This document shows positions 1 to 56,017 of a stretch of 56,017 bases of DNA, piece after piece (position 1 is the first letter of the stretch; every line of letters starts with the position of its first letter). A program made the translations under genes and the position numbers. Origin of the DNA: Tissierellia bacterium (GTDB lineage: Bacteria > Bacillota > Clostridia > Peptostreptococcales > Acidaminobacteraceae); contig JAAYOV010000003.1 of NCBI GenBank assembly GCA_012520095.1, forward strand, positions 1-56,017, read 5' to 3'. Below the pieces are notes generated by a model. It was not told the DNA's origin. It saw nothing but the letters and a program-made list of their open reading frames with translations, and ran no database searches.

Positions 1-938
1 CCCACTGCATCCAACAGCAGAAGCATACTCTCGCCTTCAATATACTTAAAGCACATATTGACATTTCCCGGATGACGTTTCGTTGGATGACCGTTGAAAT
101 AGGACTCCGGAATCTGCATCAGCCCTTCTTTTAATCGTTCGCGAAGAGCCGTCAATCTTTCCACATGCTCCTCCAGATGGGCTCCCGCCAATCTTGCCGC
201 TTCGCCGAAAGCGACAATGCCGGGTACATTTTCCGTCCCCGCTCTTTTTCGTCTTTCCTGGGCGCCTCCGTGGATGAAGGGGACCGTGCGAACGCCTCGT
301 CGAATAAACAGAGCGCCCACCCCCTTGGGGCCGTAAATTTTATGAGCCGACATGCTCATCATGTCGATAGATGAAGAAGCCATATCCAACGAAACGTTGC
401 CAAGCGCCTGCACTCCGTCGGTGTGGAAGAGAATCCCATGTTTTTTTGCAATGGCTCCAACCTCCTCCACCGGCATGATCGTGCCGATCTCATTGTTGAC
501 ATACATGACAGAGATGAGAATCGTGTCGTCGCGGATGGCATTTTCCAGCTCTTTCAAATCGATGAGCCCATACCGGTCAACCGGAAGATATGTCACATCA
601 TAGCCTTCTTTCTCGGCTGCTCCCATGGTATGCAAGATGGCATGATGCTCAATGGAAGTCGTGATGATGTGCTTTCCGGGCTTTGTCTTTTTTGCAATGT
701 GAACCGCCCAGTTGTCCGCCTCCGTCCCCGAAGAAGTGAAATAGATTTCCGAGGGATCCGCTCCGATCAACGAAGCCAAATGCCCTCTTGCTTCTTCCAT
801 GCAGACCTTTGCCCTCTGACCTACTTCATAGATGCTCGAAGGATTTCCATAAAGATCCCTTAAAGTTTGAGTCATCTTCTCCAAGACTTCCGGTTTGATA
901 GGGGTTGTGGCAGAGTGATCCATGTATACCGTTCTCAT
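1..938 (-). CDS. iscS: Cysteine desulfurase (NifS/IscS family), 3' end cut by window edge
   Basis: PLP enzyme that takes sulfur from cysteine for Fe-S cluster and thiocofactor assembly. My translation of the minus strand from ATG 938 begins MRTVYMDHSATTPIKPEV and stays open to base 1 (312 codons). It shows the N-terminal DHSATTP motif, the SSGTEADN substrate region, the HTDGVQA segment and the PLP-lysine motif SMSAHKIYGPKG. The window ends just before the mobile loop that should carry the catalytic cysteine, so activity cannot be checked here. The ATG overlaps the stop of the upstream Rrf2 regulator gene (ATGA), so the two are translationally coupled, as in iscR-iscS operons. It could be named nifS or iscS; the partner scaffold gene would lie off the window. 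Confidence 0.93.
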   Translation of the reverse strand, partial: MRTVYMDHSATTPIKPEVLEKMTQTLRDLYGNPSSIYEVGQRAKVCMEEARGHLASLIGADPSEIYFTSSGTEADNWAVHIAKKTKPGKHIITTSIEHHAILHTMGAAEKEGYDVTYLPVDRYGLIDLKELENAIRDDTILISVMYVNNEIGTIMPVEEVGAIAKKHGILFHTDGVQALGNVSLDMASSSIDMMSMSAHKIYGPKGVGALFIRRGVRTVPFIHGGAQERRKRAGTENVPGIVAFGEAARLAGAHLEEHVERLTALRERLKEGLMQIPESYFNGHPTKRHPGNVNMCFKYIEGESMLLLLDAV

Positions 939-1369
939 TCATTTTCCTTTCGATTTGGAATATTGCCCGCGAGCAGATCCGCCAAAGTAATGCGACTCAT
1001 CAGATCGGACGCAACGAGATCAATTTGCTCCCACAAGGGCTTTGTCAGGCAGCTCTCCATTCTGGGACATTCATCCTCGCAGCTCTGCCCTGCACACGAG
1101 AGAACGGAGGGCTCTCCTTCTAAAGCACTGACGACTTCCCGGACGGTGATCTCCTCGGGCCTTCTTGCAAGAGAATAGCCTCCTTGGGCGCCTCTGGAAG
1201 ATTCAACCAATCCTGCCGATTTAAGCTGCGCAAAAAGATGCTCCATATACCTTAGAGGAAGATCCTGATTGGAAGCAATCGTCCGAAGCGAAAGCTTTGT
1301 CTCCTCTGCGCTCATCGCCAATTCACACATAGCGCGAAGGCCGTATCGCCCTCTGGATGATATGTTCAT
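935..1369 (-). CDS. iscR: Rrf2-family transcriptional regulator, IscR-like
   Basis: A 144-residue winged-helix regulator. The N-terminus (MNISSRGRYGLRAMCELAM) and the segment YMEHLFAQLKSAGLVESSRG are typical of Rrf2 DNA-binding domains. Residues around 93-107 contain a cysteine cluster (SCAGQSCEDECPRMESC), the place where IscR proteins bind a [2Fe-2S] cluster; this favours an Fe-S sensor over the cysteine-metabolism regulator CymR, which lacks such cysteines. It is the first gene of an operon with the cysteine desulfurase and has a good upstream promoter. Autoregulation and control of Fe-S assembly are inferred from the family. Divergent ilvE lies 141 bp away. Confidence 0.88.
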   Translation of the reverse strand: MNISSRGRYGLRAMCELAMSAEETKLSLRTIASNQDLPLRYMEHLFAQLKSAGLVESSRGAQGGYSLARRPEEITVREVVSALEGEPSVLSCAGQSCEDECPRMESCLTKPLWEQIDLVASDLMSRITLADLLAGNIPNRKENE

Positions 1370-1405
1370 TTCATTTCCTACCTTTTTGATGTAGATTGCA
1401 TTCTC

Positions 1406-1433
1406 AGTATATCATTGTCTATCCTTCTGTCAA
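1406..1433 (-). promoter_or_regulatory. Predicted promoter of the iscR-iscS operon
   Basis: On the minus strand a perfect -35 TTGACA (1428-1433) is followed after 16 bases by TATACT (1406-1411), about 36 bases upstream of the iscR start. The short region between iscR and ilvE must hold both divergent promoters. No operator was assigned. Confidence 0.7.
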
Positions 1434-1468
1434 CACAATCTTAATTTTGAATTATTAAGGCAAAGTCA

Positions 1469-1477
1469 TGATATAAT
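1469..1477 (+). promoter_or_regulatory. Predicted extended -10 promoter of ilvE
   Basis: TGATATAAT on the plus strand is a consensus -10 with the TG extension, 34 bases before the ilvE start. A clear -35 at normal spacing is not seen (TTGAAT lies 19 bases upstream of the -10), as is common for extended -10 promoters. Confidence 0.6.
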
Positions 1478-1510
1478 TACCATGTATATTAATTTAGGAG
1501 GGAGACTTTG

Positions 1511-2527
1511 ATGACAAATTCAATCGACTGGAAAAATCTCGGTTTTGGCTACATCAAGACAAAGGGTATGTTTGTAGCCAACTGGAAAGACGGAAAATGG
1601 GATGAAGGAAGCATTGTCGAAGACGATTTCCTCAACATCCACGTCTCCTCTACATCTCTTCACTACGGACAGCAGTGTTTTGAGGGGATGAAGGCATATA
1701 GAGCCAAAGACGGAAGACTCCTGCTCTTTCGTCCCAGAGACAATGCACAGCGCATGAGCCAAAGTGCCGAACGGATCTTAATGCCGGCCATTCCTGAAGA
1801 ACTCTTTGTACGAGGCGTCGAAGAAGCCGTTGTGTTCAACGAGGAATTTGTACCTCCGTATGGCACAGGAGGCACGCTCTATATTCGCCCCATGATGATC
1901 GGCACGGGCGCCAATTTAGGTGTAAAAGCGGCTCCCGAGTATATTTTTGCGGTATTTGTCAGCCCGGTCGGCGCCTACTTTAAAGGAGGCATGACTCCGA
2001 TTGACATCGTCACCACTGAATATGACCGCGCAGCGCCTATGGGTACAGGAGCGGCAAAAGTCGGAGGCAACTACGCCGCCAGCCTCTATGCGCACCACCT
2101 CGCTGCAAAGGAAGGCTATGCGGACTGCGTCTATCTCGATCCCAAAACACACACAAAAATTGAAGAAGTAGGCGCCGCAAATTTCTTTGCCATCACAAAA
2201 GACGGTGCTTTTATCACACCGGATTCACCTTCTATCCTCGGCAGTATCACCAAGTACTCACTCCTTGAGCTTGCAAGGCATCTCGGAATGGAAGCAATAG
2301 AAGGCGATGTCTTTATCGACAAACTCGATGAGTATGCCGAGGCAGGAGCTTGTGGAACGGCCGCCGTCATCTCGCCTATCGGATCTCTCACACATAATGG
2401 AAAGAAGCATGTATTCTTTTCAGAGACAGAAGTCGGGCCTGTCACGAAGAAACTGTATGACGAACTGACCGGCATTCAACTTGGCGACCGAGAGGATCCG
2501 TTCGGCTGGGTGCATGTAATCAAATAA
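1511..2527 (+). CDS. ilvE: Branched-chain amino acid aminotransferase
   Basis: A 338-residue class IV PLP aminotransferase that interconverts valine, leucine and isoleucine with their 2-oxo acids. The PLP-binding lysine lies in GTGAAKVGGNYAAS, and the YGQQCFEGMKAYR and EVGAANFFAI motifs are typical of the longer IlvE (group II) branch. Length fits that family. A TTG codon at 1508 directly precedes ATG 1511; ATG is chosen because the upstream AGGAGGGAG then has proper spacing. It is monocistronic: its own extended -10 promoter lies upstream and a strong hairpin terminator follows. It is convergent with the cobalamin operon and divergent from iscR. Confidence 0.95.
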   Translation: MTNSIDWKNLGFGYIKTKGMFVANWKDGKWDEGSIVEDDFLNIHVSSTSLHYGQQCFEGMKAYRAKDGRLLLFRPRDNAQRMSQSAERILMPAIPEELFVRGVEEAVVFNEEFVPPYGTGGTLYIRPMMIGTGANLGVKAAPEYIFAVFVSPVGAYFKGGMTPIDIVTTEYDRAAPMGTGAAKVGGNYAASLYAHHLAAKEGYADCVYLDPKTHTKIEEVGAANFFAITKDGAFITPDSPSILGSITKYSLLELARHLGMEAIEGDVFIDKLDEYAEAGACGTAAVISPIGSLTHNGKKHVFFSETEVGPVTKKLYDELTGIQLGDREDPFGWVHVIK

Positions 2528-2546
2528 ATATAAAAAAACACATTAA

Positions 2547-2588
2547 AAATCACAGTTCTCTTGACAAGAGAGCTGTGATTTCATTTTT
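2547..2588 (+). terminator. Strong, probably bidirectional terminator between ilvE and cblS
   Basis: A 15-bp stem (2547-2561 with 2567-2581, one G-U pair) with the loop TGACA is followed by CATTTTTC on the plus strand; on the minus strand the hairpin is followed by TTTTTAATG. It sits between two convergent genes and probably ends both transcripts. Confidence 0.85.
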
Positions 2589-2638
2589 CTTGCCATGACT
2601 CCTTTTTCATTGCGTGCATACACTCTTGTATTTTCTAA

Positions 2639-3373
2639 TCATTCTTGTTCTAATCTCCCAAGACGAGTCACAGGAAGCTCAATATGAGAAAGAATCTCTT
2701 CATCAGAAACACTTGCAAGCACGACGCACGCAGGCCCTGCAGACTCACATGCCCAATCGGGCAAATCCACATCCGGAAGGAAGCGAAGTCCCGACGTCCT
2801 TGCCATTTCTTCCGCTTCATAGATACATCCCTTCGATCCCACGGGCAGTATCTCATTGACTCCTTCCAAAGAAACCAGCTCGCGTATGAGAGTAAGTGGC
2901 ACAATGTCGCGCCGCTCTTCCATGACAGCATCTCCCACTTTGGGAAGCCCCAATGCGCAGACGACAGAACCGGCCGGAGAAACAGAAGGAGTAAAATCAT
3001 CTCCCACCGATCCGATAACGGTAATGCCCGTTCCGGTCTGGATCGTCGCAATATTCTCCTCTGTGCTTCCATTTAAAATCATCGAGGAATCGATCCCGAT
3101 CTCCTCAAGGGCCATCGCAACGCCTCTACTGACTCCCTGCCCGGTGGGCATCCACTCATTGGCCAAAGTCAACACGACAATGTCAGGCCCGGCGCCCTGT
3201 GCTAAGAGCTCCATGAGGGGCACTCTGCATAAAAAATACCCCACGACTTCTTCTGAGACGTGTACGACATCTCCCTCTTTTGCCCCGATTGCGCCGATCG
3301 AATCACAGGCCAGTAGAAATTTCTTCCCCTCAACCTCAAAAAGAGTCAAATCGCGAAAACGAGTGACTTTCAT
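2639..3373 (-). CDS. cblS: Alpha-ribazole kinase CblS (AIR-synthase-like fold)
   Basis: A 244-residue protein of the PurM/ThiL-like ATP-binding superfamily. Visible motifs are the N-terminal RDLTLFEVEGKKFLLACDS, the GAIGAKEGDVV segment, LNGSTEENIATIQTGTG and LPVGSKGCIYEAEEMA, a pattern I recognise from proteins annotated as AIR synthase related in B12 loci. Characterised CblS phosphorylates alpha-ribazole, feeding the lower ligand to CobS without CobT. It is the last gene of the cobalamin operon and its ATG overlaps the stop of cblT (ATGA). ThiL or HypE were considered, but the B12 operon context and the neighbouring S component favour CblS. The assignment is by memory of the family plus context. 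Confidence 0.8.
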   Translation of the reverse strand: MKVTRFRDLTLFEVEGKKFLLACDSIGAIGAKEGDVVHVSEEVVGYFLCRVPLMELLAQGAGPDIVVLTLANEWMPTGQGVSRGVAMALEEIGIDSSMILNGSTEENIATIQTGTGITVIGSVGDDFTPSVSPAGSVVCALGLPKVGDAVMEERRDIVPLTLIRELVSLEGVNEILPVGSKGCIYEAEEMARTSGLRFLPDVDLPDWACESAGPACVVLASVSDEEILSHIELPVTRLGRLEQE

Positions 3374-3879
3374 CTCAGTCTCTTTCCAATTGCCTCATAG
3401 AGACCGGCAGCAAGGAGAATATTTGCAAGCGCTGCCAAGCTTAACGGTAAAATTAGCATATAAAACAAGAACATTAGCGTCGGCGTCATCGACATAACAT
3501 AAGCGATCCAGGAAGCGAGGAACAATGTTACGGGTCCGTTAAACATATAAGCAACGATTACGGCGACTATTTTTTGCTTTGTATATAGAAAACCGAAAGA
3601 TGCACAGGCTATCCCCATAAATATCATGACGACCATATGCGACTGAATCCCCTGTGGAAAGCCATGGATGATGGCCGTCATCAGGTGTCCGATTGCTCCT
3701 ATCACCGCACCGAGCATCGGTGAAAGATATAAAGCACCGAAGAAACCCGGCAGGGAATCAAAGGCAATCGTCGAACCAATTCCCGGCATTGGCAGAGAAA
3801 TATAGCTGCCCAATACACTGATTCCAATTAAGAGTCCGCTGATAGCCAGTTTTGCCGGCGAAAGTTTTGATTTATCCAT
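3370..3879 (-). CDS. cblT: ECF-type S component, probable alpha-ribazole transporter CblT
   Basis: A 169-residue integral membrane protein with about five to six hydrophobic segments. The N-terminal region (KLAISGLLIGISVLGSYISL, then GIGSTIAFDSLPGFFGALYL) resembles substrate-binding S components of ECF vitamin transporters. It lies between cobC and cblS, overlapping cobC by 8 bases and cblS by 4. In Firmicutes that lack CobT, the CblT-CblS pair takes up and phosphorylates alpha-ribazole, and the adjacency to cblS is the main ground for the specific name. The energising ECF ATPases and T component are not in the window. Another B12-related substrate cannot be excluded. Confidence 0.78.
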   Translation of the reverse strand: MDKSKLSPAKLAISGLLIGISVLGSYISLPMPGIGSTIAFDSLPGFFGALYLSPMLGAVIGAIGHLMTAIIHGFPQGIQSHMVVMIFMGIACASFGFLYTKQKIVAVIVAYMFNGPVTLFLASWIAYVMSMTPTLMFLFYMLILPLSLAALANILLAAGLYEAIGKRLR

Positions 3880-4438
3880 CGATTATGCCTCCCGTTAAAT
3901 CTCTGAATTTCCATTGACCGTCATCGTTAAAAAGTAACCCTCTGTGTCCGCAGGGAAACGGTTCAACCATCTCTTTTTGCATCCAAAAGTTCATCAAAGA
4001 GTGAATTACCCCGCTGTGAGTGATGAGCGTGTATTGGCCTTCCTCAAGCTCTTGGGCAAATTCTCTCACTCGCCTATGAAATTCGAAATAGCTCTCTCCT
4101 TGAGGGAAAGTAAAACTCTCCGGCTCACGCATCCAATCTTGTACATCTTGAGAAAATGCTTCTTCCAACTCTGAAAAAGTATGACCTTCAAAGACTCCCA
4201 TGTCAATTTCACGAATCCTGGAATCGACTCTCAACGGCACGTCGTGCGCTTCAGCCATGGCCTGCGCCAAAATCTTGCATCGCAAGAGATCGGAGGTGAT
4301 CAGCTCTCCACAGACCGGGTTCTTAAGAAGCTGCTCAAACTGCCTTCGGCCCTCGTGCGAATAGGTCTCATCTTTTTTGGGAAAGCGCTTCTCTAAGGAA
4401 GCTATCGTCTGTGGATGGCGAATTAAGACAACATGCAT
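3872..4438 (-). CDS. cobC: Alpha-ribazole phosphatase, histidine phosphatase family
   Basis: A 188-residue phosphoglycerate-mutase-like phosphatase that would remove the phosphate from alpha-ribazole 5'-phosphate or adenosylcobalamin 5'-phosphate. ATG 4438 is chosen because the conserved strand starts there (MHVVLIRHPQT); an upstream in-frame extension runs through the end of cobS. The catalytic histidine sits in LIRHPQT, where the family usually has RHGET, a small deviation. The second conserved histidine is in YTLITHSGVIHSLMNF, and EIDMGVFEGHTFSELE is the family's acid-residue region. The gene overlaps cobS by 16 bases and cblT by 8, within the riboswitch-controlled operon. Confidence 0.87.
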   Translation of the reverse strand: MHVVLIRHPQTIASLEKRFPKKDETYSHEGRRQFEQLLKNPVCGELITSDLLRCKILAQAMAEAHDVPLRVDSRIREIDMGVFEGHTFSELEEAFSQDVQDWMREPESFTFPQGESYFEFHRRVREFAQELEEGQYTLITHSGVIHSLMNFWMQKEMVEPFPCGHRGLLFNDDGQWKFRDLTGGIIDG

Positions 4439-5154
4439 AGCCCGCCGCCCATCAACAATGCAAGTCCATATGTAAGAGATGACACTTCGATGATCATCCC
4501 CACTCCATCTCCGCTGAGCCCTCCCCAATTCTTCTTTAGGGTGTCTGCCAAAAGCAGCCCGATCAGAATCGACAGAACTGCCGCCGCAAGAGATCGAACC
4601 CCTAAAATCCACACAGAAAGCGCCCCGGTTAGCAAAACCCCGAAGACCAAGTCAATCGGCTTGATGGCATCGAAAAATATTTTTCCAAGCCCCTCGCTTC
4701 GATAATGGCTCTGGCCAAATCCGCTGACCATGGCGCTGAGCCTTCCGACGACAGGCATGAGGAAAACTGCTTTTTCATGTACATTAAACAAATAAACATA
4801 TAGAAGCGAGGCTGAAATGAGTCCAATGGCGCCGAACGCTCCAAGCGAAGGATCCTTCAGGATCTCCCACTGCCCTTTCTTATCGCGGCCGCTCATGAGC
4901 GCATCCAAACTGTCAGCCAATCCGTCCATATGAAGCCCTCCGGTAAGCATAAAATAGAGAATGTAAAGCAGCACTCCCTTTGGAAGGCGAGGCTGGAAAA
5001 GAAGAATTTTGGAGGCTCCGTAGACGATCGCCCCGATCAAAGCGCCAACGAGAGGAAAGAAAAACATCCCTCTTTTGAAATGCTCTTCGCTCCACTCCAC
5101 CTTTCCAACCGGAATACGCGTAAAAAAAGACAGCATCAGAAGAATACTTTTCAC
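4423..5154 (-). CDS. cobS: Adenosylcobinamide-GDP ribazoletransferase
   Basis: A 243-residue membrane enzyme that joins alpha-ribazole (or its phosphate) to adenosylcobinamide-GDP to give cobalamin. The family signature GGLHMDGLADSLDALMSGRD is present near residue 92, and several hydrophobic segments follow, as usual for CobS. Start is GTG 5154, with AAGGA upstream inside the spacer after cobU. Length is normal (about 245). It lies between cobU and cobC in the nucleotide-loop assembly block, and its lower-ligand substrate is probably supplied by the CblT-CblS pair encoded downstream. Confidence 0.95.
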   Translation of the reverse strand: MKSILLMLSFFTRIPVGKVEWSEEHFKRGMFFFPLVGALIGAIVYGASKILLFQPRLPKGVLLYILYFMLTGGLHMDGLADSLDALMSGRDKKGQWEILKDPSLGAFGAIGLISASLLYVYLFNVHEKAVFLMPVVGRLSAMVSGFGQSHYRSEGLGKIFFDAIKPIDLVFGVLLTGALSVWILGVRSLAAAVLSILIGLLLADTLKKNWGGLSGDGVGMIIEVSSLTYGLALLMGGGLCMLS

Positions 5155-5156
5155 AA

Positions 5157-5708
5157 TTATTCCTTTATTTTTAGAGGAATTCCCGCGACCATCAAGGTCA
5201 CTTCAGACGCCCTTGCACCCACTCGTTGATGCGCTCTTCCCGAGATGTCACGAAAAACATTTCCCAGCCAGCTCTCCGGAACGACTCCGAGGCCGACCTC
5301 ATTGGATACGATCGCACTCGGGGTACTCCCGAGAGCGTCGATGAGCTCATCGATCTGCTCGTGGATGATCTCCTCCACTTCCTGCAATTCCTCTGCAGAC
5401 CACTGAAAGTGCTCTACCTTTTCTTCTTTTTCAAAGAGAAGCCGGCTGAGCATAAAAGTAAGGCAGTCGACAATGACAAAATCCGCCTCTTGCAATTCTT
5501 TTTTGTGTGCAGAAAAATCGCGATAGGCTTCCAGCGTCGTCCAACTCTTCGGGCGATCGGCCTGATGGCGCTTGACTCGTTCTTTCATGCTATCGTCCTT
5601 TGCATTGGCGGTAGCCACATAGATTACTTTTTCATGAGAAGAAGCGAGTTCTTGCGCATACCTGCTTTTGCCGCTTCTTACGCCTCCGAGAACCAAGTGT
5701 AAACTCAT
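5157..5708 (-). CDS. cobU: Adenosylcobinamide kinase / adenosylcobinamide-phosphate guanylyltransferase
   Basis: A 183-residue bifunctional enzyme that phosphorylates adenosylcobinamide and then transfers GMP to it. The P-loop is at the N-terminus (LVLGGVRSGKSRYAQELA), followed by HQADRPKSWTT with the histidine that takes GMP in CobU, and by VSNEVGLGVVPES typical of the family. ATG 5708 is chosen over a longer reading that would begin inside cobD, because the core starts at MSLHLVLGG. It overlaps cobD by 4 bases (ATGA), indicating translational coupling. Length is close to the family norm. Confidence 0.94.
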   Translation of the reverse strand: MSLHLVLGGVRSGKSRYAQELASSHEKVIYVATANAKDDSMKERVKRHQADRPKSWTTLEAYRDFSAHKKELQEADFVIVDCLTFMLSRLLFEKEEKVEHFQWSAEELQEVEEIIHEQIDELIDALGSTPSAIVSNEVGLGVVPESWLGNVFRDISGRAHQRVGARASEVTLMVAGIPLKIKE

Positions 5709-6715
5709 GTCAGTACCTCTTTCATCGCCTGCAATAGTGCTCGATTCTCCTTCTCTGTTCGAACACACATTCGAAAGTCATGAGAATCTAAAGAGTAAAA
5801 ATCTTCACAGCTTCTGAGATAGAATCCCTTCTCCAACATCTTTGTGTGAAAACCATCTTCTTCACACCGGAAGAAGAGAAAGTTCGCATGCGGGAGCGGT
5901 CCCCTCAACCCGAGAGATTGAAGTCCGCGTAGTAATAATTCTCGCTGCTCTCGTATCAGCTTATACGTGTCATCTTTAAAGGCATGGTCTGCCAGAAGCT
6001 TTGGAACAATCCCCTGGGCAAAGGCGTTGACACTCCAAGGCTCTTTTTGCTTGATCATTTTCTTGATTAAAAATTCATCGGCAAGAATATAACCGAGTCG
6101 AATGCCCGCAATTGCATAGAACTTTGTCATGGATCTCAGCCTGATCACTCCTTGTGAGTGACTTGGAAGCTCCTGCTCAACGAAGTCCAGAAAGGACTCA
6201 TCCAGAAGCAAGATGACTCCCATCTCCCTACATCGCGAGATCAAAAGCTCCACTTTTTCTTTTCCCAACATAGTTGATGTCGGATTATTCGGCTCGCAGA
6301 CAACGACGAGATCCGGAGATTCCTTTTTCAGCCAATCCAATAGCTTCTGAATGTCGATCTCACAGGAATCCCTCTCTCTTAAAAACGGAAGAATCTTCCA
6401 TCCCGATGCTTGAAAGGCTCTCCTGTATTCATTGAATGTCGGTTCTATGATGGCAACTCGTCCCGGTACAAGTGTTCTGGCAAGAAGGTAGAGAAGTTCG
6501 GTTGCGCCGTTTCCCAAAAGAATTCTCTGCGGCAGCTCTTTGAGATGCGAAGCGAGCGACTCCACAGCTTCCTCTGCCAAGATCTCGGGGTAGGTATGCG
6601 CTTCATCTAAAATACGCAACACCTTGTCCTTTACCCACTCCGGCATCCCGAGAGGGTTGATGTTGACGCTGTAATCGATCACTCCTTCTCGTCTGATTCC
6701 TCCATGGCGATTCAT
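5705..6715 (-). CDS. cobD: L-threonine-O-3-phosphate decarboxylase (aminotransferase fold)
   Basis: A 336-residue PLP enzyme of the aminotransferase class I/II fold that makes (R)-1-amino-2-propanol O-2-phosphate for the cobalamin side arm. The start NRHGGIRREGVIDYSVNINP is the CobD/HisC-like N-terminus; VCEPNNPTS and LLLDESFLDF are cofactor-binding regions, and SMTKFYAIAGIRLGY carries the PLP lysine. HisC is the main alternative, but the position between cbiB and cobU in a B12 operon makes CobD strongly preferred. It overlaps cbiB and cobU by 4 bases each. Confidence 0.92.
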   Translation of the reverse strand: MNRHGGIRREGVIDYSVNINPLGMPEWVKDKVLRILDEAHTYPEILAEEAVESLASHLKELPQRILLGNGATELLYLLARTLVPGRVAIIEPTFNEYRRAFQASGWKILPFLRERDSCEIDIQKLLDWLKKESPDLVVVCEPNNPTSTMLGKEKVELLISRCREMGVILLLDESFLDFVEQELPSHSQGVIRLRSMTKFYAIAGIRLGYILADEFLIKKMIKQKEPWSVNAFAQGIVPKLLADHAFKDDTYKLIREQRELLLRGLQSLGLRGPLPHANFLFFRCEEDGFHTKMLEKGFYLRSCEDFYSLDSHDFRMCVRTEKENRALLQAMKEVLT

Positions 6716-7650
6716 GCTTGGCCTCCTGCAAAAAAGCTGATAAGTAGGAAGATAGCTTCCACGACAAGGATAATTTTATTCATACGCAAAATGTCATCTT
6801 TATCAACAGGCCTTGTTTCATCACCGAGAGTGGCCTTTTGCACTTTTTTTCCAAAATAATGCGCGTCGCCTCCCAGAGTAATTCCTAAAAGCCCCGCTGC
6901 TGCAGCCTCCGGAAACCCCGAATTCGGGCTCACATGCTTTCTTGCATCTCGCAAGAGCACTCTCCATCCGCGAGAAATATCCAATCCGCTCACAGCTCCG
7001 CTTATCAGCATCAAAATGGCACCGATGCGAGCGGGAATATAATTGGCCAGATCATCGATTTTTGCCGAGGCGCATCCGATTTTTCGATATCTTTCATCTT
7101 TATATCCGACCATGGAGTCGAGCGTGTTGATGCATTTATAGAGTACTCCGGCCTGAAGTCCAAATCCAAACGGCGAAGCAGCTAATATGTAAAAGAGAGG
7201 CGCCGTCAGTCCGTCAACCGTATTTTCAGCGAGTGTCTCGATCGTCCCCTTGATGATCTCTTCTTCACTCAGTGCAGACGTATCACGACCGACGATTTCT
7301 CCAAGGCGCTGTCTCGATTCAGAAAGTGAGTCTCTCTCAAGGGATTCCATGACCCTAAAGCCGGATTTTCTCAATGTAGCCCCACAGAGTAAAAAATAAT
7401 ATAGCGTTGTGCTGAAGATGAAATGACCCCATGGAAGCTTTGAAAAGCCCCACAAAAGCGCCGATGTGATGCCACCTGCGCCTGCCAGCGTCATCAACAA
7501 TAAAACCACACCGCCTGAATACGTATTTCCCAATATTCTGCGGATATGCTTTTGTAAAAACTCGATCCAGCGCCCGACAAGAGCGATGGGATGCAAAGGA
7601 GTCAGTGGATCGGGTATCAACATGTCAAGGACAATCGCCACACTCAGCAT
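6712..7650 (-). CDS. cbiB: Adenosylcobinamide-phosphate synthase CbiB
   Basis: A 312-residue polytopic membrane protein that couples aminopropanol phosphate to adenosylcobyric acid. Typical motifs are LDMLIPDPLTPLHPIALVGR near the N-terminus, RDTSALSEEEI, ETLAENTVDGLTAPLFY and PNSGFPEAAAAGLLGI. Length fits the family (about 310-320). The ATG overlaps the stop of the shortened cobQ by 7 bases, so the truncation of that gene is not an assembly artefact at its 3' end. It is coupled to cobD downstream by a 4-base overlap. Confidence 0.94.
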   Translation of the reverse strand: MLSVAIVLDMLIPDPLTPLHPIALVGRWIEFLQKHIRRILGNTYSGGVVLLLMTLAGAGGITSALLWGFSKLPWGHFIFSTTLYYFLLCGATLRKSGFRVMESLERDSLSESRQRLGEIVGRDTSALSEEEIIKGTIETLAENTVDGLTAPLFYILAASPFGFGLQAGVLYKCINTLDSMVGYKDERYRKIGCASAKIDDLANYIPARIGAILMLISGAVSGLDISRGWRVLLRDARKHVSPNSGFPEAAAAGLLGITLGGDAHYFGKKVQKATLGDETRPVDKDDILRMNKIILVVEAIFLLISFFAGGQA

Positions 7651-8429
7651 CCGATGATTTCCTCAATCTTATTTATGTCAAGATGTTCCTCCAGAACACC
7701 CGCCCACCTGTCGAGTTCTCTATCTTCCTCTTCAGCTTCACGGCTCAGCTCCGTATACGGCAGTACACCGAGACACGCAATGCCCATCTTCTCTTCTATT
7801 TCCTCGATGGCGGGAGTGAGAAGAGTGACGTCTCCTCGGAACTTGTTGATGATAAATCCCTTGATTCGTGATCTGTCTTCTTCATCGAGAAGGAGCTGCG
7901 TGCCGTAGAGTGAGGCAAACACCCCTCCTCTATCGATATCTCCGATGAGGACAACCGGAGCATCGACCGCATGAGCAAGTCCCATATTGACAAAATCTCC
8001 CTTTCGAAGATTGATTTCCGCAGGTGAACCGGCGCCTTCTATGATCATGATCTCATATTCTCTGCTTAGCGAGTGGTACGCTGCAAGCATCTCCTCACGC
8101 AGAGATTCTTTCATCTTGTAATACTCAGCCGCGGGAATAACTCCCAAATTCTTTCCTAAAAAGATCACTTGAGATCCTTGATTCGAGACGGGCTTTAGCA
8201 AGATCGGATTCATTCTCACATCGGGGCGCAAGCGGCATGCTCTCGCTTGTAACGCCTGAGAATGACTGATCTCCTTGCCCTCAGAGGTAATCACGGACAG
8301 ACTCGACATATTTTGAGACTTGAACGGACAAGGTTTAAATCCCTTATTGCTAAAAAGCCGTCCGATTCCGGCGGCAACGAGAGTTTTTCCCGCAGAAGAG
8401 GCGGTTCCTTGAAACATAATGTTTTTCAT
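7644..8429 (-). CDS. cobQ: Cobyric acid synthase CobQ/CbiP lacking the glutaminase domain
   Basis: A 261-residue protein; usual CobQ is about 480-510. The N-terminal ATP-dependent amidoligase domain looks complete: MFQGTASSAGKT (P-loop), PFKSQNMS, RMNPILLKP, EGAGSPAEINLR, DIDRGGVFASLYGT, GFIINKFRGD and LGVLPY. The class I glutamine amidotransferase domain with its Cys-His dyad is absent. At about residue 237 (base 7721) the chain passes straight into ELDRWAGVLEEHLDINKI, which resembles the extreme C-terminal helix of full-length CobQ, so the middle seems cleanly excised. ATG 8429 is chosen because GGAG lies 8 bases upstream and the motif core begins there. It is the first gene after the cobalamin riboswitch. 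Ammonia must come from solution or from a partner glutaminase if the enzyme is active. Confidence 0.85.
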   Translation of the reverse strand: MKNIMFQGTASSAGKTLVAAGIGRLFSNKGFKPCPFKSQNMSSLSVITSEGKEISHSQALQARACRLRPDVRMNPILLKPVSNQGSQVIFLGKNLGVIPAAEYYKMKESLREEMLAAYHSLSREYEIMIIEGAGSPAEINLRKGDFVNMGLAHAVDAPVVLIGDIDRGGVFASLYGTQLLLDEEDRSRIKGFIINKFRGDVTLLTPAIEEIEEKMGIACLGVLPYTELSREAEEEDRELDRWAGVLEEHLDINKIEEIIGC

Positions 8430-8463
8430 CAATATAGCTCCATTAATAATCTCCGACATGTGC

Positions 8464-8488
8464 AAAAAGCCGCCCTCGACAGGCAGCT
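8464..8488 (-). terminator. Terminator hairpin in the cobalamin riboswitch expression platform
   Basis: On the minus strand AGCTGCC (8482-8488) pairs with GGCGGCT (8468-8474, one G-U pair) around a 7-base loop, followed by TTTTT. It lies between the B12 box and the cobQ start, as expected for a transcriptional off-switch. Confidence 0.8.
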
Positions 8489-8616
8489 CTGTGACAATGC
8501 TCTTCCCTCCGAAGTATCGCAGTCTGGTATTCTGGCTGATTGCATACGCAAATGACAGTAGCGGGGGCTGCAGAGGATTCTCACCTCTTTCCCAGTAGCT
8601 ATATTCTGTTGGCAAG
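8464..8616 (-). promoter_or_regulatory. Cobalamin riboswitch of the cob operon
   Basis: Read on the minus strand, the leader contains the conserved core GGGAAAGAGGTGAGAATCC (8574-8592), then GCAGCCCCCGCTACTG (8556-8571), then a B12-box-like CAGCCAGAATACCAGACTGC (8519-8538), in the order of cobalamin aptamers. A terminator hairpin follows at 8464-8488, then the cobQ ribosome-binding site. Binding of cobalamin should therefore stop transcription of the whole operon. The aptamer starts directly after the stop codon of the MarR-type gene; no separate promoter was identified with confidence, so it may be read from that gene's transcript. Exact ends are approximate. Confidence 0.92.
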
Positions 8617-8620
8617 AAAA

Positions 8621-9463
8621 CTAATTATCTAAAAACTGCTTGGTATATATATAGGTGTTCTCCTTGTTCTCATTTGTTTCATATTCATGGAAAAAGTATC
8701 CGTTTTTATGCAGCAGTTTTTGCAGCGGTATATTGCCTTCTACACAAGGAATGTATATCGTCCCTATATAATTGGAGCGATACCATTCTTCGAATTCTCT
8801 AAATAACTCCATCCCTTGAAGGATGATATCGGAGAGTTGGTGAAAGCGAACATCGTTGACGTAAATGTCTCCGGAGTGTTCCGCTTTTGAAAACTTAAAC
8901 CAATTCAGAGAATACTGGCCGAAGCGCTCGACAAATAGCTGATCTTGCGGATCAATTTGATAAAAGCCACGATCCAATATCTTGCGAACGTCGGCACTGC
9001 CTGCAAGCGAGTAACTCGTATCTCGTTTGTAATTTTTAATCATGCACCACTTGAGATCGAGTTCGGCAAGAAACATCTCAATGAGACTCGAAAACTGCTC
9101 GACAAGGGCGGGGTTGACATTGGTCTCGAAAATCTGCTGGATCCTAAGATTTGCCTTTTCGACTTCTTCATAAAGTGTCTTCCCTCTACTCGTCAGATAG
9201 ACATTGACACGGCGCTTGTCACGAGGATCCGTCCTTCGATAGATCTGGCCGGCGGTCTCAAGCTTCTTCAGCGCCTTGGCAACCGTCGTCTTGTCGATCA
9301 AGAGATCACGGGATATATCGTACTGATTCGCTCCTTCATTCTCGTAAAGGTAGAGGATGTACGCATATTGCCCACGATTCAGACTTGTGTCTGTAAGAGT
9401 GTCTTCGTAGATTGTCTCAATCATGCGGGCAAGTTGCTCCACATAAGTTGCAATAGAATTCAT
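8621..9463 (-). CDS. MarR-type regulator with extra C-terminal domain (GNAT-like)
   Basis: A 280-residue protein, about twice the length of a simple MarR regulator. Residues 1 to about 140 form a MarR winged helix: RGQYAYILYLYENEGANQYD, DKTTVAKALKKLE and RRTDPRDKRRVNVYLT are typical. The second half (from about residue 145) is different; it contains FEEWYRSNYIGTIYIPCVEGNIPLQKLLHKNGYFFHEYE, hydrophilic and resembling the C-terminal part of a GNAT acetyltransferase, though I do not see a clear acetyl-CoA signature. It has a good promoter and no terminator before the riboswitch, so it may be cotranscribed with the cob operon. The ligand is unknown. Confidence 0.75.
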   Translation of the reverse strand: MNSIATYVEQLARMIETIYEDTLTDTSLNRGQYAYILYLYENEGANQYDISRDLLIDKTTVAKALKKLETAGQIYRRTDPRDKRRVNVYLTSRGKTLYEEVEKANLRIQQIFETNVNPALVEQFSSLIEMFLAELDLKWCMIKNYKRDTSYSLAGSADVRKILDRGFYQIDPQDQLFVERFGQYSLNWFKFSKAEHSGDIYVNDVRFHQLSDIILQGMELFREFEEWYRSNYIGTIYIPCVEGNIPLQKLLHKNGYFFHEYETNENKENTYIYTKQFLDN

Positions 9464-9514
9464 TTATGGCACCCTTTCTTTGCCAGCACTTGATGAATCG
9501 TCACCTATGAACTC

Positions 9515-9543
9515 ATTGTAAATGATTATTTCAAGCATTGCAA
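9515..9543 (-). promoter_or_regulatory. Predicted promoter of the MarR-type gene
   Basis: Minus-strand TTGCAA (9538-9543), 17-base spacer, TACAAT (9515-9520), about 50 bases upstream of the gene start. It lies just after the rny terminator region on the opposite side and is the only good promoter seen for this regulator. Confidence 0.65.
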
Positions 9544-9552
9544 GTATTCCAC

Positions 9553-9580
9553 AAAAAAGGGGGAGCATGGCTCCCCCCCT
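9553..9580 (-). terminator. Intrinsic terminator after rny
   Basis: Minus strand: GGGGGAGC and GCTCCCCC pair around a short CAT loop and are followed by TTTTTT. It lies 5 bases after the rny stop codon. Confidence 0.9.
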
Positions 9581-9584
9581 CTTG

Positions 9585-11138
9585 TTACTTCGCATAGGAT
9601 ACGGCTCGTGACTCACGAATAATATGAACCTTGACCTGTCCCGGATAATCGAGCTCTTCTTCGATCTGCTTGCTGATATCGCGGCTCATCAGCACCATTT
9701 CGTCATCACTGACTCTCTCCGGAAGCACCATGATTCGTATCTCGCGACCGGCCTGTATGGCATAGCTCTTCTCAACACCCTTATAAGAGTTGGCGATATT
9801 CTCTAGGCTCTCCAGGCGCTTGACATAGTTGTCCAGGGACTCCCTTCGAGCACCCGGACGGGCAGCACTGATCGCATCGGCTGCCGTCACCAAGACCGCT
9901 TCAACGGTCATCGGCTCAAAGTCGCCGTGGTGTGTGCTCATTGCATGAATGACTTCTTCACTCTCTCCGTACTTTTTCAAAATCCCCATGCCCAACTCAA
10001 TATGAGTGCCTTCCATCTCCGTGTCGACAGCTTTTCCAATGTCATGGAATAATCCTGCTCTTTTGGCTATGCGGACATTGGCTCCCAATTCCTTGGCCAA
10101 CATGCCGGCGATTTTGCCCACTTCAATTGAGTGTGAGAGTACGTTTTGGCCGTAACTGGTACGAAATTGGAGTCTTCCGACAAGTTTGACGATCTCCGGA
10201 TGAACGCGATTGAGCTCCAGCTCGAACACAGCGTTCTTTCCTTCTTCTTTCATCATCTCGTCGACTTCTTTTCTTGACTTTTCAACCATCTCTTCAATGC
10301 GCGAAGGATGAATGCGACCGTCTGTAATCAGTTTTTCCAGTGCAAGCGCAGTTATCTTTCTTCGCACAGGATCAAAGCTGGAAATAATGACGGCTTCCGG
10401 TGTATCGTCTATGATCAGATCGACGCCGGTTTCTTTTTCAAGAGCGCGGATATTTCTTCCCTCTCTTCCAATGATACGGCCCTTCATATCATCGCTGGGA
10501 AGACTGACCACGGATACCGTGTTCTCCGAAACAAAATCCGAGGCAATTCGATGAATGGTGTTCGAAAGGATCTTCTGAGATTCCTTCTTCGCCTCTTCAC
10601 GGATCTGTTCTTCCATCTCTCGAATTCGGGTTACCTTTTCACGACCGAGTTTCTTATCGACTTCATCGAGTAGTTGCTGGCGGGCCTCCTCACGCGACAT
10701 AGCGGCAATCCTTATGAGCTCTTCCTCAATCTTATTTGCCTGCTTATCCAGAGCCGAGCGCTGTGCATTGATGCGCTTGTCTTGATTTTGCAGTTCTTTT
10801 TCTCGCTTATCCTGTTCTTTTTGTCGCTCGTCGAGAATTTCCTCTCTTTGAAGATTTCTCTTTTCTACTCGCTGAATTTCAGCTCGGCGTTCTCTGGTTT
10901 CTTTGTCAAAGTTGGCTCGTTGTATGTGGATTTCTTCTTTTGCCTCAAACAATTTTTCTTTCTTTAAGGTTTCTGCTGCTTTCCTAGCTTCCTGAATTAT
11001 TTGATTGGACTGTGCCTCAGCATTTCCCAGTTTTCTCGAAGCCAAGGTTCGTCTGAGCAAATATCCAATAACAAGGCTGACAATGGCCACAATTATATAA
11101 ACCAGAATTTGTTGCAAGTTTTCGGGTATATCAATCAC
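9585..11138 (-). CDS. rny: Ribonuclease Y
   Basis: A 517-residue membrane-anchored endoribonuclease that starts decay of many mRNAs in Firmicutes. One transmembrane segment (about residues 10-27, ending GYLLRR), a long charged coiled coil to about residue 200, a KH domain with GRIIGREGRNIRALEK, and an HD domain with HSIEVGKIAG and RAGLFHDIGKAVD. Length matches the family (about 520). The start is uncertain: the listed GTG directly abuts an excellent AAGGAGGTGAT ribosome-binding site, leaving hardly any spacing. It follows recA, as in many Firmicutes, but has its own extended -10 promoter and a strong terminator. Confidence 0.95.
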   Translation of the reverse strand: MIDIPENLQQILVYIIVAIVSLVIGYLLRRTLASRKLGNAEAQSNQIIQEARKAAETLKKEKLFEAKEEIHIQRANFDKETRERRAEIQRVEKRNLQREEILDERQKEQDKREKELQNQDKRINAQRSALDKQANKIEEELIRIAAMSREEARQQLLDEVDKKLGREKVTRIREMEEQIREEAKKESQKILSNTIHRIASDFVSENTVSVVSLPSDDMKGRIIGREGRNIRALEKETGVDLIIDDTPEAVIISSFDPVRRKITALALEKLITDGRIHPSRIEEMVEKSRKEVDEMMKEEGKNAVFELELNRVHPEIVKLVGRLQFRTSYGQNVLSHSIEVGKIAGMLAKELGANVRIAKRAGLFHDIGKAVDTEMEGTHIELGMGILKKYGESEEVIHAMSTHHGDFEPMTVEAVLVTAADAISAARPGARRESLDNYVKRLESLENIANSYKGVEKSYAIQAGREIRIMVLPERVSDDEMVLMSRDISKQIEEELDYPGQVKVHIIRESRAVSYAK

Positions 11139-11160
11139 CTCCTTAAATTCCTTTTTGTAA

Positions 11161-11169
11161 TTATATCAT
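11161..11169 (-). promoter_or_regulatory. Predicted extended -10 promoter of rny
   Basis: Minus-strand TGATATAAT about 23 bases before the listed rny start. The 9-mer and its flanks (ATGATATAATTAC) are the same as at the ilvE promoter. No convincing -35 is present. The remaining 11170-11293 between recA and rny shows no gene. Confidence 0.55.
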
Positions 11170-11293
11170 AGCAGGGCGTTCCTCTCTACAGATACGTCGG
11201 AAATGGAACAAAAAAGTCGAACAGACAAGCAAACATGGCCGTCTCTTCGACATTTCAACATCTTTAGGAGGAAAACTCACTGCGCTGTACAAT

Positions 11294-12304
11294 CTACTCT
11301 TGCTCTTTTTGTGCAGGGATAATCTCATAAAAAGCGAGGGCTCTTTGCTCAATCTCATGGAGAATCTCAGGATTGTCATCTAAAAATGCCTTTGCATTTT
11401 CTCTTCCCTGTCCCAGTCTCTCCTCCCCGTAACTGAACCAGGAACCACTCTTTTTCACGATATCGGCTTCTACTGCAACATCGAGAATGCTTCCGGTCTT
11501 TGATATTCCGGTTCCGTACATCAGATCAAATTCAGCAAGTTTAAAAGGCGGCGCCATCTTATTTTTTACCACACGCACACGCACACGCGATCCGATTGCA
11601 CTGTCTCTATCCTTAATCTGCTCGCCTCTTCGCACATCAAGTCGGACGCTTGAGTAGAACTTGAGAGCATTTCCGCCGGTCGTCACTTCCGGATTCCCGA
11701 ACATGATGCCGATCTTCATACGCAGTTGGTTGATAAAGATCAAGCAAGTATTCGAGCGATTGAGAACCCCTGTCAATTTTCGAAGAGCCTGGCTCATGAG
11801 CCGCGCCTGCAGTCCCATATGGGAATCACCCATCTCTCCGGAAACTTCTGCTTTGGGAACGAGAGCCGCTACTGAGTCGACGACCACGATGTCGATAGCA
11901 TTGCTTCTGACCAGTGCATCGACGATTTCAAGCGCCTGTTCGCCGTTATCAGGCTGAGAGAGAATGAGATTGTCTGTGTCGACGCCGATGCGAGCGGCAT
12001 ATGTCGGATCCAGTGCGTGTTCTGCATCGATGAAAGCAGCCACTCCGCCCAATTTTTGCGCTTCAGCGATGGCGTGAAGCGCCACCGTCGTCTTCCCTGA
12101 GGACTCCGGGCCATAAATTTCTACAATGCGACCCTTCGGCAGACCGCCTATACCGAGGGCCAGATCGAGAGCCAAAGATCCCGTAGGAATGACATCCTGC
12201 TGTGTCTTGGCGGGTGCATCCCCCAGACGCATGATTGAACCTTTTCCGAACTGTTTTTCAATACTTGAGAGCACGCTTGAGAGTGCTTTTTCTTTTTCAG
12301 TCAT
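11294..12304 (-). CDS. recA: Recombinase RecA
   Basis: A 336-residue ATP-dependent strand-exchange protein that also triggers LexA self-cleavage. Visible are [13 protein letters not shown], the Walker A motif GPESSGKTT, the DAEHALDP segment, Walker [16 protein letters not shown], the L2-side [17 protein letters not shown]-like region (here [15 protein letters not shown]) and the C-terminal [10 protein letters not shown]. The start has AGGAGGAATT upstream in CGGAGGAATTATG. A promoter with a LexA-type box lies directly upstream, within the end of cinA, so the gene should be SOS-inducible. cinA-recA-rny is a common Firmicutes order. Confidence 0.97.
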
Positions 12305-12317
12305 AATTCCTCCGAGT

Positions 12318-12364
12318 GAACGTTTGTTCTGTTTCAGTATACACTATTATTCCTCTTCATTCAA
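12318..12364 (-). promoter_or_regulatory. recA promoter with LexA-type SOS box
   Basis: Minus-strand TTGAAT (12359-12364), 17-base spacer, TATACT (12336-12341), then the palindrome GAACAAACGTTC (12318-12329) over the expected transcription start. GAAC-N4-GTTC is the core of the Gram-positive LexA box. The -35 lies within the last codons of cinA, so recA can be induced separately from the upstream operon. Confidence 0.82.
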
Positions 12365-13444
12365 GAGAAAGTCAATGGCAAAAGCCAAGGCGCGATAGCA
12401 CATACGCACGAGATTTGCTTCTCTATTTTGACGCAATCGGAAATGAAGACATTCTTCCCTTTCGTTTGAACACATTGACACAAATACTTGACCATGTTTT
12501 TGCGGATCGGGATGTTCAGAATAGCCTGTAAGAGCCAGCGCAAGAGAACTTCCGCTCTTCCTTTTGGCAGCTCGGGCCAGTTCACGCGTAATCTCCTCCC
12601 CGACGCAGTCATCAATTAAAAGTTCCGGTGCCATATCGAGCATCTGCTGTTTTGCCTGAGGACTATAGACGACATAGCTCCCGTAAAGAACCTCGCTCAC
12701 GCCACTGACTTCGGATAGGAGGGACGCAATGCCTCCACAGGAAGCTGACTCGACTAGAGCGAGTGTCAGCCCTCTGTCTTTTAACATTGAAAACAAGCGA
12801 AGGGGAATCGTCTCATCTCCTGTTGCATAGATTTCCTTTTGAAACAAAGTCTCTACTTCTTCACATATTTGCTCGCAGAGTTTCCGGTCCTTCGTTCGAA
12901 CTCTCAAGGTTGTGTATCCGTCTGCAACATATGTCGCAAAATACATTGTCCTCTCTTCCCCCAGATGCTCACGAAGTTTCGTCTCCATCTGCACTTCTCC
13001 GATTCCAACCAATATATAGAAGCGCTCGTGGATCACCTCCGTTTGAAGTTGATCATGTAGCTGTCGAATCATGGGAAGATTTTCTCTTGGCGGTCCCGGA
13101 AGAAGAATAAGCGTTTTTTGTTCCTTTTTCAAGATCCATCCGGAAGCTATTCCAACTTGGTTTTCAATCTCCTCCTTCTGTGCCCCTTGAAACACTCGCT
13201 CGACAAGGGCAAAGCTGAGATCATCATGAGTACCTCCAAGACCTCCCGTCATGAAAAGGATGTCACATCTTTTCATAGCAAAATGAAACGCCTCTTCCAT
13301 CCGTTCCAGATCATCAGGTGTCGAGAGCTGGAGATGCAATTGTCCACCGAGAGAATCGACCAGTCGACCGATATGCAATTTGTTTCTGTCGAGCACCTTT
13401 CCGTTTAAGAGCTCGTCGCCTATCGTTAAAAGGCCAAAGCGCAA
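12347..13444 (-). CDS. cinA: CinA-like protein (nicotinamide-nucleotide amidase family), divergent
   Basis: A 365-residue protein against about 410-420 for typical CinA. The N-terminal MoaB/MogA-like domain is clear (FGLLTIGDELLNGKVLDRN, FMTGGLGGTHDDLS, LLPGPPREN) but shortened after the GGTHDD motif. The C-terminal CinA domain keeps ALVESASCGGIASLLSEVSG, where the family usually has AESCTGG, and ALTGYSEHP replaces the usual TGIAGP, so the amidase site looks altered. Start is TTG 13444 with GGGAGGTG upstream; ATG is absent. It follows pgsA and precedes recA, the common Firmicutes context linked to competence and DNA damage. Confidence 0.85.
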   Translation of the reverse strand: MRFGLLTIGDELLNGKVLDRNKLHIGRLVDSLGGQLHLQLSTPDDLERMEEAFHFAMKRCDILFMTGGLGGTHDDLSFALVERVFQGAQKEEIENQVGIASGWILKKEQKTLILLPGPPRENLPMIRQLHDQLQTEVIHERFYILVGIGEVQMETKLREHLGEERTMYFATYVADGYTTLRVRTKDRKLCEQICEEVETLFQKEIYATGDETIPLRLFSMLKDRGLTLALVESASCGGIASLLSEVSGVSEVLYGSYVVYSPQAKQQMLDMAPELLIDDCVGEEITRELARAAKRKSGSSLALALTGYSEHPDPQKHGQVFVSMCSNEREECLHFRLRQNREANLVRMCYRALAFAIDFLLNEEE

Positions 13445-13966
13445 TTACAACACCTCCCGGTTCTTCCACAAATAATCCAGCGCGCTGAAAAGGGTGATCG
13501 CCGTCATCGACCAGATCAGCGCATGCAATAGGAGATCTGCACTTCGATCCGCCATCCAGTACAGATGGAGGACGATCAACAGAGCCATCTGAAGCACGGT
13601 CTTGATTTTCCCATAGATACTAGCGGCAATGACATGACTTTTTGCAGCCGCTATCGCGCGAAAGATGCTGATAAAGAGTTCTCTTGCGATGACGATGATA
13701 ACAGGCACCGGGTTCAGTTTTCCAATGGAGACAAAGAGGATAAAAGAGCTGATTGTCAAGATTTTGTCTGCAAGAGGGTCAAGTAGTTTTCCCAGGTCCG
13801 TTACAAGATTCATCTTTCTGGCCAAATACCCATCAACAAAATCGGTCATAGCGGCCAATACAAAAAGAGCCGCAGCCAACTGACGTTGATCCGTGTATAA
13901 AAAGATCGCTACATAAACAGGCACGATCAAAAGGCGCAGCGTTGTAATCTTATTTGGCAGATTCAT
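13445..13966 (-). CDS. pgsA: CDP-diacylglycerol-glycerol-3-phosphate 3-phosphatidyltransferase
   Basis: A 173-residue membrane enzyme that makes phosphatidylglycerol phosphate. The CDP-alcohol phosphotransferase motif is visible as DFVDGYLARKMNLVTDLGKL followed by LDPLADK, matching DG-x2-AR-x8-G-x3-D-x3-D. About four hydrophobic segments are seen. ATG 13966 is chosen because MNLPNKITTLRLLIVPV is the standard N-terminus and GGAG precedes it. The gene overlaps rimO by 17 bases and directly abuts cinA. The rimO-pgsA-cinA-recA order is conserved in Firmicutes. Confidence 0.95.
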   Translation of the reverse strand: MNLPNKITTLRLLIVPVYVAIFLYTDQRQLAAALFVLAAMTDFVDGYLARKMNLVTDLGKLLDPLADKILTISSFILFVSIGKLNPVPVIIVIARELFISIFRAIAAAKSHVIAASIYGKIKTVLQMALLIVLHLYWMADRSADLLLHALIWSMTAITLFSALDYLWKNREVL

Positions 13967-15254
13967 ATATAACTCCGTTGAGGTCCATTCCCTCCGATTC
14001 AGTGATGAGAACAGACAAAAAGGTGCCGACCGGCACATCCGTGTCTTTGACAAATACGATGCAATCTACCTCGGGTGCATCCCACTTGCTTCTGGCATAG
14101 ACGCCGTCTATTCCGTATTCTTCTACGAGAACCTCGATCACTTCTCCCACTTTATTGGCGCTCCACTCCTCGGCTCTATCTATTTGCGCCGACATCAGTC
14201 TCTCAAATCGCTCCTGCTTGATTTCAGAAGGCACCTTGTCCTTCAGTTTTTTCGAGGCGATCCCCTCCTCATCAGAGTAGACAAACGCTCCCAGTCTTTC
14301 AAATGGGTATTCATCGAGAAAGCACATCAGCTCTTCAAAGTCCTCTTCTGTTTCACCCGGAAAACCCACCATGACCGTCGATCTCAGCGCGATATCCGGC
14401 ACCAGCTCCCTTGCCCAGGAAATCACCCGTTCAATGTCGCGGCGCGTCGTGTGGCGGTTCATTCTCTTCAGCACCCGGTCACTAATATGCTGAATGGGCA
14501 TATCCAGATACGGAAGCACCTTCTCACAGGATGCAAGCGTTTCAAAAAATGAGCGAGTAAGAATATCTGTGTAGACGTACTGGAGTCGGATCCAAAATTT
14601 TCCGGGGATCGCATTGAGCGCAAGGAGAAGCTCCTCCAGGCTCTCTGTGCGATCGCGCCCGAATCGAGAGACGTCTTGAGCGATGAGAATCAGTTCTTTA
14701 GCTCCCTGTCTCAGTGCCCCTTCAGCCTCTCTTACAATATCGTCAATGCTTCTTGAGCGCATCGTGCCGCGCAGGGATGGAATGAGGCAATAGGTGCATC
14801 GATTGTCACATCCTTCCGCAATCTTTATATAGGAGACCGGAAGATGGAGTTCGGGTCTGTTTCCGGAAAGAATCGGTGTGTCGCGTCGCTCGAAAAAGAA
14901 GCGCTCCGAACTGTTCAGCACATCGGGCATCTCCCGAAGATATCCGGTGCCGACAAACAGATCGACTTCCGGTAGCTCACGATCCAATTTTCTTTGATAC
15001 CTCTGGGACACACATCCCATCATCACGAGTTTTTTACAATTTCCCTCCAGTTTATAGTCAGCCAATTCCAGCAAGCGATCAAGACTTTCCCGGACAGCTT
15101 CCTCTATAAAACCGCAAGTATTTAAGATGATGATCTCCGCCGACCCAGGATCTTGCGTCCAATGATACCCTCGTTCAACGAGAGAACCAATGACGACTTC
15201 TCCATCCGAAGCATTTTTCGAACAACCTAAATTTTCAAGATAAAAGCGCTTCAC
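13950..15254 (-). CDS. rimO: Ribosomal protein S12 methylthiotransferase RimO
   Basis: A 434-residue radical SAM enzyme that methylthiolates an aspartate of ribosomal protein S12. The N-terminal UPF0004 domain has ENLGCSKNASDGE and LNTCGFIEEA with cluster cysteines, the radical SAM motif is CDNRCTYCLIPSLRG, and the C-terminus from about residue 375 is a TRAM domain. The YLENLGCSKN start separates RimO from the tRNA enzyme MiaB. Start is GTG 15254, overlapping the ftsK stop by 4 bases, with GAGGAAG upstream. Length is normal. Confidence 0.95.
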   Translation of the reverse strand: MKRFYLENLGCSKNASDGEVVIGSLVERGYHWTQDPGSAEIIILNTCGFIEEAVRESLDRLLELADYKLEGNCKKLVMMGCVSQRYQRKLDRELPEVDLFVGTGYLREMPDVLNSSERFFFERRDTPILSGNRPELHLPVSYIKIAEGCDNRCTYCLIPSLRGTMRSRSIDDIVREAEGALRQGAKELILIAQDVSRFGRDRTESLEELLLALNAIPGKFWIRLQYVYTDILTRSFFETLASCEKVLPYLDMPIQHISDRVLKRMNRHTTRRDIERVISWARELVPDIALRSTVMVGFPGETEEDFEELMCFLDEYPFERLGAFVYSDEEGIASKKLKDKVPSEIKQERFERLMSAQIDRAEEWSANKVGEVIEVLVEEYGIDGVYARSKWDAPEVDCIVFVKDTDVPVGTFLSVLITESEGMDLNGVIYESAK

Positions 15255-17518
15255 GCTTCTTCCTCGCTTTGTTGAATATCATAAAAATCGACTAAGACTT
15301 CCCGAGGCTTGCTTCCCTGAGGAGGCCCTACAATTCCTCTCTCCTCCATCATGTCCACAAGTCTTCCGGCTCGACTGTAGCCGATGCGGAACTTCCTCTG
15401 CAGAAGGGAAGCAGATGCGCTTCTCTGATCGAGCACGACGCGGATCGCATCGGGAAGAAGCTCGTCTTCCACCTGACGTGTCTCCACTTCGACACTCCCC
15501 TGCACGACATTTTCGTCGTATTCCACTTCCATATCCTGGTTCTTGATAAACCGGACGACAGACTGAATCTCCTCATCGGCAATAAACGCGCCTTGAATGC
15601 GTCTTGGCTTTGAACTTGTCGGCGGCAAAAACAACATGTCTCCTCTTCCGAGAAGTTTTTCCGCCCCGCCCATATCCAGGATGATCCTCGAGTCAATAGC
15701 GGATGAGACGCTGAAAGCAATTCGCGCGGGAATATTCGTCTTGATCAGTCCGGTAATCACATCCGCACTCGGGCGCTGTGTGGCGACGATCAAATGGATC
15801 CCTGCCGCCCGCGCCATCTGTGAGATCCGAGCAATGGAGTCTTCAACTTGATTGGGCGCCACCATCATCAGGTCAGCCAGTTCATCGATCAATACGACGA
15901 TGCGCGGAAGTTTATTTTCAGGATTTGCTTGATTATAGGAGTCGATATCTCTACAGCCTGCGTCGGCAAAAAGTTCATATCTCTCCGTCATCTGATTGAC
16001 GGCCCAACCTAGAGCGATCGCCGCTTTTTTGGGATCCGTCACAACCGGTAAAATCAAATGGGGAATTCCGTTATATCCGCTTAGTTCCACAACTTTTGGA
16101 TCGATCATGAGGAGTTTAACTTCATCGGGAGAATTTCGAAAGAGAAAACTGGTGATAATCGTATTGACACATACGCTCTTTCCCGAACCTGTGCTCCCGG
16201 CAATGAGAAGATGCGGCATAGAGGCAAGATTGGCTACGACGGGTTTGCCGGCGATGTCTTTTCCGAGAACGAAACTCAGAGGCGAAGCGCTCTGCAAAAA
16301 CTCTTTGCTTCCCAACATGTCACGGATCGTGACGATGTCATTTTGTTTTGTAGGCACTTCGATTCCAACAGCGGCCTTTGCAGGCACCGGCGCAACGCGA
16401 ACCTGCGCGACACCGAGGTGAAGAGCAATGTCATCGGAAAGACCGGAAACCCTGGATATCTTCGTTCCGGGCTCCAACTCCATTTCAAATCGATTGACAA
16501 TGGGGCCTCGAGTGATACCGACCACACGGGCGATAACGCCGAAACTTTCGAGCGTCTCCTCTAATTTTTTCGCCGTTGCAAGGACTTCTTGTCTCTCCCG
16601 ATCGGTATTTCTTGTGCTCTTCTGCTTTGGATGCAAGAGGGAAACGGAAGGCTTTTTGTATACTTTTTTTCCTTTTTCAGCCAGAGCTCTCGAAATATCT
16701 TCTTCCAGCTCGCGTGACTCTTGCTCTGTCGGAGCATTCTCTTCCTTCTTCACGACTTGAGCCGGCTCATGCACAGCCTCATTGTCACCTTTACCTTCTT
16801 CCTCCTGCCTCACGAATGCATGATCATAATCATGAACCGGTATTTCCCGCTGCCTTTCCGGAGGTTCTTTTGAAAGGAATTTTGGAAGTTCACGAGGTTC
16901 CTCCGGCAACACAGAAGGAACAGGTTCTCTAGACTTTCTTTTTTTTGAAATCTCTTTACCTTTTTCAGCTACACTCTTCATATCTCGGATGAAACGAATG
17001 ATCGAGTAGCTCGTGATAAAAAAGATTCCGGTGAGAAGAAGGACGACGATGAGAATCATGTGTCCTGCGCGTCCGAGAAATTTATCAACTAAAAAACTCA
17101 AAGGAGACCCGAGAAGCCCTGCCGTTTTCAGCTGATGACCTCCGGAAAACAGGACCGATATCGTCTTTTTCTGATCAAATGCAATGCGAATCGACTCAGC
17201 GTGAATAAAACCGCTCAAAAGAATGACTCCAACAAAAGCGATCACCATGCCGGATCTGACGCGGTACTTGTGTCTTTCAAGAGACGGAGCATTTCCCATC
17301 ACCACCCAGACAGGAAGGATGACGGGCAAAAGATATCCCGAAATTCCAAACAGCCCGAGTATGGCCTTTCCCAGCACTCCACCGAAGAGCCCGGTAGAGG
17401 AAGTAAAGAGCGAAAACAGCAAAAAAAGACTCAGCGCCAGCCATAGCAGCAGGCGTACTTCTTTTCTGAGTCCTTCTTTCTCTTTCGTTTTCGTCGTTGT
17501 TTTCTTTTTGGGAGCCAC
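15251..17518 (-). CDS. ftsK: DNA translocase FtsK/SpoIIIE
   Basis: A 755-residue septal DNA pump that clears chromosome ends during division. The N-terminus has about four transmembrane segments (residues 20-190), then a charged linker, then the motor: VVANLASMPHLLIAGSTGSG with Walker A GSTGSGKSVCV, Walker B IVVLIDELADLMM, and RISQMARAAGIHLIVATQRP. The C-terminal gamma winged helix is present (SLLQRKFRIGYSRAGRLVDM). Start is GTG 17518, preceded by AGGAGGTCTAA that spans the dut stop. Whether it acts as FtsK or in sporulation cannot be told from this sequence. Confidence 0.95.
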   Translation of the reverse strand: MAPKKKTTTKTKEKEGLRKEVRLLLWLALSLFLLFSLFTSSTGLFGGVLGKAILGLFGISGYLLPVILPVWVVMGNAPSLERHKYRVRSGMVIAFVGVILLSGFIHAESIRIAFDQKKTISVLFSGGHQLKTAGLLGSPLSFLVDKFLGRAGHMILIVVLLLTGIFFITSYSIIRFIRDMKSVAEKGKEISKKRKSREPVPSVLPEEPRELPKFLSKEPPERQREIPVHDYDHAFVRQEEEGKGDNEAVHEPAQVVKKEENAPTEQESRELEEDISRALAEKGKKVYKKPSVSLLHPKQKSTRNTDRERQEVLATAKKLEETLESFGVIARVVGITRGPIVNRFEMELEPGTKISRVSGLSDDIALHLGVAQVRVAPVPAKAAVGIEVPTKQNDIVTIRDMLGSKEFLQSASPLSFVLGKDIAGKPVVANLASMPHLLIAGSTGSGKSVCVNTIITSFLFRNSPDEVKLLMIDPKVVELSGYNGIPHLILPVVTDPKKAAIALGWAVNQMTERYELFADAGCRDIDSYNQANPENKLPRIVVLIDELADLMMVAPNQVEDSIARISQMARAAGIHLIVATQRPSADVITGLIKTNIPARIAFSVSSAIDSRIILDMGGAEKLLGRGDMLFLPPTSSKPRRIQGAFIADEEIQSVVRFIKNQDMEVEYDENVVQGSVEVETRQVEDELLPDAIRVVLDQRSASASLLQRKFRIGYSRAGRLVDMMEERGIVGPPQGSKPREVLVDFYDIQQSEEEA

Positions 17519-17962
17519 TTAGACCTCCTGGTTTCTTCCGGTTGAGCCGAACCCTCCCTCTGCTCGATCGGTTTCGTCCAGGGAGTCGGTCTCTTCCCAT
17601 TGTACCCGTTCGTAGCGGGCAATGACCATCTGTGCAACTCGATCGCCGTCAACGATCGTAACAGGCTCGGTCGAGAGATTGACAAGCGCAATCTTAACCT
17701 CGCCTCTGTAGTCCGAATCAATCGTCCCGACGGCATTGACCAGAGTCAGTCCATGGCGGATGCTCATACCGCTTCTGGGGCGGATTTGTGCTTCTACTCC
17801 CTGAGGAAGACTAATATACACGCCTGTAGGAAAAAGAGCGCGTTCAAGCGGGGCAAGCACCACATCTTTTTCCAGATGGACACATAGATCCATCCCCGCC
17901 GACCCTTCCGTCTTATATTGGGGCAGCGGATGGGGGGATAAATTAACGATCTTAACCTTCAT
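17519..17962 (-). CDS. dut: dUTP diphosphatase
   Basis: A 147-residue trimeric dUTPase that prevents uracil incorporation and makes dUMP. All five motifs are visible: GSAGMDLC, PRSGMSIRHG, NAVGTIDSDYRGE, GDRVAQMVI and the C-terminal RAEGGFGSTGR arm. ATG 17962 is preferred because MKVKIVNLSPHPLPQY is the standard N-terminus; an in-frame ATG at 17974 would add four residues. Either start lies inside the end of pnp, so dut is read from the pnp transcript by coupling. It abuts ftsK. Confidence 0.94.
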   Translation of the reverse strand: MKVKIVNLSPHPLPQYKTEGSAGMDLCVHLEKDVVLAPLERALFPTGVYISLPQGVEAQIRPRSGMSIRHGLTLVNAVGTIDSDYRGEVKIALVNLSTEPVTIVDGDRVAQMVIARYERVQWEETDSLDETDRAEGGFGSTGRNQEV

Positions 17963-20321
17963 GGCTGTTTTCATCCAACAGCGCTTTCCGGCTAACTCCA
18001 ATTTTATCGCCGTCGATATTGATAACTTTGACCACTATCTCATCGCCAATGCTGAACTCGTCTTCTACCCTTCTGAGGTGTTTCAGCGTCAACTCTGAAA
18101 TATGACACAGCGCATCGACTCCGGGCAGGATCTCAACAAACGCGCCGAATTTGGCAATACGCAAGATTCTCGCTGTGTAAATGTCGCCGATTTTAATGTC
18201 TTTTATCCGCTCCATGGCGGCTTTTTTATGCTCAGCTTCGAGAAGTGCCTTTCGGGAACAGGCTATTTTGCCTTCTTCATCGATGCCGATGACTTTAACT
18301 TTGATGACGTCGCCCTCTTTAAACAGGTCTTCCACTTTATCAAGACGCTCGGGCGCCATCTCCGAGATATGGCAGAGTGCTTCATGATGCTGTGTTAGAG
18401 CGACAAATGCGCCAAATTTAGCAATCCGGACGATCTTTGCATCATAGACTTCGCCTACCTCGACATCTTTTGTAATCTCTTCAATCTCCGCCTTGGCCGC
18501 CTCTCCGCCTTCTGCCGTCTCAGCGGTGATAACGACTCGGCCGTCATCGGTGATGTCGATCTTAGCATTATGCTCGGTCGTGATGCGCGTGATCACCTTT
18601 CCGCCCGTGCCGATGACGTCGCGGATTTTCTCGGGATCAATCCAGAGGACAAAGACGCGTGGAGCGTGTGGGGAGAGTTCTCTTGGTTCAGAGAGCTCCG
18701 CATTCATCGCCTCGAGAATGTGAAGCCTTCCAATGCGCGCCTGTTCAAGCGCTTTTTCTAGAATCGTTCGATCGATCCCGGCGATCTTAATATCCATTTG
18801 AATAGCGCTGATACCCTCAGAGGTTCCGGCAACTTTAAAATCCATGTCTCCGAGGAAATCTTCAAGACCTTGGATATCGCTGAGTATGGCGACTTGATCG
18901 CCTTCTTTGATCAGCCCCATGGCAATCCCGGCAACCGGAGCCTTCAGCGGCACGCCGGCATCCATCATAGACAATGAGCTGGCGCAGATGCTTGCCTGTG
19001 ATGAGGAGCCGTTGGAAGAGAGAACTTCCGCTACGACTCGAATGGCATAAGGAAACTCGTCTTCAGACGGCAGAACCGCAAGGAGCGCCTTTTCTCCAAG
19101 TGCGCCGTGACCTATAGCCCGTCGGTTAGGACCGCGCTGAGGACCTGTTTCACCGACAGAATAATGCGGAAAATTATACTGATGCATGAATCGCTTACTC
19201 TCATCTAAATCAAGTCCGTCAAGACGTTGGGCATCGCTGAGAGCTCCAAGTGTGGTAATTGATAGAGCACTGGTCATCCCCCGTTGGAAATAACCGGAAC
19301 CGTGTGTTCTTCGAATCATGCCCGTCTCTGTAAACAACGGACGGATGGTTTCAGCCGTTCGGCCGTCAGGTCGAAGGCCCTCGTTTAAAATCATCGACCG
19401 CATAACTTTCTTCTGCAATGCTTGAAATTCTGCAGAAAGCGCATTTTCATCTTGCTCTTCTTCAGGTGTCATTTCAACATACTTATCAAGAAGGGCCTCA
19501 TAAAGAGCATCCGTCTGTTCCTGACGATCTTCTTTCTCAAACGCTTGGCGGAATATCTGATAAAACGACTCTTCCGCTGCATTTTCAACGTAAGAAACAA
19601 GCTTTTCGTCTCTTTGCGGCGCCTCAAAGGGCACTTTTTCAACGCCGACGACCTCGACGATTTCGTCGACAAAGCGCACCACTTTTTTTATCTCTTCATG
19701 AGCAAGGAGAATCGCTTCTAAAATCTTTTCTTCAGGTAAAATATCAGCCTGTGCCTCTACCATCATGACGGCATCTCTTGTACCGGCAACGACAAGGCGC
19801 AATGAAGAACTGTTCAATTCTTCTTCCGTAGGATTGACGATAAACTCATCGTCTATCATTCCGATTTGAACCGCGCCAATGGGGCCCATAAAGGGAATTT
19901 TTTCCGCCAGACTCAGGACAATCGACGACCCGATCATTGCGACGATTTCCGGCGCGCAAGAGCGATCGACGCTCAGGACTTCGGCAATTACCTGGACTTC
20001 ATTCTTATAGCCGTCAGGGAACAGAGGCCGAATCGGGCGGTCCATGAGTCTTGATGAGAGCGTCGCTTTATCTGTCGGACGCCCTTCTCGCTTGAGATAG
20101 CCGCCGGGAATGCGCCCGACTGCATAGAGTTTCTCCTGGTAATCACAGCTCAAGGGGAAGAAGTCAATCCCCTCTCTCGGTTTGGAACTGGTGACGTGAA
20201 CCATCACCTGCGTGTCACTGTAGCTGACGAGGACGCTCGAATCGCTTAGCGGCGCATATTTTCCGACCACTACTTCCAGCGGTCTGCCGGCCAATTCGAA
20301 GCGAAAGGTCTGTTCTTGCAT
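17952..20321 (-). CDS. pnp: Polyribonucleotide nucleotidyltransferase with two tandem S1 domains
   Basis: A 789-residue 3'-5' phosphorolytic exoribonuclease; usual length is about 700-720. Two RNase PH-like domains are complete, with typical motifs such as GRIPGGYLKREGRPTDK, RPIRPLFPDGY and, in the second half, HGSGYFQRGMTS. KH domain follows at about 552-612 (IGTGGKVITRIT), then a first S1 domain at about 619-698 (IVRIAKFGAFVAL, ALCHISEM) and a second at about 708-784 (ILRIAKFGAFVEI, ALCHISEL). The doubled S1 explains the extra 75 or so residues. ATG 20321 is chosen because AAGGAGGAAAGA precedes it. A hairpin terminator lies between rpsO and pnp. Confidence 0.96.
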   Translation of the reverse strand: MQEQTFRFELAGRPLEVVVGKYAPLSDSSVLVSYSDTQVMVHVTSSKPREGIDFFPLSCDYQEKLYAVGRIPGGYLKREGRPTDKATLSSRLMDRPIRPLFPDGYKNEVQVIAEVLSVDRSCAPEIVAMIGSSIVLSLAEKIPFMGPIGAVQIGMIDDEFIVNPTEEELNSSSLRLVVAGTRDAVMMVEAQADILPEEKILEAILLAHEEIKKVVRFVDEIVEVVGVEKVPFEAPQRDEKLVSYVENAAEESFYQIFRQAFEKEDRQEQTDALYEALLDKYVEMTPEEEQDENALSAEFQALQKKVMRSMILNEGLRPDGRTAETIRPLFTETGMIRRTHGSGYFQRGMTSALSITTLGALSDAQRLDGLDLDESKRFMHQYNFPHYSVGETGPQRGPNRRAIGHGALGEKALLAVLPSEDEFPYAIRVVAEVLSSNGSSSQASICASSLSMMDAGVPLKAPVAGIAMGLIKEGDQVAILSDIQGLEDFLGDMDFKVAGTSEGISAIQMDIKIAGIDRTILEKALEQARIGRLHILEAMNAELSEPRELSPHAPRVFVLWIDPEKIRDVIGTGGKVITRITTEHNAKIDITDDGRVVITAETAEGGEAAKAEIEEITKDVEVGEVYDAKIVRIAKFGAFVALTQHHEALCHISEMAPERLDKVEDLFKEGDVIKVKVIGIDEEGKIACSRKALLEAEHKKAAMERIKDIKIGDIYTARILRIAKFGAFVEILPGVDALCHISELTLKHLRRVEDEFSIGDEIVVKVINIDGDKIGVSRKALLDENSHEG

Positions 20322-20345
20322 TCTTTCCTCCTTAGGAACCTTACT

Positions 20346-20373
20346 GAAAAAAGATGGGAACTCTCCCATCTTT
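20346..20373 (-). terminator. Terminator or attenuator between rpsO and pnp
   Basis: Minus strand: AAGATGGGA pairs with TCCCATCTT around a 4-base loop and is followed by TTTTTTC. It lies 4 bases after the rpsO stop and 25 before the pnp start. Since no separate pnp promoter is obvious in the 25 bases, it probably reduces rather than ends transcription into pnp, or is an RNase target. Confidence 0.82.
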
Positions 20374-20376
20374 CCA

Positions 20377-20640
20377 TTATTTGCGCAGTTTGAGTTGTTC
20401 AATCAGGCTTCGATACTCTTCGATATCTCTTTTCCTGATATAGTTAAGCAAATTGCGGCGGCGTCCAACGAGTTTGAGAAGTCCTCTTCTCGTGTGATGA
20501 TCTTTCGGATGACGCTTGAGATGATCATTGAGCTCATTGATGCGAGTCGTCAAAACCGCCACCTGCACGCGTGAAGATCCACTATCATTTTCATGTTCGC
20601 GGAACTGAGAGATGATCTCTTGTTTCTTTTCTTTATCCAT
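20377..20640 (-). CDS. rpsO: 30S ribosomal protein S15
   Basis: An 87-residue primary 16S rRNA-binding protein. The core [40 protein letters not shown] and LRK end are typical. ATG 20640 is preceded by AAGGAGATTGGAA; a longer reading starts in the leader and is rejected. The gene has a good promoter and a structured leader of about 75 bases, where S15 proteins commonly bind to repress themselves. It is followed by pnp as in most bacteria. Confidence 0.97.
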
Positions 20641-20715
20641 TTCCAATCTCCTTTTATTTATTCTCCCGAAACCGAGCCGTGGTCGGAGATTTCCAACGGC
20701 CAAGTTTTGGGAACA
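20641..20715 (-). promoter_or_regulatory. Structured 5' leader of rpsO, possible S15 autoregulatory site
   Basis: The leader on the minus strand contains overlapping complementary segments: CCGTTGG...CCACGG and TCTCC...GGGAGA enclosing a CGGTTTCG element just ahead of the ribosome-binding site. Alternative pairing near the start codon is typical of S15-controlled leaders. I did not match it to a specific described S15 leader class. Confidence 0.45.
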
Positions 20716-20721
20716 CTAAAT

Positions 20722-20750
20722 ATCTTACCATAAACTATAGACACTGTAAA
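20722..20750 (-). promoter_or_regulatory. Predicted promoter of rpsO-pnp
   Basis: Minus-strand TTTACA (20745-20750), 17-base spacer, TAAGAT (20722-20727) with a TG extension (TGGTAAGAT). It lies immediately after the upstream marR stop codon and gives a leader of about 75 bases. Confidence 0.75.
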
Positions 20751-20756
20751 CTTCTA

Positions 20757-21191
20757 TTACCCAATCTTCTCAAGGAATTCCTCAAGGTAATTGAGATGCT
20801 CCTCCAGTGCCTCAATCTGTGTGTTTGTAATGGTAATCCCTCTCTCCTTCAGACGCTGCATCACAGCGGAAGTCATACTCTCGATATAATCTCTCCCGTT
20901 GTCGCTAAGATCCACTAACACAACGCGTCGATTCGTCGGATCGTACTTTCGCTCAACCATATCTTTTGAGACGAGAACGTCAACAATCTTTGTCAGCTGC
21001 TGATTCGACACATCGATCTGAGATGCCAGCTGCGTCATGTTCATCATGCCCTTTTCATTGAGAGTGTTGAGAGCCGAGAGCTGCTTTCTGCCAATGGGAA
21101 AACGCGCATTGATCTCAGGGGTGAAAATTGTCCTTCGCACAGAGTTCCCCAATTGAATGATGCGATTGACCATTTGCCTTTCTTTGTCCAT
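20757..21191 (-). CDS. MarR-family transcriptional regulator
   Basis: A 144-residue winged-helix regulator: RKQLSALNTLNEKGMMNMTQ, LASQIDVSNQQLTKIVDVLV and ERKYDPTNRRVVLVDLSDNG are typical MarR recognition-helix and wing segments, with dimerisation helices at both ends. It starts 10 bases after the ribF stop, with AAGGAGATATGA upstream, so it is part of the nusA-ribF operon rather than a separate unit. MarR genes are not a standard member between ribF and rpsO, so this looks like an insertion in a conserved order. Target and ligand are unknown. Confidence 0.88.
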   Translation of the reverse strand: MDKERQMVNRIIQLGNSVRRTIFTPEINARFPIGRKQLSALNTLNEKGMMNMTQLASQIDVSNQQLTKIVDVLVSKDMVERKYDPTNRRVVLVDLSDNGRDYIESMTSAVMQRLKERGITITNTQIEALEEHLNYLEEFLEKIG

Positions 21192-21201
21192 TCATATCTC
21201 C

Positions 21202-22107
21202 TTATATCTTTGTGTGTAAACTCTTAAAATGCTCCCTCGTTTTTGCGACATCTCTTTCGATCTGATCGATCAGTTCCTGTCTCGAATCAAATGTTATTTC
21301 ATCGCGAATAAAGGACAGAAACTCAAGAGTCACTTCTTCCTCATAAAAATCTCCCTTTGTATCTAATAAATGGGTCTCTATGCTGAACGATCTCCCCGGA
21401 AATGTCGGACGATTTCCTACACTTGTCACACTTTGATAGACATTTCCCTCTATATGTGCGTTTGTAATATACACCCCTTTTCGAAGAGTGTATAAATTCG
21501 GTCGAATATTGAGATTAAGCGTTGGAAAACCGAGGCTTCCTCCCGTGCCGTAGCCGCGAATCACTGACGCCCTGTACGAATAGAACCTTCCAAGAGACGC
21601 GTTGAGTCTTTCAATATCGCCCAAAGCCATCAATTCTCTGAGAAGGGTGCTGCTGACAATATGTCCGTCAATGATATGAGCTTCCACTTTCATCACAGGT
21701 ATTTTCAACGATGATGCCGGATCGCTCCCCTTATAACCAAAACGGAAATCGTATCCTACAATGAGTTTGCGGACACGCAATCCGAGATACTCTAAAAAAG
21801 TCGGTGCCGTCATATGACGAAGTTGTTGCGTAAACGGAAGAGCGACGACATAGTCGACCCCGGCATTTTTTAAAAACTGTAGTTTTTCATAAGGGTCCAT
21901 GACATAGGGAATCGACTTCTTCGAAATCACTTCACGCGGGCTATTTAGAAAAGTAACAGCTACAGAAGGACAACCCAACCTTCTCGATTCATCCAAGAGG
22001 GCTGAAATTACTTTCTGATGACCTAAATGATACCCGTCAAATGTTCCAATTGTCAACAAAACATCACAATGTATTTCTCTTAATTGTCGAACATCTTCAA
22101 TAATCAT
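21202..22107 (-). CDS. ribF: Bifunctional riboflavin kinase / FAD synthetase
   Basis: A 301-residue enzyme making FMN and FAD. N-terminal adenylyltransferase: LTIGTFDGYHLGHQKVI (nucleotidyltransferase GxFDGxHxGH motif) and LIVGYDFRFGYKGSD. C-terminal riboflavin kinase: RGYGTGGSLGFPTLNL and SVTSVGNRPTF. Length is normal. It lies 3 bases after truB, as in Bacillus and Clostridium, and is followed by a MarR gene. No FMN riboswitch was seen nearby. Confidence 0.95.
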   Translation of the reverse strand: MIIEDVRQLREIHCDVLLTIGTFDGYHLGHQKVISALLDESRRLGCPSVAVTFLNSPREVISKKSIPYVMDPYEKLQFLKNAGVDYVVALPFTQQLRHMTAPTFLEYLGLRVRKLIVGYDFRFGYKGSDPASSLKIPVMKVEAHIIDGHIVSSTLLRELMALGDIERLNASLGRFYSYRASVIRGYGTGGSLGFPTLNLNIRPNLYTLRKGVYITNAHIEGNVYQSVTSVGNRPTFPGRSFSIETHLLDTKGDFYEEEVTLEFLSFIRDEITFDSRQELIDQIERDVAKTREHFKSLHTKI

Positions 22108-22110
22108 ATA

Positions 22111-22971
22111 TTAAATTACCTTTTCCGGCAGAAACGAGTCTCCGCTGCGCACCGCGGTCCCCACAAAACTGCCCTTATATGTCAATACGACTCGTTCATC
22201 AGAGACTTGCTCTGCAGACATGGGAGTCTTTATCCCCCTGCGCCAGTTCCGCAGCAAAAAAGGGCCAATTTCTATTCGTTCAAACGGCTGAAGATCGCCC
22301 ACATTCCTGAGAAAGCGATAATCCTCTGCTCTCACCATCGATTCAATCTCGTCGAGGGTAAAACACGCATCAAGAGATATTCCATCATTTTCCACTCTTA
22401 CAAGCTTGCTCATCACGCCGGAGGTCCCAAGTTCATGCGCTATATCATGAAACAGCGTGCGGATATACGTTCCCTTTGAGCAGCGGACGGTAAACACAGC
22501 CTCTTCTCCATCTATGCCATGACATATAATTTTTTCAATAAAAACACTCCTCGGAGGGCGATCGACGATGATCCCTTGTCTTGCATACTTATACAAAGGC
22601 TTCCCTTGATGCTTGAGGGCGCTCACCATCGGAGGGACCTGCGAAATTTCGCCGATAAAGCGAGGAAGCACTGCTTCTATCTGATGTCTTGAGGGAATGA
22701 CTCCCGGCGCAGGCTCGAGCCTCCCCCAAATATCAAAGGTATCGCTGTTGTAGCCGAATCGGAGGGTTCCGACATATTCTTTCATCGGTGTTCTCATGCG
22801 GTCAATAAAGGTCGTGGCCTTTCCCACATACACGCTCAGCACGCCGGTTGCCATGGGGTCAAGCGTTCCGCTGTGTCCACATTTCTTCATTTTAAGAAGC
22901 CTTCTTAGAAATGAGACGACCCCAAAGGAGCTGATATTTTGACCTTTATGAACGTCAACTCTTCCGAACAA
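22111..22971 (-). CDS. truB: tRNA pseudouridine(55) synthase
   Basis: A 286-residue enzyme that makes pseudouridine 55 in the T-loop of tRNAs. The catalytic aspartate is in CGHSGTLDPMATGVL, and CSKGTYIRTLFHDIAHELG is the second conserved motif. The start is TTG 22971 with GGAGG six bases upstream; no suitable ATG exists before the conserved region. The N-terminus VDVHKGQNISSFGVV is a little shorter and less typical than the usual form with VDKPKG. It overlaps nrnA by 17 bases. Confidence 0.95.
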   Translation of the reverse strand: MFGRVDVHKGQNISSFGVVSFLRRLLKMKKCGHSGTLDPMATGVLSVYVGKATTFIDRMRTPMKEYVGTLRFGYNSDTFDIWGRLEPAPGVIPSRHQIEAVLPRFIGEISQVPPMVSALKHQGKPLYKYARQGIIVDRPPRSVFIEKIICHGIDGEEAVFTVRCSKGTYIRTLFHDIAHELGTSGVMSKLVRVENDGISLDACFTLDEIESMVRAEDYRFLRNVGDLQPFERIEIGPFLLRNWRRGIKTPMSAEQVSDERVVLTYKGSFVGTAVRSGDSFLPEKVI

Positions 22972-23929
22972 GCAACGCCTCCAACTCTCTAAGAAGTTTC
23001 CTTAAAACCTTTTCATAATCATGATCAGTAAACGTGATGCCGGAAGCGTTTTTATGGCCGCCACCACCAAAGGCGAGAGCCACTTTTGATACATCGACAT
23101 CGCCGACAGAGCGCAGAGAAGCGCGCAAAGACCCTTTATAGTCGTAGAGGAGAAGAGCGACCTCCACCCCCTCCATATCTCTGAGAGCTTCGACAATATC
23201 ATCGGTGTTGTCGGTTCCGGCTTCCAGCTGGACTTTCCTTGGAAGCCACGAATAAACGCCGCGATTCGAACAGAAAAACGTCGAACTGTCGATCGCTCTG
23301 GCAAGAAGCTTCATCTTCTCTTTCGAGTTGTTTCCAAACAAATCCTCACAGAGCTCGGACATGCTCACTCCCCGATCTATGATTTCAGCGGCAATTTCGA
23401 GTGTCCTGCTGCTGGTGGAACTATAATAAAATCTGTTCGTATCAAGAAGAATTGCACCCAAAATGTAGCGTGCGGCCTTCTTCGTGATCTTATATCCGAG
23501 CGCTTCAGACAGTGAATAGATGAGTTCTCCCGTACTCGAGAGATTTCCAATGACATAGTCGAGATCGCCAAAGCGGGTATTTGTCCCGTGATGATCGAGA
23601 TTTAAGATCTTCACGTCCGGAAAATTTTTCACTCGATCGATGCATCGATCGATATCAGCGCAATCAACCGTGATCAATAAATCGGGGCGAAATCCCTCAG
23701 GAATCTCGGTTCGATATCGCTCATGGACGAGTGTTCGAATGGACGGAAGTGGAGTTTCCGCTGCCAAAGCATACGCTTTTTTTTCCCTTTTTCTAAATAT
23801 TTCCAGAAGCGCCGATGCACTTCCCGCTGCATCGCCGTCCGCTTTAATATGGGGAAGAATTAGAATATTATCTGCTTCTTGCAGCGCAATGCGGATTTCT
23901 GAAAAGGTGTTGTTCTTTTTCATCTTCAT
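22955..23929 (-). CDS. nrnA: DHH-family phosphoesterase (NrnA-like nanoRNase / pAp phosphatase)
   Basis: A 324-residue protein with the DHH-DHHA1 arrangement. DHH motifs: HIKADGDAAGSASAL, VDCAD and NLDHHGTNTRFGD; C-terminal DHHA1 motif: AFGGGGHKNASGITF. In Firmicutes the relative NrnA degrades 2-5 nt RNAs and dephosphorylates pAp, and also may act on cyclic dinucleotide products. Its position between rbfA and truB is standard in Clostridia. It overlaps rbfA by 4 bases and truB by 17. Confidence 0.9.
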   Translation of the reverse strand: MKMKKNNTFSEIRIALQEADNILILPHIKADGDAAGSASALLEIFRKREKKAYALAAETPLPSIRTLVHERYRTEIPEGFRPDLLITVDCADIDRCIDRVKNFPDVKILNLDHHGTNTRFGDLDYVIGNLSSTGELIYSLSEALGYKITKKAARYILGAILLDTNRFYYSSTSSRTLEIAAEIIDRGVSMSELCEDLFGNNSKEKMKLLARAIDSSTFFCSNRGVYSWLPRKVQLEAGTDNTDDIVEALRDMEGVEVALLLYDYKGSLRASLRSVGDVDVSKVALAFGGGGHKNASGITFTDHDYEKVLRKLLRELEALLVRKS

Positions 23930-24270
23930 GGGTTCAACTTCTTAAACAGTTCGTCCATCTCCATCGCTTTGGCAATAGAGTCGTCATAGTAAAATAAAAC
24001 CTCCGGTGTATGATAGAGTTCGAGTTTTTCTCCCAATCTCCTGCGAAAATATCCCTTTGCTCTTCTGAGGATCTCGATCAGCTCATCTTCTTGCAACTCT
24101 CCATTGAGACAACTTACATAGACTTTGGCGCTCTTCAAATCTGCCGCCGTATCGACATGAGTTATCGAGACGATGCCGTTTATGCGGGGGTCTTTCATGT
24201 CAAAAAGAAGGACATCGCTGAGAATGCGGCGAATCTCCTCGTTGACCTTTTGAAGGCGTTTGCGTTTCAT
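23926..24270 (-). CDS. rbfA: Ribosome-binding factor A
   Basis: A 114-residue single KH-like domain protein that matures the 30S subunit and helps 16S 5' processing. RKRLQKVNEEIRRILSDVLL and MKDPRINGIVSITHVDTAAD are typical; HTPEVLFYYDDS is the conserved C-terminal strand. ATG 24270 is chosen over GTG 24273 because AGGAG is then seven bases upstream; it overlaps the infB stop by one base (TGATG). Confidence 0.93.
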   Translation of the reverse strand: MKRKRLQKVNEEIRRILSDVLLFDMKDPRINGIVSITHVDTAADLKSAKVYVSCLNGELQEDELIEILRRAKGYFRRRLGEKLELYHTPEVLFYYDDSIAKAMEMDELFKKLNP

Positions 24271-26594
24271 CACAGACTCCTCTGAATTTCCTTGATGAGG
24301 AAGGTTTCAATGATATCTCCCTCTTTAATGTCATTGTAATTCTTCAGTCCGATTCCGCACTCATAACCTGCCGCGACACTTCTTACATCGTCTTTGAATC
24401 TTTTGAGTGAAGAAACTTCTCCTTCATAGATGACGATGCCGTCGCGCACTAAGCGCACTTGCGAGCTGCGGGAAATCTTTCCTTTTTGGACATATCCTCC
24501 TGCAATCGTGCCCACGCCGGGTACGCGGAAAGTATTTCGCACTTCGATATTACCTTCGACGACTTCTTTTTGATCGGGCGAAAGCATGCCACTGAGCGCA
24601 TCGCGAACATCGTTGATAATATCATAGATGATGCGGTACGTACGAATCTCAACATTCTCTCGTTCAGCAACCGCCTGAATATTGTTGTTAGGACGGACGT
24701 TAAAACCGAGGATGACCGCCTCGGAGGCCGTGGCAAGGAGAATGTCGGCTTCCGTAATCGCCCCGACTTGTGCTCGTATGATATTGACTTCTACTTCGTC
24801 GGTATTGAGTTTTTCAAGCGACTGCTTGATGGCCTCTATCGAGCCGTGGACATCTGCTCGCAAAATGACATTGAGCGTTCGAAGCTCGCCTTCTTCCGCG
24901 CCCTCGAACAGATCGTCGAGGCTGGCCACTTTCTTCGTGGTAGAGAGTCTCTCTTTTCGCAGAAGAAGTGCATTTTCCTCTGCATAATTTCTTGCCGTCT
25001 GCTCGTCGGCCGTGACATAAATTCTGTCACCCGCCATCGGCAATTCGTTCAATCCGGTTATCTTAAAGGCACTCGAAGGACCGGCTGTCTTTATTCTCTT
25101 GCCTTTGTCATTATGCATTGTTCGAATACGACCAAAACTAGCTCCGGCAAACACGCTGTCTCCAATGGATATTGTCCCCGTTTCCAGAAGAACCGTTGCC
25201 GTATTTCCCATGCGTCTGTCGACATTGGCTTCAATAATCGTCCCTATCCCCGGACGCTTGGGGTTGGCCAAGAGTTCCTGAACTTCGGCTACCAGGAGAA
25301 TCATCTCCATCAGTTGATCGATTCCTTCGCCGGTCTTAGCAGAAACCTCTACACTAATGACATCTCCTCCCCAATCCTCGACGACGAGATCATGTTCTGT
25401 GAGCTCTTGCTTGACGCGCTGCGGATTTGCTTCCGGCTTATCCATTTTGTTGATGGCTACGATGATGGGAACATCAGCCGCCTTTGCATGGTGGATTGCC
25501 TCCACGGTTTGAGGCATAACTCCATCATCGGCGGCGATGACGAGAACGGCAATGTCTGTAATGCTGGCTCCGCGTGCGCGAAGTGTTGTAAATGCCTCAT
25601 GACCGGGGGTGTCAAGAAACACGATGCGCTTTCCTTCGTGCATCACTTCGCTTGCCCCGATATGCTGGGTAATTCCACCCGCCTCTCCCTTTGCAATTCT
25701 ACTTGAGCGAATATAGTCGAGAACAGATGTCTTTCCGTGGTCGACGTGTCCCATCACCGTCACCACAGGGGCTCGTTCAACCATATCTTCCGGCTTGTCT
25801 TCAAACTCAAACGTCTCTACCTGCTCTTCGGCCACCGTTTGTCGACGAAGAAGGCTGATATCGTATTCCATGGCGATCAGTTCCGCGCTCTCAAAGGGAA
25901 CATTTGAGTTCATCGTATACATCTCGCCCAAGGACATAGCCTTCATGATGAGATCGGTTGCCGGGCGGTGGAGCACGTCAGCAAGCTCGGCAAGCGTCAA
26001 GAAATCATCGATTTCAATCGGCTCTGTGGGCGCAAATACTTTCTCTTCCTGTGGTTTTCTGTATTGAGCACGCGTCCCTCGCTTTTTCTTTCGGAAACTT
26101 CTGCGAACCTCGGGTTTATCCTCTTCTATCGGCTCGGCCTGCACCTGTACAGCGGGGCGTCTCTTAGGCCTTGCAGATCCTTTGGGAGAAGCGGTTTTTC
26201 CCTTTGCAGCAGGTTTCTTCGCGGATTTCGGGCGCTCGCGTTCTTCCTCTTCTATCTCAATTTCTGTTGCTTTTTTCGCCGTTTTCTTGCGGGCCCGAGG
26301 CGGTTTTTTCGCCTTTTCAAGCTCCTCCACCTTCACCTCTTCCTCAACAACCGGCTCTTCCTTCTTTTTGCGCGCCTGTTTTGGTTCTTCCTGCACGATC
26401 GGCTGAGGCGCTGTAGGCGGCAGATCGATTACGACATCAGGATTTAAAAAGTCCAAGAATTTTTGATGCTCCTCTTCCGAAAGCACCGACATATGGTTTG
26501 CTACTTTGATTCCCAGGCGATCTAATTTCGTAATCAAATTTTTACTGGTCATTTTGAACTGTTTTGCCAGTTCATATACTCGAATTTTCGTCAA
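24270..26594 (-). CDS. infB: Translation initiation factor IF-2
   Basis: A 774-residue GTPase that brings initiator tRNA to the ribosome. IF2 N-domain at the start ([19 protein letters not shown]), then a long lysine, alanine and glutamate-rich linker to about 170, a second N-domain, and the G domain: [40 protein letters not shown]-terminal domains follow. Start is TTG 26594 with AGGAGGTG upstream; the apparent longer reading lies inside ylxQ. It overlaps ylxQ by 23 bases. Confidence 0.97.
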
Positions 26595-26895
26595 CAGACA
26601 CCTCCTGCTCTGAAAACTCCAGCATGGCTTCTGCCATGATGGGATCGGTAATTCCAATGATATGCCGGTTCGTTTTTCCGATAACGCGGCTGATTTGTTC
26701 GGCAGTGTACGCCTGTATCACAGGAATATCCCTTGTATGGATCAGTCGCTCCAGAGCGTTGCGGCTAATCTCCTTTGATGCGATCAGGAGCACGACTTTG
26801 TGCTCGCTGAGACCTCTTTCAACACTTCTTCTTCCGCTGAGCAACTTTCGGCTCTTTGCGGCAAATCCCAACAGGGACAGTACTTTATCCTTCAT
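26572..26895 (-). CDS. ylxQ: L7Ae-family RNA-binding protein YlxQ
   Basis: A 107-residue protein of the L7Ae/L30e fold, normally binding kink-turn RNA; its exact target in bacteria is uncertain. KVLSLLGFAAKSRKLLSGR and VVLLIASKEISRNALERLIH are typical. ATG 26895 is chosen since MKDKVLSLLGFA is the expected start; the longer reading lies inside ylxR. It overlaps ylxR by 11 bases and infB by 23, in the nusA operon. Confidence 0.92.
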   Translation of the reverse strand: MKDKVLSLLGFAAKSRKLLSGRRSVERGLSEHKVVLLIASKEISRNALERLIHTRDIPVIQAYTAEQISRVIGKTNRHIIGITDPIMAEAMLEFSEQEVSVDENSSI

Positions 26896-27151
26896 CCAGT
26901 TCCTCGCTGAGCGTGTCATATACTTCCTCCGGTATAGAAGCAGAAAGTGCTCTTTCGAGGCTTCTACGCTTTTTTGCCATCTGCAGGCAATCCGCCTTCG
27001 GATGAATATATGCACCTCTCCCGTTCATTTTTCCGGTCGGGTCGACATGAATCTCTCCGCCGCTCTGACGGACGATGCGAACTAATTCTTTTTTAGGGGA
27101 CTGTTCATTGCATCCGACACATTTCCTCATGGGAATCTTTCGTACTCTCAA
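26885..27151 (-). CDS. ylxR: YlxR (DUF448) RNA-binding protein
   Basis: An 88-residue small protein of the nusA-infB operon. The signature RKIPMRKCVGCNEQSPKKEL near the N-terminus, DPTGKMNGRGAYIHPKADC in the middle and a helical C-terminus are those of DUF448. It is thought to bind RNA or act in gene regulation; the function is not firmly set. Start is TTG 27151 with GGAG nine bases before; an ATG seven codons later is a less likely alternative. Confidence 0.93.
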   Translation of the reverse strand: MRVRKIPMRKCVGCNEQSPKKELVRIVRQSGGEIHVDPTGKMNGRGAYIHPKADCLQMAKKRRSLERALSASIPEEVYDTLSEELDEG

Positions 27152-27154
27152 CGG

Positions 27155-28192
27155 CTACTCCTCTTCTTCTAACGCCGACTCGCTGACGATGTCAATTTTA
27201 AACCCGGTCAGTTTTGCAGCCAGCCTTGCATTCTGTCCTTCTTTTCCGATAGCAAGGCTCAGCTGATAGTCCGGAACGACGACTCTGACATTTTTCTCCG
27301 TAAGAAAATCGACTCGGGTCACTTTGGCCGGACTGAGAGCATTGACAATGTATTGTGCATCATCATCTGTATATTCGACGATATCAATCTTCTCTCCGCC
27401 GAGTTCATCGACAATTGATGCCACTCGCGTCCCCTTGGGGCCTACACACGCTCCGACAGGATCGAGATCTTCCGATCGGCTGAAAACGGAGATCTTCGTC
27501 CTTGAACCGGCTTCTCTGGCAATCGAGCGGATCAAGACCTCTCCATCATTGATCTCAGGAATCTCAAGTTCAAACAGACGGCGAATGAGCCCGGGATGAG
27601 TTCGAGACAAAACAATTTCTGGAGCTTTTGTCTCTTCTTTTACTTGTGCAATATAGCAGCGGAATCGAGCTCCGACACGATATCTTTCTCCGGGAATCTG
27701 CTCCTTTGGAGGAAGCGTAGCTTCCGCTTTACCCAGATTAAAGTAAACAACGCGATTGCTTATTCGCTGGATCTGTGCGTAGATCAGCTCATTTTCTCTC
27801 GCCTTAAACTCTTCGTAAATGCTGCTTCGCTCCGCCTCTCGGATGCGTTGGACGACAACCTGTTTTGCCGCCATAGCGCTGATGCGCCCGAAATCTTCAG
27901 GAGACTCTCTTCGCTCCACAACATCGTCAAGCTCATACATGACATCAATCTCTTTGGCATCTTCTAAAGAAATCTCATTTTCAGGCTGGATCACTTTTTC
28001 TACAACGCGGTAGCGGCTGTACACTTGAATCTCACCGGTCTCTCGATCAAATTCAATTCGAGCGACGCGATTGGAGCCGAAGTTTTTCTTAAACGCCGTC
28101 ACAAGAGCCGCCTGGATCGACTCAAAAAGCACATCTTCAGGGATTTCCCTCGTTGTGGCAATCGTTCGGATGACATCTACAATATTGTCCAT
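27155..28192 (-). CDS. nusA: Transcription termination/antitermination factor NusA
   Basis: A 345-residue RNA-polymerase-binding factor. N-terminal domain (EDVLFESIQAALVTAFKKNF), S1 domain from about residue 130 (ERSSIYEEFKARENELIYAQ), then two KH domains (DPVGACVGPKGTRVASIVDE and VRVVVPDYQLSLAIGKEGQNARLAAKLTG). There are no acidic C-terminal repeats, as usual in Firmicutes. It lies 8 bases after rimP and 3 before ylxR; the whole rimP to ribF block is probably one transcript. Confidence 0.97.
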   Translation of the reverse strand: MDNIVDVIRTIATTREIPEDVLFESIQAALVTAFKKNFGSNRVARIEFDRETGEIQVYSRYRVVEKVIQPENEISLEDAKEIDVMYELDDVVERRESPEDFGRISAMAAKQVVVQRIREAERSSIYEEFKARENELIYAQIQRISNRVVYFNLGKAEATLPPKEQIPGERYRVGARFRCYIAQVKEETKAPEIVLSRTHPGLIRRLFELEIPEINDGEVLIRSIAREAGSRTKISVFSRSEDLDPVGACVGPKGTRVASIVDELGGEKIDIVEYTDDDAQYIVNALSPAKVTRVDFLTEKNVRVVVPDYQLSLAIGKEGQNARLAAKLTGFKIDIVSESALEEEE

Positions 28193-28200
28193 TCTAACCT

Positions 28201-28671
28201 CTATACTTCCAAAATATTCTTCACGCGTTTGATCCGGTCCATCGACAGCTCTATCTCTTCACCTGTCGCCTCATCGATCATTCGCAATACATCATTTTCT
28301 TTAGCTAAAAGTTTTCCGGTGATGAGTTTCTGTCCATCGAACATCTGATTGAGGATTACATTTACTCGATGCCCTTTAAAGCGAATAAAATCACTCTCAT
28401 GTTTGAACACACGCTCCGCTCCGGGAGAAGTGACCTCGAGGAAGTATTTTTCCTTCACAGGGTCCAGTTCGTCCAGGCGCTTGCTCAAAAATCTGCTGAT
28501 CTTCTCGCAGTCGTTGACAGAAAATCCTCCCGAAGGTCTGTCAGCGGCCACCCTCAGATACCGTCTTCCGGACTCTTTAATAAATACCACACTGTAAAGC
28601 TCATAGCCCTCTTTTTCAAAGAAAGGGAGGAGTATTTCTTCTACCAGATGCGGCACGCCTTTTCTCTTCAT
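28201..28671 (-). CDS. rimP: Ribosome maturation factor RimP
   Basis: A 156-residue 30S maturation factor. Typical motifs: LPFFEKEGYELYSVVFIKE, GGFSVNDCEKISRFLSKRLD, FLEVTSPGAERVFKHESDF. ATG 28671 is chosen because GAGGAAAGG lies upstream; an upstream in-frame reading crosses the leader hairpin. First gene of the nusA operon, with a promoter and hairpin in its leader. Confidence 0.94.
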   Translation of the reverse strand: MKRKGVPHLVEEILLPFFEKEGYELYSVVFIKESGRRYLRVAADRPSGGFSVNDCEKISRFLSKRLDELDPVKEKYFLEVTSPGAERVFKHESDFIRFKGHRVNVILNQMFDGQKLITGKLLAKENDVLRMIDEATGEEIELSMDRIKRVKNILEV

Positions 28672-28698
28672 ACGCCTTTCCTCACACATTATGAATGA

Positions 28699-28720
28699 AA
28701 GAGTGGCGGGGGCCACTCTT
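28699..28720 (-). promoter_or_regulatory. Leader hairpin upstream of rimP-nusA
   Basis: Minus strand: AAGAGTGGC pairs perfectly with GCCACTCTT around a CCCC loop, followed by TCATTCATAATG. It lies between the predicted promoter and the rimP start, so it is in the transcript leader. The T-tract is weak, so it may be a partial attenuator, a pause site or an RNA-stability element for the nusA operon. Confidence 0.65.
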
Positions 28721-28744
28721 CCAACAAGTTCTTAGTTACATCTT

Positions 28745-28773
28745 ATCCTAACATAATTAGTGATACTTGACAA
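28745..28773 (-). promoter_or_regulatory. Predicted promoter of the rimP-nusA-infB operon
   Basis: Minus-strand TTGTCA (28768-28773), 17-base spacer, TAGGAT (28745-28750). It lies between the M42 peptidase stop and the rimP leader hairpin. This is the most likely start of the long transcript down to ribF and marR. Confidence 0.6.
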
Positions 28774-28814
28774 GATGGAATATAACACAATCATACCATC
28801 GCGATAAACCGTCT

Positions 28815-29864
28815 CTACAGCGCCCCCTCAGAAGCGAGGAGATATGCTACAAGCAGCAAAAAAGCATTCTCAGCCCCTTCGATATTCATCCTTTCATAGC
28901 TATGAGAGGCGTATACTCCCGGTCCGAAAGCGGCATGCCTGATGTCCCAGCCCGAGTGAAGAGCGGCTGAAGCGTCGGATACATAACCGGTATAGCTGTC
29001 TACGGCATATGTAATAGACTTCTCCTCGCACAGGCTGATCAGCTCTTTTAGGATCTGATGGTCATACGGCCCGTGGCTGTCTCCTGCGATGATCGACACC
29101 TTTGTCTCATCTCCGTCAAGCCCGACACCGACACATCCCATATCAATGGCGAGAAGTTCTACAATGTCGTCCGGGAGCCCGGAACCGATCCCGTGGAGGA
29201 CTTCTTCAAAGACGCTGAAAGCGATGTATGTCTTGCGTTTGAGAGGAAGTTTTTGATCAAGGACATACTTTACAAATGTCATCAGAAGCGCCACGCCCAT
29301 CTTGTCGTCAAGAAATCGGGACTTGATAAAACCGTCGGAAGAAATGCGAAAACGGGGCTCTATGGAGACCATGTCACCGTGGCGGATGCCGAGGCCGACC
29401 GCGTCTTCTCTCGATGACACATGTTTGTCGAGCACCACCTCAAGATTTTTTTCGAAGGTGCGCACAACATTGTACTCTTTGTTTACATGAGTGGATGCGT
29501 TTTCGATGAGAATAGTCCCCTCATAATCACCGTCGAATTTCGTGTGAACGATGACATTTTCGCCCTCGACATTATTGGGGTTGAGCCCTCCCACCGGCCT
29601 GATGCGAAGTCTCCCGTCAGATAGAATCTCCTTTACCTGAGCGCCAAGTGTGTCAAGATGGGCGACCACCATTATAGGATCTCCATTACCTCCCAGAGTA
29701 AAGTAGATATCCCCTTTGTTCGTGCGCTGATACTCAAGCCCCATTTCATCTAAAGCTCCGCACATATACGAAATTATCTCTTCACACATGCCGGTTGGGC
29801 TTGGAATAGAAATTAACTTCTCCAACTGCTCAATATAATAGTTTTGATATGAATCAAAAATCAT
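28815..29864 (-). CDS. M42-family metallo-aminopeptidase
   Basis: A 349-residue cocatalytic zinc peptidase (PepA/YsdC/FrvX-like, glutamyl or broad aminopeptidase). Visible parts: VVAHLDTLGAQVKE with a metal histidine, IKSRFLDDKMGVALLM with the bridging aspartate, FSVFEEVLHGIGSG with the catalytic glutamate pair, LLAIDMGCVGVG with an aspartate ligand, and YASHSYERM near the C-terminus with the last histidine. It is cytoplasmic with no signal sequence. AGAAGGGATAAA precedes the ATG. It is not an expected member of either neighbouring cluster; substrate specificity is not visible. Confidence 0.9.
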   Translation of the reverse strand: MIFDSYQNYYIEQLEKLISIPSPTGMCEEIISYMCGALDEMGLEYQRTNKGDIYFTLGGNGDPIMVVAHLDTLGAQVKEILSDGRLRIRPVGGLNPNNVEGENVIVHTKFDGDYEGTILIENASTHVNKEYNVVRTFEKNLEVVLDKHVSSREDAVGLGIRHGDMVSIEPRFRISSDGFIKSRFLDDKMGVALLMTFVKYVLDQKLPLKRKTYIAFSVFEEVLHGIGSGLPDDIVELLAIDMGCVGVGLDGDETKVSIIAGDSHGPYDHQILKELISLCEEKSITYAVDSYTGYVSDASAALHSGWDIRHAAFGPGVYASHSYERMNIEGAENAFLLLVAYLLASEGAL

Positions 29865-29969
29865 TTTATCCCTTCTTTCAGAATTTTATTTCATAGTAAA
29901 TATAGCCAAAACCACTTGCTCACTAAGACAAACAGAGGAACCGGAGCATCTAATTCAGAAAAAACATCT

Positions 29970-30644
29970 CTACTCAGACTCCTCCATTTCGATTCTCAAA
30001 TCATCAATCGGCGCAAGTGAAAACGCCTCTGTTCGATCACAGAACACGACTATCCGCTCACGAATGCTGTATGTACAGGTGTAAAGCACAAGATCATGTC
30101 CGCTATTTTGAACGGCTTCCACCTCTGTTGGCTTCAACGTACAGATCTTCACGACTTTATAGTAATTTTCGATCCCGTCCATATCTACAAAAAAGACGCC
30201 GGCTCCGATTTCAACATCAAAAAGAGGTCCGAAATGGCTGTCATAGTGATGGGCGGCAATTACAAAATCATCCGTCCTTGAGGAGCCGAATTGTCGGCAA
30301 GGAGCAATTTTGAGTCTTTCATAGTCCCACTCCGACATCACCGGAAGTTCCATTTTAAGATCGGGAATAAATAAATAGCCCACATAGCCATAGCCTTCAA
30401 TCTCCACGACAGGCATCTTCGGTGAAAGAACCGTCTCTTGCACATCCGGCGACTCATTAAATCTCTGCGCAGCATCTGTTTTCCCGGCATTGAGATAGGC
30501 TTTCACGTCTCCAAGAAGGCTTTGCGCTTCCTTCCCTGCTCGTACATCCTCAAAGCAATTATACGCGAAAAGAGATAGTGCTGAAAAAATCAACACCATC
30601 CCTGCAATCAAAAAGAATATGCCTGTTTTTTTAGGCTTTTTCAT
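29970..30644 (-). CDS. Sortase (class D-like)
   Basis: A 224-residue transpeptidase that would attach surface proteins to the cell wall. It has an N-terminal membrane anchor (IFFLIAGMVLIFSALSLFAY, about residues 9-28), then an extracytoplasmic sortase domain: catalytic histidine in FVIAAHHYDSHFGPLFD, catalytic cysteine in LVLYTCTYS and arginine in RIVVFCDR. The fold start YVGYLFIPDLKMELPVM is typical. No LPxTG substrate or pilin is encoded in the window, so it is likely a housekeeping or dispersed sortase. The exact class is by impression only. Confidence 0.88.
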   Translation of the reverse strand: MKKPKKTGIFFLIAGMVLIFSALSLFAYNCFEDVRAGKEAQSLLGDVKAYLNAGKTDAAQRFNESPDVQETVLSPKMPVVEIEGYGYVGYLFIPDLKMELPVMSEWDYERLKIAPCRQFGSSRTDDFVIAAHHYDSHFGPLFDVEIGAGVFFVDMDGIENYYKVVKICTLKPTEVEAVQNSGHDLVLYTCTYSIRERIVVFCDRTEAFSLAPIDDLRIEMEESE

Positions 30645-30710
30645 TCTTTCGCCTCTTTACGTATATGCTTTACTTTGCCTATTTGAAAACCTTGCTCGTG
30701 CTTGGCAACC

Positions 30711-30719
30711 ATGATACCA
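30711..30719 (-). promoter_or_regulatory. Possible extended -10 promoter of the sortase gene
   Basis: Minus-strand TGGTATCAT, about 67 bases before the sortase start, matches an extended -10. No good -35 is seen. The remaining sequence between polC and the sortase gene (30645-30832) shows no gene or clear terminator. Confidence 0.35.
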
Positions 30720-30832
30720 CATACAATACTAGATTTCGATGGGGCTTCTCCGGATATTTGAAAGATTACAGACAGCTCCGCTACGACAATCTGCTAAGCG
30801 CTAAGAACACCAAGTCGGATAAATCTCTTCGT

Positions 30833-33800
30833 TTATAAAAAGCTGAAGATGTCGAGTTGGTTTGTCTCGCTTAAATCCTCTAACATTGCGAGATTGCGAA
30901 GAGCTTCTATTGCCGTCTTATTGAGTTTGGCTCGCGCGCTGAGGTCTTCAATAGAAAGGAATTCCCCTTCTTCTCTCACTTCTGCAATGGCCTGCGCTGC
31001 ATTTTCACCCACTCCTGCGATCGAGCGAAGCGGCGGAAGAACCTTTCCGTCCTCGAGCAGAAATTTATGGGGATGCGAAGCATAGAGTTTGGGGGTTGCA
31101 AAATCGAGTCCTCTCGCATACATCTCATAGACGACTTCGATGAGGGCAAGAGATTCACTCTCTTTATCTTTTCCTCTACTCTCTTCTCTGGGCGCCAGCA
31201 ACTCTTCTAAAGCCGCATCGAGTCCTCTGCACATGCGTGCTGTATCAAACGTATCGACCTTCGTGCTGAAATACGCCGCATAAAAAGCTGCCGGTGCATG
31301 GAGTTTGTACCAGGCGATGCGAAAACCGTTGAGCACATAGGCGACTGCATGGGCTTTGGGAAACATATAGCCCATCTTGTTGCATGAATCGATGTACCAC
31401 TGATCAATTCCCGCTTCCTGCATGGCGCAGATTTCCTCTTCCGTAAGTCTGGTCCCTCCCTTGACCTTGCCCATGATATCAAAGGACATAGCGCGAGAAA
31501 GACCCTTTTGCTGACAATAGATCATGATCTGCTCTCGCGTCGCGATGACATGTTTGAAGTCGACCGTGCCGTCTCGGACAAGTTCCTGAGCATTTCCCGC
31601 CCAAACATTGCTTCCATGACTGAGCCCTGATACGCGAACGAGATCTTCAATCCCTGAAATGTGAACTTCGTTTAAAATTCCTCGGGTGAAAACCGTGCCG
31701 AACTCGGGTACACCGAGTGTCCCCTTTCCGAGAGACCATCTATAATCCTTCAGTCCAAGCACATCGACACCGTTAAAAAGACGTAGGACTTCTTTGTCGC
31801 GCAGAGATATGTCATGAGGTGAATAGCCCGAGAGCACCTCCAAGTCGTGCAGGAGCGTCGGAACATCATGCCCGAGGATGTCGAGCTTCATCAGCCTCCC
31901 TTTTAGCGCATCATAATCAAAGTGCGTCGTAATGACACCGCTTGCTGCGTTATGCGCCGGATATTGAATAGGAGTAAACTCATAGATCGATACACCTCGC
32001 GGAATCGTGATGATCCCGGCCGGATGCTGTCCTGTGCTTCTTCTAATTCCCTCAAGCCGGGAGCTGATTCGGTTGATCTCCGGCTCCGGAAGAGTCTTTC
32101 CTCTCGCTTCAAAATACGATTTCGTATACCCATAGGCGGTTCTGTCTTTGATCGCACTGACCGTGCCGCCCTTAAAGACCAAGTCTTCACCGAAGAGCTC
32201 GCCCGTGTACGCTTGTATCTGCAGCTGAATAGCGGGTGAAAAGTTGAGATCGATGTCGGGCTCTTTGTTTCCGTCGAATCCTATGAATGACTCAAAGGGG
32301 ATATTGAATCCGTCTTGATACATCCATTTGCCGCAACCGGGACATCGTTTTTCAGGCATGTCAAATCCGTTCTCCACACCCGGATCTTCATTGAATTCAA
32401 AATATGCACATTCGCTACAAGCGTAGTGAGCAGGAAGGGGATTTACCTCCGTAATTCCAGCCATCGTGGCGGCAAAAGAGGATCCTACACTTCCGCGGCT
32501 TCCAACGATAAATCCCATTTCCTCAGAACGGATGACGAGTTTTCTCGCTGCGATATAGAGCACCGCATAGCCGTTTCCGATGATCCCCTGCAGTTCATCG
32601 TCTAAACGCTCACGCACAGGTTCAGGAAGTGGTTTGCCATATATTGACTCCGCCTTTTCAAAGCAAATCTCCTTTAAAAGTTCATCGCTGTTGTCGATCG
32701 TGGGCGGATACTTTCCCTTTTTCAGCGGCTGAAGCTGAGGAATTGCATCGGAAATCTTTTTTGGATTGTCGATGACGATCTCTCTCGCCCTCTCCTCACC
32801 CAGGAAAGCAAACGCGCGGAGCATCTCCCCCGTGCGAAGGAATGCATGGCCCGCCCTTGTTTCCAGCGAATATCCCCTCTTTTGCCCTTCGCGAACAATA
32901 TTTCTATAGAGATAATCCTCTCGATCCAGATATCGGCTGTGGGTTGTGGCCACAATCGGAATCTCAAGACTATCGGCTACATCGCGGATACGCAGTTGGA
33001 TCTCCACAATATCGTCCATACTTCTCACATTCTCACGATCGATAAGTACGTGATGAGAAACGGAAGGTTGGAGTTCAATATAATCATAGAGCGAGGCAAT
33101 ACTTTGAAGCCTCTCCATCGGCTCGCCGTTGAACACCGCTTCAAAGAGCTCTCCGGTGCCGTCGCCGCTGCCGAGAAGGAAATGATCGCCGAGCGTCCGC
33201 AGACGGCTCTTTGGGATGGCCGGACCTCTCCTGTCGAGATGGTTCAGGTTGGCATCGCTCAGCAGCTCGTAGAGAATGGGAAAAGCCCCTTCTTTTGCCG
33301 CAAGAAGCGTAAACGTATACTTTCGCGAACTGATGAGATAAAACGCATCGTCCGCCAGTGCATTGAGTTCTGAAAACGTGCGAATTCCTTCATGGTGATA
33401 GCGCATCAAGATAGAGCTGAGAATTCTCCCACAGACCATGGCATCATCGAGCGCCCTGTGATGCTGCGTCTGCTTGATCTTGAGCTCTCTTGCCATGCGC
33501 TTGAGATTGTGTGTTCTCAGTTCCGGATGAGATAAATAACTGAGGGCCAAGGTATCGACCGTCTGATTTGTAAAGTCTCTGCCAATGGAGCGAAGTCCCT
33601 CTCGAAGAAAAGAGCTGTCAAAATCACTGTTATGAGCAGCAATCGGGGCATCCCCGATAAAATCCATAAGTTTGTTTAGCGAGTCTTCCAGAGAGGGAGC
33701 GCCATCGACCATGGCCTGCGTAATACCGGTCAGTTTTGTCGTGAATTCCGGGATCAGCTGATTCGGCCTCACAAAGGTCGAAAATGTATCTACAATTTCG

Positions 33801-35056
33801 AAATTGTGGATCCTTGCCGCCCCTATCTCAACAATCTCATCCCTGTCCGGGCGAAGACCGGTCGTCTCAAAGTCCAGAGCGACAAACGTTCCGTCAAAGG
33901 CCACATCGTCGCTTGCTGAAAAAGGTGGCGTCTCATCGTCATAGAGGACACCCTCCATGCCGTAGATGACTTTGATCGGCAGTTTTTGCGCCAGTGAACT
34001 GAGCCTCGGATAGGACAGAAGATTCATCCGATCAGTAATAGCGATCGCTTCCATTTCATAGTGAATCGCTCTTTCAAGGAGTGCATCGGCATTGACGATG
34101 CCGTCAACCTCGCTCATATTCGTCAACGCACTGAGCTCCACTCGATGAACTTCGCAGTCATCTCCGGGAATCTCGGGTGCCTCCACCTCTTGAATTCTTT
34201 GCGGCTGGAGAATCATGCTGTTTTCATACTCACTATAGCTGAGCTGACCTCGGATTCGATAGTGCCTGCCTTTTGCCAACCTCTCATCAATGGCTTCCTG
34301 CTCTTTCGGAGAGGCAAAGAGAGTAAAAGCCAGAGAACTGCTCCCGTCATATATAGCGCCTGAATAAATCAGGCGATCATTCTTTGTCCTGCGCATATCG
34401 AGAGATATCAGCTCTCCCTCGATGACGAGCCCCTTTTGAGGTCCCTGCTCAAGTGCATCTAAAATAAAAGAAGTCCTCGGAGTGACTTCTCCAAAATATT
34501 TTACCCTCCTCTTTCTTTGAGTCCTTTTCTCAGGAGCGGGCGGAGCGGAGGCGCTAAACTTTTCCACCTCGCGGCGAATTCTCTCGGCGATCTCTTCTCT
34601 TTGCGAGAGCCCAAGCGACTCCTCAATAAACGACAGACTGTCAAGTGCGACAGGCTCCTGTACTTCCTCAACAGGTTTTTCTTCTTCCGGCGGCTCTGAA
34701 TATAGAGAGCCCTTTACGTCCCCTCTCTCCCAATTTCTATACTCGTCAACGAGTCTCTTCCACACCTCTTCCGACTCGCTGAATCGATACTCTCCCTCCA
34801 CTTCTACAAGATCGGCATCGATATCGAGATGAAAGAGGCTTTCTCTTAAAAAATCCGATTCTTGCCACCCGCTTACATCCTTTACCCGTACACAAAAGCC
34901 TGTCTCTTGCTCGATAGCGTCGCAAAACGCATCCAAATGTTCTTCCTGCGCTCCCTGCGTATAAAGAAAGAGTTCAAGCTTGGAAGAGTAAAAGATAGCG
35001 CGAACGAGTTTCGCACCGGTGAAAAAGTGATTGAGTCTATCGGTTAAGAGTGACAT
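30833..35056 (-). CDS. polC: PolC-type DNA polymerase III alpha subunit, PHP motif degenerate
   Basis: A 1407-residue replicative polymerase with built-in proofreading, typical of Firmicutes. Domains: N-terminal region 1-170, OB fold about 185-290, split PHP domain from about 305, DEDDh exonuclease (VALDFETTG at 392-400, AHNSDFDSSFL, HHRALDDAMVCG), and polymerase with a zinc finger (CSECAYFEF ... CPGCG) and PDIDLNFS, TGQHPAGIITIP and FPKAHAVAYVL. The PHP motif expected as HLHT reads SALT (308-311), TDH reads TDR (341-343) and the later NVHYL position reads HSRYL, so metal binding is probably lost while exonuclease and polymerase residues are intact. It overlaps ispG by 20 bases. Confidence 0.96.
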   Translation of the reverse strand: MSLLTDRLNHFFTGAKLVRAIFYSSKLELFLYTQGAQEEHLDAFCDAIEQETGFCVRVKDVSGWQESDFLRESLFHLDIDADLVEVEGEYRFSESEEVWKRLVDEYRNWERGDVKGSLYSEPPEEEKPVEEVQEPVALDSLSFIEESLGLSQREEIAERIRREVEKFSASAPPAPEKRTQRKRRVKYFGEVTPRTSFILDALEQGPQKGLVIEGELISLDMRRTKNDRLIYSGAIYDGSSSLAFTLFASPKEQEAIDERLAKGRHYRIRGQLSYSEYENSMILQPQRIQEVEAPEIPGDDCEVHRVELSALTNMSEVDGIVNADALLERAIHYEMEAIAITDRMNLLSYPRLSSLAQKLPIKVIYGMEGVLYDDETPPFSASDDVAFDGTFVALDFETTGLRPDRDEIVEIGAARIHNFEIVDTFSTFVRPNQLIPEFTTKLTGITQAMVDGAPSLEDSLNKLMDFIGDAPIAAHNSDFDSSFLREGLRSIGRDFTNQTVDTLALSYLSHPELRTHNLKRMARELKIKQTQHHRALDDAMVCGRILSSILMRYHHEGIRTFSELNALADDAFYLISSRKYTFTLLAAKEGAFPILYELLSDANLNHLDRRGPAIPKSRLRTLGDHFLLGSGDGTGELFEAVFNGEPMERLQSIASLYDYIELQPSVSHHVLIDRENVRSMDDIVEIQLRIRDVADSLEIPIVATTHSRYLDREDYLYRNIVREGQKRGYSLETRAGHAFLRTGEMLRAFAFLGEERAREIVIDNPKKISDAIPQLQPLKKGKYPPTIDNSDELLKEICFEKAESIYGKPLPEPVRERLDDELQGIIGNGYAVLYIAARKLVIRSEEMGFIVGSRGSVGSSFAATMAGITEVNPLPAHYACSECAYFEFNEDPGVENGFDMPEKRCPGCGKWMYQDGFNIPFESFIGFDGNKEPDIDLNFSPAIQLQIQAYTGELFGEDLVFKGGTVSAIKDRTAYGYTKSYFEARGKTLPEPEINRISSRLEGIRRSTGQHPAGIITIPRGVSIYEFTPIQYPAHNAASGVITTHFDYDALKGRLMKLDILGHDVPTLLHDLEVLSGYSPHDISLRDKEVLRLFNGVDVLGLKDYRWSLGKGTLGVPEFGTVFTRGILNEVHISGIEDLVRVSGLSHGSNVWAGNAQELVRDGTVDFKHVIATREQIMIYCQQKGLSRAMSFDIMGKVKGGTRLTEEEICAMQEAGIDQWYIDSCNKMGYMFPKAHAVAYVLNGFRIAWYKLHAPAAFYAAYFSTKVDTFDTARMCRGLDAALEELLAPREESRGKDKESESLALIEVVYEMYARGLDFATPKLYASHPHKFLLEDGKVLPPLRSIAGVGENAAQAIAEVREEGEFLSIEDLSARAKLNKTAIEALRNLAMLEDLSETNQLDIFSFL

Positions 35057-36095
35057 TGGCCATCCTTTCTATTTCATCCAAAAGCGCATCGACCAAGTGG
35101 TCCTGCGGAAGTTTCGCCACAACCTCTCCCTTTCGAAAAAGAAGACCTTCTTTGACGCCCCCTGCTATCCCGACGTCGGCATCCCTTGCTTCACCGGGAC
35201 CGTTTACGGCACAACCCATCACAGCTACCTTTAGCGGGATATTGATTCCTTCAACGGCCTTCATCACTTGATCGACCATCGCAAGAAGGTCAATTTTCGT
35301 TCTCGCACACGTCGGACAGGAGATGAGCTCAAAGCCTTGGCGAAGACCCAAGGAGCGCAATATCTCCTTGGCCGGAGCGATCTCTTCTTCAGGAGATGCG
35401 CTGACGGAAACACGTATGGTATCTCCGATCCCGTCACTTAAAAGCGTTCCGATGCCGACTGAACTTCTGACAATAGAGGTCGAAGGCGGCCCCGCTTCCG
35501 TTACGCCGAGATGAAGCGGATAATCAAACTCGCGAGAAATTGCGCGATTAACCGAGATGTTTAGCGAGACATCACTGGCTTTTGCGCTGAGAACGAGATC
35601 GTCAAATCCCTCGTCTTCAAAGAATGCCACACTTCTGCGAAGGCTCTCCAGCATCGCCGATTCTTTGTCTTGCAGGCGCTCCAAAATCTCCCTCTCTACA
35701 CTCCCGCTGTTGACGCCGATGCGGATGGGAATCCTCTTGCCTGCAGCAGTGCGAATAATCTCTTTCAGCCTGCTCTTTGGAATATTTCCGGGATTGATGC
35801 GTATTTTATCGGCTCCGTACTCCATCGCCGACAGAGCCATATCGGCATCAAAGTGAATATCGGCGATCAAAGGGATATGAATCTCTCTTTTAATCGCCTT
35901 CAACGCATGCGCGCTTTCTATATCGGGCACGCTGACGCGGATAAGCTCACAGCCGAGATTCTCTAATCTTCGGATCTGTTGCACCGTGGCTTCTATGTCC
36001 CTCGTGTCGGTATTGGTCATCGACTGAATCGTAACGGGATTGTCGCCCCCAATCCCGACGCTTCCAACCCGAACACTTCTCGTCTTCCTTCTCAC
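35037..36095 (-). CDS. ispG: 4-hydroxy-3-methylbut-2-en-1-yl diphosphate synthase
   Basis: A 352-residue [4Fe-4S] enzyme of the MEP pathway for isoprenoid precursors. RVGSVGIGGDNPVTIQSMTN is the N-terminal signature; ISCPTCARTKIDL and VAVMGCAVNGPGEARDADVG carry the cluster cysteines. Length suits the bacterial short form. Start is GTG 36095, overlapping the rseP stop by a single base, with GAGG eight bases before. It precedes polC, as in Clostridia, and works with Dxr encoded two genes upstream. Confidence 0.96.
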   Translation of the reverse strand: MRRKTRSVRVGSVGIGGDNPVTIQSMTNTDTRDIEATVQQIRRLENLGCELIRVSVPDIESAHALKAIKREIHIPLIADIHFDADMALSAMEYGADKIRINPGNIPKSRLKEIIRTAAGKRIPIRIGVNSGSVEREILERLQDKESAMLESLRRSVAFFEDEGFDDLVLSAKASDVSLNISVNRAISREFDYPLHLGVTEAGPPSTSIVRSSVGIGTLLSDGIGDTIRVSVSASPEEEIAPAKEILRSLGLRQGFELISCPTCARTKIDLLAMVDQVMKAVEGINIPLKVAVMGCAVNGPGEARDADVGIAGGVKEGLLFRKGEVVAKLPQDHLVDALLDEIERMANVTLNR

Positions 36096-37090
36096 TAAAA
36101 AAGCCTCGTGACATCTTGATAGGTGATAAAAACGGCAAAGAGCAGAAGAAGCACTAACCCGACAGTATGGACGATTCCCTCTTTTTCCGGAGGAACGGGC
36201 TTTCCTCGAACGATCTCAATCAGTATGAAAAGCAGCCTCCCTCCGTCAAGGGCGGGAAGCGGCAGGAGATTGACGACGGCAAGATTGAGAGAAATATAGG
36301 CCGTCAACAGCGCTACTTCGACGATGCCTCCTCTTGCGCTTTCACCGACAACCGTCGCCAGTCCGACGGGACCGACCACTCCTTCTAAACCGGCTTTTCC
36401 GGTAAATAGGTCTCTAAAAAAGCCAAGCATCATCGCCAGAAGAAATCTCATTTGTTTCACCGTTGAGACAAAGGCGCTCACAGGGTTTCTCGATATGCCT
36501 CGAACAATTCCGATGACCATTCTGCCTTCACTCTCGATCGGAGTCACACAAAAGCTGAGTTTTTCTTCGGATCGTTCGACGACGATTTCGATTTCGCTCT
36601 CCGCTTCTCCGATTAAAATAAGGGCTTCCTCCCAGACAGTGACAGATTTCCCGTCAATAGATAGGATGGTGTCTCCCGCCAGTATGCCTGCTTCCTCGGC
36701 AGGAGAGCCGGCGATGACCTCTGAGAGAGTCAGCGTAGGCTGACCGATACCTATATTGATGGTGAGCAGAATGACAAATGCCAGGATCAAGTTCATGACG
36801 GCTCCGGCTGCAATGACGCCGAATCTTTTACGTGGCGATTTCGATGTAAAGCTGTCCTCAGCGTCGCTCTCGCTGTCTTCTCCCTCCATTTTGACAAAGC
36901 CTCCCAGAGGGAACGCTCTTAAAGCATAGACAGTGCCTTCCCTTTCTTTTTTCAAGACGGCAGGGCCCATGCCGAGGGCAAACTCATGAACTCGGATTCC
37001 TGCCCGCTTTGCCATGACATAATGACCCAATTCATGAACGAAGACAATGATATTAAATACGAGGACAAAACTGATCAGTGTCCTAAACAA
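36095..37090 (-). CDS. rseP: RseP-type site-2 zinc metalloprotease
   Basis: A 331-residue intramembrane protease that clips membrane-bound regulators. HELGH zinc motif in VFVHELGHYVMAKRAG, a PDZ domain around residues 110-180 (AGDTILSIDGKSV) and NLLPLPALDGGRLLF, which carries the third metal ligand. About four transmembrane segments. Start is TTG 37090 with GGAGGAAT upstream; it overlaps the end of dxr by 8 bases. RasP/YluC is the Bacillus equivalent in the same position. Confidence 0.95.
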   Translation of the reverse strand: MFRTLISFVLVFNIIVFVHELGHYVMAKRAGIRVHEFALGMGPAVLKKEREGTVYALRAFPLGGFVKMEGEDSESDAEDSFTSKSPRKRFGVIAAGAVMNLILAFVILLTINIGIGQPTLTLSEVIAGSPAEEAGILAGDTILSIDGKSVTVWEEALILIGEAESEIEIVVERSEEKLSFCVTPIESEGRMVIGIVRGISRNPVSAFVSTVKQMRFLLAMMLGFFRDLFTGKAGLEGVVGPVGLATVVGESARGGIVEVALLTAYISLNLAVVNLLPLPALDGGRLLFILIEIVRGKPVPPEKEGIVHTVGLVLLLLFAVFITYQDVTRLF

Positions 37091-38222
37091 AATATTCCTC
37101 CAAAAAATCTCTGACGACTTCTTTTCTCTCCAGAAGCTCCTGCAGAGACGGTTGTTCTATCTTTCCAATTCTATCCATTGATCGGCCAATCCAATCAGTA
37201 ATGTCATAAAATCCGGCTTTGCCTTCCAAATATTTTTCCACCATCCATTCATTTGCCACATTGAGGACCATCGGCCGGTCTCCTCCCTCTTTCAGGGCTT
37301 CGACACAGAGAGAGAGTCCCGGAAATCGCCTGTGATCAACAGAAGAAAACTCTAAAGTTCCCACTGAAAGCAAATCCGCCCTCGGGTAATCGTTTTTAAG
37401 CCGATGAGGATAGCTCAGCGCATAGCTGATTGGCAGGCGCATATCCGGCGTTCCGAGCTGGGCGATGATGGAGCCGTCTTCAAACTGCACCATCGAATGA
37501 ATGATGCTCTGCCGGTGGATGAGAACCTCGACTTCCTCAGGCGTCATGTCAAAGAGCCAGCAAGCTTCCATCACTTCCAATCCCTTATTAATCAAGGTGG
37601 CCGAATCGATTGTGATCTTTGAGCCCATCGACCAGTTCGGATGGCACAATGCCCGGCGCGCATCGGCTCGAGCGATCTCTTCTCTGTTCATATCCCGAAA
37701 CGCTCCGCCTGAAGCGGTAAGATACAGTTTTTCCGGCCTTTGACCGGGCGAGGCGTTGAGACACTGCCAGATGGCAGAGTGCTCGGAGTCAACCGGGAAT
37801 ATGCGTGATCCGCTTCTTTTTGCCGCTTCCATCATAAGCTCGCCCGCGCAAACGAGGCTCTCTTTATTGGCAAGTGCTATGTCTCTTCCGCAGGAAGCGA
37901 GCGTCATGGACGGGACTAATCCCGCCGTTCCTACGATGGCGTTCAACACGATATCGACGGGAAATCCACGCAGAAACTCGGACATATCATCTGCTGAGTA
38001 CACATGGATATGGGGGAATCTCCGCCTCGCTTCTTGAAGCGCCTTGTCGTCAGTCACCAGAACATGCGAGAGGCAAAACCTGGATACGATCTCTTCAAGC
38101 ACCTTGAGATTGGTATGCACGCTGACAAACGTAAGAGCAAATCGATCTGAATGGAGATCGATCACATCCAATGCGCTTTTTCCAATAGAGCCTGAGGCCC
38201 CTAAAATGCCGACACTCTTCAC
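37083..38222 (-). CDS. dxr: 1-deoxy-D-xylulose 5-phosphate reductoisomerase
   Basis: A 379-residue NADPH enzyme of the MEP pathway. GILGASGSIGKSALDVI is the NADPH-binding start, IALANKESLVCAGELM and PVDSEHSAIWQCL form the active site, and MGSKITIDSATLINKGLEVMEA is a conserved substrate region. Start is GTG 38222 with AGGAGGATAT upstream; no nearby ATG is plausible. An extended -10 promoter lies 21 bases upstream and a terminator just before that, so dxr may begin a separate transcript. Confidence 0.96.
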   Translation of the reverse strand: MKSVGILGASGSIGKSALDVIDLHSDRFALTFVSVHTNLKVLEEIVSRFCLSHVLVTDDKALQEARRRFPHIHVYSADDMSEFLRGFPVDIVLNAIVGTAGLVPSMTLASCGRDIALANKESLVCAGELMMEAAKRSGSRIFPVDSEHSAIWQCLNASPGQRPEKLYLTASGGAFRDMNREEIARADARRALCHPNWSMGSKITIDSATLINKGLEVMEACWLFDMTPEEVEVLIHRQSIIHSMVQFEDGSIIAQLGTPDMRLPISYALSYPHRLKNDYPRADLLSVGTLEFSSVDHRRFPGLSLCVEALKEGGDRPMVLNVANEWMVEKYLEGKAGFYDITDWIGRSMDRIGKIEQPSLQELLERKEVVRDFLEEYFV

Positions 38223-38242
38223 ATATCCTCCTACTCCGAGTC

Positions 38243-38251
38243 ATTATACCA
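38243..38251 (-). promoter_or_regulatory. Possible extended -10 promoter of dxr
   Basis: Minus-strand TGGTATAAT has a full consensus -10 with TG extension, 21 bases before the dxr GTG. It lies directly after the terminator hairpin at 38266-38292. The -35 is poor. Confidence 0.55.
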
Positions 38252-38265
38252 TCTATCAGGCATGT

Positions 38266-38292
38266 AAAAGGAGAGGCATGCGATGCCTCTCC
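38266..38292 (-). terminator. Terminator between cdsA and dxr
   Basis: Minus strand: GGAGAGGCAT pairs with ATGCCTCTCC around a CGC loop, followed by TTTT. It lies 20 bases after the cdsA stop and divides the rpsB-to-polC block in two transcription units, at least in part. Confidence 0.8.
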
Positions 38293-38312
38293 GCATTTTC
38301 ATATTTAAAAAC

Positions 38313-39077
38313 TTATACGATAAATCCCAGCATGAGATAAAGGAGAACGGCAACCGGTAAAACACTGTCGAATCGATCCATGATGCCGCCGTGGCCGGGG
38401 ATGATAAATCCGAAGTCCTTGATTTCACTTTTTCTCTTGATATACGACGCGACGAGATCTCCAAGGGTGGCAAGCATCGAGCCGAAGATCGAAAAGAAAA
38501 ACACACCGATAAAGCTCGCCCCTGAAACGAAGATCAGCTTAAAGAGAGCTGCCACCACGACGCCGGCTACGATTCCGCCCGCAAAACCTTCGAGCGTCTT
38601 ATTCGGGCTGATATGAGCGGCAATCTTTCTCGTGCCGAAAAAGGTCCCGACATAATAAGCGGCCGTGTCACTGACCCAAGCGACAATGAAGACGAGAAGA
38701 TACACTCTCTCCGGACCGAATTCGATCAGTCTCCAAAGCAGATAAAAGGGAATCGTCACATAGGAAAAGCAAAAATAGCGTGCGACGACTTGCTGAAGAT
38801 CTTCTCGAAGAAAGAGCATCTGCACGAGAATGCTTACAATCAGATAGCTGAACATCATGACGAAAGCAAGATCTGTCGGCATAAAGAAAATAATACTCAC
38901 AAAGAGTGCACTCAATAGGTCATCGAGTCGAAAGGACACTTTAAATGCCCGCTTTAATTCTACCATTGCCAACATCGTCACCAGAATCATTGCAATTTTA
39001 AGAGTCGTTCCTCCTAAAACCAAGAACAGGACAAGCAGAGCGAGGCCGACGACGGCACTGACGATTCTCGTAATCAT
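38313..39077 (-). CDS. cdsA: Phosphatidate cytidylyltransferase
   Basis: A 254-residue membrane enzyme making CDP-diacylglycerol. About seven hydrophobic segments; the C-terminal signature is visible as SYIKRKSEIKDFGFIIPGHG followed by GIMDRFDS, and ISPNKTLEGFAGGIVAG is the conserved middle motif. It feeds PgsA encoded elsewhere in the window. The ATG overlaps the stop of uppS by 4 bases (ATGA). Confidence 0.95.
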   Translation of the reverse strand: MITRIVSAVVGLALLVLFLVLGGTTLKIAMILVTMLAMVELKRAFKVSFRLDDLLSALFVSIIFFMPTDLAFVMMFSYLIVSILVQMLFLREDLQQVVARYFCFSYVTIPFYLLWRLIEFGPERVYLLVFIVAWVSDTAAYYVGTFFGTRKIAAHISPNKTLEGFAGGIVAGVVVAALFKLIFVSGASFIGVFFFSIFGSMLATLGDLVASYIKRKSEIKDFGFIIPGHGGIMDRFDSVLPVAVLLYLMLGFIV

Positions 39078-39760
39078 TTTTCTTCTATTCCTCCATAGCG
39101 TCGGGATCTGGAACCGTATTCCTCCAAGGCCTTCTCAAAAGCCCCGGTATCAAAGTCCGGCCAAAAAAGGTCCGTAAAGTATAATTCGCTATATGCACTC
39201 TGATAGAGGAGAAAATTGCTCAGGCGCAATTCTCCGCTTGTGCGAATAATCAAATCGGGGTCGGGCATGCCGGCCGTATAGAGCTTGGATGAAAACAGCT
39301 CCTCATCGGCCTTCGCCACTCCTTCTTTAAGAAGAGCGTTCACCGCAGACAGGATCTCTGCCCTCGCGCCGTATCCCAAAGCAATATTCACCTGGATCGA
39401 CTTCCCCTCAGCGGTCAATTCCTGTGTCTTTTTTAAAACTTTTCGTACAGAGAGCGGAAAGAGCGTCAAGTCTCCAAGAAAAACGACTCGCATCCCCTCA
39501 TCGATCATCTCCTGAATTTCGCGCTGAAAATACTCGCTGATCAACGAAAACAAGAACTGGACTTCCTCTAAGGGACGAGAGAAATTCTCCGTCGAGAAAG
39601 CATAGAACGTCAGGTATTCAATCTCCTTCGCTCTGGCGTATTTGATAATACGCTTGAGATTGTCGGTTCCGGCTCGATGTCCTCGGTTTCGGGGAAGTCC
39701 CCGTTCCTTCGCCCATCTGCCGTTTCCGTCCATGATAAAGGCGACGTGACGTGGAATCAC
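39074..39760 (-). CDS. uppS: Isoprenyl transferase (undecaprenyl diphosphate synthase)
   Basis: A 228-residue cis-prenyltransferase making the C55 lipid carrier for cell-wall synthesis. HVAFIMDGNGRWAKERGLPR with the catalytic aspartate, GTDNLKRIIKYARAK, LTFYAFSTENFSRP, and the C-terminal LIIRTSGELRLSNFLLYQSA and FTDLFWPDFD motifs. Start is GTG 39760 with GGAGG upstream, overlapping the frr stop by one base. It joins the MEP pathway genes to cell-wall synthesis in this operon. Confidence 0.96.
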   Translation of the reverse strand: MIPRHVAFIMDGNGRWAKERGLPRNRGHRAGTDNLKRIIKYARAKEIEYLTFYAFSTENFSRPLEEVQFLFSLISEYFQREIQEMIDEGMRVVFLGDLTLFPLSVRKVLKKTQELTAEGKSIQVNIALGYGARAEILSAVNALLKEGVAKADEELFSSKLYTAGMPDPDLIIRTSGELRLSNFLLYQSAYSELYFTDLFWPDFDTGAFEKALEEYGSRSRRYGGIEEK

Positions 39761-40317
39761 TACACCTCCATAATCTCGTTGATTTTTTCGTCTACCAGAG
39801 CATCAATTCTCTTGATCGCCTCATCCACTTTTTCTTGCACATCCTCTTCCAGGCGTTTTGCTTCGTCTTCACGAAGAGTGGAATCCTTGAGATCTTTTTT
39901 AATCGCATCGTTGGCCGTTCTTCTGTCGTTGCGGACGGCAATTTTTGCCTCTTCACCCATTTTTTTAATGAGTTTTGTAAGCTCTCGGCGATTTTCTTCT
40001 GTCAACATCGGAATGACGAGGCGAATCATTTTTCCGTCATTACTGGGATTAATCCCCAATTCCGACATCTGTATCGCTTTTTCGATTGGCCCTATCATCG
40101 ACTTGTCATACGGCTGAACTGTCAACAATCTCGGCTCCGGCGCAGCAATATTTGCCATCTGATTGAGCGGTGTATCCGTGCCATAGTAATTGACGCGAAT
40201 GCGATCGAGAAGCATGGGATTTGCCCGTCCTGCACGAACGCTCTGCATTTCCCTCTGCAGATAACTCAATGCCTTGGCAATCTGTGTTTCTAAAACTGAT
40301 AATGCTTGACTACTCAT
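39760..40317 (-). CDS. frr: Ribosome recycling factor
   Basis: A 185-residue factor that splits post-termination ribosomes with [23 protein letters not shown] and [20 protein letters not shown] are the classic N-terminal motifs; [20 protein letters not shown] and the coiled-coil C-terminus follow. Length is exactly typical. It overlaps pyrH by 8 bases and carries the uppS ribosome-binding site in its last codons. Confidence 0.97.
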
Positions 40318-41020
40318 GCTCCCTCCTGATGATGGTTCCGTCTGTTAGCGACTCAAGGGCACGGATGAGGCTTTTCTCCGCCTTCATGGAGAAGACAAAA
40401 CTCGGGATGTCGTTCTCGCGCAAGAGTGTGGCGGCCGTCTGATCCATGACCTGTAAATCCAGATCCAATATTTCCTTATAGGTCATTTTATCAAACTTAC
40501 GGGCATTTTCATAGATCTTAGGATCTTTATCGTACACTCCGTCGATCGTCTTGGCAAAGAGGACAAGCTGTGCATCAATTTCAGCCGCTCGCAGAGCTGC
40601 CGTCGTATCTGTGGAAAAGAAAGGATTTCCCGTCCCTCCGCTAAAAATGACAATTCTCCCTTTTTCAAGGTGGTTGACGGCTCGACGGCGAATATACGGT
40701 TCAGCCACTTTCGGCATTTCAATGGCACTCATGACGCGCGTGGGTACCTCGAAGGACTCGATGGCATCCTGCAGCGCCAAACCGTTAATAACTGTGGCAA
40801 GCATCCCCATATAATCAGCTGTGGAGCGATCCATATTTTCACTGGAGCGTCCTCTCCAAAAATTGCCTCCGCCGACTACGATCGCCAGCTTGTGTCCATC
40901 CTGATGCAAAGCGACAATCTGGCCGGCGATGTTCCTTACGACGTCATCGTCGATTCCAAAGCCGGATTCGGGAGCCAGCGCTTCTCCGCTGAGCTTTAAT
41001 AATACGCGTCTGCTTTTCAT
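40310..41020 (-). CDS. pyrH: UMP kinase
   Basis: A 236-residue hexameric amino-acid-kinase-fold UMP kinase. [58 protein letters not shown] and [20 protein letters not shown] are all characteristic. AGGAGGCTCTCAT precedes the ATG. A terminator hairpin separates it from tsf, and frr follows by overlap, the standard rpsB-tsf-pyrH-frr order. Confidence 0.97.
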
Positions 41021-41033
41021 ATGAGAGCCTCCT

Positions 41034-41059
41034 AAAAAAAGAGAACACAGAGTGTTCTC
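41034..41059 (-). terminator. Terminator or attenuator between tsf and pyrH
   Basis: Minus strand: GAGAACAC pairs with GTGTTCTC around a TCT loop, extended by AA-TT pairs, followed by seven T. The stem begins right at the tsf stop codon. Because pyrH has no evident own promoter, it probably tunes the ratio between rpsB-tsf and the distal genes. Confidence 0.85.
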
Positions 41060-42001
41060 TTATTGCATTTGTTTGGCTACTTCGGCAGCAAAGTCCTCAC
41101 TCTTTTTCTCCAAACCTTCTCCGACTTCATAGCGAACCATAGTGACCACTTCGATCTCTTTTCCGAGTTCTTTTTCTCGGTTGGCCACCAGTTTTCCTAC
41201 GTTCAGGTCGGAATCTTTAATAAAAGTCTGTTCTAAGAGACAAGCTTCCTGCAGTTGCTTTTGGAGTCTTCCTTCGACCATTTTTTCGATGATATTGGCA
41301 GGACGTCCCTTTTTGCCCTGTGCTTCGAGCTCGGCGTTCTCATTTTGCGCCTGGTGCAAGAGCACTTCTCTTTCAGATGCGATAAATCCTTCATCGACAT
41401 AGTCGCGGCTGATATAGCGCGGCGACATTGAAGCCACCTGCATGCAGAGATCTTTTCCAAGATCGGCGAGCTCTTCTTTGGAAGCTTCGCTCTTCAGGCC
41501 GACGACAGCTGCAATCAGGCTGTTGCCATGAAGATATCCATAGAGATATCCGCCTTCCATCTTCTCTGCCTGGAAGCGGCGAAGGTTCATATTCTCTCCA
41601 ATGCGGGCGATCATGTCATTGAGGGAATCCTCCACGCTCTTTTCGCCTCCGGCCAAAGGAAGGGCCTTCAGGGCCTCGAGATCTGCAGGCTCTCCTGCCA
41701 GTACCGTAGCGGCAACTTTTTCAACGTAAGAACGGAATTCCTCGTTCTTTGCGACAAAATCCGTCTCGGAGTTGACTTCTACCAGAGCTGCTTTTTTACC
41801 GTCTTCACTGATTTCCATCGCAAGAAGACCTTCAGCCGCAATGCGACCGCTCTTTTTTGCCACTTTTACAAGTCCGCGCTCACGAAGCAGATTGACGGCT
41901 TCCTGCACATTTCCCCCGGTCTCTTCCAGTGTTTTTTTGCAGTCGAGCATTCCGGCGCCTGTAATCTCGCGAAGTTCTTTAATTTCCTTGGTTCCGAACA
42001 T
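41060..42001 (-). CDS. tsf: Elongation factor Ts
   Basis: A 313-residue nucleotide-exchange factor for EF-Tu. The N-terminal UBA-like domain with KELREITGAGMLDCKKTLEE and NLLRERGLVKVAKKSGRIAA is standard, as are VEVNSETDFVAKNEEF and LCMQVASMSPRYISRDYVD. ATG 42001 is chosen because MFGTKEIKELRE is the usual start and GAGGAGGAAG is upstream within the end of rpsB; the longer reading overlaps rpsB in another frame. Confidence 0.96.
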   Translation of the reverse strand: MFGTKEIKELREITGAGMLDCKKTLEETGGNVQEAVNLLRERGLVKVAKKSGRIAAEGLLAMEISEDGKKAALVEVNSETDFVAKNEEFRSYVEKVAATVLAGEPADLEALKALPLAGGEKSVEDSLNDMIARIGENMNLRRFQAEKMEGGYLYGYLHGNSLIAAVVGLKSEASKEELADLGKDLCMQVASMSPRYISRDYVDEGFIASEREVLLHQAQNENAELEAQGKKGRPANIIEKMVEGRLQKQLQEACLLEQTFIKDSDLNVGKLVANREKELGKEIEVVTMVRYEVGEGLEKKSEDFAAEVAKQMQ

Positions 42002-42002
42002 C

Positions 42003-42779
42003 TTATTCTTCCTCCTCATCTGACTCTTCTTCGGGGAGTGATTCATCTTCTATTTCTTCTGCCGGTTCATCCATTTCTTCATCGTCTTCAGCTTCCATGG
42101 CGGCTTTTCCTTCGATCACAGCATTCGTCATGGCATTGCTAAAGAGTTTGATAGCGCGGATGGCGTCGTCATTTCCGGGAATCGGATAGTCGACCTGATC
42201 CGGGTCACAGTTCGTATCTACAATGCCGATAACGGGAATGCCGAGAAGTCTCGCTTCGTGTATGGCCAGTTTTTCTTTCACTTGATCGATGACAAATACG
42301 GCATCGGGAAGTTGATCCATGTCTCGGATGCCGTCGTAGATGCGATGGAGCTTTTCTTTTTCTCTGGTGAGAAGCATGACTTCTTTTTTGGGCAAGTTTT
42401 CAAATGTTCCGTCTTCTTCCATCTCTTCTAGCTCAAACAGATATTCGATTCGCTTGCGGATCGTGGCGAAGTTCGTCAAAAGCCCGCCTTTCCAGCTCTG
42501 ATTGACATAGAACATGCCGGCGCGCTTGGCTTCCTGTTCGATCGCCTCGCGGGCCTGTTTCTTTGTCCCTACATAGAGAATCTTCTTTCCCTGTGAGGAA
42601 AGATCGCGCACAAATTCATAGGCCTCTTCCAGCTTTTTCAGCGACTTCTGCAAGTCAATGATGTAGATGCCATTGCGCTCGGTATAAATATAGGGTTTCA
42701 TTTTGGGGTTCCAGCGCTTGGTCTGATGACCGAAATGGACACCGGCTTCGAGTAAACTTTTCATTGAAACAACGGACAT
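42003..42779 (-). CDS. rpsB: 30S ribosomal protein S2 with long acidic tail
   Basis: A 258-residue small-subunit protein. [60 protein letters not shown] and [20 protein letters not shown] are typical. After the conserved core (about residue 227) there is an acidic tail of about 30 residues made almost only of Glu, Asp, Pro and Ser ([13 protein letters not shown] is part of it). AAGGAGGAAATCGTT precedes the ATG. First gene of its operon, with promoter and structured leader. Confidence 0.96.
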
Positions 42780-42796
42780 AACGATTTCCTCCTTGT

Positions 42797-42862
42797 TTGT
42801 CCTCCCTGCTCCTCACCCTTTTCGGGCACAAGTTGGTCTGTGAGCAGGTGTGTATTTTGACC
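42797..42862 (-). promoter_or_regulatory. Structured leader of rpsB
   Basis: In the predicted transcript CCTGCTC (42842-42848 on the minus strand) can pair with GAGCAGG (42805-42811), enclosing a small CCC-GAAAA-GGG hairpin (42816-42826). The stem stands right before the ribosome-binding site. Leaders of rpsB operons often bind S2 for feedback; I have not matched this to a known class. Confidence 0.5.
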
Positions 42863-42868
42863 TCAATT

Positions 42869-42897
42869 ATTGTACTACAGCTTAACGACTACAGCAA
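42869..42897 (-). promoter_or_regulatory. Predicted promoter of the rpsB-tsf-pyrH operon
   Basis: Minus-strand TTGCTG (42892-42897), 17-base spacer, TACAAT (42869-42874), about 90 bases before the rpsB start. It sits directly after the possible topA terminator. Confidence 0.72.
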
Positions 42898-42900
42898 TAA

Positions 42901-42934
42901 GAAAAAACGACGATTCATCCGACGATTCATCGTT
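42901..42934 (-). terminator. Possible terminator after topA, with 12-bp direct repeat
   Basis: On the minus strand AAACGA and TCGTTT can pair around two copies of GATGAATCGTCG, followed by TTTTTTC. The stem is short, so this is tentative; the place between the topA stop and the rpsB promoter fits a terminator. Confidence 0.42.
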
Positions 42935-42947
42935 TATTTTCCTATTC

Positions 42948-44999
42948 TTATTTTTTCTTTTCCTTATATGAGCATTCTCTATTGCTGCATACGATCTGAC
43001 CTGAATTCCTCCCCTTGCCTTCCACCAGTGCACTTCCGCATTCCGGACAATTCCTTCCGACCGGCTTATCCCAAACGGCAAAGCGACATTCCGGAAAGTT
43101 GCTGCAGCCATAGAAGATCTTGAGCTTCTTTGTCTTTCGCTCAACGACCTCCCCATCAGCACATAGAGGACATTTCACGCCGATTTCCTTAAGAATAGGC
43201 TTTGTGTTTCTACATTCCGGATAATTGCTGCATGCATAGAAACTCCCCTTGATCGTCTTTTTGATAAGCATGGGAGAACCGCATTTTTCACAGTTCAAAT
43301 CGGTCACTTCGCTTAGATCGTACTTTTTGATGCGCTCATCCGCTTGTTTTACCAGCGGTTTCAAAACAGAGTAGTACTCACGTATAACGTCTTGCCAAGG
43401 AAGCTTCTCGTCGCTTATGGCATCAAGTCTTTCCTCCATCTGTGCCGTAAATTCAGGCTCTACAAACTGAAGGAAGTTTTCTTCCATAATGTTGTTAGTG
43501 ATTTCACCCAGTTCTGTTGGAACCAAAGACTTCTTTTCCTTGGTGACATAGCCTCTTTTGGTGATGGTATAAAGAGTCGGTGCATAAGTACTCGGCCGTC
43601 CGATTCCCTTTTCCTCCATCTCTTTTATGAGGCTTGCTTCTGTGTAGCGGGAGGGCGGCTGCGTAAACTTCTGCTGAGTATCGATTTTTTGAAGAGCGGG
43701 TTTTTCACCTGTCTTCATCTCAGGCAGCTCCACGGCATCTGTTCGCATCTCATATACTTTCTGGAAGCCGTCAAAGATTCGAACCTCGCCTTTAGCCCTT
43801 GCCAGCACATCTTCGCCTTCTATTTCTACGGTCGTCGAGAAGAAGCGGGCACTGCTCATCTGGGAAGCCATGAAGCGATTCCAGATCAGCTCGTACAGGC
43901 GATACTCATCTCGCGAGAGATATGCCTTGATGCTTTCAGGCGTTCTTGCCGGAGAAGTGGGTCGAATCGCCTCATGAGCGTCCTGCGCATTTTTTCCGGC
44001 GCCTCCGGCTCTTCTGTGTGAATATTTCTCACCGAATTCTTCTGTAATATATTCTTTTGCCTGTGCCAGCGCTTCGTCTGAAATCCTTGTGGAATCAGTA
44101 CGCATATAAGTAATCAGTCCTTCACTTCCCCTCTGCAGGCGAATTCCCTCATAGAGTCTCTGTGCCGTCATCATCGTCTTGGATGCGGAGAAATTGAGTT
44201 TAAAAGACGCCTCCTGCTGAAGGGTGCTCGTCGTAAAAGGAGGATACGGCGCGCGCACTCTCTCCTTTTGTTCTATATTTGCAACACTGAACTCCAGCCC
44301 TTTGAGCCTTCTTTCCAACTCTCGGGCATCTGTTTCATTGTCAATATGAAGTTTCTTCCCACCGACCTGTATGACATCTGCGGAAAAACTTTTACCCTGC
44401 TCATTTTTCATTTTGAGCGCAAATGTCCAGTACTCTTCGCTGACAAATGCGCGGATTTCACGTTCTCGAAGCATGATGAGCCGCATAGCGACAGATTGTA
44501 CTCGCCCGGCACTCAAGCCCTTCATCACCTTTCTCCACAGAATCGGACTGATGGAATACCCAACCAGACGATCGAGGATTCTCCTCGCCTGCTGAGAATC
44601 CACGAGGTCTTCGTCGATAGCTCGCGGAACCTTCATCGCCTTGCGTACAGCATCCTTCGTGATTTCCTGAAACACGACGCGAGACGTTTTTTCGGGCTCC
44701 AGTTTCAGCGCGTGCGTCAGATGCCACGCAATGGCCTCTCCTTCACGGTCGGGGTCAGTGGCAAGAATGACCTTGTCCGCCTTCGCCATCTCTTTTTTCA
44801 GAGCCGCAATCGTCGGTCCTTTTCCCCGTATCGTTATATATTCCGGGGTAAAATTATTGTCGATATCGATGCCCATTTTGCTCTTGGGCAGATCTCGGAC
44901 ATGTCCGAGAGAAGCTCGGACGGTATAGTTCCTTCCAAGGTATTTTTCAATTGTCTTTGCTTTTGCCGGTGACTCGACGATCACGAGTGTTTGAGCCAT
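42948..44999 (-). CDS. topA: DNA topoisomerase I
   Basis: A 683-residue type IA topoisomerase that relaxes negative supercoils. TOPRIM domain: TLVIVESPAKAKTIEKYLG and LATDPDREGEAIAWHL. Active-site tyrosine region: GLITYMRTDSTRIS. C-terminus has three four-cysteine zinc-binding modules from about residue 570 (CEKCGSPM, CPLCADGE, CPECGSAL starts). Length is normal. GAGGAGGACAG precedes the ATG, and dprA ends 9 bases upstream, the standard dprA-topA pair. Confidence 0.97.
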   Translation of the reverse strand: MAQTLVIVESPAKAKTIEKYLGRNYTVRASLGHVRDLPKSKMGIDIDNNFTPEYITIRGKGPTIAALKKEMAKADKVILATDPDREGEAIAWHLTHALKLEPEKTSRVVFQEITKDAVRKAMKVPRAIDEDLVDSQQARRILDRLVGYSISPILWRKVMKGLSAGRVQSVAMRLIMLREREIRAFVSEEYWTFALKMKNEQGKSFSADVIQVGGKKLHIDNETDARELERRLKGLEFSVANIEQKERVRAPYPPFTTSTLQQEASFKLNFSASKTMMTAQRLYEGIRLQRGSEGLITYMRTDSTRISDEALAQAKEYITEEFGEKYSHRRAGGAGKNAQDAHEAIRPTSPARTPESIKAYLSRDEYRLYELIWNRFMASQMSSARFFSTTVEIEGEDVLARAKGEVRIFDGFQKVYEMRTDAVELPEMKTGEKPALQKIDTQQKFTQPPSRYTEASLIKEMEEKGIGRPSTYAPTLYTITKRGYVTKEKKSLVPTELGEITNNIMEENFLQFVEPEFTAQMEERLDAISDEKLPWQDVIREYYSVLKPLVKQADERIKKYDLSEVTDLNCEKCGSPMLIKKTIKGSFYACSNYPECRNTKPILKEIGVKCPLCADGEVVERKTKKLKIFYGCSNFPECRFAVWDKPVGRNCPECGSALVEGKGRNSGQIVCSNRECSYKEKKK

Positions 45000-45008
45000 C
45001 TGTCCTCC

Positions 45009-45629
45009 TCACAGTTGTTCTTCTATGTCGTACAAGGGAGAAGCCCCCTGAAAGATGAGCCAATTCGGTCCTCGGCTCATCGGTTCATCAATATTTCCCG
45101 GAAGCACCCATAGATTTCTTCCCAATGTCAAAGCATGAGAAGCCGTATTCATCGTTCCGCTTCGCACAGAGCTCTGGATGATGATCACATCTTGGCACAA
45201 GGCGGCCAGGATTCTGTTTCGCCTGGGAAAGTTTTCCGGCCGAACGGCGCTTCCCGGCGCAAACTCGGTAATAAATAGATGGCCTGCCGCAAGCATCCTT
45301 GCGCGCAGCTCTCTATTTCGCTTCGGATAGTCACTCTCAAGAGAAGACCCTAGAACCGCAATGCTGGGAATTCCATGCTTTATAGCCGCCTCGTGGGCGC
45401 ATGCATCAACCCCCAAGGCAAAGCCGCTGACTATCACTATATCATGAGACCTGAGTTTTTCAACAATCATTGTGCACTGGCGACGTCCGTAGGCAGTCGG
45501 ATTCCTTGTCCCTACGATACACACGCCCTTCTTATGGAGAAGCTCCACATTCCCCTGTGCATACAGTGCCTCAACCGGTTCACTCAGATCATTGAGGCCC
45601 GCAGGGTAACATTCCGGAAATATTTTCAT
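45009..45629 (-). CDS. dprA: Minimal DprA-like DNA-processing protein
   Basis: A 206-residue Rossmann-fold protein; typical DprA is 280-370. The core motifs are present: CIVGTRNPTAYGRR, VSGFALGVDACAHEAAI, AVLGSSLESDYPKRN, ENFPRRNRILAALCQ and SGTMNTASHALTLGR. The N-terminal SAM-like domain and C-terminal winged helix are missing. DprA loads RecA on incoming single-stranded DNA in transformation. ATG 45629 is preferred over TTG 45632 because AGGAGGATTTG then gives good spacing. It is 9 bases from topA. Confidence 0.92.
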   Translation of the reverse strand: MKIFPECYPAGLNDLSEPVEALYAQGNVELLHKKGVCIVGTRNPTAYGRRQCTMIVEKLRSHDIVIVSGFALGVDACAHEAAIKHGIPSIAVLGSSLESDYPKRNRELRARMLAAGHLFITEFAPGSAVRPENFPRRNRILAALCQDVIIIQSSVRSGTMNTASHALTLGRNLWVLPGNIDEPMSRGPNWLIFQGASPLYDIEEQL

Positions 45630-45687
45630 CAAATCCTCCTCTCTTCTTCACTGTAGCGAAAGGGAGGAGGCAAAAAACGAATTGATT

Positions 45688-46446
45688 CTATCTTTCCTGA
45701 ATGAACCGGCTGACAAATGTCCTGCGATGAATGGGACTTGGGCCGTAGTCGCGAAGCGCCTGCAGATGCGCCGCCGTCCCATATCCCTTATTTGTGTCAA
45801 AACCATACTCCGGATATCTCTCATGCATCGAGCGCATATAGCGGTCACGCGTCACTTTAGCAAGAATCGATGCCGCCGCAATCTCATTGCTCTTGTCGTC
45901 TCCACCGATGAGAGAGCGCTGCGGAAGATCCGTCTTCAGATCCATCGCATCGACGAGAAGATAGTCCGGCGCCGTCTCCATCAATTCCACCGCCACAAGC
46001 ATCGCCTGACGAGTCGCTTCAAGGATGTTGAGCTCATCAATCTGTCTCTCGGTGAAAGAGACGACGGAAAAGGCGATCGCCTTTTCCTCAATGGCAAGTG
46101 CCAGTTCCTCCCTTCGCTTTTCACTGAGGCGTTTTGAGTCGCGCAGGCCGTATATTGGCTTGTCTTCATCTAATATGACGCAAGCGACCGTGACGGGGCC
46201 GGCAAGAGGACCTCTTCCCACCTCATCAAGCCCTGCAATATATCGATATCCCTCAGCTCTTGCTTGCCCGGAAAACATCGATTTTTCGATATATTCAGCC
46301 CGGATGCCCAACTCCCGCTGAGCTCGCTTTATAAGCCGGATTGCGCCCGCCTCTTTTCGAACCGAAAGGATGGCGATGGCGTCCTCGGGAGTCAAGAGTC
46401 CGTCTTTCATCGCCTGATCGATCTCTTTCAGACTAAGGGCGTTCAA
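45688..46446 (-). CDS. rnhB: Ribonuclease HII
   Basis: A 252-residue RNase H that removes misincorporated ribonucleotides. Catalytic DE..D region: IAGLDEVGRGPLAGPVTVAC, then YGLRDSKRLSEKRREEL, LVDAMDLKTDLPQ and AAASILAKVTRDRYM with remaining acidic residues. Start is uncertain: TTG 46446 (AGGATCAGCC before it) is taken because LNALSLKEIDQAMKDG resembles the usual N-terminus; ATG 46482 in the same frame has no ribosome-binding site. It overlaps rbgA by 14 bases with the chosen start. Confidence 0.93.
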   Translation of the reverse strand: MNALSLKEIDQAMKDGLLTPEDAIAILSVRKEAGAIRLIKRAQRELGIRAEYIEKSMFSGQARAEGYRYIAGLDEVGRGPLAGPVTVACVILDEDKPIYGLRDSKRLSEKRREELALAIEEKAIAFSVVSFTERQIDELNILEATRQAMLVAVELMETAPDYLLVDAMDLKTDLPQRSLIGGDDKSNEIAAASILAKVTRDRYMRSMHERYPEYGFDTNKGYGTAAHLQALRDYGPSPIHRRTFVSRFIQER

Positions 46447-47269
46447 GGCTGATCCTGCCGATCTTGGCCGAGCGAAACTCATCGAGCAACATGACGGCTG
46501 TCCTCTCTTCGTCGATCCTGCCCCCGGAAATAATCGCTCCTCTTCGCTTCGCTATGGCTTCAAACACTTCCTCGGGATGACCGCTCTCGCTGACATCGTA
46601 TCTCGCCTCAAGAACCCCCGGATACAACTCTCGCAACGTTTTGATCAACTCTATTGCAAGGCGAGTTGTATCGAGCACCAAGTCATTGATCGATCCCAAA
46701 AAAGCAAGATGAAGTGCCTTCTTCTGATCGATAAATTTAGGCCACAAGATGCCCGGAGTATCGAAGAGCTCCAAATCCTTTCTCAATCTCACCCACTGTT
46801 TTCCTCTGGTGACACCCGGCCGGTCTTCAATGCGTGACGTCGTCCTTCCGACGAGTCGATTGATCAGAGAAGACTTTCCGACATTTGGAACACCGATGAC
46901 CATGAGGCGGATCGGACGCGGTTTTCTTCCCTGTCTTCTGTTTTTTTCATGCACAAATGCGCCCTCGCGCAGGATAAGGGCGATCAATTCAGCAGTATTG
47001 TCGCTTCTGGCATTGAATGCCAAGGTTTTCAGGCCTTCTTTTGAAAACGCCTCTGTCCACTCCCGATTGACGCAAGGATCGGCCAGATCTGCCTTGTTTA
47101 ACAATAGAAGTCTCTTTTTCCCCTGCAGAAGATCGGCAAACATCGGATTTTCGCTTGCCAGAGGCGCTCTCGCGTCGCGCAATTCCAGCGCCACATCGAC
47201 GAGTTTGAGATGACTTTGCACCATATCCCGGGCTTTTTTCATATGACCCGGATACCATTGAATATGCAA
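46433..47269 (-). CDS. rbgA: Ribosome biogenesis GTPase RbgA (YlqF)
   Basis: A 278-residue circularly permuted GTPase needed for late 50S assembly. G4 LLLNKADLAD comes before G1 VIGVPNVGKSSLIN and G3 LFDTPGILWPKF, as in this family, and the N-terminus HIQWYPGHMKKARDMV is diagnostic. The start is TTG 47269, since GGAGGA lies five bases upstream and this gives the normal N-terminus; a TTG four codons earlier overlaps that ribosome-binding site. It follows rplS after a hairpin and overlaps rnhB. Confidence 0.95.
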   Translation of the reverse strand: MHIQWYPGHMKKARDMVQSHLKLVDVALELRDARAPLASENPMFADLLQGKKRLLLLNKADLADPCVNREWTEAFSKEGLKTLAFNARSDNTAELIALILREGAFVHEKNRRQGRKPRPIRLMVIGVPNVGKSSLINRLVGRTTSRIEDRPGVTRGKQWVRLRKDLELFDTPGILWPKFIDQKKALHLAFLGSINDLVLDTTRLAIELIKTLRELYPGVLEARYDVSESGHPEEVFEAIAKRRGAIISGGRIDEERTAVMLLDEFRSAKIGRISLERP

Positions 47270-47283
47270 CACTTCCTCCAAAC

Positions 47284-47312
47284 AAGAGAAAAGAACTGCC
47301 TACGCAGCTCTT
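47284..47312 (-). terminator. Weak terminator or attenuator between rplS and rbgA
   Basis: Minus strand: AAGAGCTGC pairs with GCAGTTCTT around GTAG, followed by TTCTCTTG. The stem overlaps the rplS stop codon. The T-tract is interrupted, so partial read-through into rbgA is likely. Confidence 0.6.
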
Positions 47313-47664
47313 AACGCATTCTCTCTTTTACTTTGGCGGCCTTTCCTACTCGGTCGCGGATATACAGCAGACGCGCCCTGCGCACTTTACCTTTGCGCAC
47401 GACTTCGATTTTTTCGATCATAGGTGAATGGATCGGAAAAGTCTTTTCCACACCGACGTTGCCGGAAAGTTTGCGCACTGTAAAGCGCTCCTGAACTCCT
47501 CCCTGCTGGCGCTTGATGACGAGTCCTTCAAAGACCTGGATGCGGCCTCCGCTTTTCCCCTCTTTCAGACGCTGATGAACACGCACGGTATCACCGACGC
47601 GAAACTCAGGAATATCGGTTTTTAAAAATTCACTCTCAATGTCGCGAATAATGCTTTCGTTCAT
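47311..47664 (-). CDS. rplS: 50S ribosomal protein L19
   Basis: A 117-residue protein at the 30S-50S interface. [52 protein letters not shown] and [20 protein letters not shown] are the standard motifs. It overlaps trmD by 4 bases (ATGA), the usual trmD-rplS arrangement. Length is typical. Confidence 0.97.
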
Positions 47665-48392
47665 GAGATGTCCTCCTTCGACAATTTTCTTATGAGTTCG
47701 ATCACCTTCTCGGGATAAATCCCTTCTTGAAGGCCTTTTGCGATCATGTCCGGCCTCCTGTGCAAAGTCAGTCTGACCTGCTCTTCGAGCCGATAATCGC
47801 GGATATTTTGATGATGACCACTCAAGAGAATCTTCGGGACTTCGAGTCCTTCGAACTCTTCGGGTCGTGTGTACTGATGGTATTCAAGAAGGCCGCATAC
47901 ATGTGACTCTTCTTGAAGCGACTCTTCGCAGATGACACCGGGCAGACAGCGCATAACGGCATCTATCAGCACCAAGGCCGCCAATTCTCCTCCGCTGAGA
48001 ATGTAGTCTCCGATCGAGATTTCCTCGTCAACCCATGTGTCGATCACTCGTTGATCGAGTCCTTCATAATGGGAACAGATGAGGGTCAACTCTTTTTTTT
48101 CTGCCAGTTCCTGCACTTTCTTCTGTGTCAGGAGATTTCCCCTCGGAGAGAGATGGACGATGTATCCGCTGTCATGGCGAAGGGCATCAAAGAGCGGTTG
48201 GGCAAGAAGCACCATGCCGGCCCCTTCACCATATGGATAATCATCAGCTTTTCGGTGTTTATTCGTCGAATAGTCGCGAATATTTTCTGTCTTTACCTTC
48301 AGATGGCCTTCCTCCAGCGCCCGCCTGGGAATTCCCTCCTGAAAGTATGATTGTATCCGCTCGGGAAACAGTGTGAGAACGCGAACCTCCAT
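47661..48392 (-). CDS. trmD: tRNA (guanine-N1-)-methyltransferase TrmD
   Basis: A 243-residue SPOUT methyltransferase making m1G37 in tRNAs, which prevents frameshifting. [75 protein letters not shown] and [20 protein letters not shown] (knot) are visible. ATG 48392 is taken (TGATG with the rimM stop); GTG 48395 is a weaker option. Confidence 0.96.
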
Positions 48393-48868
48393 CACATGCC
48401 TTCAATCAGTTCCACATTAATCCGGCGTTTGCAAATGTCAATTTCCTTGACAAATTCATCAACAGCCGGGATGAGAATGCTGCGCTCGCCTTCTACGACA
48501 TAGATGTCCTGAAACGCATTCTGGATGACATCTTCGAGGCGACCGACGCAGACGCCTCGATCAAAGACCTCACAACCGATCAGATCTTCGACGAGATATT
48601 GGTCTTCTTCGAGTTCAATGTCTTTGCGATCGATGAAAATCTCCAAGCCGATCAGGCCTTCGACATCTTCTACTCTGTCTTTTCCGGCAAAGCGGGCAAT
48701 CAGCATATTCTTTTGCATTCGCAGTTTTTCCACGAGGAGCTCGTCATGACCGCACGTGACATGCAGTCCTGTTTTTAAAGAGCTGTCGCTGCTGTAGGGA
48801 TAGATCTTTACTTCTCCCCGCAGGCCGACACTCTTGACGATTTTCCCCAAGGCGATCTTTTTGTCCAT
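48392..48868 (-). CDS. rimM: Ribosome maturation factor RimM
   Basis: A 158-residue 16S processing factor that binds S19. LGKIVKSVGLRGEVKIYPYS is the N-terminal signature; the PRC-barrel part includes EEDQYLVEDLIGCEVFD, RLEDVIQNAFQDIYVVE and ILIPAVDEFVKEIDI. ATG 48868 overlaps the khpA stop (TGATG), and a GTG one codon earlier is possible. It precedes trmD in the standard rpsP-rimM-trmD-rplS order. Confidence 0.95.
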   Translation of the reverse strand: MDKKIALGKIVKSVGLRGEVKIYPYSSDSSLKTGLHVTCGHDELLVEKLRMQKNMLIARFAGKDRVEDVEGLIGLEIFIDRKDIELEEDQYLVEDLIGCEVFDRGVCVGRLEDVIQNAFQDIYVVEGERSILIPAVDEFVKEIDICKRRINVELIEGM

Positions 48869-49095
48869 CACACGACTTCGACAAAAACCTTGACGTTTTC
48901 TTTTGTCGCCGCCACTTTGGCGATGGTTCGGATGGCGTTGATGACACGGCCGCCCTTTCCGATGACTCGTCCCATATCTTCGGGTGCAACGCGGACTTCT
49001 ACCGTGACGACACTGCCGTCGACTTTTTCTGTGACCTGCACCTGTGAAGGATCTTCTACCAGTCGTAGAACAACGGTTCTTACTAATTCACTCAT
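48868..49095 (-). CDS. khpA: KH-domain RNA-binding protein KhpA (YlqC)
   Basis: A 75-residue single KH domain: VRVAPEDMGRVIGKGGRVIN is the GxxG RNA-binding loop and the flanking helices. KhpA forms a complex with KhpB/Jag and affects cell division and small-RNA binding in Gram-positives. Two ATG codons occur in tandem (49098 and 49095); the second gives the better spacing from AGGAG, which spans the rpsP stop. Confidence 0.94.
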   Translation of the reverse strand: MSELVRTVVLRLVEDPSQVQVTEKVDGSVVTVEVRVAPEDMGRVIGKGGRVINAIRTIAKVAATKENVKVFVEVV

Positions 49096-49098
49096 CAT

Positions 49099-49356
49099 TT
49101 ACTCCTGCATTTCATCATAAACGCCGTTCTTTTTGAGCAGCGCTCGTGCCGTATCGGTAGGTTGGGCACCGTTTCTCAGCCATTTGATCGCTTTTTCGGT
49201 GTCGATGCGAACCTCTGTCGGTTCCGCAATCGGATCAAAGTAGCCGATTTCTTCGATAAATCTTCCGTCGCGCGGGCTGCGAGAATCTGCAACCACCAAT
49301 CGATAGAAGGGTCTCTTCTTAGAACCCATTCTTCGAAGTCTTATTTTTACTGCCAT
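49099..49356 (-). CDS. rpsP: 30S ribosomal protein S16
   Basis: An 85-residue protein. [40 protein letters not shown] and [20 protein letters not shown] are standard. AAGGAGGAAAGA precedes the ATG. It lies 17 bases after ffh and its stop codon is in the khpA ribosome-binding site. Confidence 0.97.
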
Positions 49357-49373
49357 TCTTTCCTCCTTAGTAT

Positions 49374-50714
49374 TTAAAAGGGCATTCGGATTCCCCCAAA
49401 GGGATTTCGGCCCTTCTTAGCTATATTGCCGACCTGCTTCATCATCTTGCGCGTCTGTGTAAATTGTTTGACGAGCCGATTGACATCTGCAAGCGTTGTG
49501 CCGCTCCCCTTGGCAATCCGTTCTTTTCTCGACGGATTGAGAAGATCGGGGTTTCTTCTTTCCTTGACGGTCATTGACCGGATGATCGCTTCAATTTTTA
49601 CCATGTTTCGTTCATCGATATCGATGCCTTTTAAAGCCTGTGCGGCTCCCGGGATCATCGCCAGGATTTCGCTGAGAGATCCCATTTCCTTCATCTGCTG
49701 CATCTGTTCAAGAAAGTCTTCATAGTTCAGACCTTCCTTGCGCATTCGCTTCTCCAGATCCTGCGCTTTCTTCGCATCGAAGGACTTTTCCGCCCTTTCG
49801 ATCAGGCTGAGCAAGTCTCCCATTCCAAGGATGCGCGAGGCCATGCGTTCAGGATGAAATTCTTCGAGTGTCTTCGGGCTGATCTTCTCTCCCGTCCCAA
49901 TAAACTTAATGGGAGCTCCCGTGACTTCCTTCATGCTGAGAGCGGCACCGCCTCTGGTGTCCCCGTCCATTTTTGTCAAAATGATGCCGTCGATTCCGAG
50001 CTTCTGATGAAATGCATCGGCGACATTGACCGACTCCTGGCCGACCATGGCATCGACCACCAGGAGAATTTCCGTAGGCTTGACCGCCTGTTTGATCGAC
50101 ACCAGCTCGTCCATAAGCACTTCATCAATCTGAAGGCGTCCTGCCGTGTCGAGAATGAGTACGTTTCGGCTTTCACGCTGAGCCTGTGCCAACGCCGCTT
50201 TAGCGATGTCTGCAGGAGGTGTCTGCTGGCCCATGCTAAATATCGGCACATCGATCTGCCGACCTAGGACTTGGAGCTGTTCAATAGCAGCCGGTCGGTA
50301 GACGTCGAGCGCCGCGATCATCGGGCGTCTGCCCTCTTCCTTCGTCTTAAGAGCCAGCTTGGCACAGTGCGTCGTCTTTCCGGAACCTTGGAGCCCAACC
50401 ATCAGATAGACACTTGTGCCGTTTGTGTTATACACAAGCTTGCTTGAAGTCGATCCCATGAGATCCGTCAGCTCGTCTCGGACGATCTTAACGACTTGCT
50501 GACCCGGCGTCAGGCTTTCCATCACCTCTGCGCCCATCGCACGTTCCGTGACTTTCTTAATAAAGCTTCTGACCACCTTGAAGTTGACGTCGGCTTCCAG
50601 AAGCGAGAGCCGAACTTCGCGCATCACTTCTTTTATGTCTTTTTCACTGACTTTTCCCTTGCCCGTCAATTTCTTCAGAGCCTGTTGGAGCTTATCTCCT
50701 AAATTCTCAAACAT
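49374..50714 (-). CDS. ffh: Signal recognition particle protein Ffh
   Basis: A 446-residue SRP54 GTPase that targets membrane proteins. N domain to about 90; G domain with [50 protein letters not shown] and [16 protein letters not shown]; methionine-rich M domain from about 300 ([39 protein letters not shown]). Length is typical. It directly follows ylxM, the usual arrangement. The SRP RNA gene is not in the window. Confidence 0.97.
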
Positions 50715-51047
50715 CTATTCTTCGATTTCCTTTATTAATGCCTGTAGCGCCTGAAGGCTTTCCGGCCGAAGCGACTCCTTGGAGAGCTCCTCCCGCAGAG
50801 CCGATGCCTTTTCCAGCAGGCGATGATGATAAGCGACCATTCCCAGATGCCTCTCATACGTCTCCAGCTTATCCAGCGCCCTCTTCAATACGTCGTGGAC
50901 TCCTTGGCGGGTGACTTGAGCGCCCTCGGCGATCTCACTGAGCGTCAGATCTTCCTGCACATACAGAGACAGCACTTCTCGTTGTTTTTTTGTGAGAAGA
51001 GCGGCATAGAAATCCATATAGTAGCCTGCCATCTCTCGTTTAATCAT
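50715..51047 (-). CDS. ylxM: YlxM (UPF0122) putative DNA-binding protein
   Basis: A 110-residue helix-turn-helix protein resembling sigma-factor region 4: YAALLTKKQREVLSLYVQED, LTLSEIAEGAQVTRQGVHD and VLKRALDKLETYERHLGM. In streptococci YlxM modulates SRP assembly. First gene of the ylxM-ffh-rpsP operon, with a strong promoter and a hairpin at the transcript start. Its stop abuts the ffh ATG. Confidence 0.95.
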   Translation of the reverse strand: MIKREMAGYYMDFYAALLTKKQREVLSLYVQEDLTLSEIAEGAQVTRQGVHDVLKRALDKLETYERHLGMVAYHHRLLEKASALREELSKESLRPESLQALQALIKEIEE

Positions 51048-51056
51048 CTTTTTCCT

Positions 51057-51080
51057 CTGTAAAGGTTTTTTACTTTACAG
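51057..51080 (-). promoter_or_regulatory. Perfect hairpin at the 5' end of the ylxM-ffh transcript
   Basis: Minus strand: CTGTAAAG pairs perfectly with CTTTACAG around TAAAAAAC. It begins about five bases after the predicted -10 element, so it should form the very 5' end of the mRNA, and its 3' arm runs into the ylxM ribosome-binding site GAGGAAAA. It may protect the message or limit ylxM translation. Confidence 0.65.
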
Positions 51081-51084
51081 CGAT

Positions 51085-51113
51085 ATGTTACAGACTCTCA
51101 CATTAAATGTCAA
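51085..51113 (-). promoter_or_regulatory. Predicted promoter of the ylxM-ffh-rpsP operon
   Basis: Minus-strand TTGACA (51108-51113, consensus), 17-base spacer, TAACAT (51085-51090). It follows the terminator of the upstream gene by only four bases. Confidence 0.8.
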
Positions 51114-51116
51114 GAC

Positions 51117-51144
51117 AAAAAAGAGAAACGCGAAGATTTCTCTT
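51117..51144 (-). terminator. Terminator after the DUF2812-like gene
   Basis: Minus strand: AAGAGAAA pairs with TTTCTCTT around TCTTCGCG, with the stem followed by TTTT. It marks the clean border between the accessory genes and the ffh operon. Confidence 0.8.
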
Positions 51145-51174
51145 TCTCTGTGTACAATTTCCATATTTCTTGCA

Positions 51175-51690
51175 TTACTTGTCTTGCAAGGCTTTCAATA
51201 GCTGCATCTCTGCGATCGCCTGCAGGGAAAAGAACACAACGCCGAAGACGCTGAGCGCCGCAAGCGCCAACTTCAACCAAAGCATCTCAGATGGTACGGG
51301 AGCCATATATACAGCGACAGCCAGAATCACAAAAAAGAATGCGCGAAGGACGCGGCGGATCGCCGCAGATTGCACATGTGCCTCTCTAAAAGCTCGGTCT
51401 TTCTTTTCAAGGCGTTCTCCGGTGTTATTTTCTCGAAACATATAATGCTGGCCGTTTTCAACAAAGAGAAGTGTAAAACCCAGATGCTCTCGATACGCTT
51501 TCCAGGAGGCAATATCTGTTCCCGGTTCGGCGACTTCAATTCGATATTCCACTTCAAGAGGAGCCACCTCTTGAAAAGTGTAAACATCTCCTTTTTTTGA
51601 AGCAAGGCAACGCCCTTCTCCGTGATGACGCTCCAAAAAAGCTTCTTCTTCGCGATGCTCAGCATAGCTGAATCGCCTCTTTGCTTTCAC
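51175..51690 (-). CDS. DUF2812-like membrane protein of unknown function
   Basis: A 171-residue protein. The N-terminal 110 residues are soluble, with FSYAEHREEEAFLERHHGEG, VYTFQEVAPLEVEYRIEVAE and LFVENGQHYMFRENN; this fits the DUF2812 pattern as I remember it. The C-terminus has two transmembrane segments (about 118-135 and 140-160). DUF2812 proteins are often next to PadR regulators, which is not the case here. Start is GTG 51690 with AGGAGGAAAA before it. The role is unknown. Confidence 0.72.
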   Translation of the reverse strand: MKAKRRFSYAEHREEEAFLERHHGEGRCLASKKGDVYTFQEVAPLEVEYRIEVAEPGTDIASWKAYREHLGFTLLFVENGQHYMFRENNTGERLEKKDRAFREAHVQSAAIRRVLRAFFFVILAVAVYMAPVPSEMLWLKLALAALSVFGVVFFSLQAIAEMQLLKALQDK

Positions 51691-51698
51691 TTTTCCTC

Positions 51699-52487
51699 CT
51701 ATAAGATAAGCAGACTCACCGCCATGACCATCATCCCGGCAATCAGGCCGTAAATCGAGTGATGATGTTGGCCGTATTTCTGTGCAAAAGGCAGAAGTTC
51801 ATCGACAGAGATATATACCATGATGCCGGCGACGGCGGCAAACACAATACCGAACAATCCATCACTGAGAAAGGGCATCAGCAGAAAATAGGCCAGCAAT
51901 GCACCCAGCGGTTCCGACAACCCCGACAAAAAAGAGTAGCGAAACGCCTTCCTTCTGCTTCCTGTGGCATAGTAGACAGGTACAGCAACAGCTATGCCTT
52001 CGGGGATGTTGTGGATAGCAATGGCGATGGCGATTGGGACTCCCAACTGCGGATCTTTCAAAGCACTCATAAAAGTGGCTATCCCCTCGGGAAAGTTGTG
52101 AATGCCGATGGAAAGCGCCGTAAAAATGCCCATCCGCATCAAATCCTCAGACATCGGCTTATGAGGATCGCTCCAGTTGAGTTCATGAGGATTTTCTTCC
52201 TCAGGCACAAGATAGTCGATGATGGCAATGAGAAACACTCCTCCGAAGAAAGCGGCTACCGTTGCCCAGCTCCCTATTTGCTCTCCCCATTGAGCGCACA
52301 GCATCTCTTCTGCCTGTGGAAAAATCTCGATCATAGAGATATAGATCATAACGCCTGCTGAGAATCCGAGGCTCGTCGCCAAAAATCGCATATCCGTCTT
52401 TTTTGTCATCAGCGAAATCAGACTTCCCACTCCCGTACTGAGTCCGGCGAAGAGCGTCAACAGAAACGCAAATATCACATTGTTCAA
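51699..52487 (-). CDS. zupT: ZIP-family zinc transporter
   Basis: A 262-residue metal importer with about eight transmembrane helices. Metal-site helices are visible: GIHNFPEGIATFMSAL (helix IV) and AIAIHNIPEGIAVAVPVYYA (helix V), and GLSEPLGALLAYFLLM. The N-terminal half has ATSLGFSAGVMIYISMIEIF. This is the ZupT branch of ZIP transporters for zinc and other divalent metals. Start is TTG 52487 with GAAGG upstream. No zinc regulator box was recognised. Confidence 0.93.
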   Translation of the reverse strand: MNNVIFAFLLTLFAGLSTGVGSLISLMTKKTDMRFLATSLGFSAGVMIYISMIEIFPQAEEMLCAQWGEQIGSWATVAAFFGGVFLIAIIDYLVPEEENPHELNWSDPHKPMSEDLMRMGIFTALSIGIHNFPEGIATFMSALKDPQLGVPIAIAIAIHNIPEGIAVAVPVYYATGSRRKAFRYSFLSGLSEPLGALLAYFLLMPFLSDGLFGIVFAAVAGIMVYISVDELLPFAQKYGQHHHSIYGLIAGMMVMAVSLLIL

Positions 52488-52489
52488 TT

Positions 52490-53167
52490 TTATCCCTTCT
52501 TGTTGAGCTGCATCGTCTCGCCCGGTTTAAGAACGACTCTCACAACATCGGCGGGAACGTCCAGTTGATGCGGATCGGCTTTGATGAGATCAAACGTGTC
52601 ATAATGCATCGGTATCACATAGCGAGGCCTGATGAATCGCACCGCACGAGCCGCATCGCGCAAATCCATCGTAAAGTTCCCACCTATCGGAAGAAGAGCA
52701 ACGTCAATTCCTTCTTCCTCCAAGAGCTTCATGTCCATCGTAAGTCCCGTGTCGCCCGCGTGATACACCCGGTAGCCTCCTGTCTCAACGATAAAGCCTC
52801 CCGGATTTCCTCCACATATCATTTTTCCGTCTTCCTCTATCCCTGAGCCGTGCACGGCGACAGTCATCTTGATATTGTCGTACCTTCCCCCGATATGCAT
52901 GGCGTGAATCGCCTCCACTCCTTTTGCGGCAAGATAGTGTGCGATTTCGTGATTGCAAAAGACGGTCGCTCCCGTCTTTTCGGCCAGCTCAACCGTGTCA
53001 CCGATATGATCTCCATGACCGTGTGTGACAAGAATTTTCGTCAGCTCCTCAAAATCATCCGGTGTCTTCGTTGCCATCTCATTTCCTCGAAGGAACGGAT
53101 CGATCAAGATCTTCTCTCCTTCGCTCTCTAAATAAAAGGCACTGTGTCCGAGATAAGTTATTCTCAT
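52490..53167 (-). CDS. UPF0173 metal-dependent hydrolase (beta-lactamase fold)
   Basis: A 225-residue metallo-beta-lactamase-fold hydrolase: TYLGHSAFYLESEGEKILID, the metal motif VTHGHGDHIGDTVELAEKTG, IGGRYDNIKMT, VYHAGDTGLTMDMKLLEE and YVIPMHYDTF with the remaining ligands. Its physiological substrate is unknown. ATG 53167 is preferred over the adjacent ATG 53170 because it has better spacing from AAGGAGGG. It lies 10 bases after the small SOS-promoter gene and may be induced with it. Confidence 0.92.
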   Translation of the reverse strand: MRITYLGHSAFYLESEGEKILIDPFLRGNEMATKTPDDFEELTKILVTHGHGDHIGDTVELAEKTGATVFCNHEIAHYLAAKGVEAIHAMHIGGRYDNIKMTVAVHGSGIEEDGKMICGGNPGGFIVETGGYRVYHAGDTGLTMDMKLLEEEGIDVALLPIGGNFTMDLRDAARAVRFIRPRYVIPMHYDTFDLIKADPHQLDVPADVVRVVLKPGETMQLNKKG

Positions 53168-53177
53168 CATTCCCTCC

Positions 53178-53438
53178 TTAAATCTTAAACAAAATCCAGC
53201 GACAATCGTGGGTCTGGTATCGCAGCTGATACATGACTTCTTGATCATTTATGCGCGAGCGACAGTCAAAATGAATCGCATGTATTCCCGCCACCCTCTC
53301 CTCCTCTACACAGATGACACGATCAACGCGAATCATCTGCATGTGATTTTGTGATTCCACGCGAAATCGATACGGCCGGATATTGCCGTCGGTGCTAAAG
53401 ACAGCTAGCACTTCTATGGGCTTGGCGACGACTTTCAT
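53178..53438 (-). CDS. Small protein of unknown function behind an SOS-type promoter
   Basis: An 86-residue protein of mixed strand character without signal or membrane segment: MKVVAKPIEVLAVFSTDGNI, then PYRFRVESQNHMQMIRVDRV and YQLRYQTHDCRWILFKI at the end. I recall similar small proteins beside Y-family polymerase genes in Clostridia and a general likeness to DUF6504, but I cannot confirm either. TTGGAGGTGGAGT precedes the ATG. Its promoter carries a LexA-type box between -35 and -10. Only a UPF0173 hydrolase gene follows within the unit before the ZIP transporter gene. Confidence 0.75.
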   Translation of the reverse strand: MKVVAKPIEVLAVFSTDGNIRPYRFRVESQNHMQMIRVDRVICVEEERVAGIHAIHFDCRSRINDQEVMYQLRYQTHDCRWILFKI

Positions 53439-53455
53439 ACTCCACCTCCAAGACC

Positions 53456-53484
53456 ACTATAACGCAAACATTTGTTCGATTCAA
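53456..53484 (-). promoter_or_regulatory. SOS-type promoter with LexA box in the spacer
   Basis: Minus-strand TTGAAT (53479-53484), 17-base spacer, TATAGT (53456-53461). The spacer holds CGAACAAATGTTTG (53465-53478), which fits the Gram-positive LexA consensus core GAAC-N4-GTTY. Repressor binding there should block RNA polymerase fully. The -35 is the same hexamer as in the recA promoter. Confidence 0.82.
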
Positions 53485-53607
53485 GTGCCGACTCTTTTAA
53501 CATCATATACCCTGAGTGGCTCCTTTCTTTCAAAAAGAACCGAAAATGACACAACAGAAAACATCCTCTCTCTCCTTTCACCTGAAAGAAAATAATCAAT
53601 AAATCTT
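53485..53607. other. Intergenic stretch between the SOS-type and cold-shock promoters
   Basis: The 301 bases between the small gene and cspA hold both divergent promoters. The middle part listed here is AT-rich with short inexact repeats of TTTC and GAAAG; I see no gene, terminator or clear operator in it. Confidence 0.5.
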
Positions 53608-53636
53608 TTGACAACTCCCGCTATCTGTATTATATT
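53608..53636 (+). promoter_or_regulatory. Predicted promoter of the cold-shock gene
   Basis: Plus-strand TTGACA (53608-53613), 17-base spacer, TATATT (53631-53636). It gives a 5' leader of about 96 bases, long as in other csp genes. Confidence 0.82.
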
Positions 53637-53662
53637 AAATGAGTATACGAGGCGTACGAATT

Positions 53663-53694
53663 GCTTATTTCTACAGACCGTATAAGAAATAGGC
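53663..53694 (+). promoter_or_regulatory. Hairpin in the cold-shock gene leader
   Basis: GCTTATTTCT (53663-53672) pairs with AGAAATAGGC (53685-53694, with a wobble pair) around a 12-base loop. It is followed by TATTTTTATG, so it could act as a weak terminator or a temperature-sensitive element before the ribosome-binding site. Confidence 0.5.
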
Positions 53695-53739
53695 TATTTT
53701 TATGTAAAAGTATATGGATATTTTTAGGAGGTTTCTTTA

Positions 53740-53958
53740 ATGAACAAAGGAACAGTAAAGTGGTTTAATGCAGACAAGGGCTATGGATTTATTTCAAACG
53801 ACGAAGGCGGAGACGACATTTTCGTCCACTTCACGGCAATCGTCTCTGACGGCTTCCGAACACTTCAGGAAGGTCAAAAAGTGACATTCGACATCGAAGA
53901 AGATCCCAGAAACAATAAGGGACTTCGCGCAGCGAATGTAACTCCTGTCCAAGGGTAA
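53740..53958 (+). CDS. cspA: Cold-shock protein, CspA family
   Basis: A 72-residue OB-fold nucleic-acid chaperone. RNP1 is KGYGFISND and RNP2 is IFVHFTAI, preceded by the standard [14 protein letters not shown]; the C-terminus [12 protein letters not shown] is usual for a bacterial Csp. TAGGAGGTTTCTTT precedes the ATG. The strong promoter, long leader and efficient terminator define a single-gene unit, and cold or growth-phase induction is expected from the family. Confidence 0.96.
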
Positions 53959-53966
53959 TCCAATTA

Positions 53967-53993
53967 AAAATCGGGCATCGGCTCGATTTTTTT
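53967..53993 (+). terminator. Terminator after the cold-shock gene
   Basis: AAAATCGGGC pairs with GCTCGATTTT (one G-U) around ATCG, followed by further T (TTTTTTT in all). It starts 9 bases after the cspA stop. Confidence 0.9.
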
Positions 53994-54075
53994 ATTGCCC
54001 ATTTCTTTCTTTAGAGGATATACTCAAAAAGGGATATCCAACTAAAGGTTTCACAAAAACATAAAGGAGAGGAAA

Positions 54076-54792
54076 ATGAGACAGTTTATAATAGAAGATT
54101 CGTTCTGGGAAATCTTTCCGCAAGCTCGCATCGGAGTCCTTCTGATCAAAAACATCGACAACAAAGGCAGAGATGCCGGCAAGTACGACATCTACGATCT
54201 TCTTGACGATGCCCATATCCATGCGCGAAAACATCTCACAGAGCCCATCTTCAGCCAAAATCCTCCTGTAGCCGTATGGCGCGAAGCATTTCAAAAGTTC
54301 AAGACAAAAAAGGGTGTCCGCTCATCAATAGAAGCTCTGTTGAAGCGAATCGAAAAAAATAATGATCTCAACCCCATCTCCCCCCTTGTCGACATCTATA
54401 ACAGCGCCTCATTAGAATACGCCATCCCCTGCGGCATGGAAGATCTCGACGCCATTCAGGGAGACCTTCGGCTGAAGGTGACGGGGGGAAACGATCCTTT
54501 CTTCGCCTTAGGCGACTCGGACATTTCCCATACCTTACCGGGAGAAGTCGCCTATCTCGATGAGGAAGGCGCTGTATGCCGCTGTTGGAACTGGCGAGAC
54601 GGCCAAAGGACAATGATTACCGAAGAGACAAAAAACGCGATCGCCGTCATGGAGCTTCCGGATGAAAAGAGAGAAGATGATCTGCGCGAAGCTCTGAACT
54701 TCATTCGTCATTGGGTGGAAAAAACCGGCGTAGGACAAGTGGCAACTCTGGAAATCCTCAGCAAAAATCATCCACATCTCGAGCTTATTTAG
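54076..54792 (+). CDS. B3/B4 tRNA-binding-domain protein
   Basis: A 238-residue soluble protein with a stand-alone B3/B4 domain like the one in the phenylalanyl-tRNA synthetase beta subunit: VWREAFQKFKTKKGVRSSIE, LVDIYNSASLEYAIPCGMED, FFALGDSDISHTLPGEVAYL and AVCRCWNWRDGQRTMITEET. Such proteins are widespread in Firmicutes; some may edit misacylated tRNA, but the function is not settled. AAGGAGAGGAAA precedes the ATG. It has no obvious partner gene nearby. Confidence 0.9.
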   Translation: MRQFIIEDSFWEIFPQARIGVLLIKNIDNKGRDAGKYDIYDLLDDAHIHARKHLTEPIFSQNPPVAVWREAFQKFKTKKGVRSSIEALLKRIEKNNDLNPISPLVDIYNSASLEYAIPCGMEDLDAIQGDLRLKVTGGNDPFFALGDSDISHTLPGEVAYLDEEGAVCRCWNWRDGQRTMITEETKNAIAVMELPDEKREDDLREALNFIRHWVEKTGVGQVATLEILSKNHPHLELI

Positions 54793-54813
54793 GAAAAAAA
54801 TTTCATCTTCTTC

Positions 54814-54841
54814 TTGACATCGTTAACAAGATTGATATGAT
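54814..54841 (+). promoter_or_regulatory. Predicted promoter of the carbonic anhydrase gene
   Basis: Plus-strand TTGACA (54814-54819), 16-base spacer, TATGAT (54836-54841), then a leader of about 140 bases rich in A and T with no obvious structure. Confidence 0.68.
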
Positions 54842-54984
54842 AAAAAAAATAAGTTCGCAAACTAACATATGTTTTTTCATGTTCTTTTGAGTCAACAGAG
54901 TCTATATTTACGTCTGTAGAATAGACAAAATAGCCATCTTAACTGAAATTAGCAATGTCGACTACACAACAAGGAGATATAGCA

Positions 54985-55638
54985 ATGGATCTAAAGAAAA
55001 GAATTGAAAAATTTAGAGAGTTGGAATACGCCTTTAATAAGGATTTCTATCAGGAAATAAAGGAAAGCCATACACCCCATACTCTTTTCATCGGCTGTTC
55101 AGACTCCAGAGTCGATGCGGAAACTCTGTTCCAGGCTGCAGCCGGGGAGATTTTTCAAATCCGAAATGTCGGAAACATCGTTCCCAGAGAAGAAGAGCCC
55201 GACACGCACCCCTCGGTCGTTTCCGCAATTGAATATGCCGTCATAGTCCTGAAAATCAAAAATATCATCGTCTGCGGACACTCCAACTGTGGAGGCTGCG
55301 CCGCCATGAGAAAAATAGATGATTATATGGAGAAGCTCCCCTATACCGGAGAGTGGATTTCCCAAAGCATCACCATATCCGACTATATCGATCAGCGATA
55401 TCCGGATATGAAGGAGGAAGACAAGATCATCATGCTTGAAAAGCTCAATGCCGTCCAGCAGCTCGACAATCTGATGACCTACGATTTTGTAAAACAGAGA
55501 GTTGAGTCGGGCGAACTGAACTTGCAGGCATACTATTACGATATAGGTACCGGAGCCATATCCGTATACAACTACGACAGCATCTTCTCCGATATCATTA
55601 AAGAGATCACATCCAACAGAAAGCTTATGTTCACCTAA
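54985..55638 (+). CDS. Beta-class carbonic anhydrase
   Basis: A 217-residue zinc enzyme interconverting CO2 and bicarbonate. Zinc and active-site motifs: TLFIGCSDSRVDAETLFQ (Cys, Asp, Arg) and IIVCGHSNCGGCAAM (His and Cys ligands), with FQIRNVGNIVPREEE and PSVVSAIEYAVIVL between. ATG 54985 is chosen because AAGGAGATATAGCA precedes it and the upstream ten codons are not conserved-looking. Length is normal. It is followed by a terminator and is monocistronic. Confidence 0.95.
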   Translation: MDLKKRIEKFRELEYAFNKDFYQEIKESHTPHTLFIGCSDSRVDAETLFQAAAGEIFQIRNVGNIVPREEEPDTHPSVVSAIEYAVIVLKIKNIIVCGHSNCGGCAAMRKIDDYMEKLPYTGEWISQSITISDYIDQRYPDMKEEDKIIMLEKLNAVQQLDNLMTYDFVKQRVESGELNLQAYYYDIGTGAISVYNYDSIFSDIIKEITSNRKLMFT

Positions 55639-55656
55639 TAAGCCCATTTATAAAGC

Positions 55657-55696
55657 CCTTGCAAGAGGCATGTGATTTGCTTCTGCAAGGTTTTTT
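55657..55696 (+). terminator. Terminator after the carbonic anhydrase gene
   Basis: CCTTGCA (55657-55663) pairs with TGCAAGG (55684-55690), with further pairing of GAGGCA and TGCTTC inside, followed by TTTTTT. Confidence 0.9.
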
Positions 55697-55833
55697 CACG
55701 CTGACAGTCATACCTTTCAGGATTATTTCAAAAAAGTACAGTCTTCGACCCGGCCTTGGATACCCGAGAGAATATGCGTTTATCAGGAAGGATACTTCTC
55801 AAGGGACAAACGGTCAGCTTATACAGACATGAC

Positions 55834-55860
55834 AGAAGGAGTCCATTTTGAACTCCTTCT
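55834..55860 (-). terminator. Hairpin between carbonic anhydrase and the DMT transporter gene
   Basis: AGAAGGAGT pairs perfectly with ACTCCTTCT around a 9-base loop. It lies 20 bases past the stop of the minus-strand transporter gene, so it may end that transcript, but the T-tract is poor on both strands. The rest of 55697-55880 shows nothing else. Confidence 0.45.
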
Positions 55861-55880
55861 ATTATATGTATTCTATTCAT

Positions 55881-56017
55881 TTATCCAAGAACAAAAACCG
55901 CAACACCGGAAAGTATCAATGCTAATCCCAGAACTTTCCTCTTGGTAATTTTCTCTCCCAAAAACACCGCACCCGTCATCGTGACAAAGACATAGCCTGT
56001 CGACTGCAGGATGGGTC
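55881..56017 (-). CDS. DMT-superfamily transporter (EamA-like), C-terminal end only
   Basis: The minus strand from the window edge to the stop at 55881-55883 encodes 45 residues: PILQSTGYVFVTMTGAVFLG, then EKITKRKVLGLALILSGVAV and FVLG. The pattern of a helix, the GEKIT loop and a last hydrophobic helix is that of the C-terminus of drug/metabolite transporters of the EamA or small multidrug resistance type. The start is off the window, so length and subfamily cannot be judged. Confidence 0.78.
   Translation of the reverse strand, partial: PILQSTGYVFVTMTGAVFLGEKITKRKVLGLALILSGVAVFVLG

Follow-up and report, generated by a model that had tools for sequence, protein, structure and literature searches.

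An operon headed by a short cobQ

The stretch of DNA analysed here (the window) comprises 56,017 nucleotides of contig JAAYOV010000003.1 from the Tissierellia bacterium assembly GCA_012520095.1, a genome of 1.76 Mb in 126 contigs that is 96.8% complete. It carries a run of cobalamin genes on the (-) strand downstream of a cobalamin riboswitch aptamer (8505..8639, (-); RF00174, 46.3 bits, gathering threshold 31.5) and headed, as an earlier note on this DNA had proposed, by cobQ (7644-8429, (-)). The product of this first gene, a glutaminase-less cobyric acid synthase of 261 amino acids, is conserved in the genus, and its stop codon (TGA in ATGCTGA) overlaps the ATG of cbiB, an arrangement that had also been pointed out from the sequence. 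The adenosylcobinamide-phosphate synthase gene cbiB (6712..7650, (-); PF03186, E 8.5e-92; TIGR00380) is followed by cobD for threonine-phosphate decarboxylase (5705..6715, (-); TIGR01140, E 8.1e-81, slightly below the cut-off), cobU (5157..5768, (-); PF02283, E 2.7e-53), cobS (4423..5154, (-); TIGR00317, E 1.8e-38), a cobC-type alpha-ribazole phosphatase gene with a tentative start codon (3872..4555, (-); TIGR03162, E 3.9e-35, under the cut-off) and a gene for a CblT-like ECF transporter S component (3370..3879, (-); PF12822, E 3.7e-13). The last gene of the run (2639..3373, (-)), which has no match in Pfam or NCBIfam, is probably the one previously labelled CblS. Upstream of the riboswitch lies a gene (8621-9463) that encodes a MarR-type DNA-binding domain followed by about 150 C-terminal residues without a Pfam match, and this gene keeps the same place in the genus.

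Residues 2-236 of the short CobQ match positions 1-234 of the 480-position NCBIfam model for cobyric acid synthase, PRK00784 (351.8 bits, E 5.6e-105, cut-off 273), while the score against TIGR00313 (300.4 bits) falls just below the cut-off of 309.9 because half of the model is missing. Pfam recognizes only the CobQ/CobB-type nucleotide-binding domain. Neither GATase_3 nor any other glutaminase model in Pfam or NCBIfam matches the 261 residues, and alignment agrees that the domain, some 230 residues, is absent; the same chain therefore cannot hydrolyse glutamine. What is present begins with the synthase (ATP-dependent amidoligase) domain (residues 1-225; 7755..8429, (-)), in which the P-loop and the EGAGSPAEIN, GDIDRGGVFA and INKFRGD motifs are intact. 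In alignment with full-length relatives, a short linker (residues 226-237; 7719..7754, (-)) stands in place of the glutaminase domain, and the protein ends with the C-terminal helix of CobQ, ELDRWAGVLEEHLDINKIEEI (residues 238-258; 7656..7718, (-)). The kinship of this tail to CobQ, which the earlier note had proposed together with the loss of the glutaminase domain, is upheld by a last-helix profile built from 41 full-length CobQs, on which ELDRWAGVLEEHLDINKIEEI scores 28.1 bits and shuffles of the same tail reach at most 12.6; with 2000 shuffles per tail, none scored as high as the observed tail in any of the glutaminase-lost CobQs examined (29/29). Judged from its sequence, the short CobQ consists of a synthase domain that runs through a short linker into CobQ's own end. 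The AlphaFold model is compact (pLDDT 93), with helices predicted at residues 232-249 and 252-259, and the core synthase motifs are invariant across ten aligned short forms. Searching the PDB by phmmer, with the short CobQ as query, gave no match, and no structure of a CobQ synthase domain was found there by sequence.

Conservation in the genus and recurrence across Clostridia

A cobQ gene encoding 259-261 residues and followed by cbiB is also present in the other two genomes of the genus, with 69-75% protein identity. An assembly error or frameshift is ruled out, since the same gene occurs in three species as well as in other families, and the absence of an assembly-specific deletion removes one of the objections that the earlier note had foreseen. 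A contig of one of these same-genus genomes is identical to DUVM01000066.1, from a Tissierellia metagenome-assembled genome (MAG) whose name prefix, AS08sgBPME, is that used in a survey of biogas digesters (PMC7038595). Within the genus, pN for cobQ is 0.17-0.21 against a pS of 0.76-0.80, with synonymous sites near saturation, and by this measure of sequence divergence the short gene is under purifying selection.

The search for relatives of the short form that had been proposed earlier revealed the same glutaminase-less architecture in eight clostridial families, some of the genomes being near-complete and in few contigs, such as G141 (two contigs, 100% complete). Within the host's own taxonomic family, four of the genera that gave a match have short CobQs, and the searches of the order and class, which were samples whose frequencies are not estimates, added seven further families. 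Intermediate states are represented by proteins that are full-length, or nearly so, with a degenerate glutaminase domain devoid of its Cys (ALGQG in G009, AVAEG in G481 and GIGSS in L149, compared with GICGG), whereas in an independent collection 77 of the 80 best named relatives have the motif intact. A tree built solely from the synthase domains of 72 genomes requires nine state changes, at least six of which are forced by strongly supported branches. The direction of these changes was likely that of loss, because repeated regain of the same domain at the same place is implausible.

In many families cobQ stays in its place, either close to cbiB or overlapping it. This bears on the proposal that the short gene is a decaying remnant, for which it may be said that the loss of a glutaminase is a loss of function and that several carriers have small genomes. 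A frame that has remained intact in three species while synonymous sites became saturated, the conserved motifs, the retained junction and the occurrence of the gene in near-complete genomes of few contigs are difficult to reconcile with decay, which is accordingly regarded as very improbable.

Several divergent forms were encountered. An Oscillospiraceae MAG encodes a CobQ of 397 residues (L092:5995-7185) in which the glutaminase domain is partly deleted, including the Cys motif, and the C-terminal helix is kept. Two very divergent short CobQs (L170:5378-6247 and L174:6057-6935, from families f52 and f74) group together on a long branch, lack INKFRGD and are possibly a separate subfamily. The CobQs of G762 and G732, very divergent in sequence, may form such a subfamily.

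CbiA and the other glutaminases of the host

No second or full-length CobQ was found in the 96.8%-complete genome, leaving the short form as its only CobQ, and the possibility that it is merely a paralogue of an ordinary enzyme falls away. CbiA, whose possible absence had been raised in the earlier note, is present: contig C4 carries a corrin-ring operon (cbiC, cbiA, cbiET, cbiJ, cbiH, cbiG, cbiF, cbiD and cbiK) with most genes for building the ring. The nucleophilic Cys of the CbiA glutaminase has been replaced by Gly (ECGG to EGGG) in each of the genus's three genomes. Among 48 genomes carrying both enzymes, the CbiA Cys is lost, with Gly, Ser or Ala in its place, in 12 of the 15 with a glutaminase-lost CobQ and in none of the 33 with an intact CobQ (Fisher p 6.5e-9, uncorrected and ignoring relatedness). 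At least five separate losses of the CbiA Cys can be placed on the tree, all of them inside CobQ-lost lineages; the tree-aware chance of this is roughly 0.03, because these lineages make up half of the tree length, and an independent-pairs sign test (five pairs, 3.7 concordant and 0 discordant) gives a non-significant p of 0.125. Tree-aware support for the joint loss is moderate. The dead glutaminase domain of CbiA might have been expected to decay rapidly, a notion rejected on the observation that its rate of evolution only modestly exceeds that of the synthase domain, and it therefore probably keeps a structural role.

The association has exceptions. Three genomes with a short CobQ (G762, G081 and G042) keep the CbiA Cys, and no CbiA match was found in many others, G141 among them, which nevertheless keeps cobQ-cbiB; use of ammonia by the whole pathway is therefore not universal. 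In these relatives without a CbiA match, the short CobQ may be used only in salvage, and it is from them, together with the salvage-type genes of the window operon (CobU and the ECF S component), that a narrowed or changed role for the enzyme, such as completing the amides of salvaged corrinoids that are already partly amidated, could be argued. Such a role had been suggested for the present gene in the earlier note and appears unneeded here. The host has cbiA, most ring-building genes and no other CobQ, so that it would otherwise lack the step that forms cobyric acid, and the core synthase motifs are unchanged; as an account of this gene the suggestion is unlikely, though it may hold for the relatives lacking CbiA.

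It had also been suggested that a separate glutaminase might serve the short CobQ, which would then still depend on glutamine, with ammonia delivered in trans by another subunit as TrpG does for TrpE. Split arrangements of this kind are common among other class I amidotransferases (PMC3376133, Table 1). The whole host genome was searched with the Pfam models GATase_3 and GATase, which define the class I scope of the search, and no free-standing CobQ-type glutaminase was found. The other class I matches comprise CTP synthase, two PuuD-like hydrolases, and CbiA and a GatD-like protein, the last two with dead glutaminase sites. The two hydrolases are tandem proteins resembling gamma-glutamyl-GABA hydrolase (L010, host contig C56:3661-4922) whose Cys motifs, GICRG and GVCRG, are intact, and they offer the trans arrangement some footing. 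Across 18 genomes, the stronger GATase_3 matches were to CbiA, to full-length or degenerate CobQ, and to GatD- or HisH-type proteins. A GATase_3 fragment of 135 residues in G010, considered as a free-standing glutaminase, was discarded, as it adjoins a MurT gene at a contig end in the manner of a cut GatD. With no orphan class I glutaminase able to act in trans in the genome, and with the parallel loss of the CbiA nucleophile arguing for a general move away from glutamine, supply by a separate subunit is considered quite improbable.

In each of the genus's three genomes, the GatD-like protein has a MurT-like ligase as its neighbour (L005:1363-2070 on host contig C23, L249:1357-2109 and L250:1354-2091). 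Both catalytic residues are gone, with LTGNA, FTGNA or FIGNA in place of TICGG and TYVTG, TYLLG or TYLTG in place of TYLHG, and a third GATase_3 glutaminase is therefore dead here.

Glutamine supply differs among the surveyed genomes. No glutamine synthetase match was found in 8 of 28 glutaminase-lost genomes, whereas all 24 intact ones gave one (p 0.005, uncorrected). In many genomes, including that of the host, the sole glutamine-synthetase-like gene encodes a distant protein of 626-674 residues with a partial PF00120 match, a putative glutamine synthetase. Since the host keeps this gene, glutamine auxotrophy as a general cause of glutaminase loss does not provide the explanation here, and given that the glutaminase of its CTP synthase is also intact, glutamine is probably still available in the host.

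Free ammonia as the probable amide donor

The short CobQ is most probably, at odds of about three to one, a functional cobyric acid synthase whose nitrogen donor is free ammonia rather than glutamine, and of the suggestions made in the earlier note a need for free ammonia is the best supported. The dead glutaminase of CbiA is the strongest evidence for this reading. Using ATP, the synthase domain would activate carboxylates on the side chains of adenosylcobyrinic acid a,c-diamide, which NH3 from solution would then attack directly, four times, without the involvement of a glutaminase or an ammonia channel, the retained C-terminal helix presumably completing the synthase fold. CbiA, the preceding enzyme, would also have switched to ammonia in the genus because its nucleophilic Cys has become Gly; both enzymes would then be active with ammonia as the donor. 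Ammonia-rich habitats or amino-acid fermentation may have driven the change. Seen across these genomes, the short CobQ is best explained as one instance of a shift that has occurred repeatedly, in which free ammonia replaces glutamine in corrin amidation. The broader proposition, in which we place good though lesser confidence, is that the glutaminases of both corrin-amidating enzymes have been switched off together, and independently, in several clostridial lineages, which would draw all six corrin amides from free ammonia; CobQ would then join NAD synthetase as the second family of ATP-dependent amidotransferases to have a glutaminase-less form in nature.

Work on related enzymes provides precedents for parts of this scheme. 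In Staphylococcus aureus GatD, the C94G substitution abolishes glutamine-dependent amidation and leaves NH3-dependent amidation in place (PMC3266927), and C94A and H189A mutants have no glutaminase activity (PMC5871853). The CbiA described here is a natural counterpart, of the same GATase_3 family and with the same Cys to Gly change, whereas GatD C94G/MurT is a cell-wall enzyme mutated in the laboratory that retains the subunit. Even when NH3 is supplied, MurT reportedly depends on its partner GatD (PMC3266927), and activity of a synthase without a glutaminase partner is therefore not guaranteed. Short NAD synthetases that lack a glutaminase use free ammonia (PMC3376133), and among the eight amidotransferase families tabulated in that work, which do not include CobQ and CbiA, only NAD synthetase is without a glutaminase in some genomes. 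Like NadE, CobQ is an ATP-dependent amidating enzyme found both with and without a glutaminase domain, and the short CobQ has no glutaminase in its chain and no candidate class I subunit in its genome; the two differ in that synthase fold and glutaminase class are unrelated, and in that short NadE has been proposed to be ancestral, whereas CobQ probably lost its domain from within full-length lineages. A free-standing synthase that does share the fold of the short CobQ, and has no glutaminase, is dethiobiotin synthetase (BioD), the best structural match of the predicted model (1dbs, E 2.3e-10, TM 0.63-0.72), which shares only 17-20% identity and acts on another substrate in another reaction. 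With canonical CobQ/CbiP, which amidates adenosylcobyrinic acid a,c-diamide four times at the expense of glutamine, the short protein has in common the synthase domain (PRK00784 positions 1-234), the C-terminal helix, the place before cbiB and the cbiB/cobD/cobU/cobS context, and it differs in lacking the C-terminal class I glutaminase (GATase_3) with its Cys and His.

The amide nitrogens in B12 synthesis have been described as derived from glutamine (PMC7242693), and no report of a glutaminase-less CobQ was found in a literature search that mostly left out subscription journals. A recurrent form of this kind suggests that the coupling of B12 amidation to glutamine can be dropped, and in the short enzymes nature provides a test of the contribution made by the glutaminase domain. 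A synthase of 260 residues is a small target for structural work and possibly a simpler catalyst for cell-free B12 synthesis, in which glutamine has been regenerated (PMC10449867). In annotation, one curated CobQ model (PRK00784) takes the short protein for an ordinary cobyric acid synthase.
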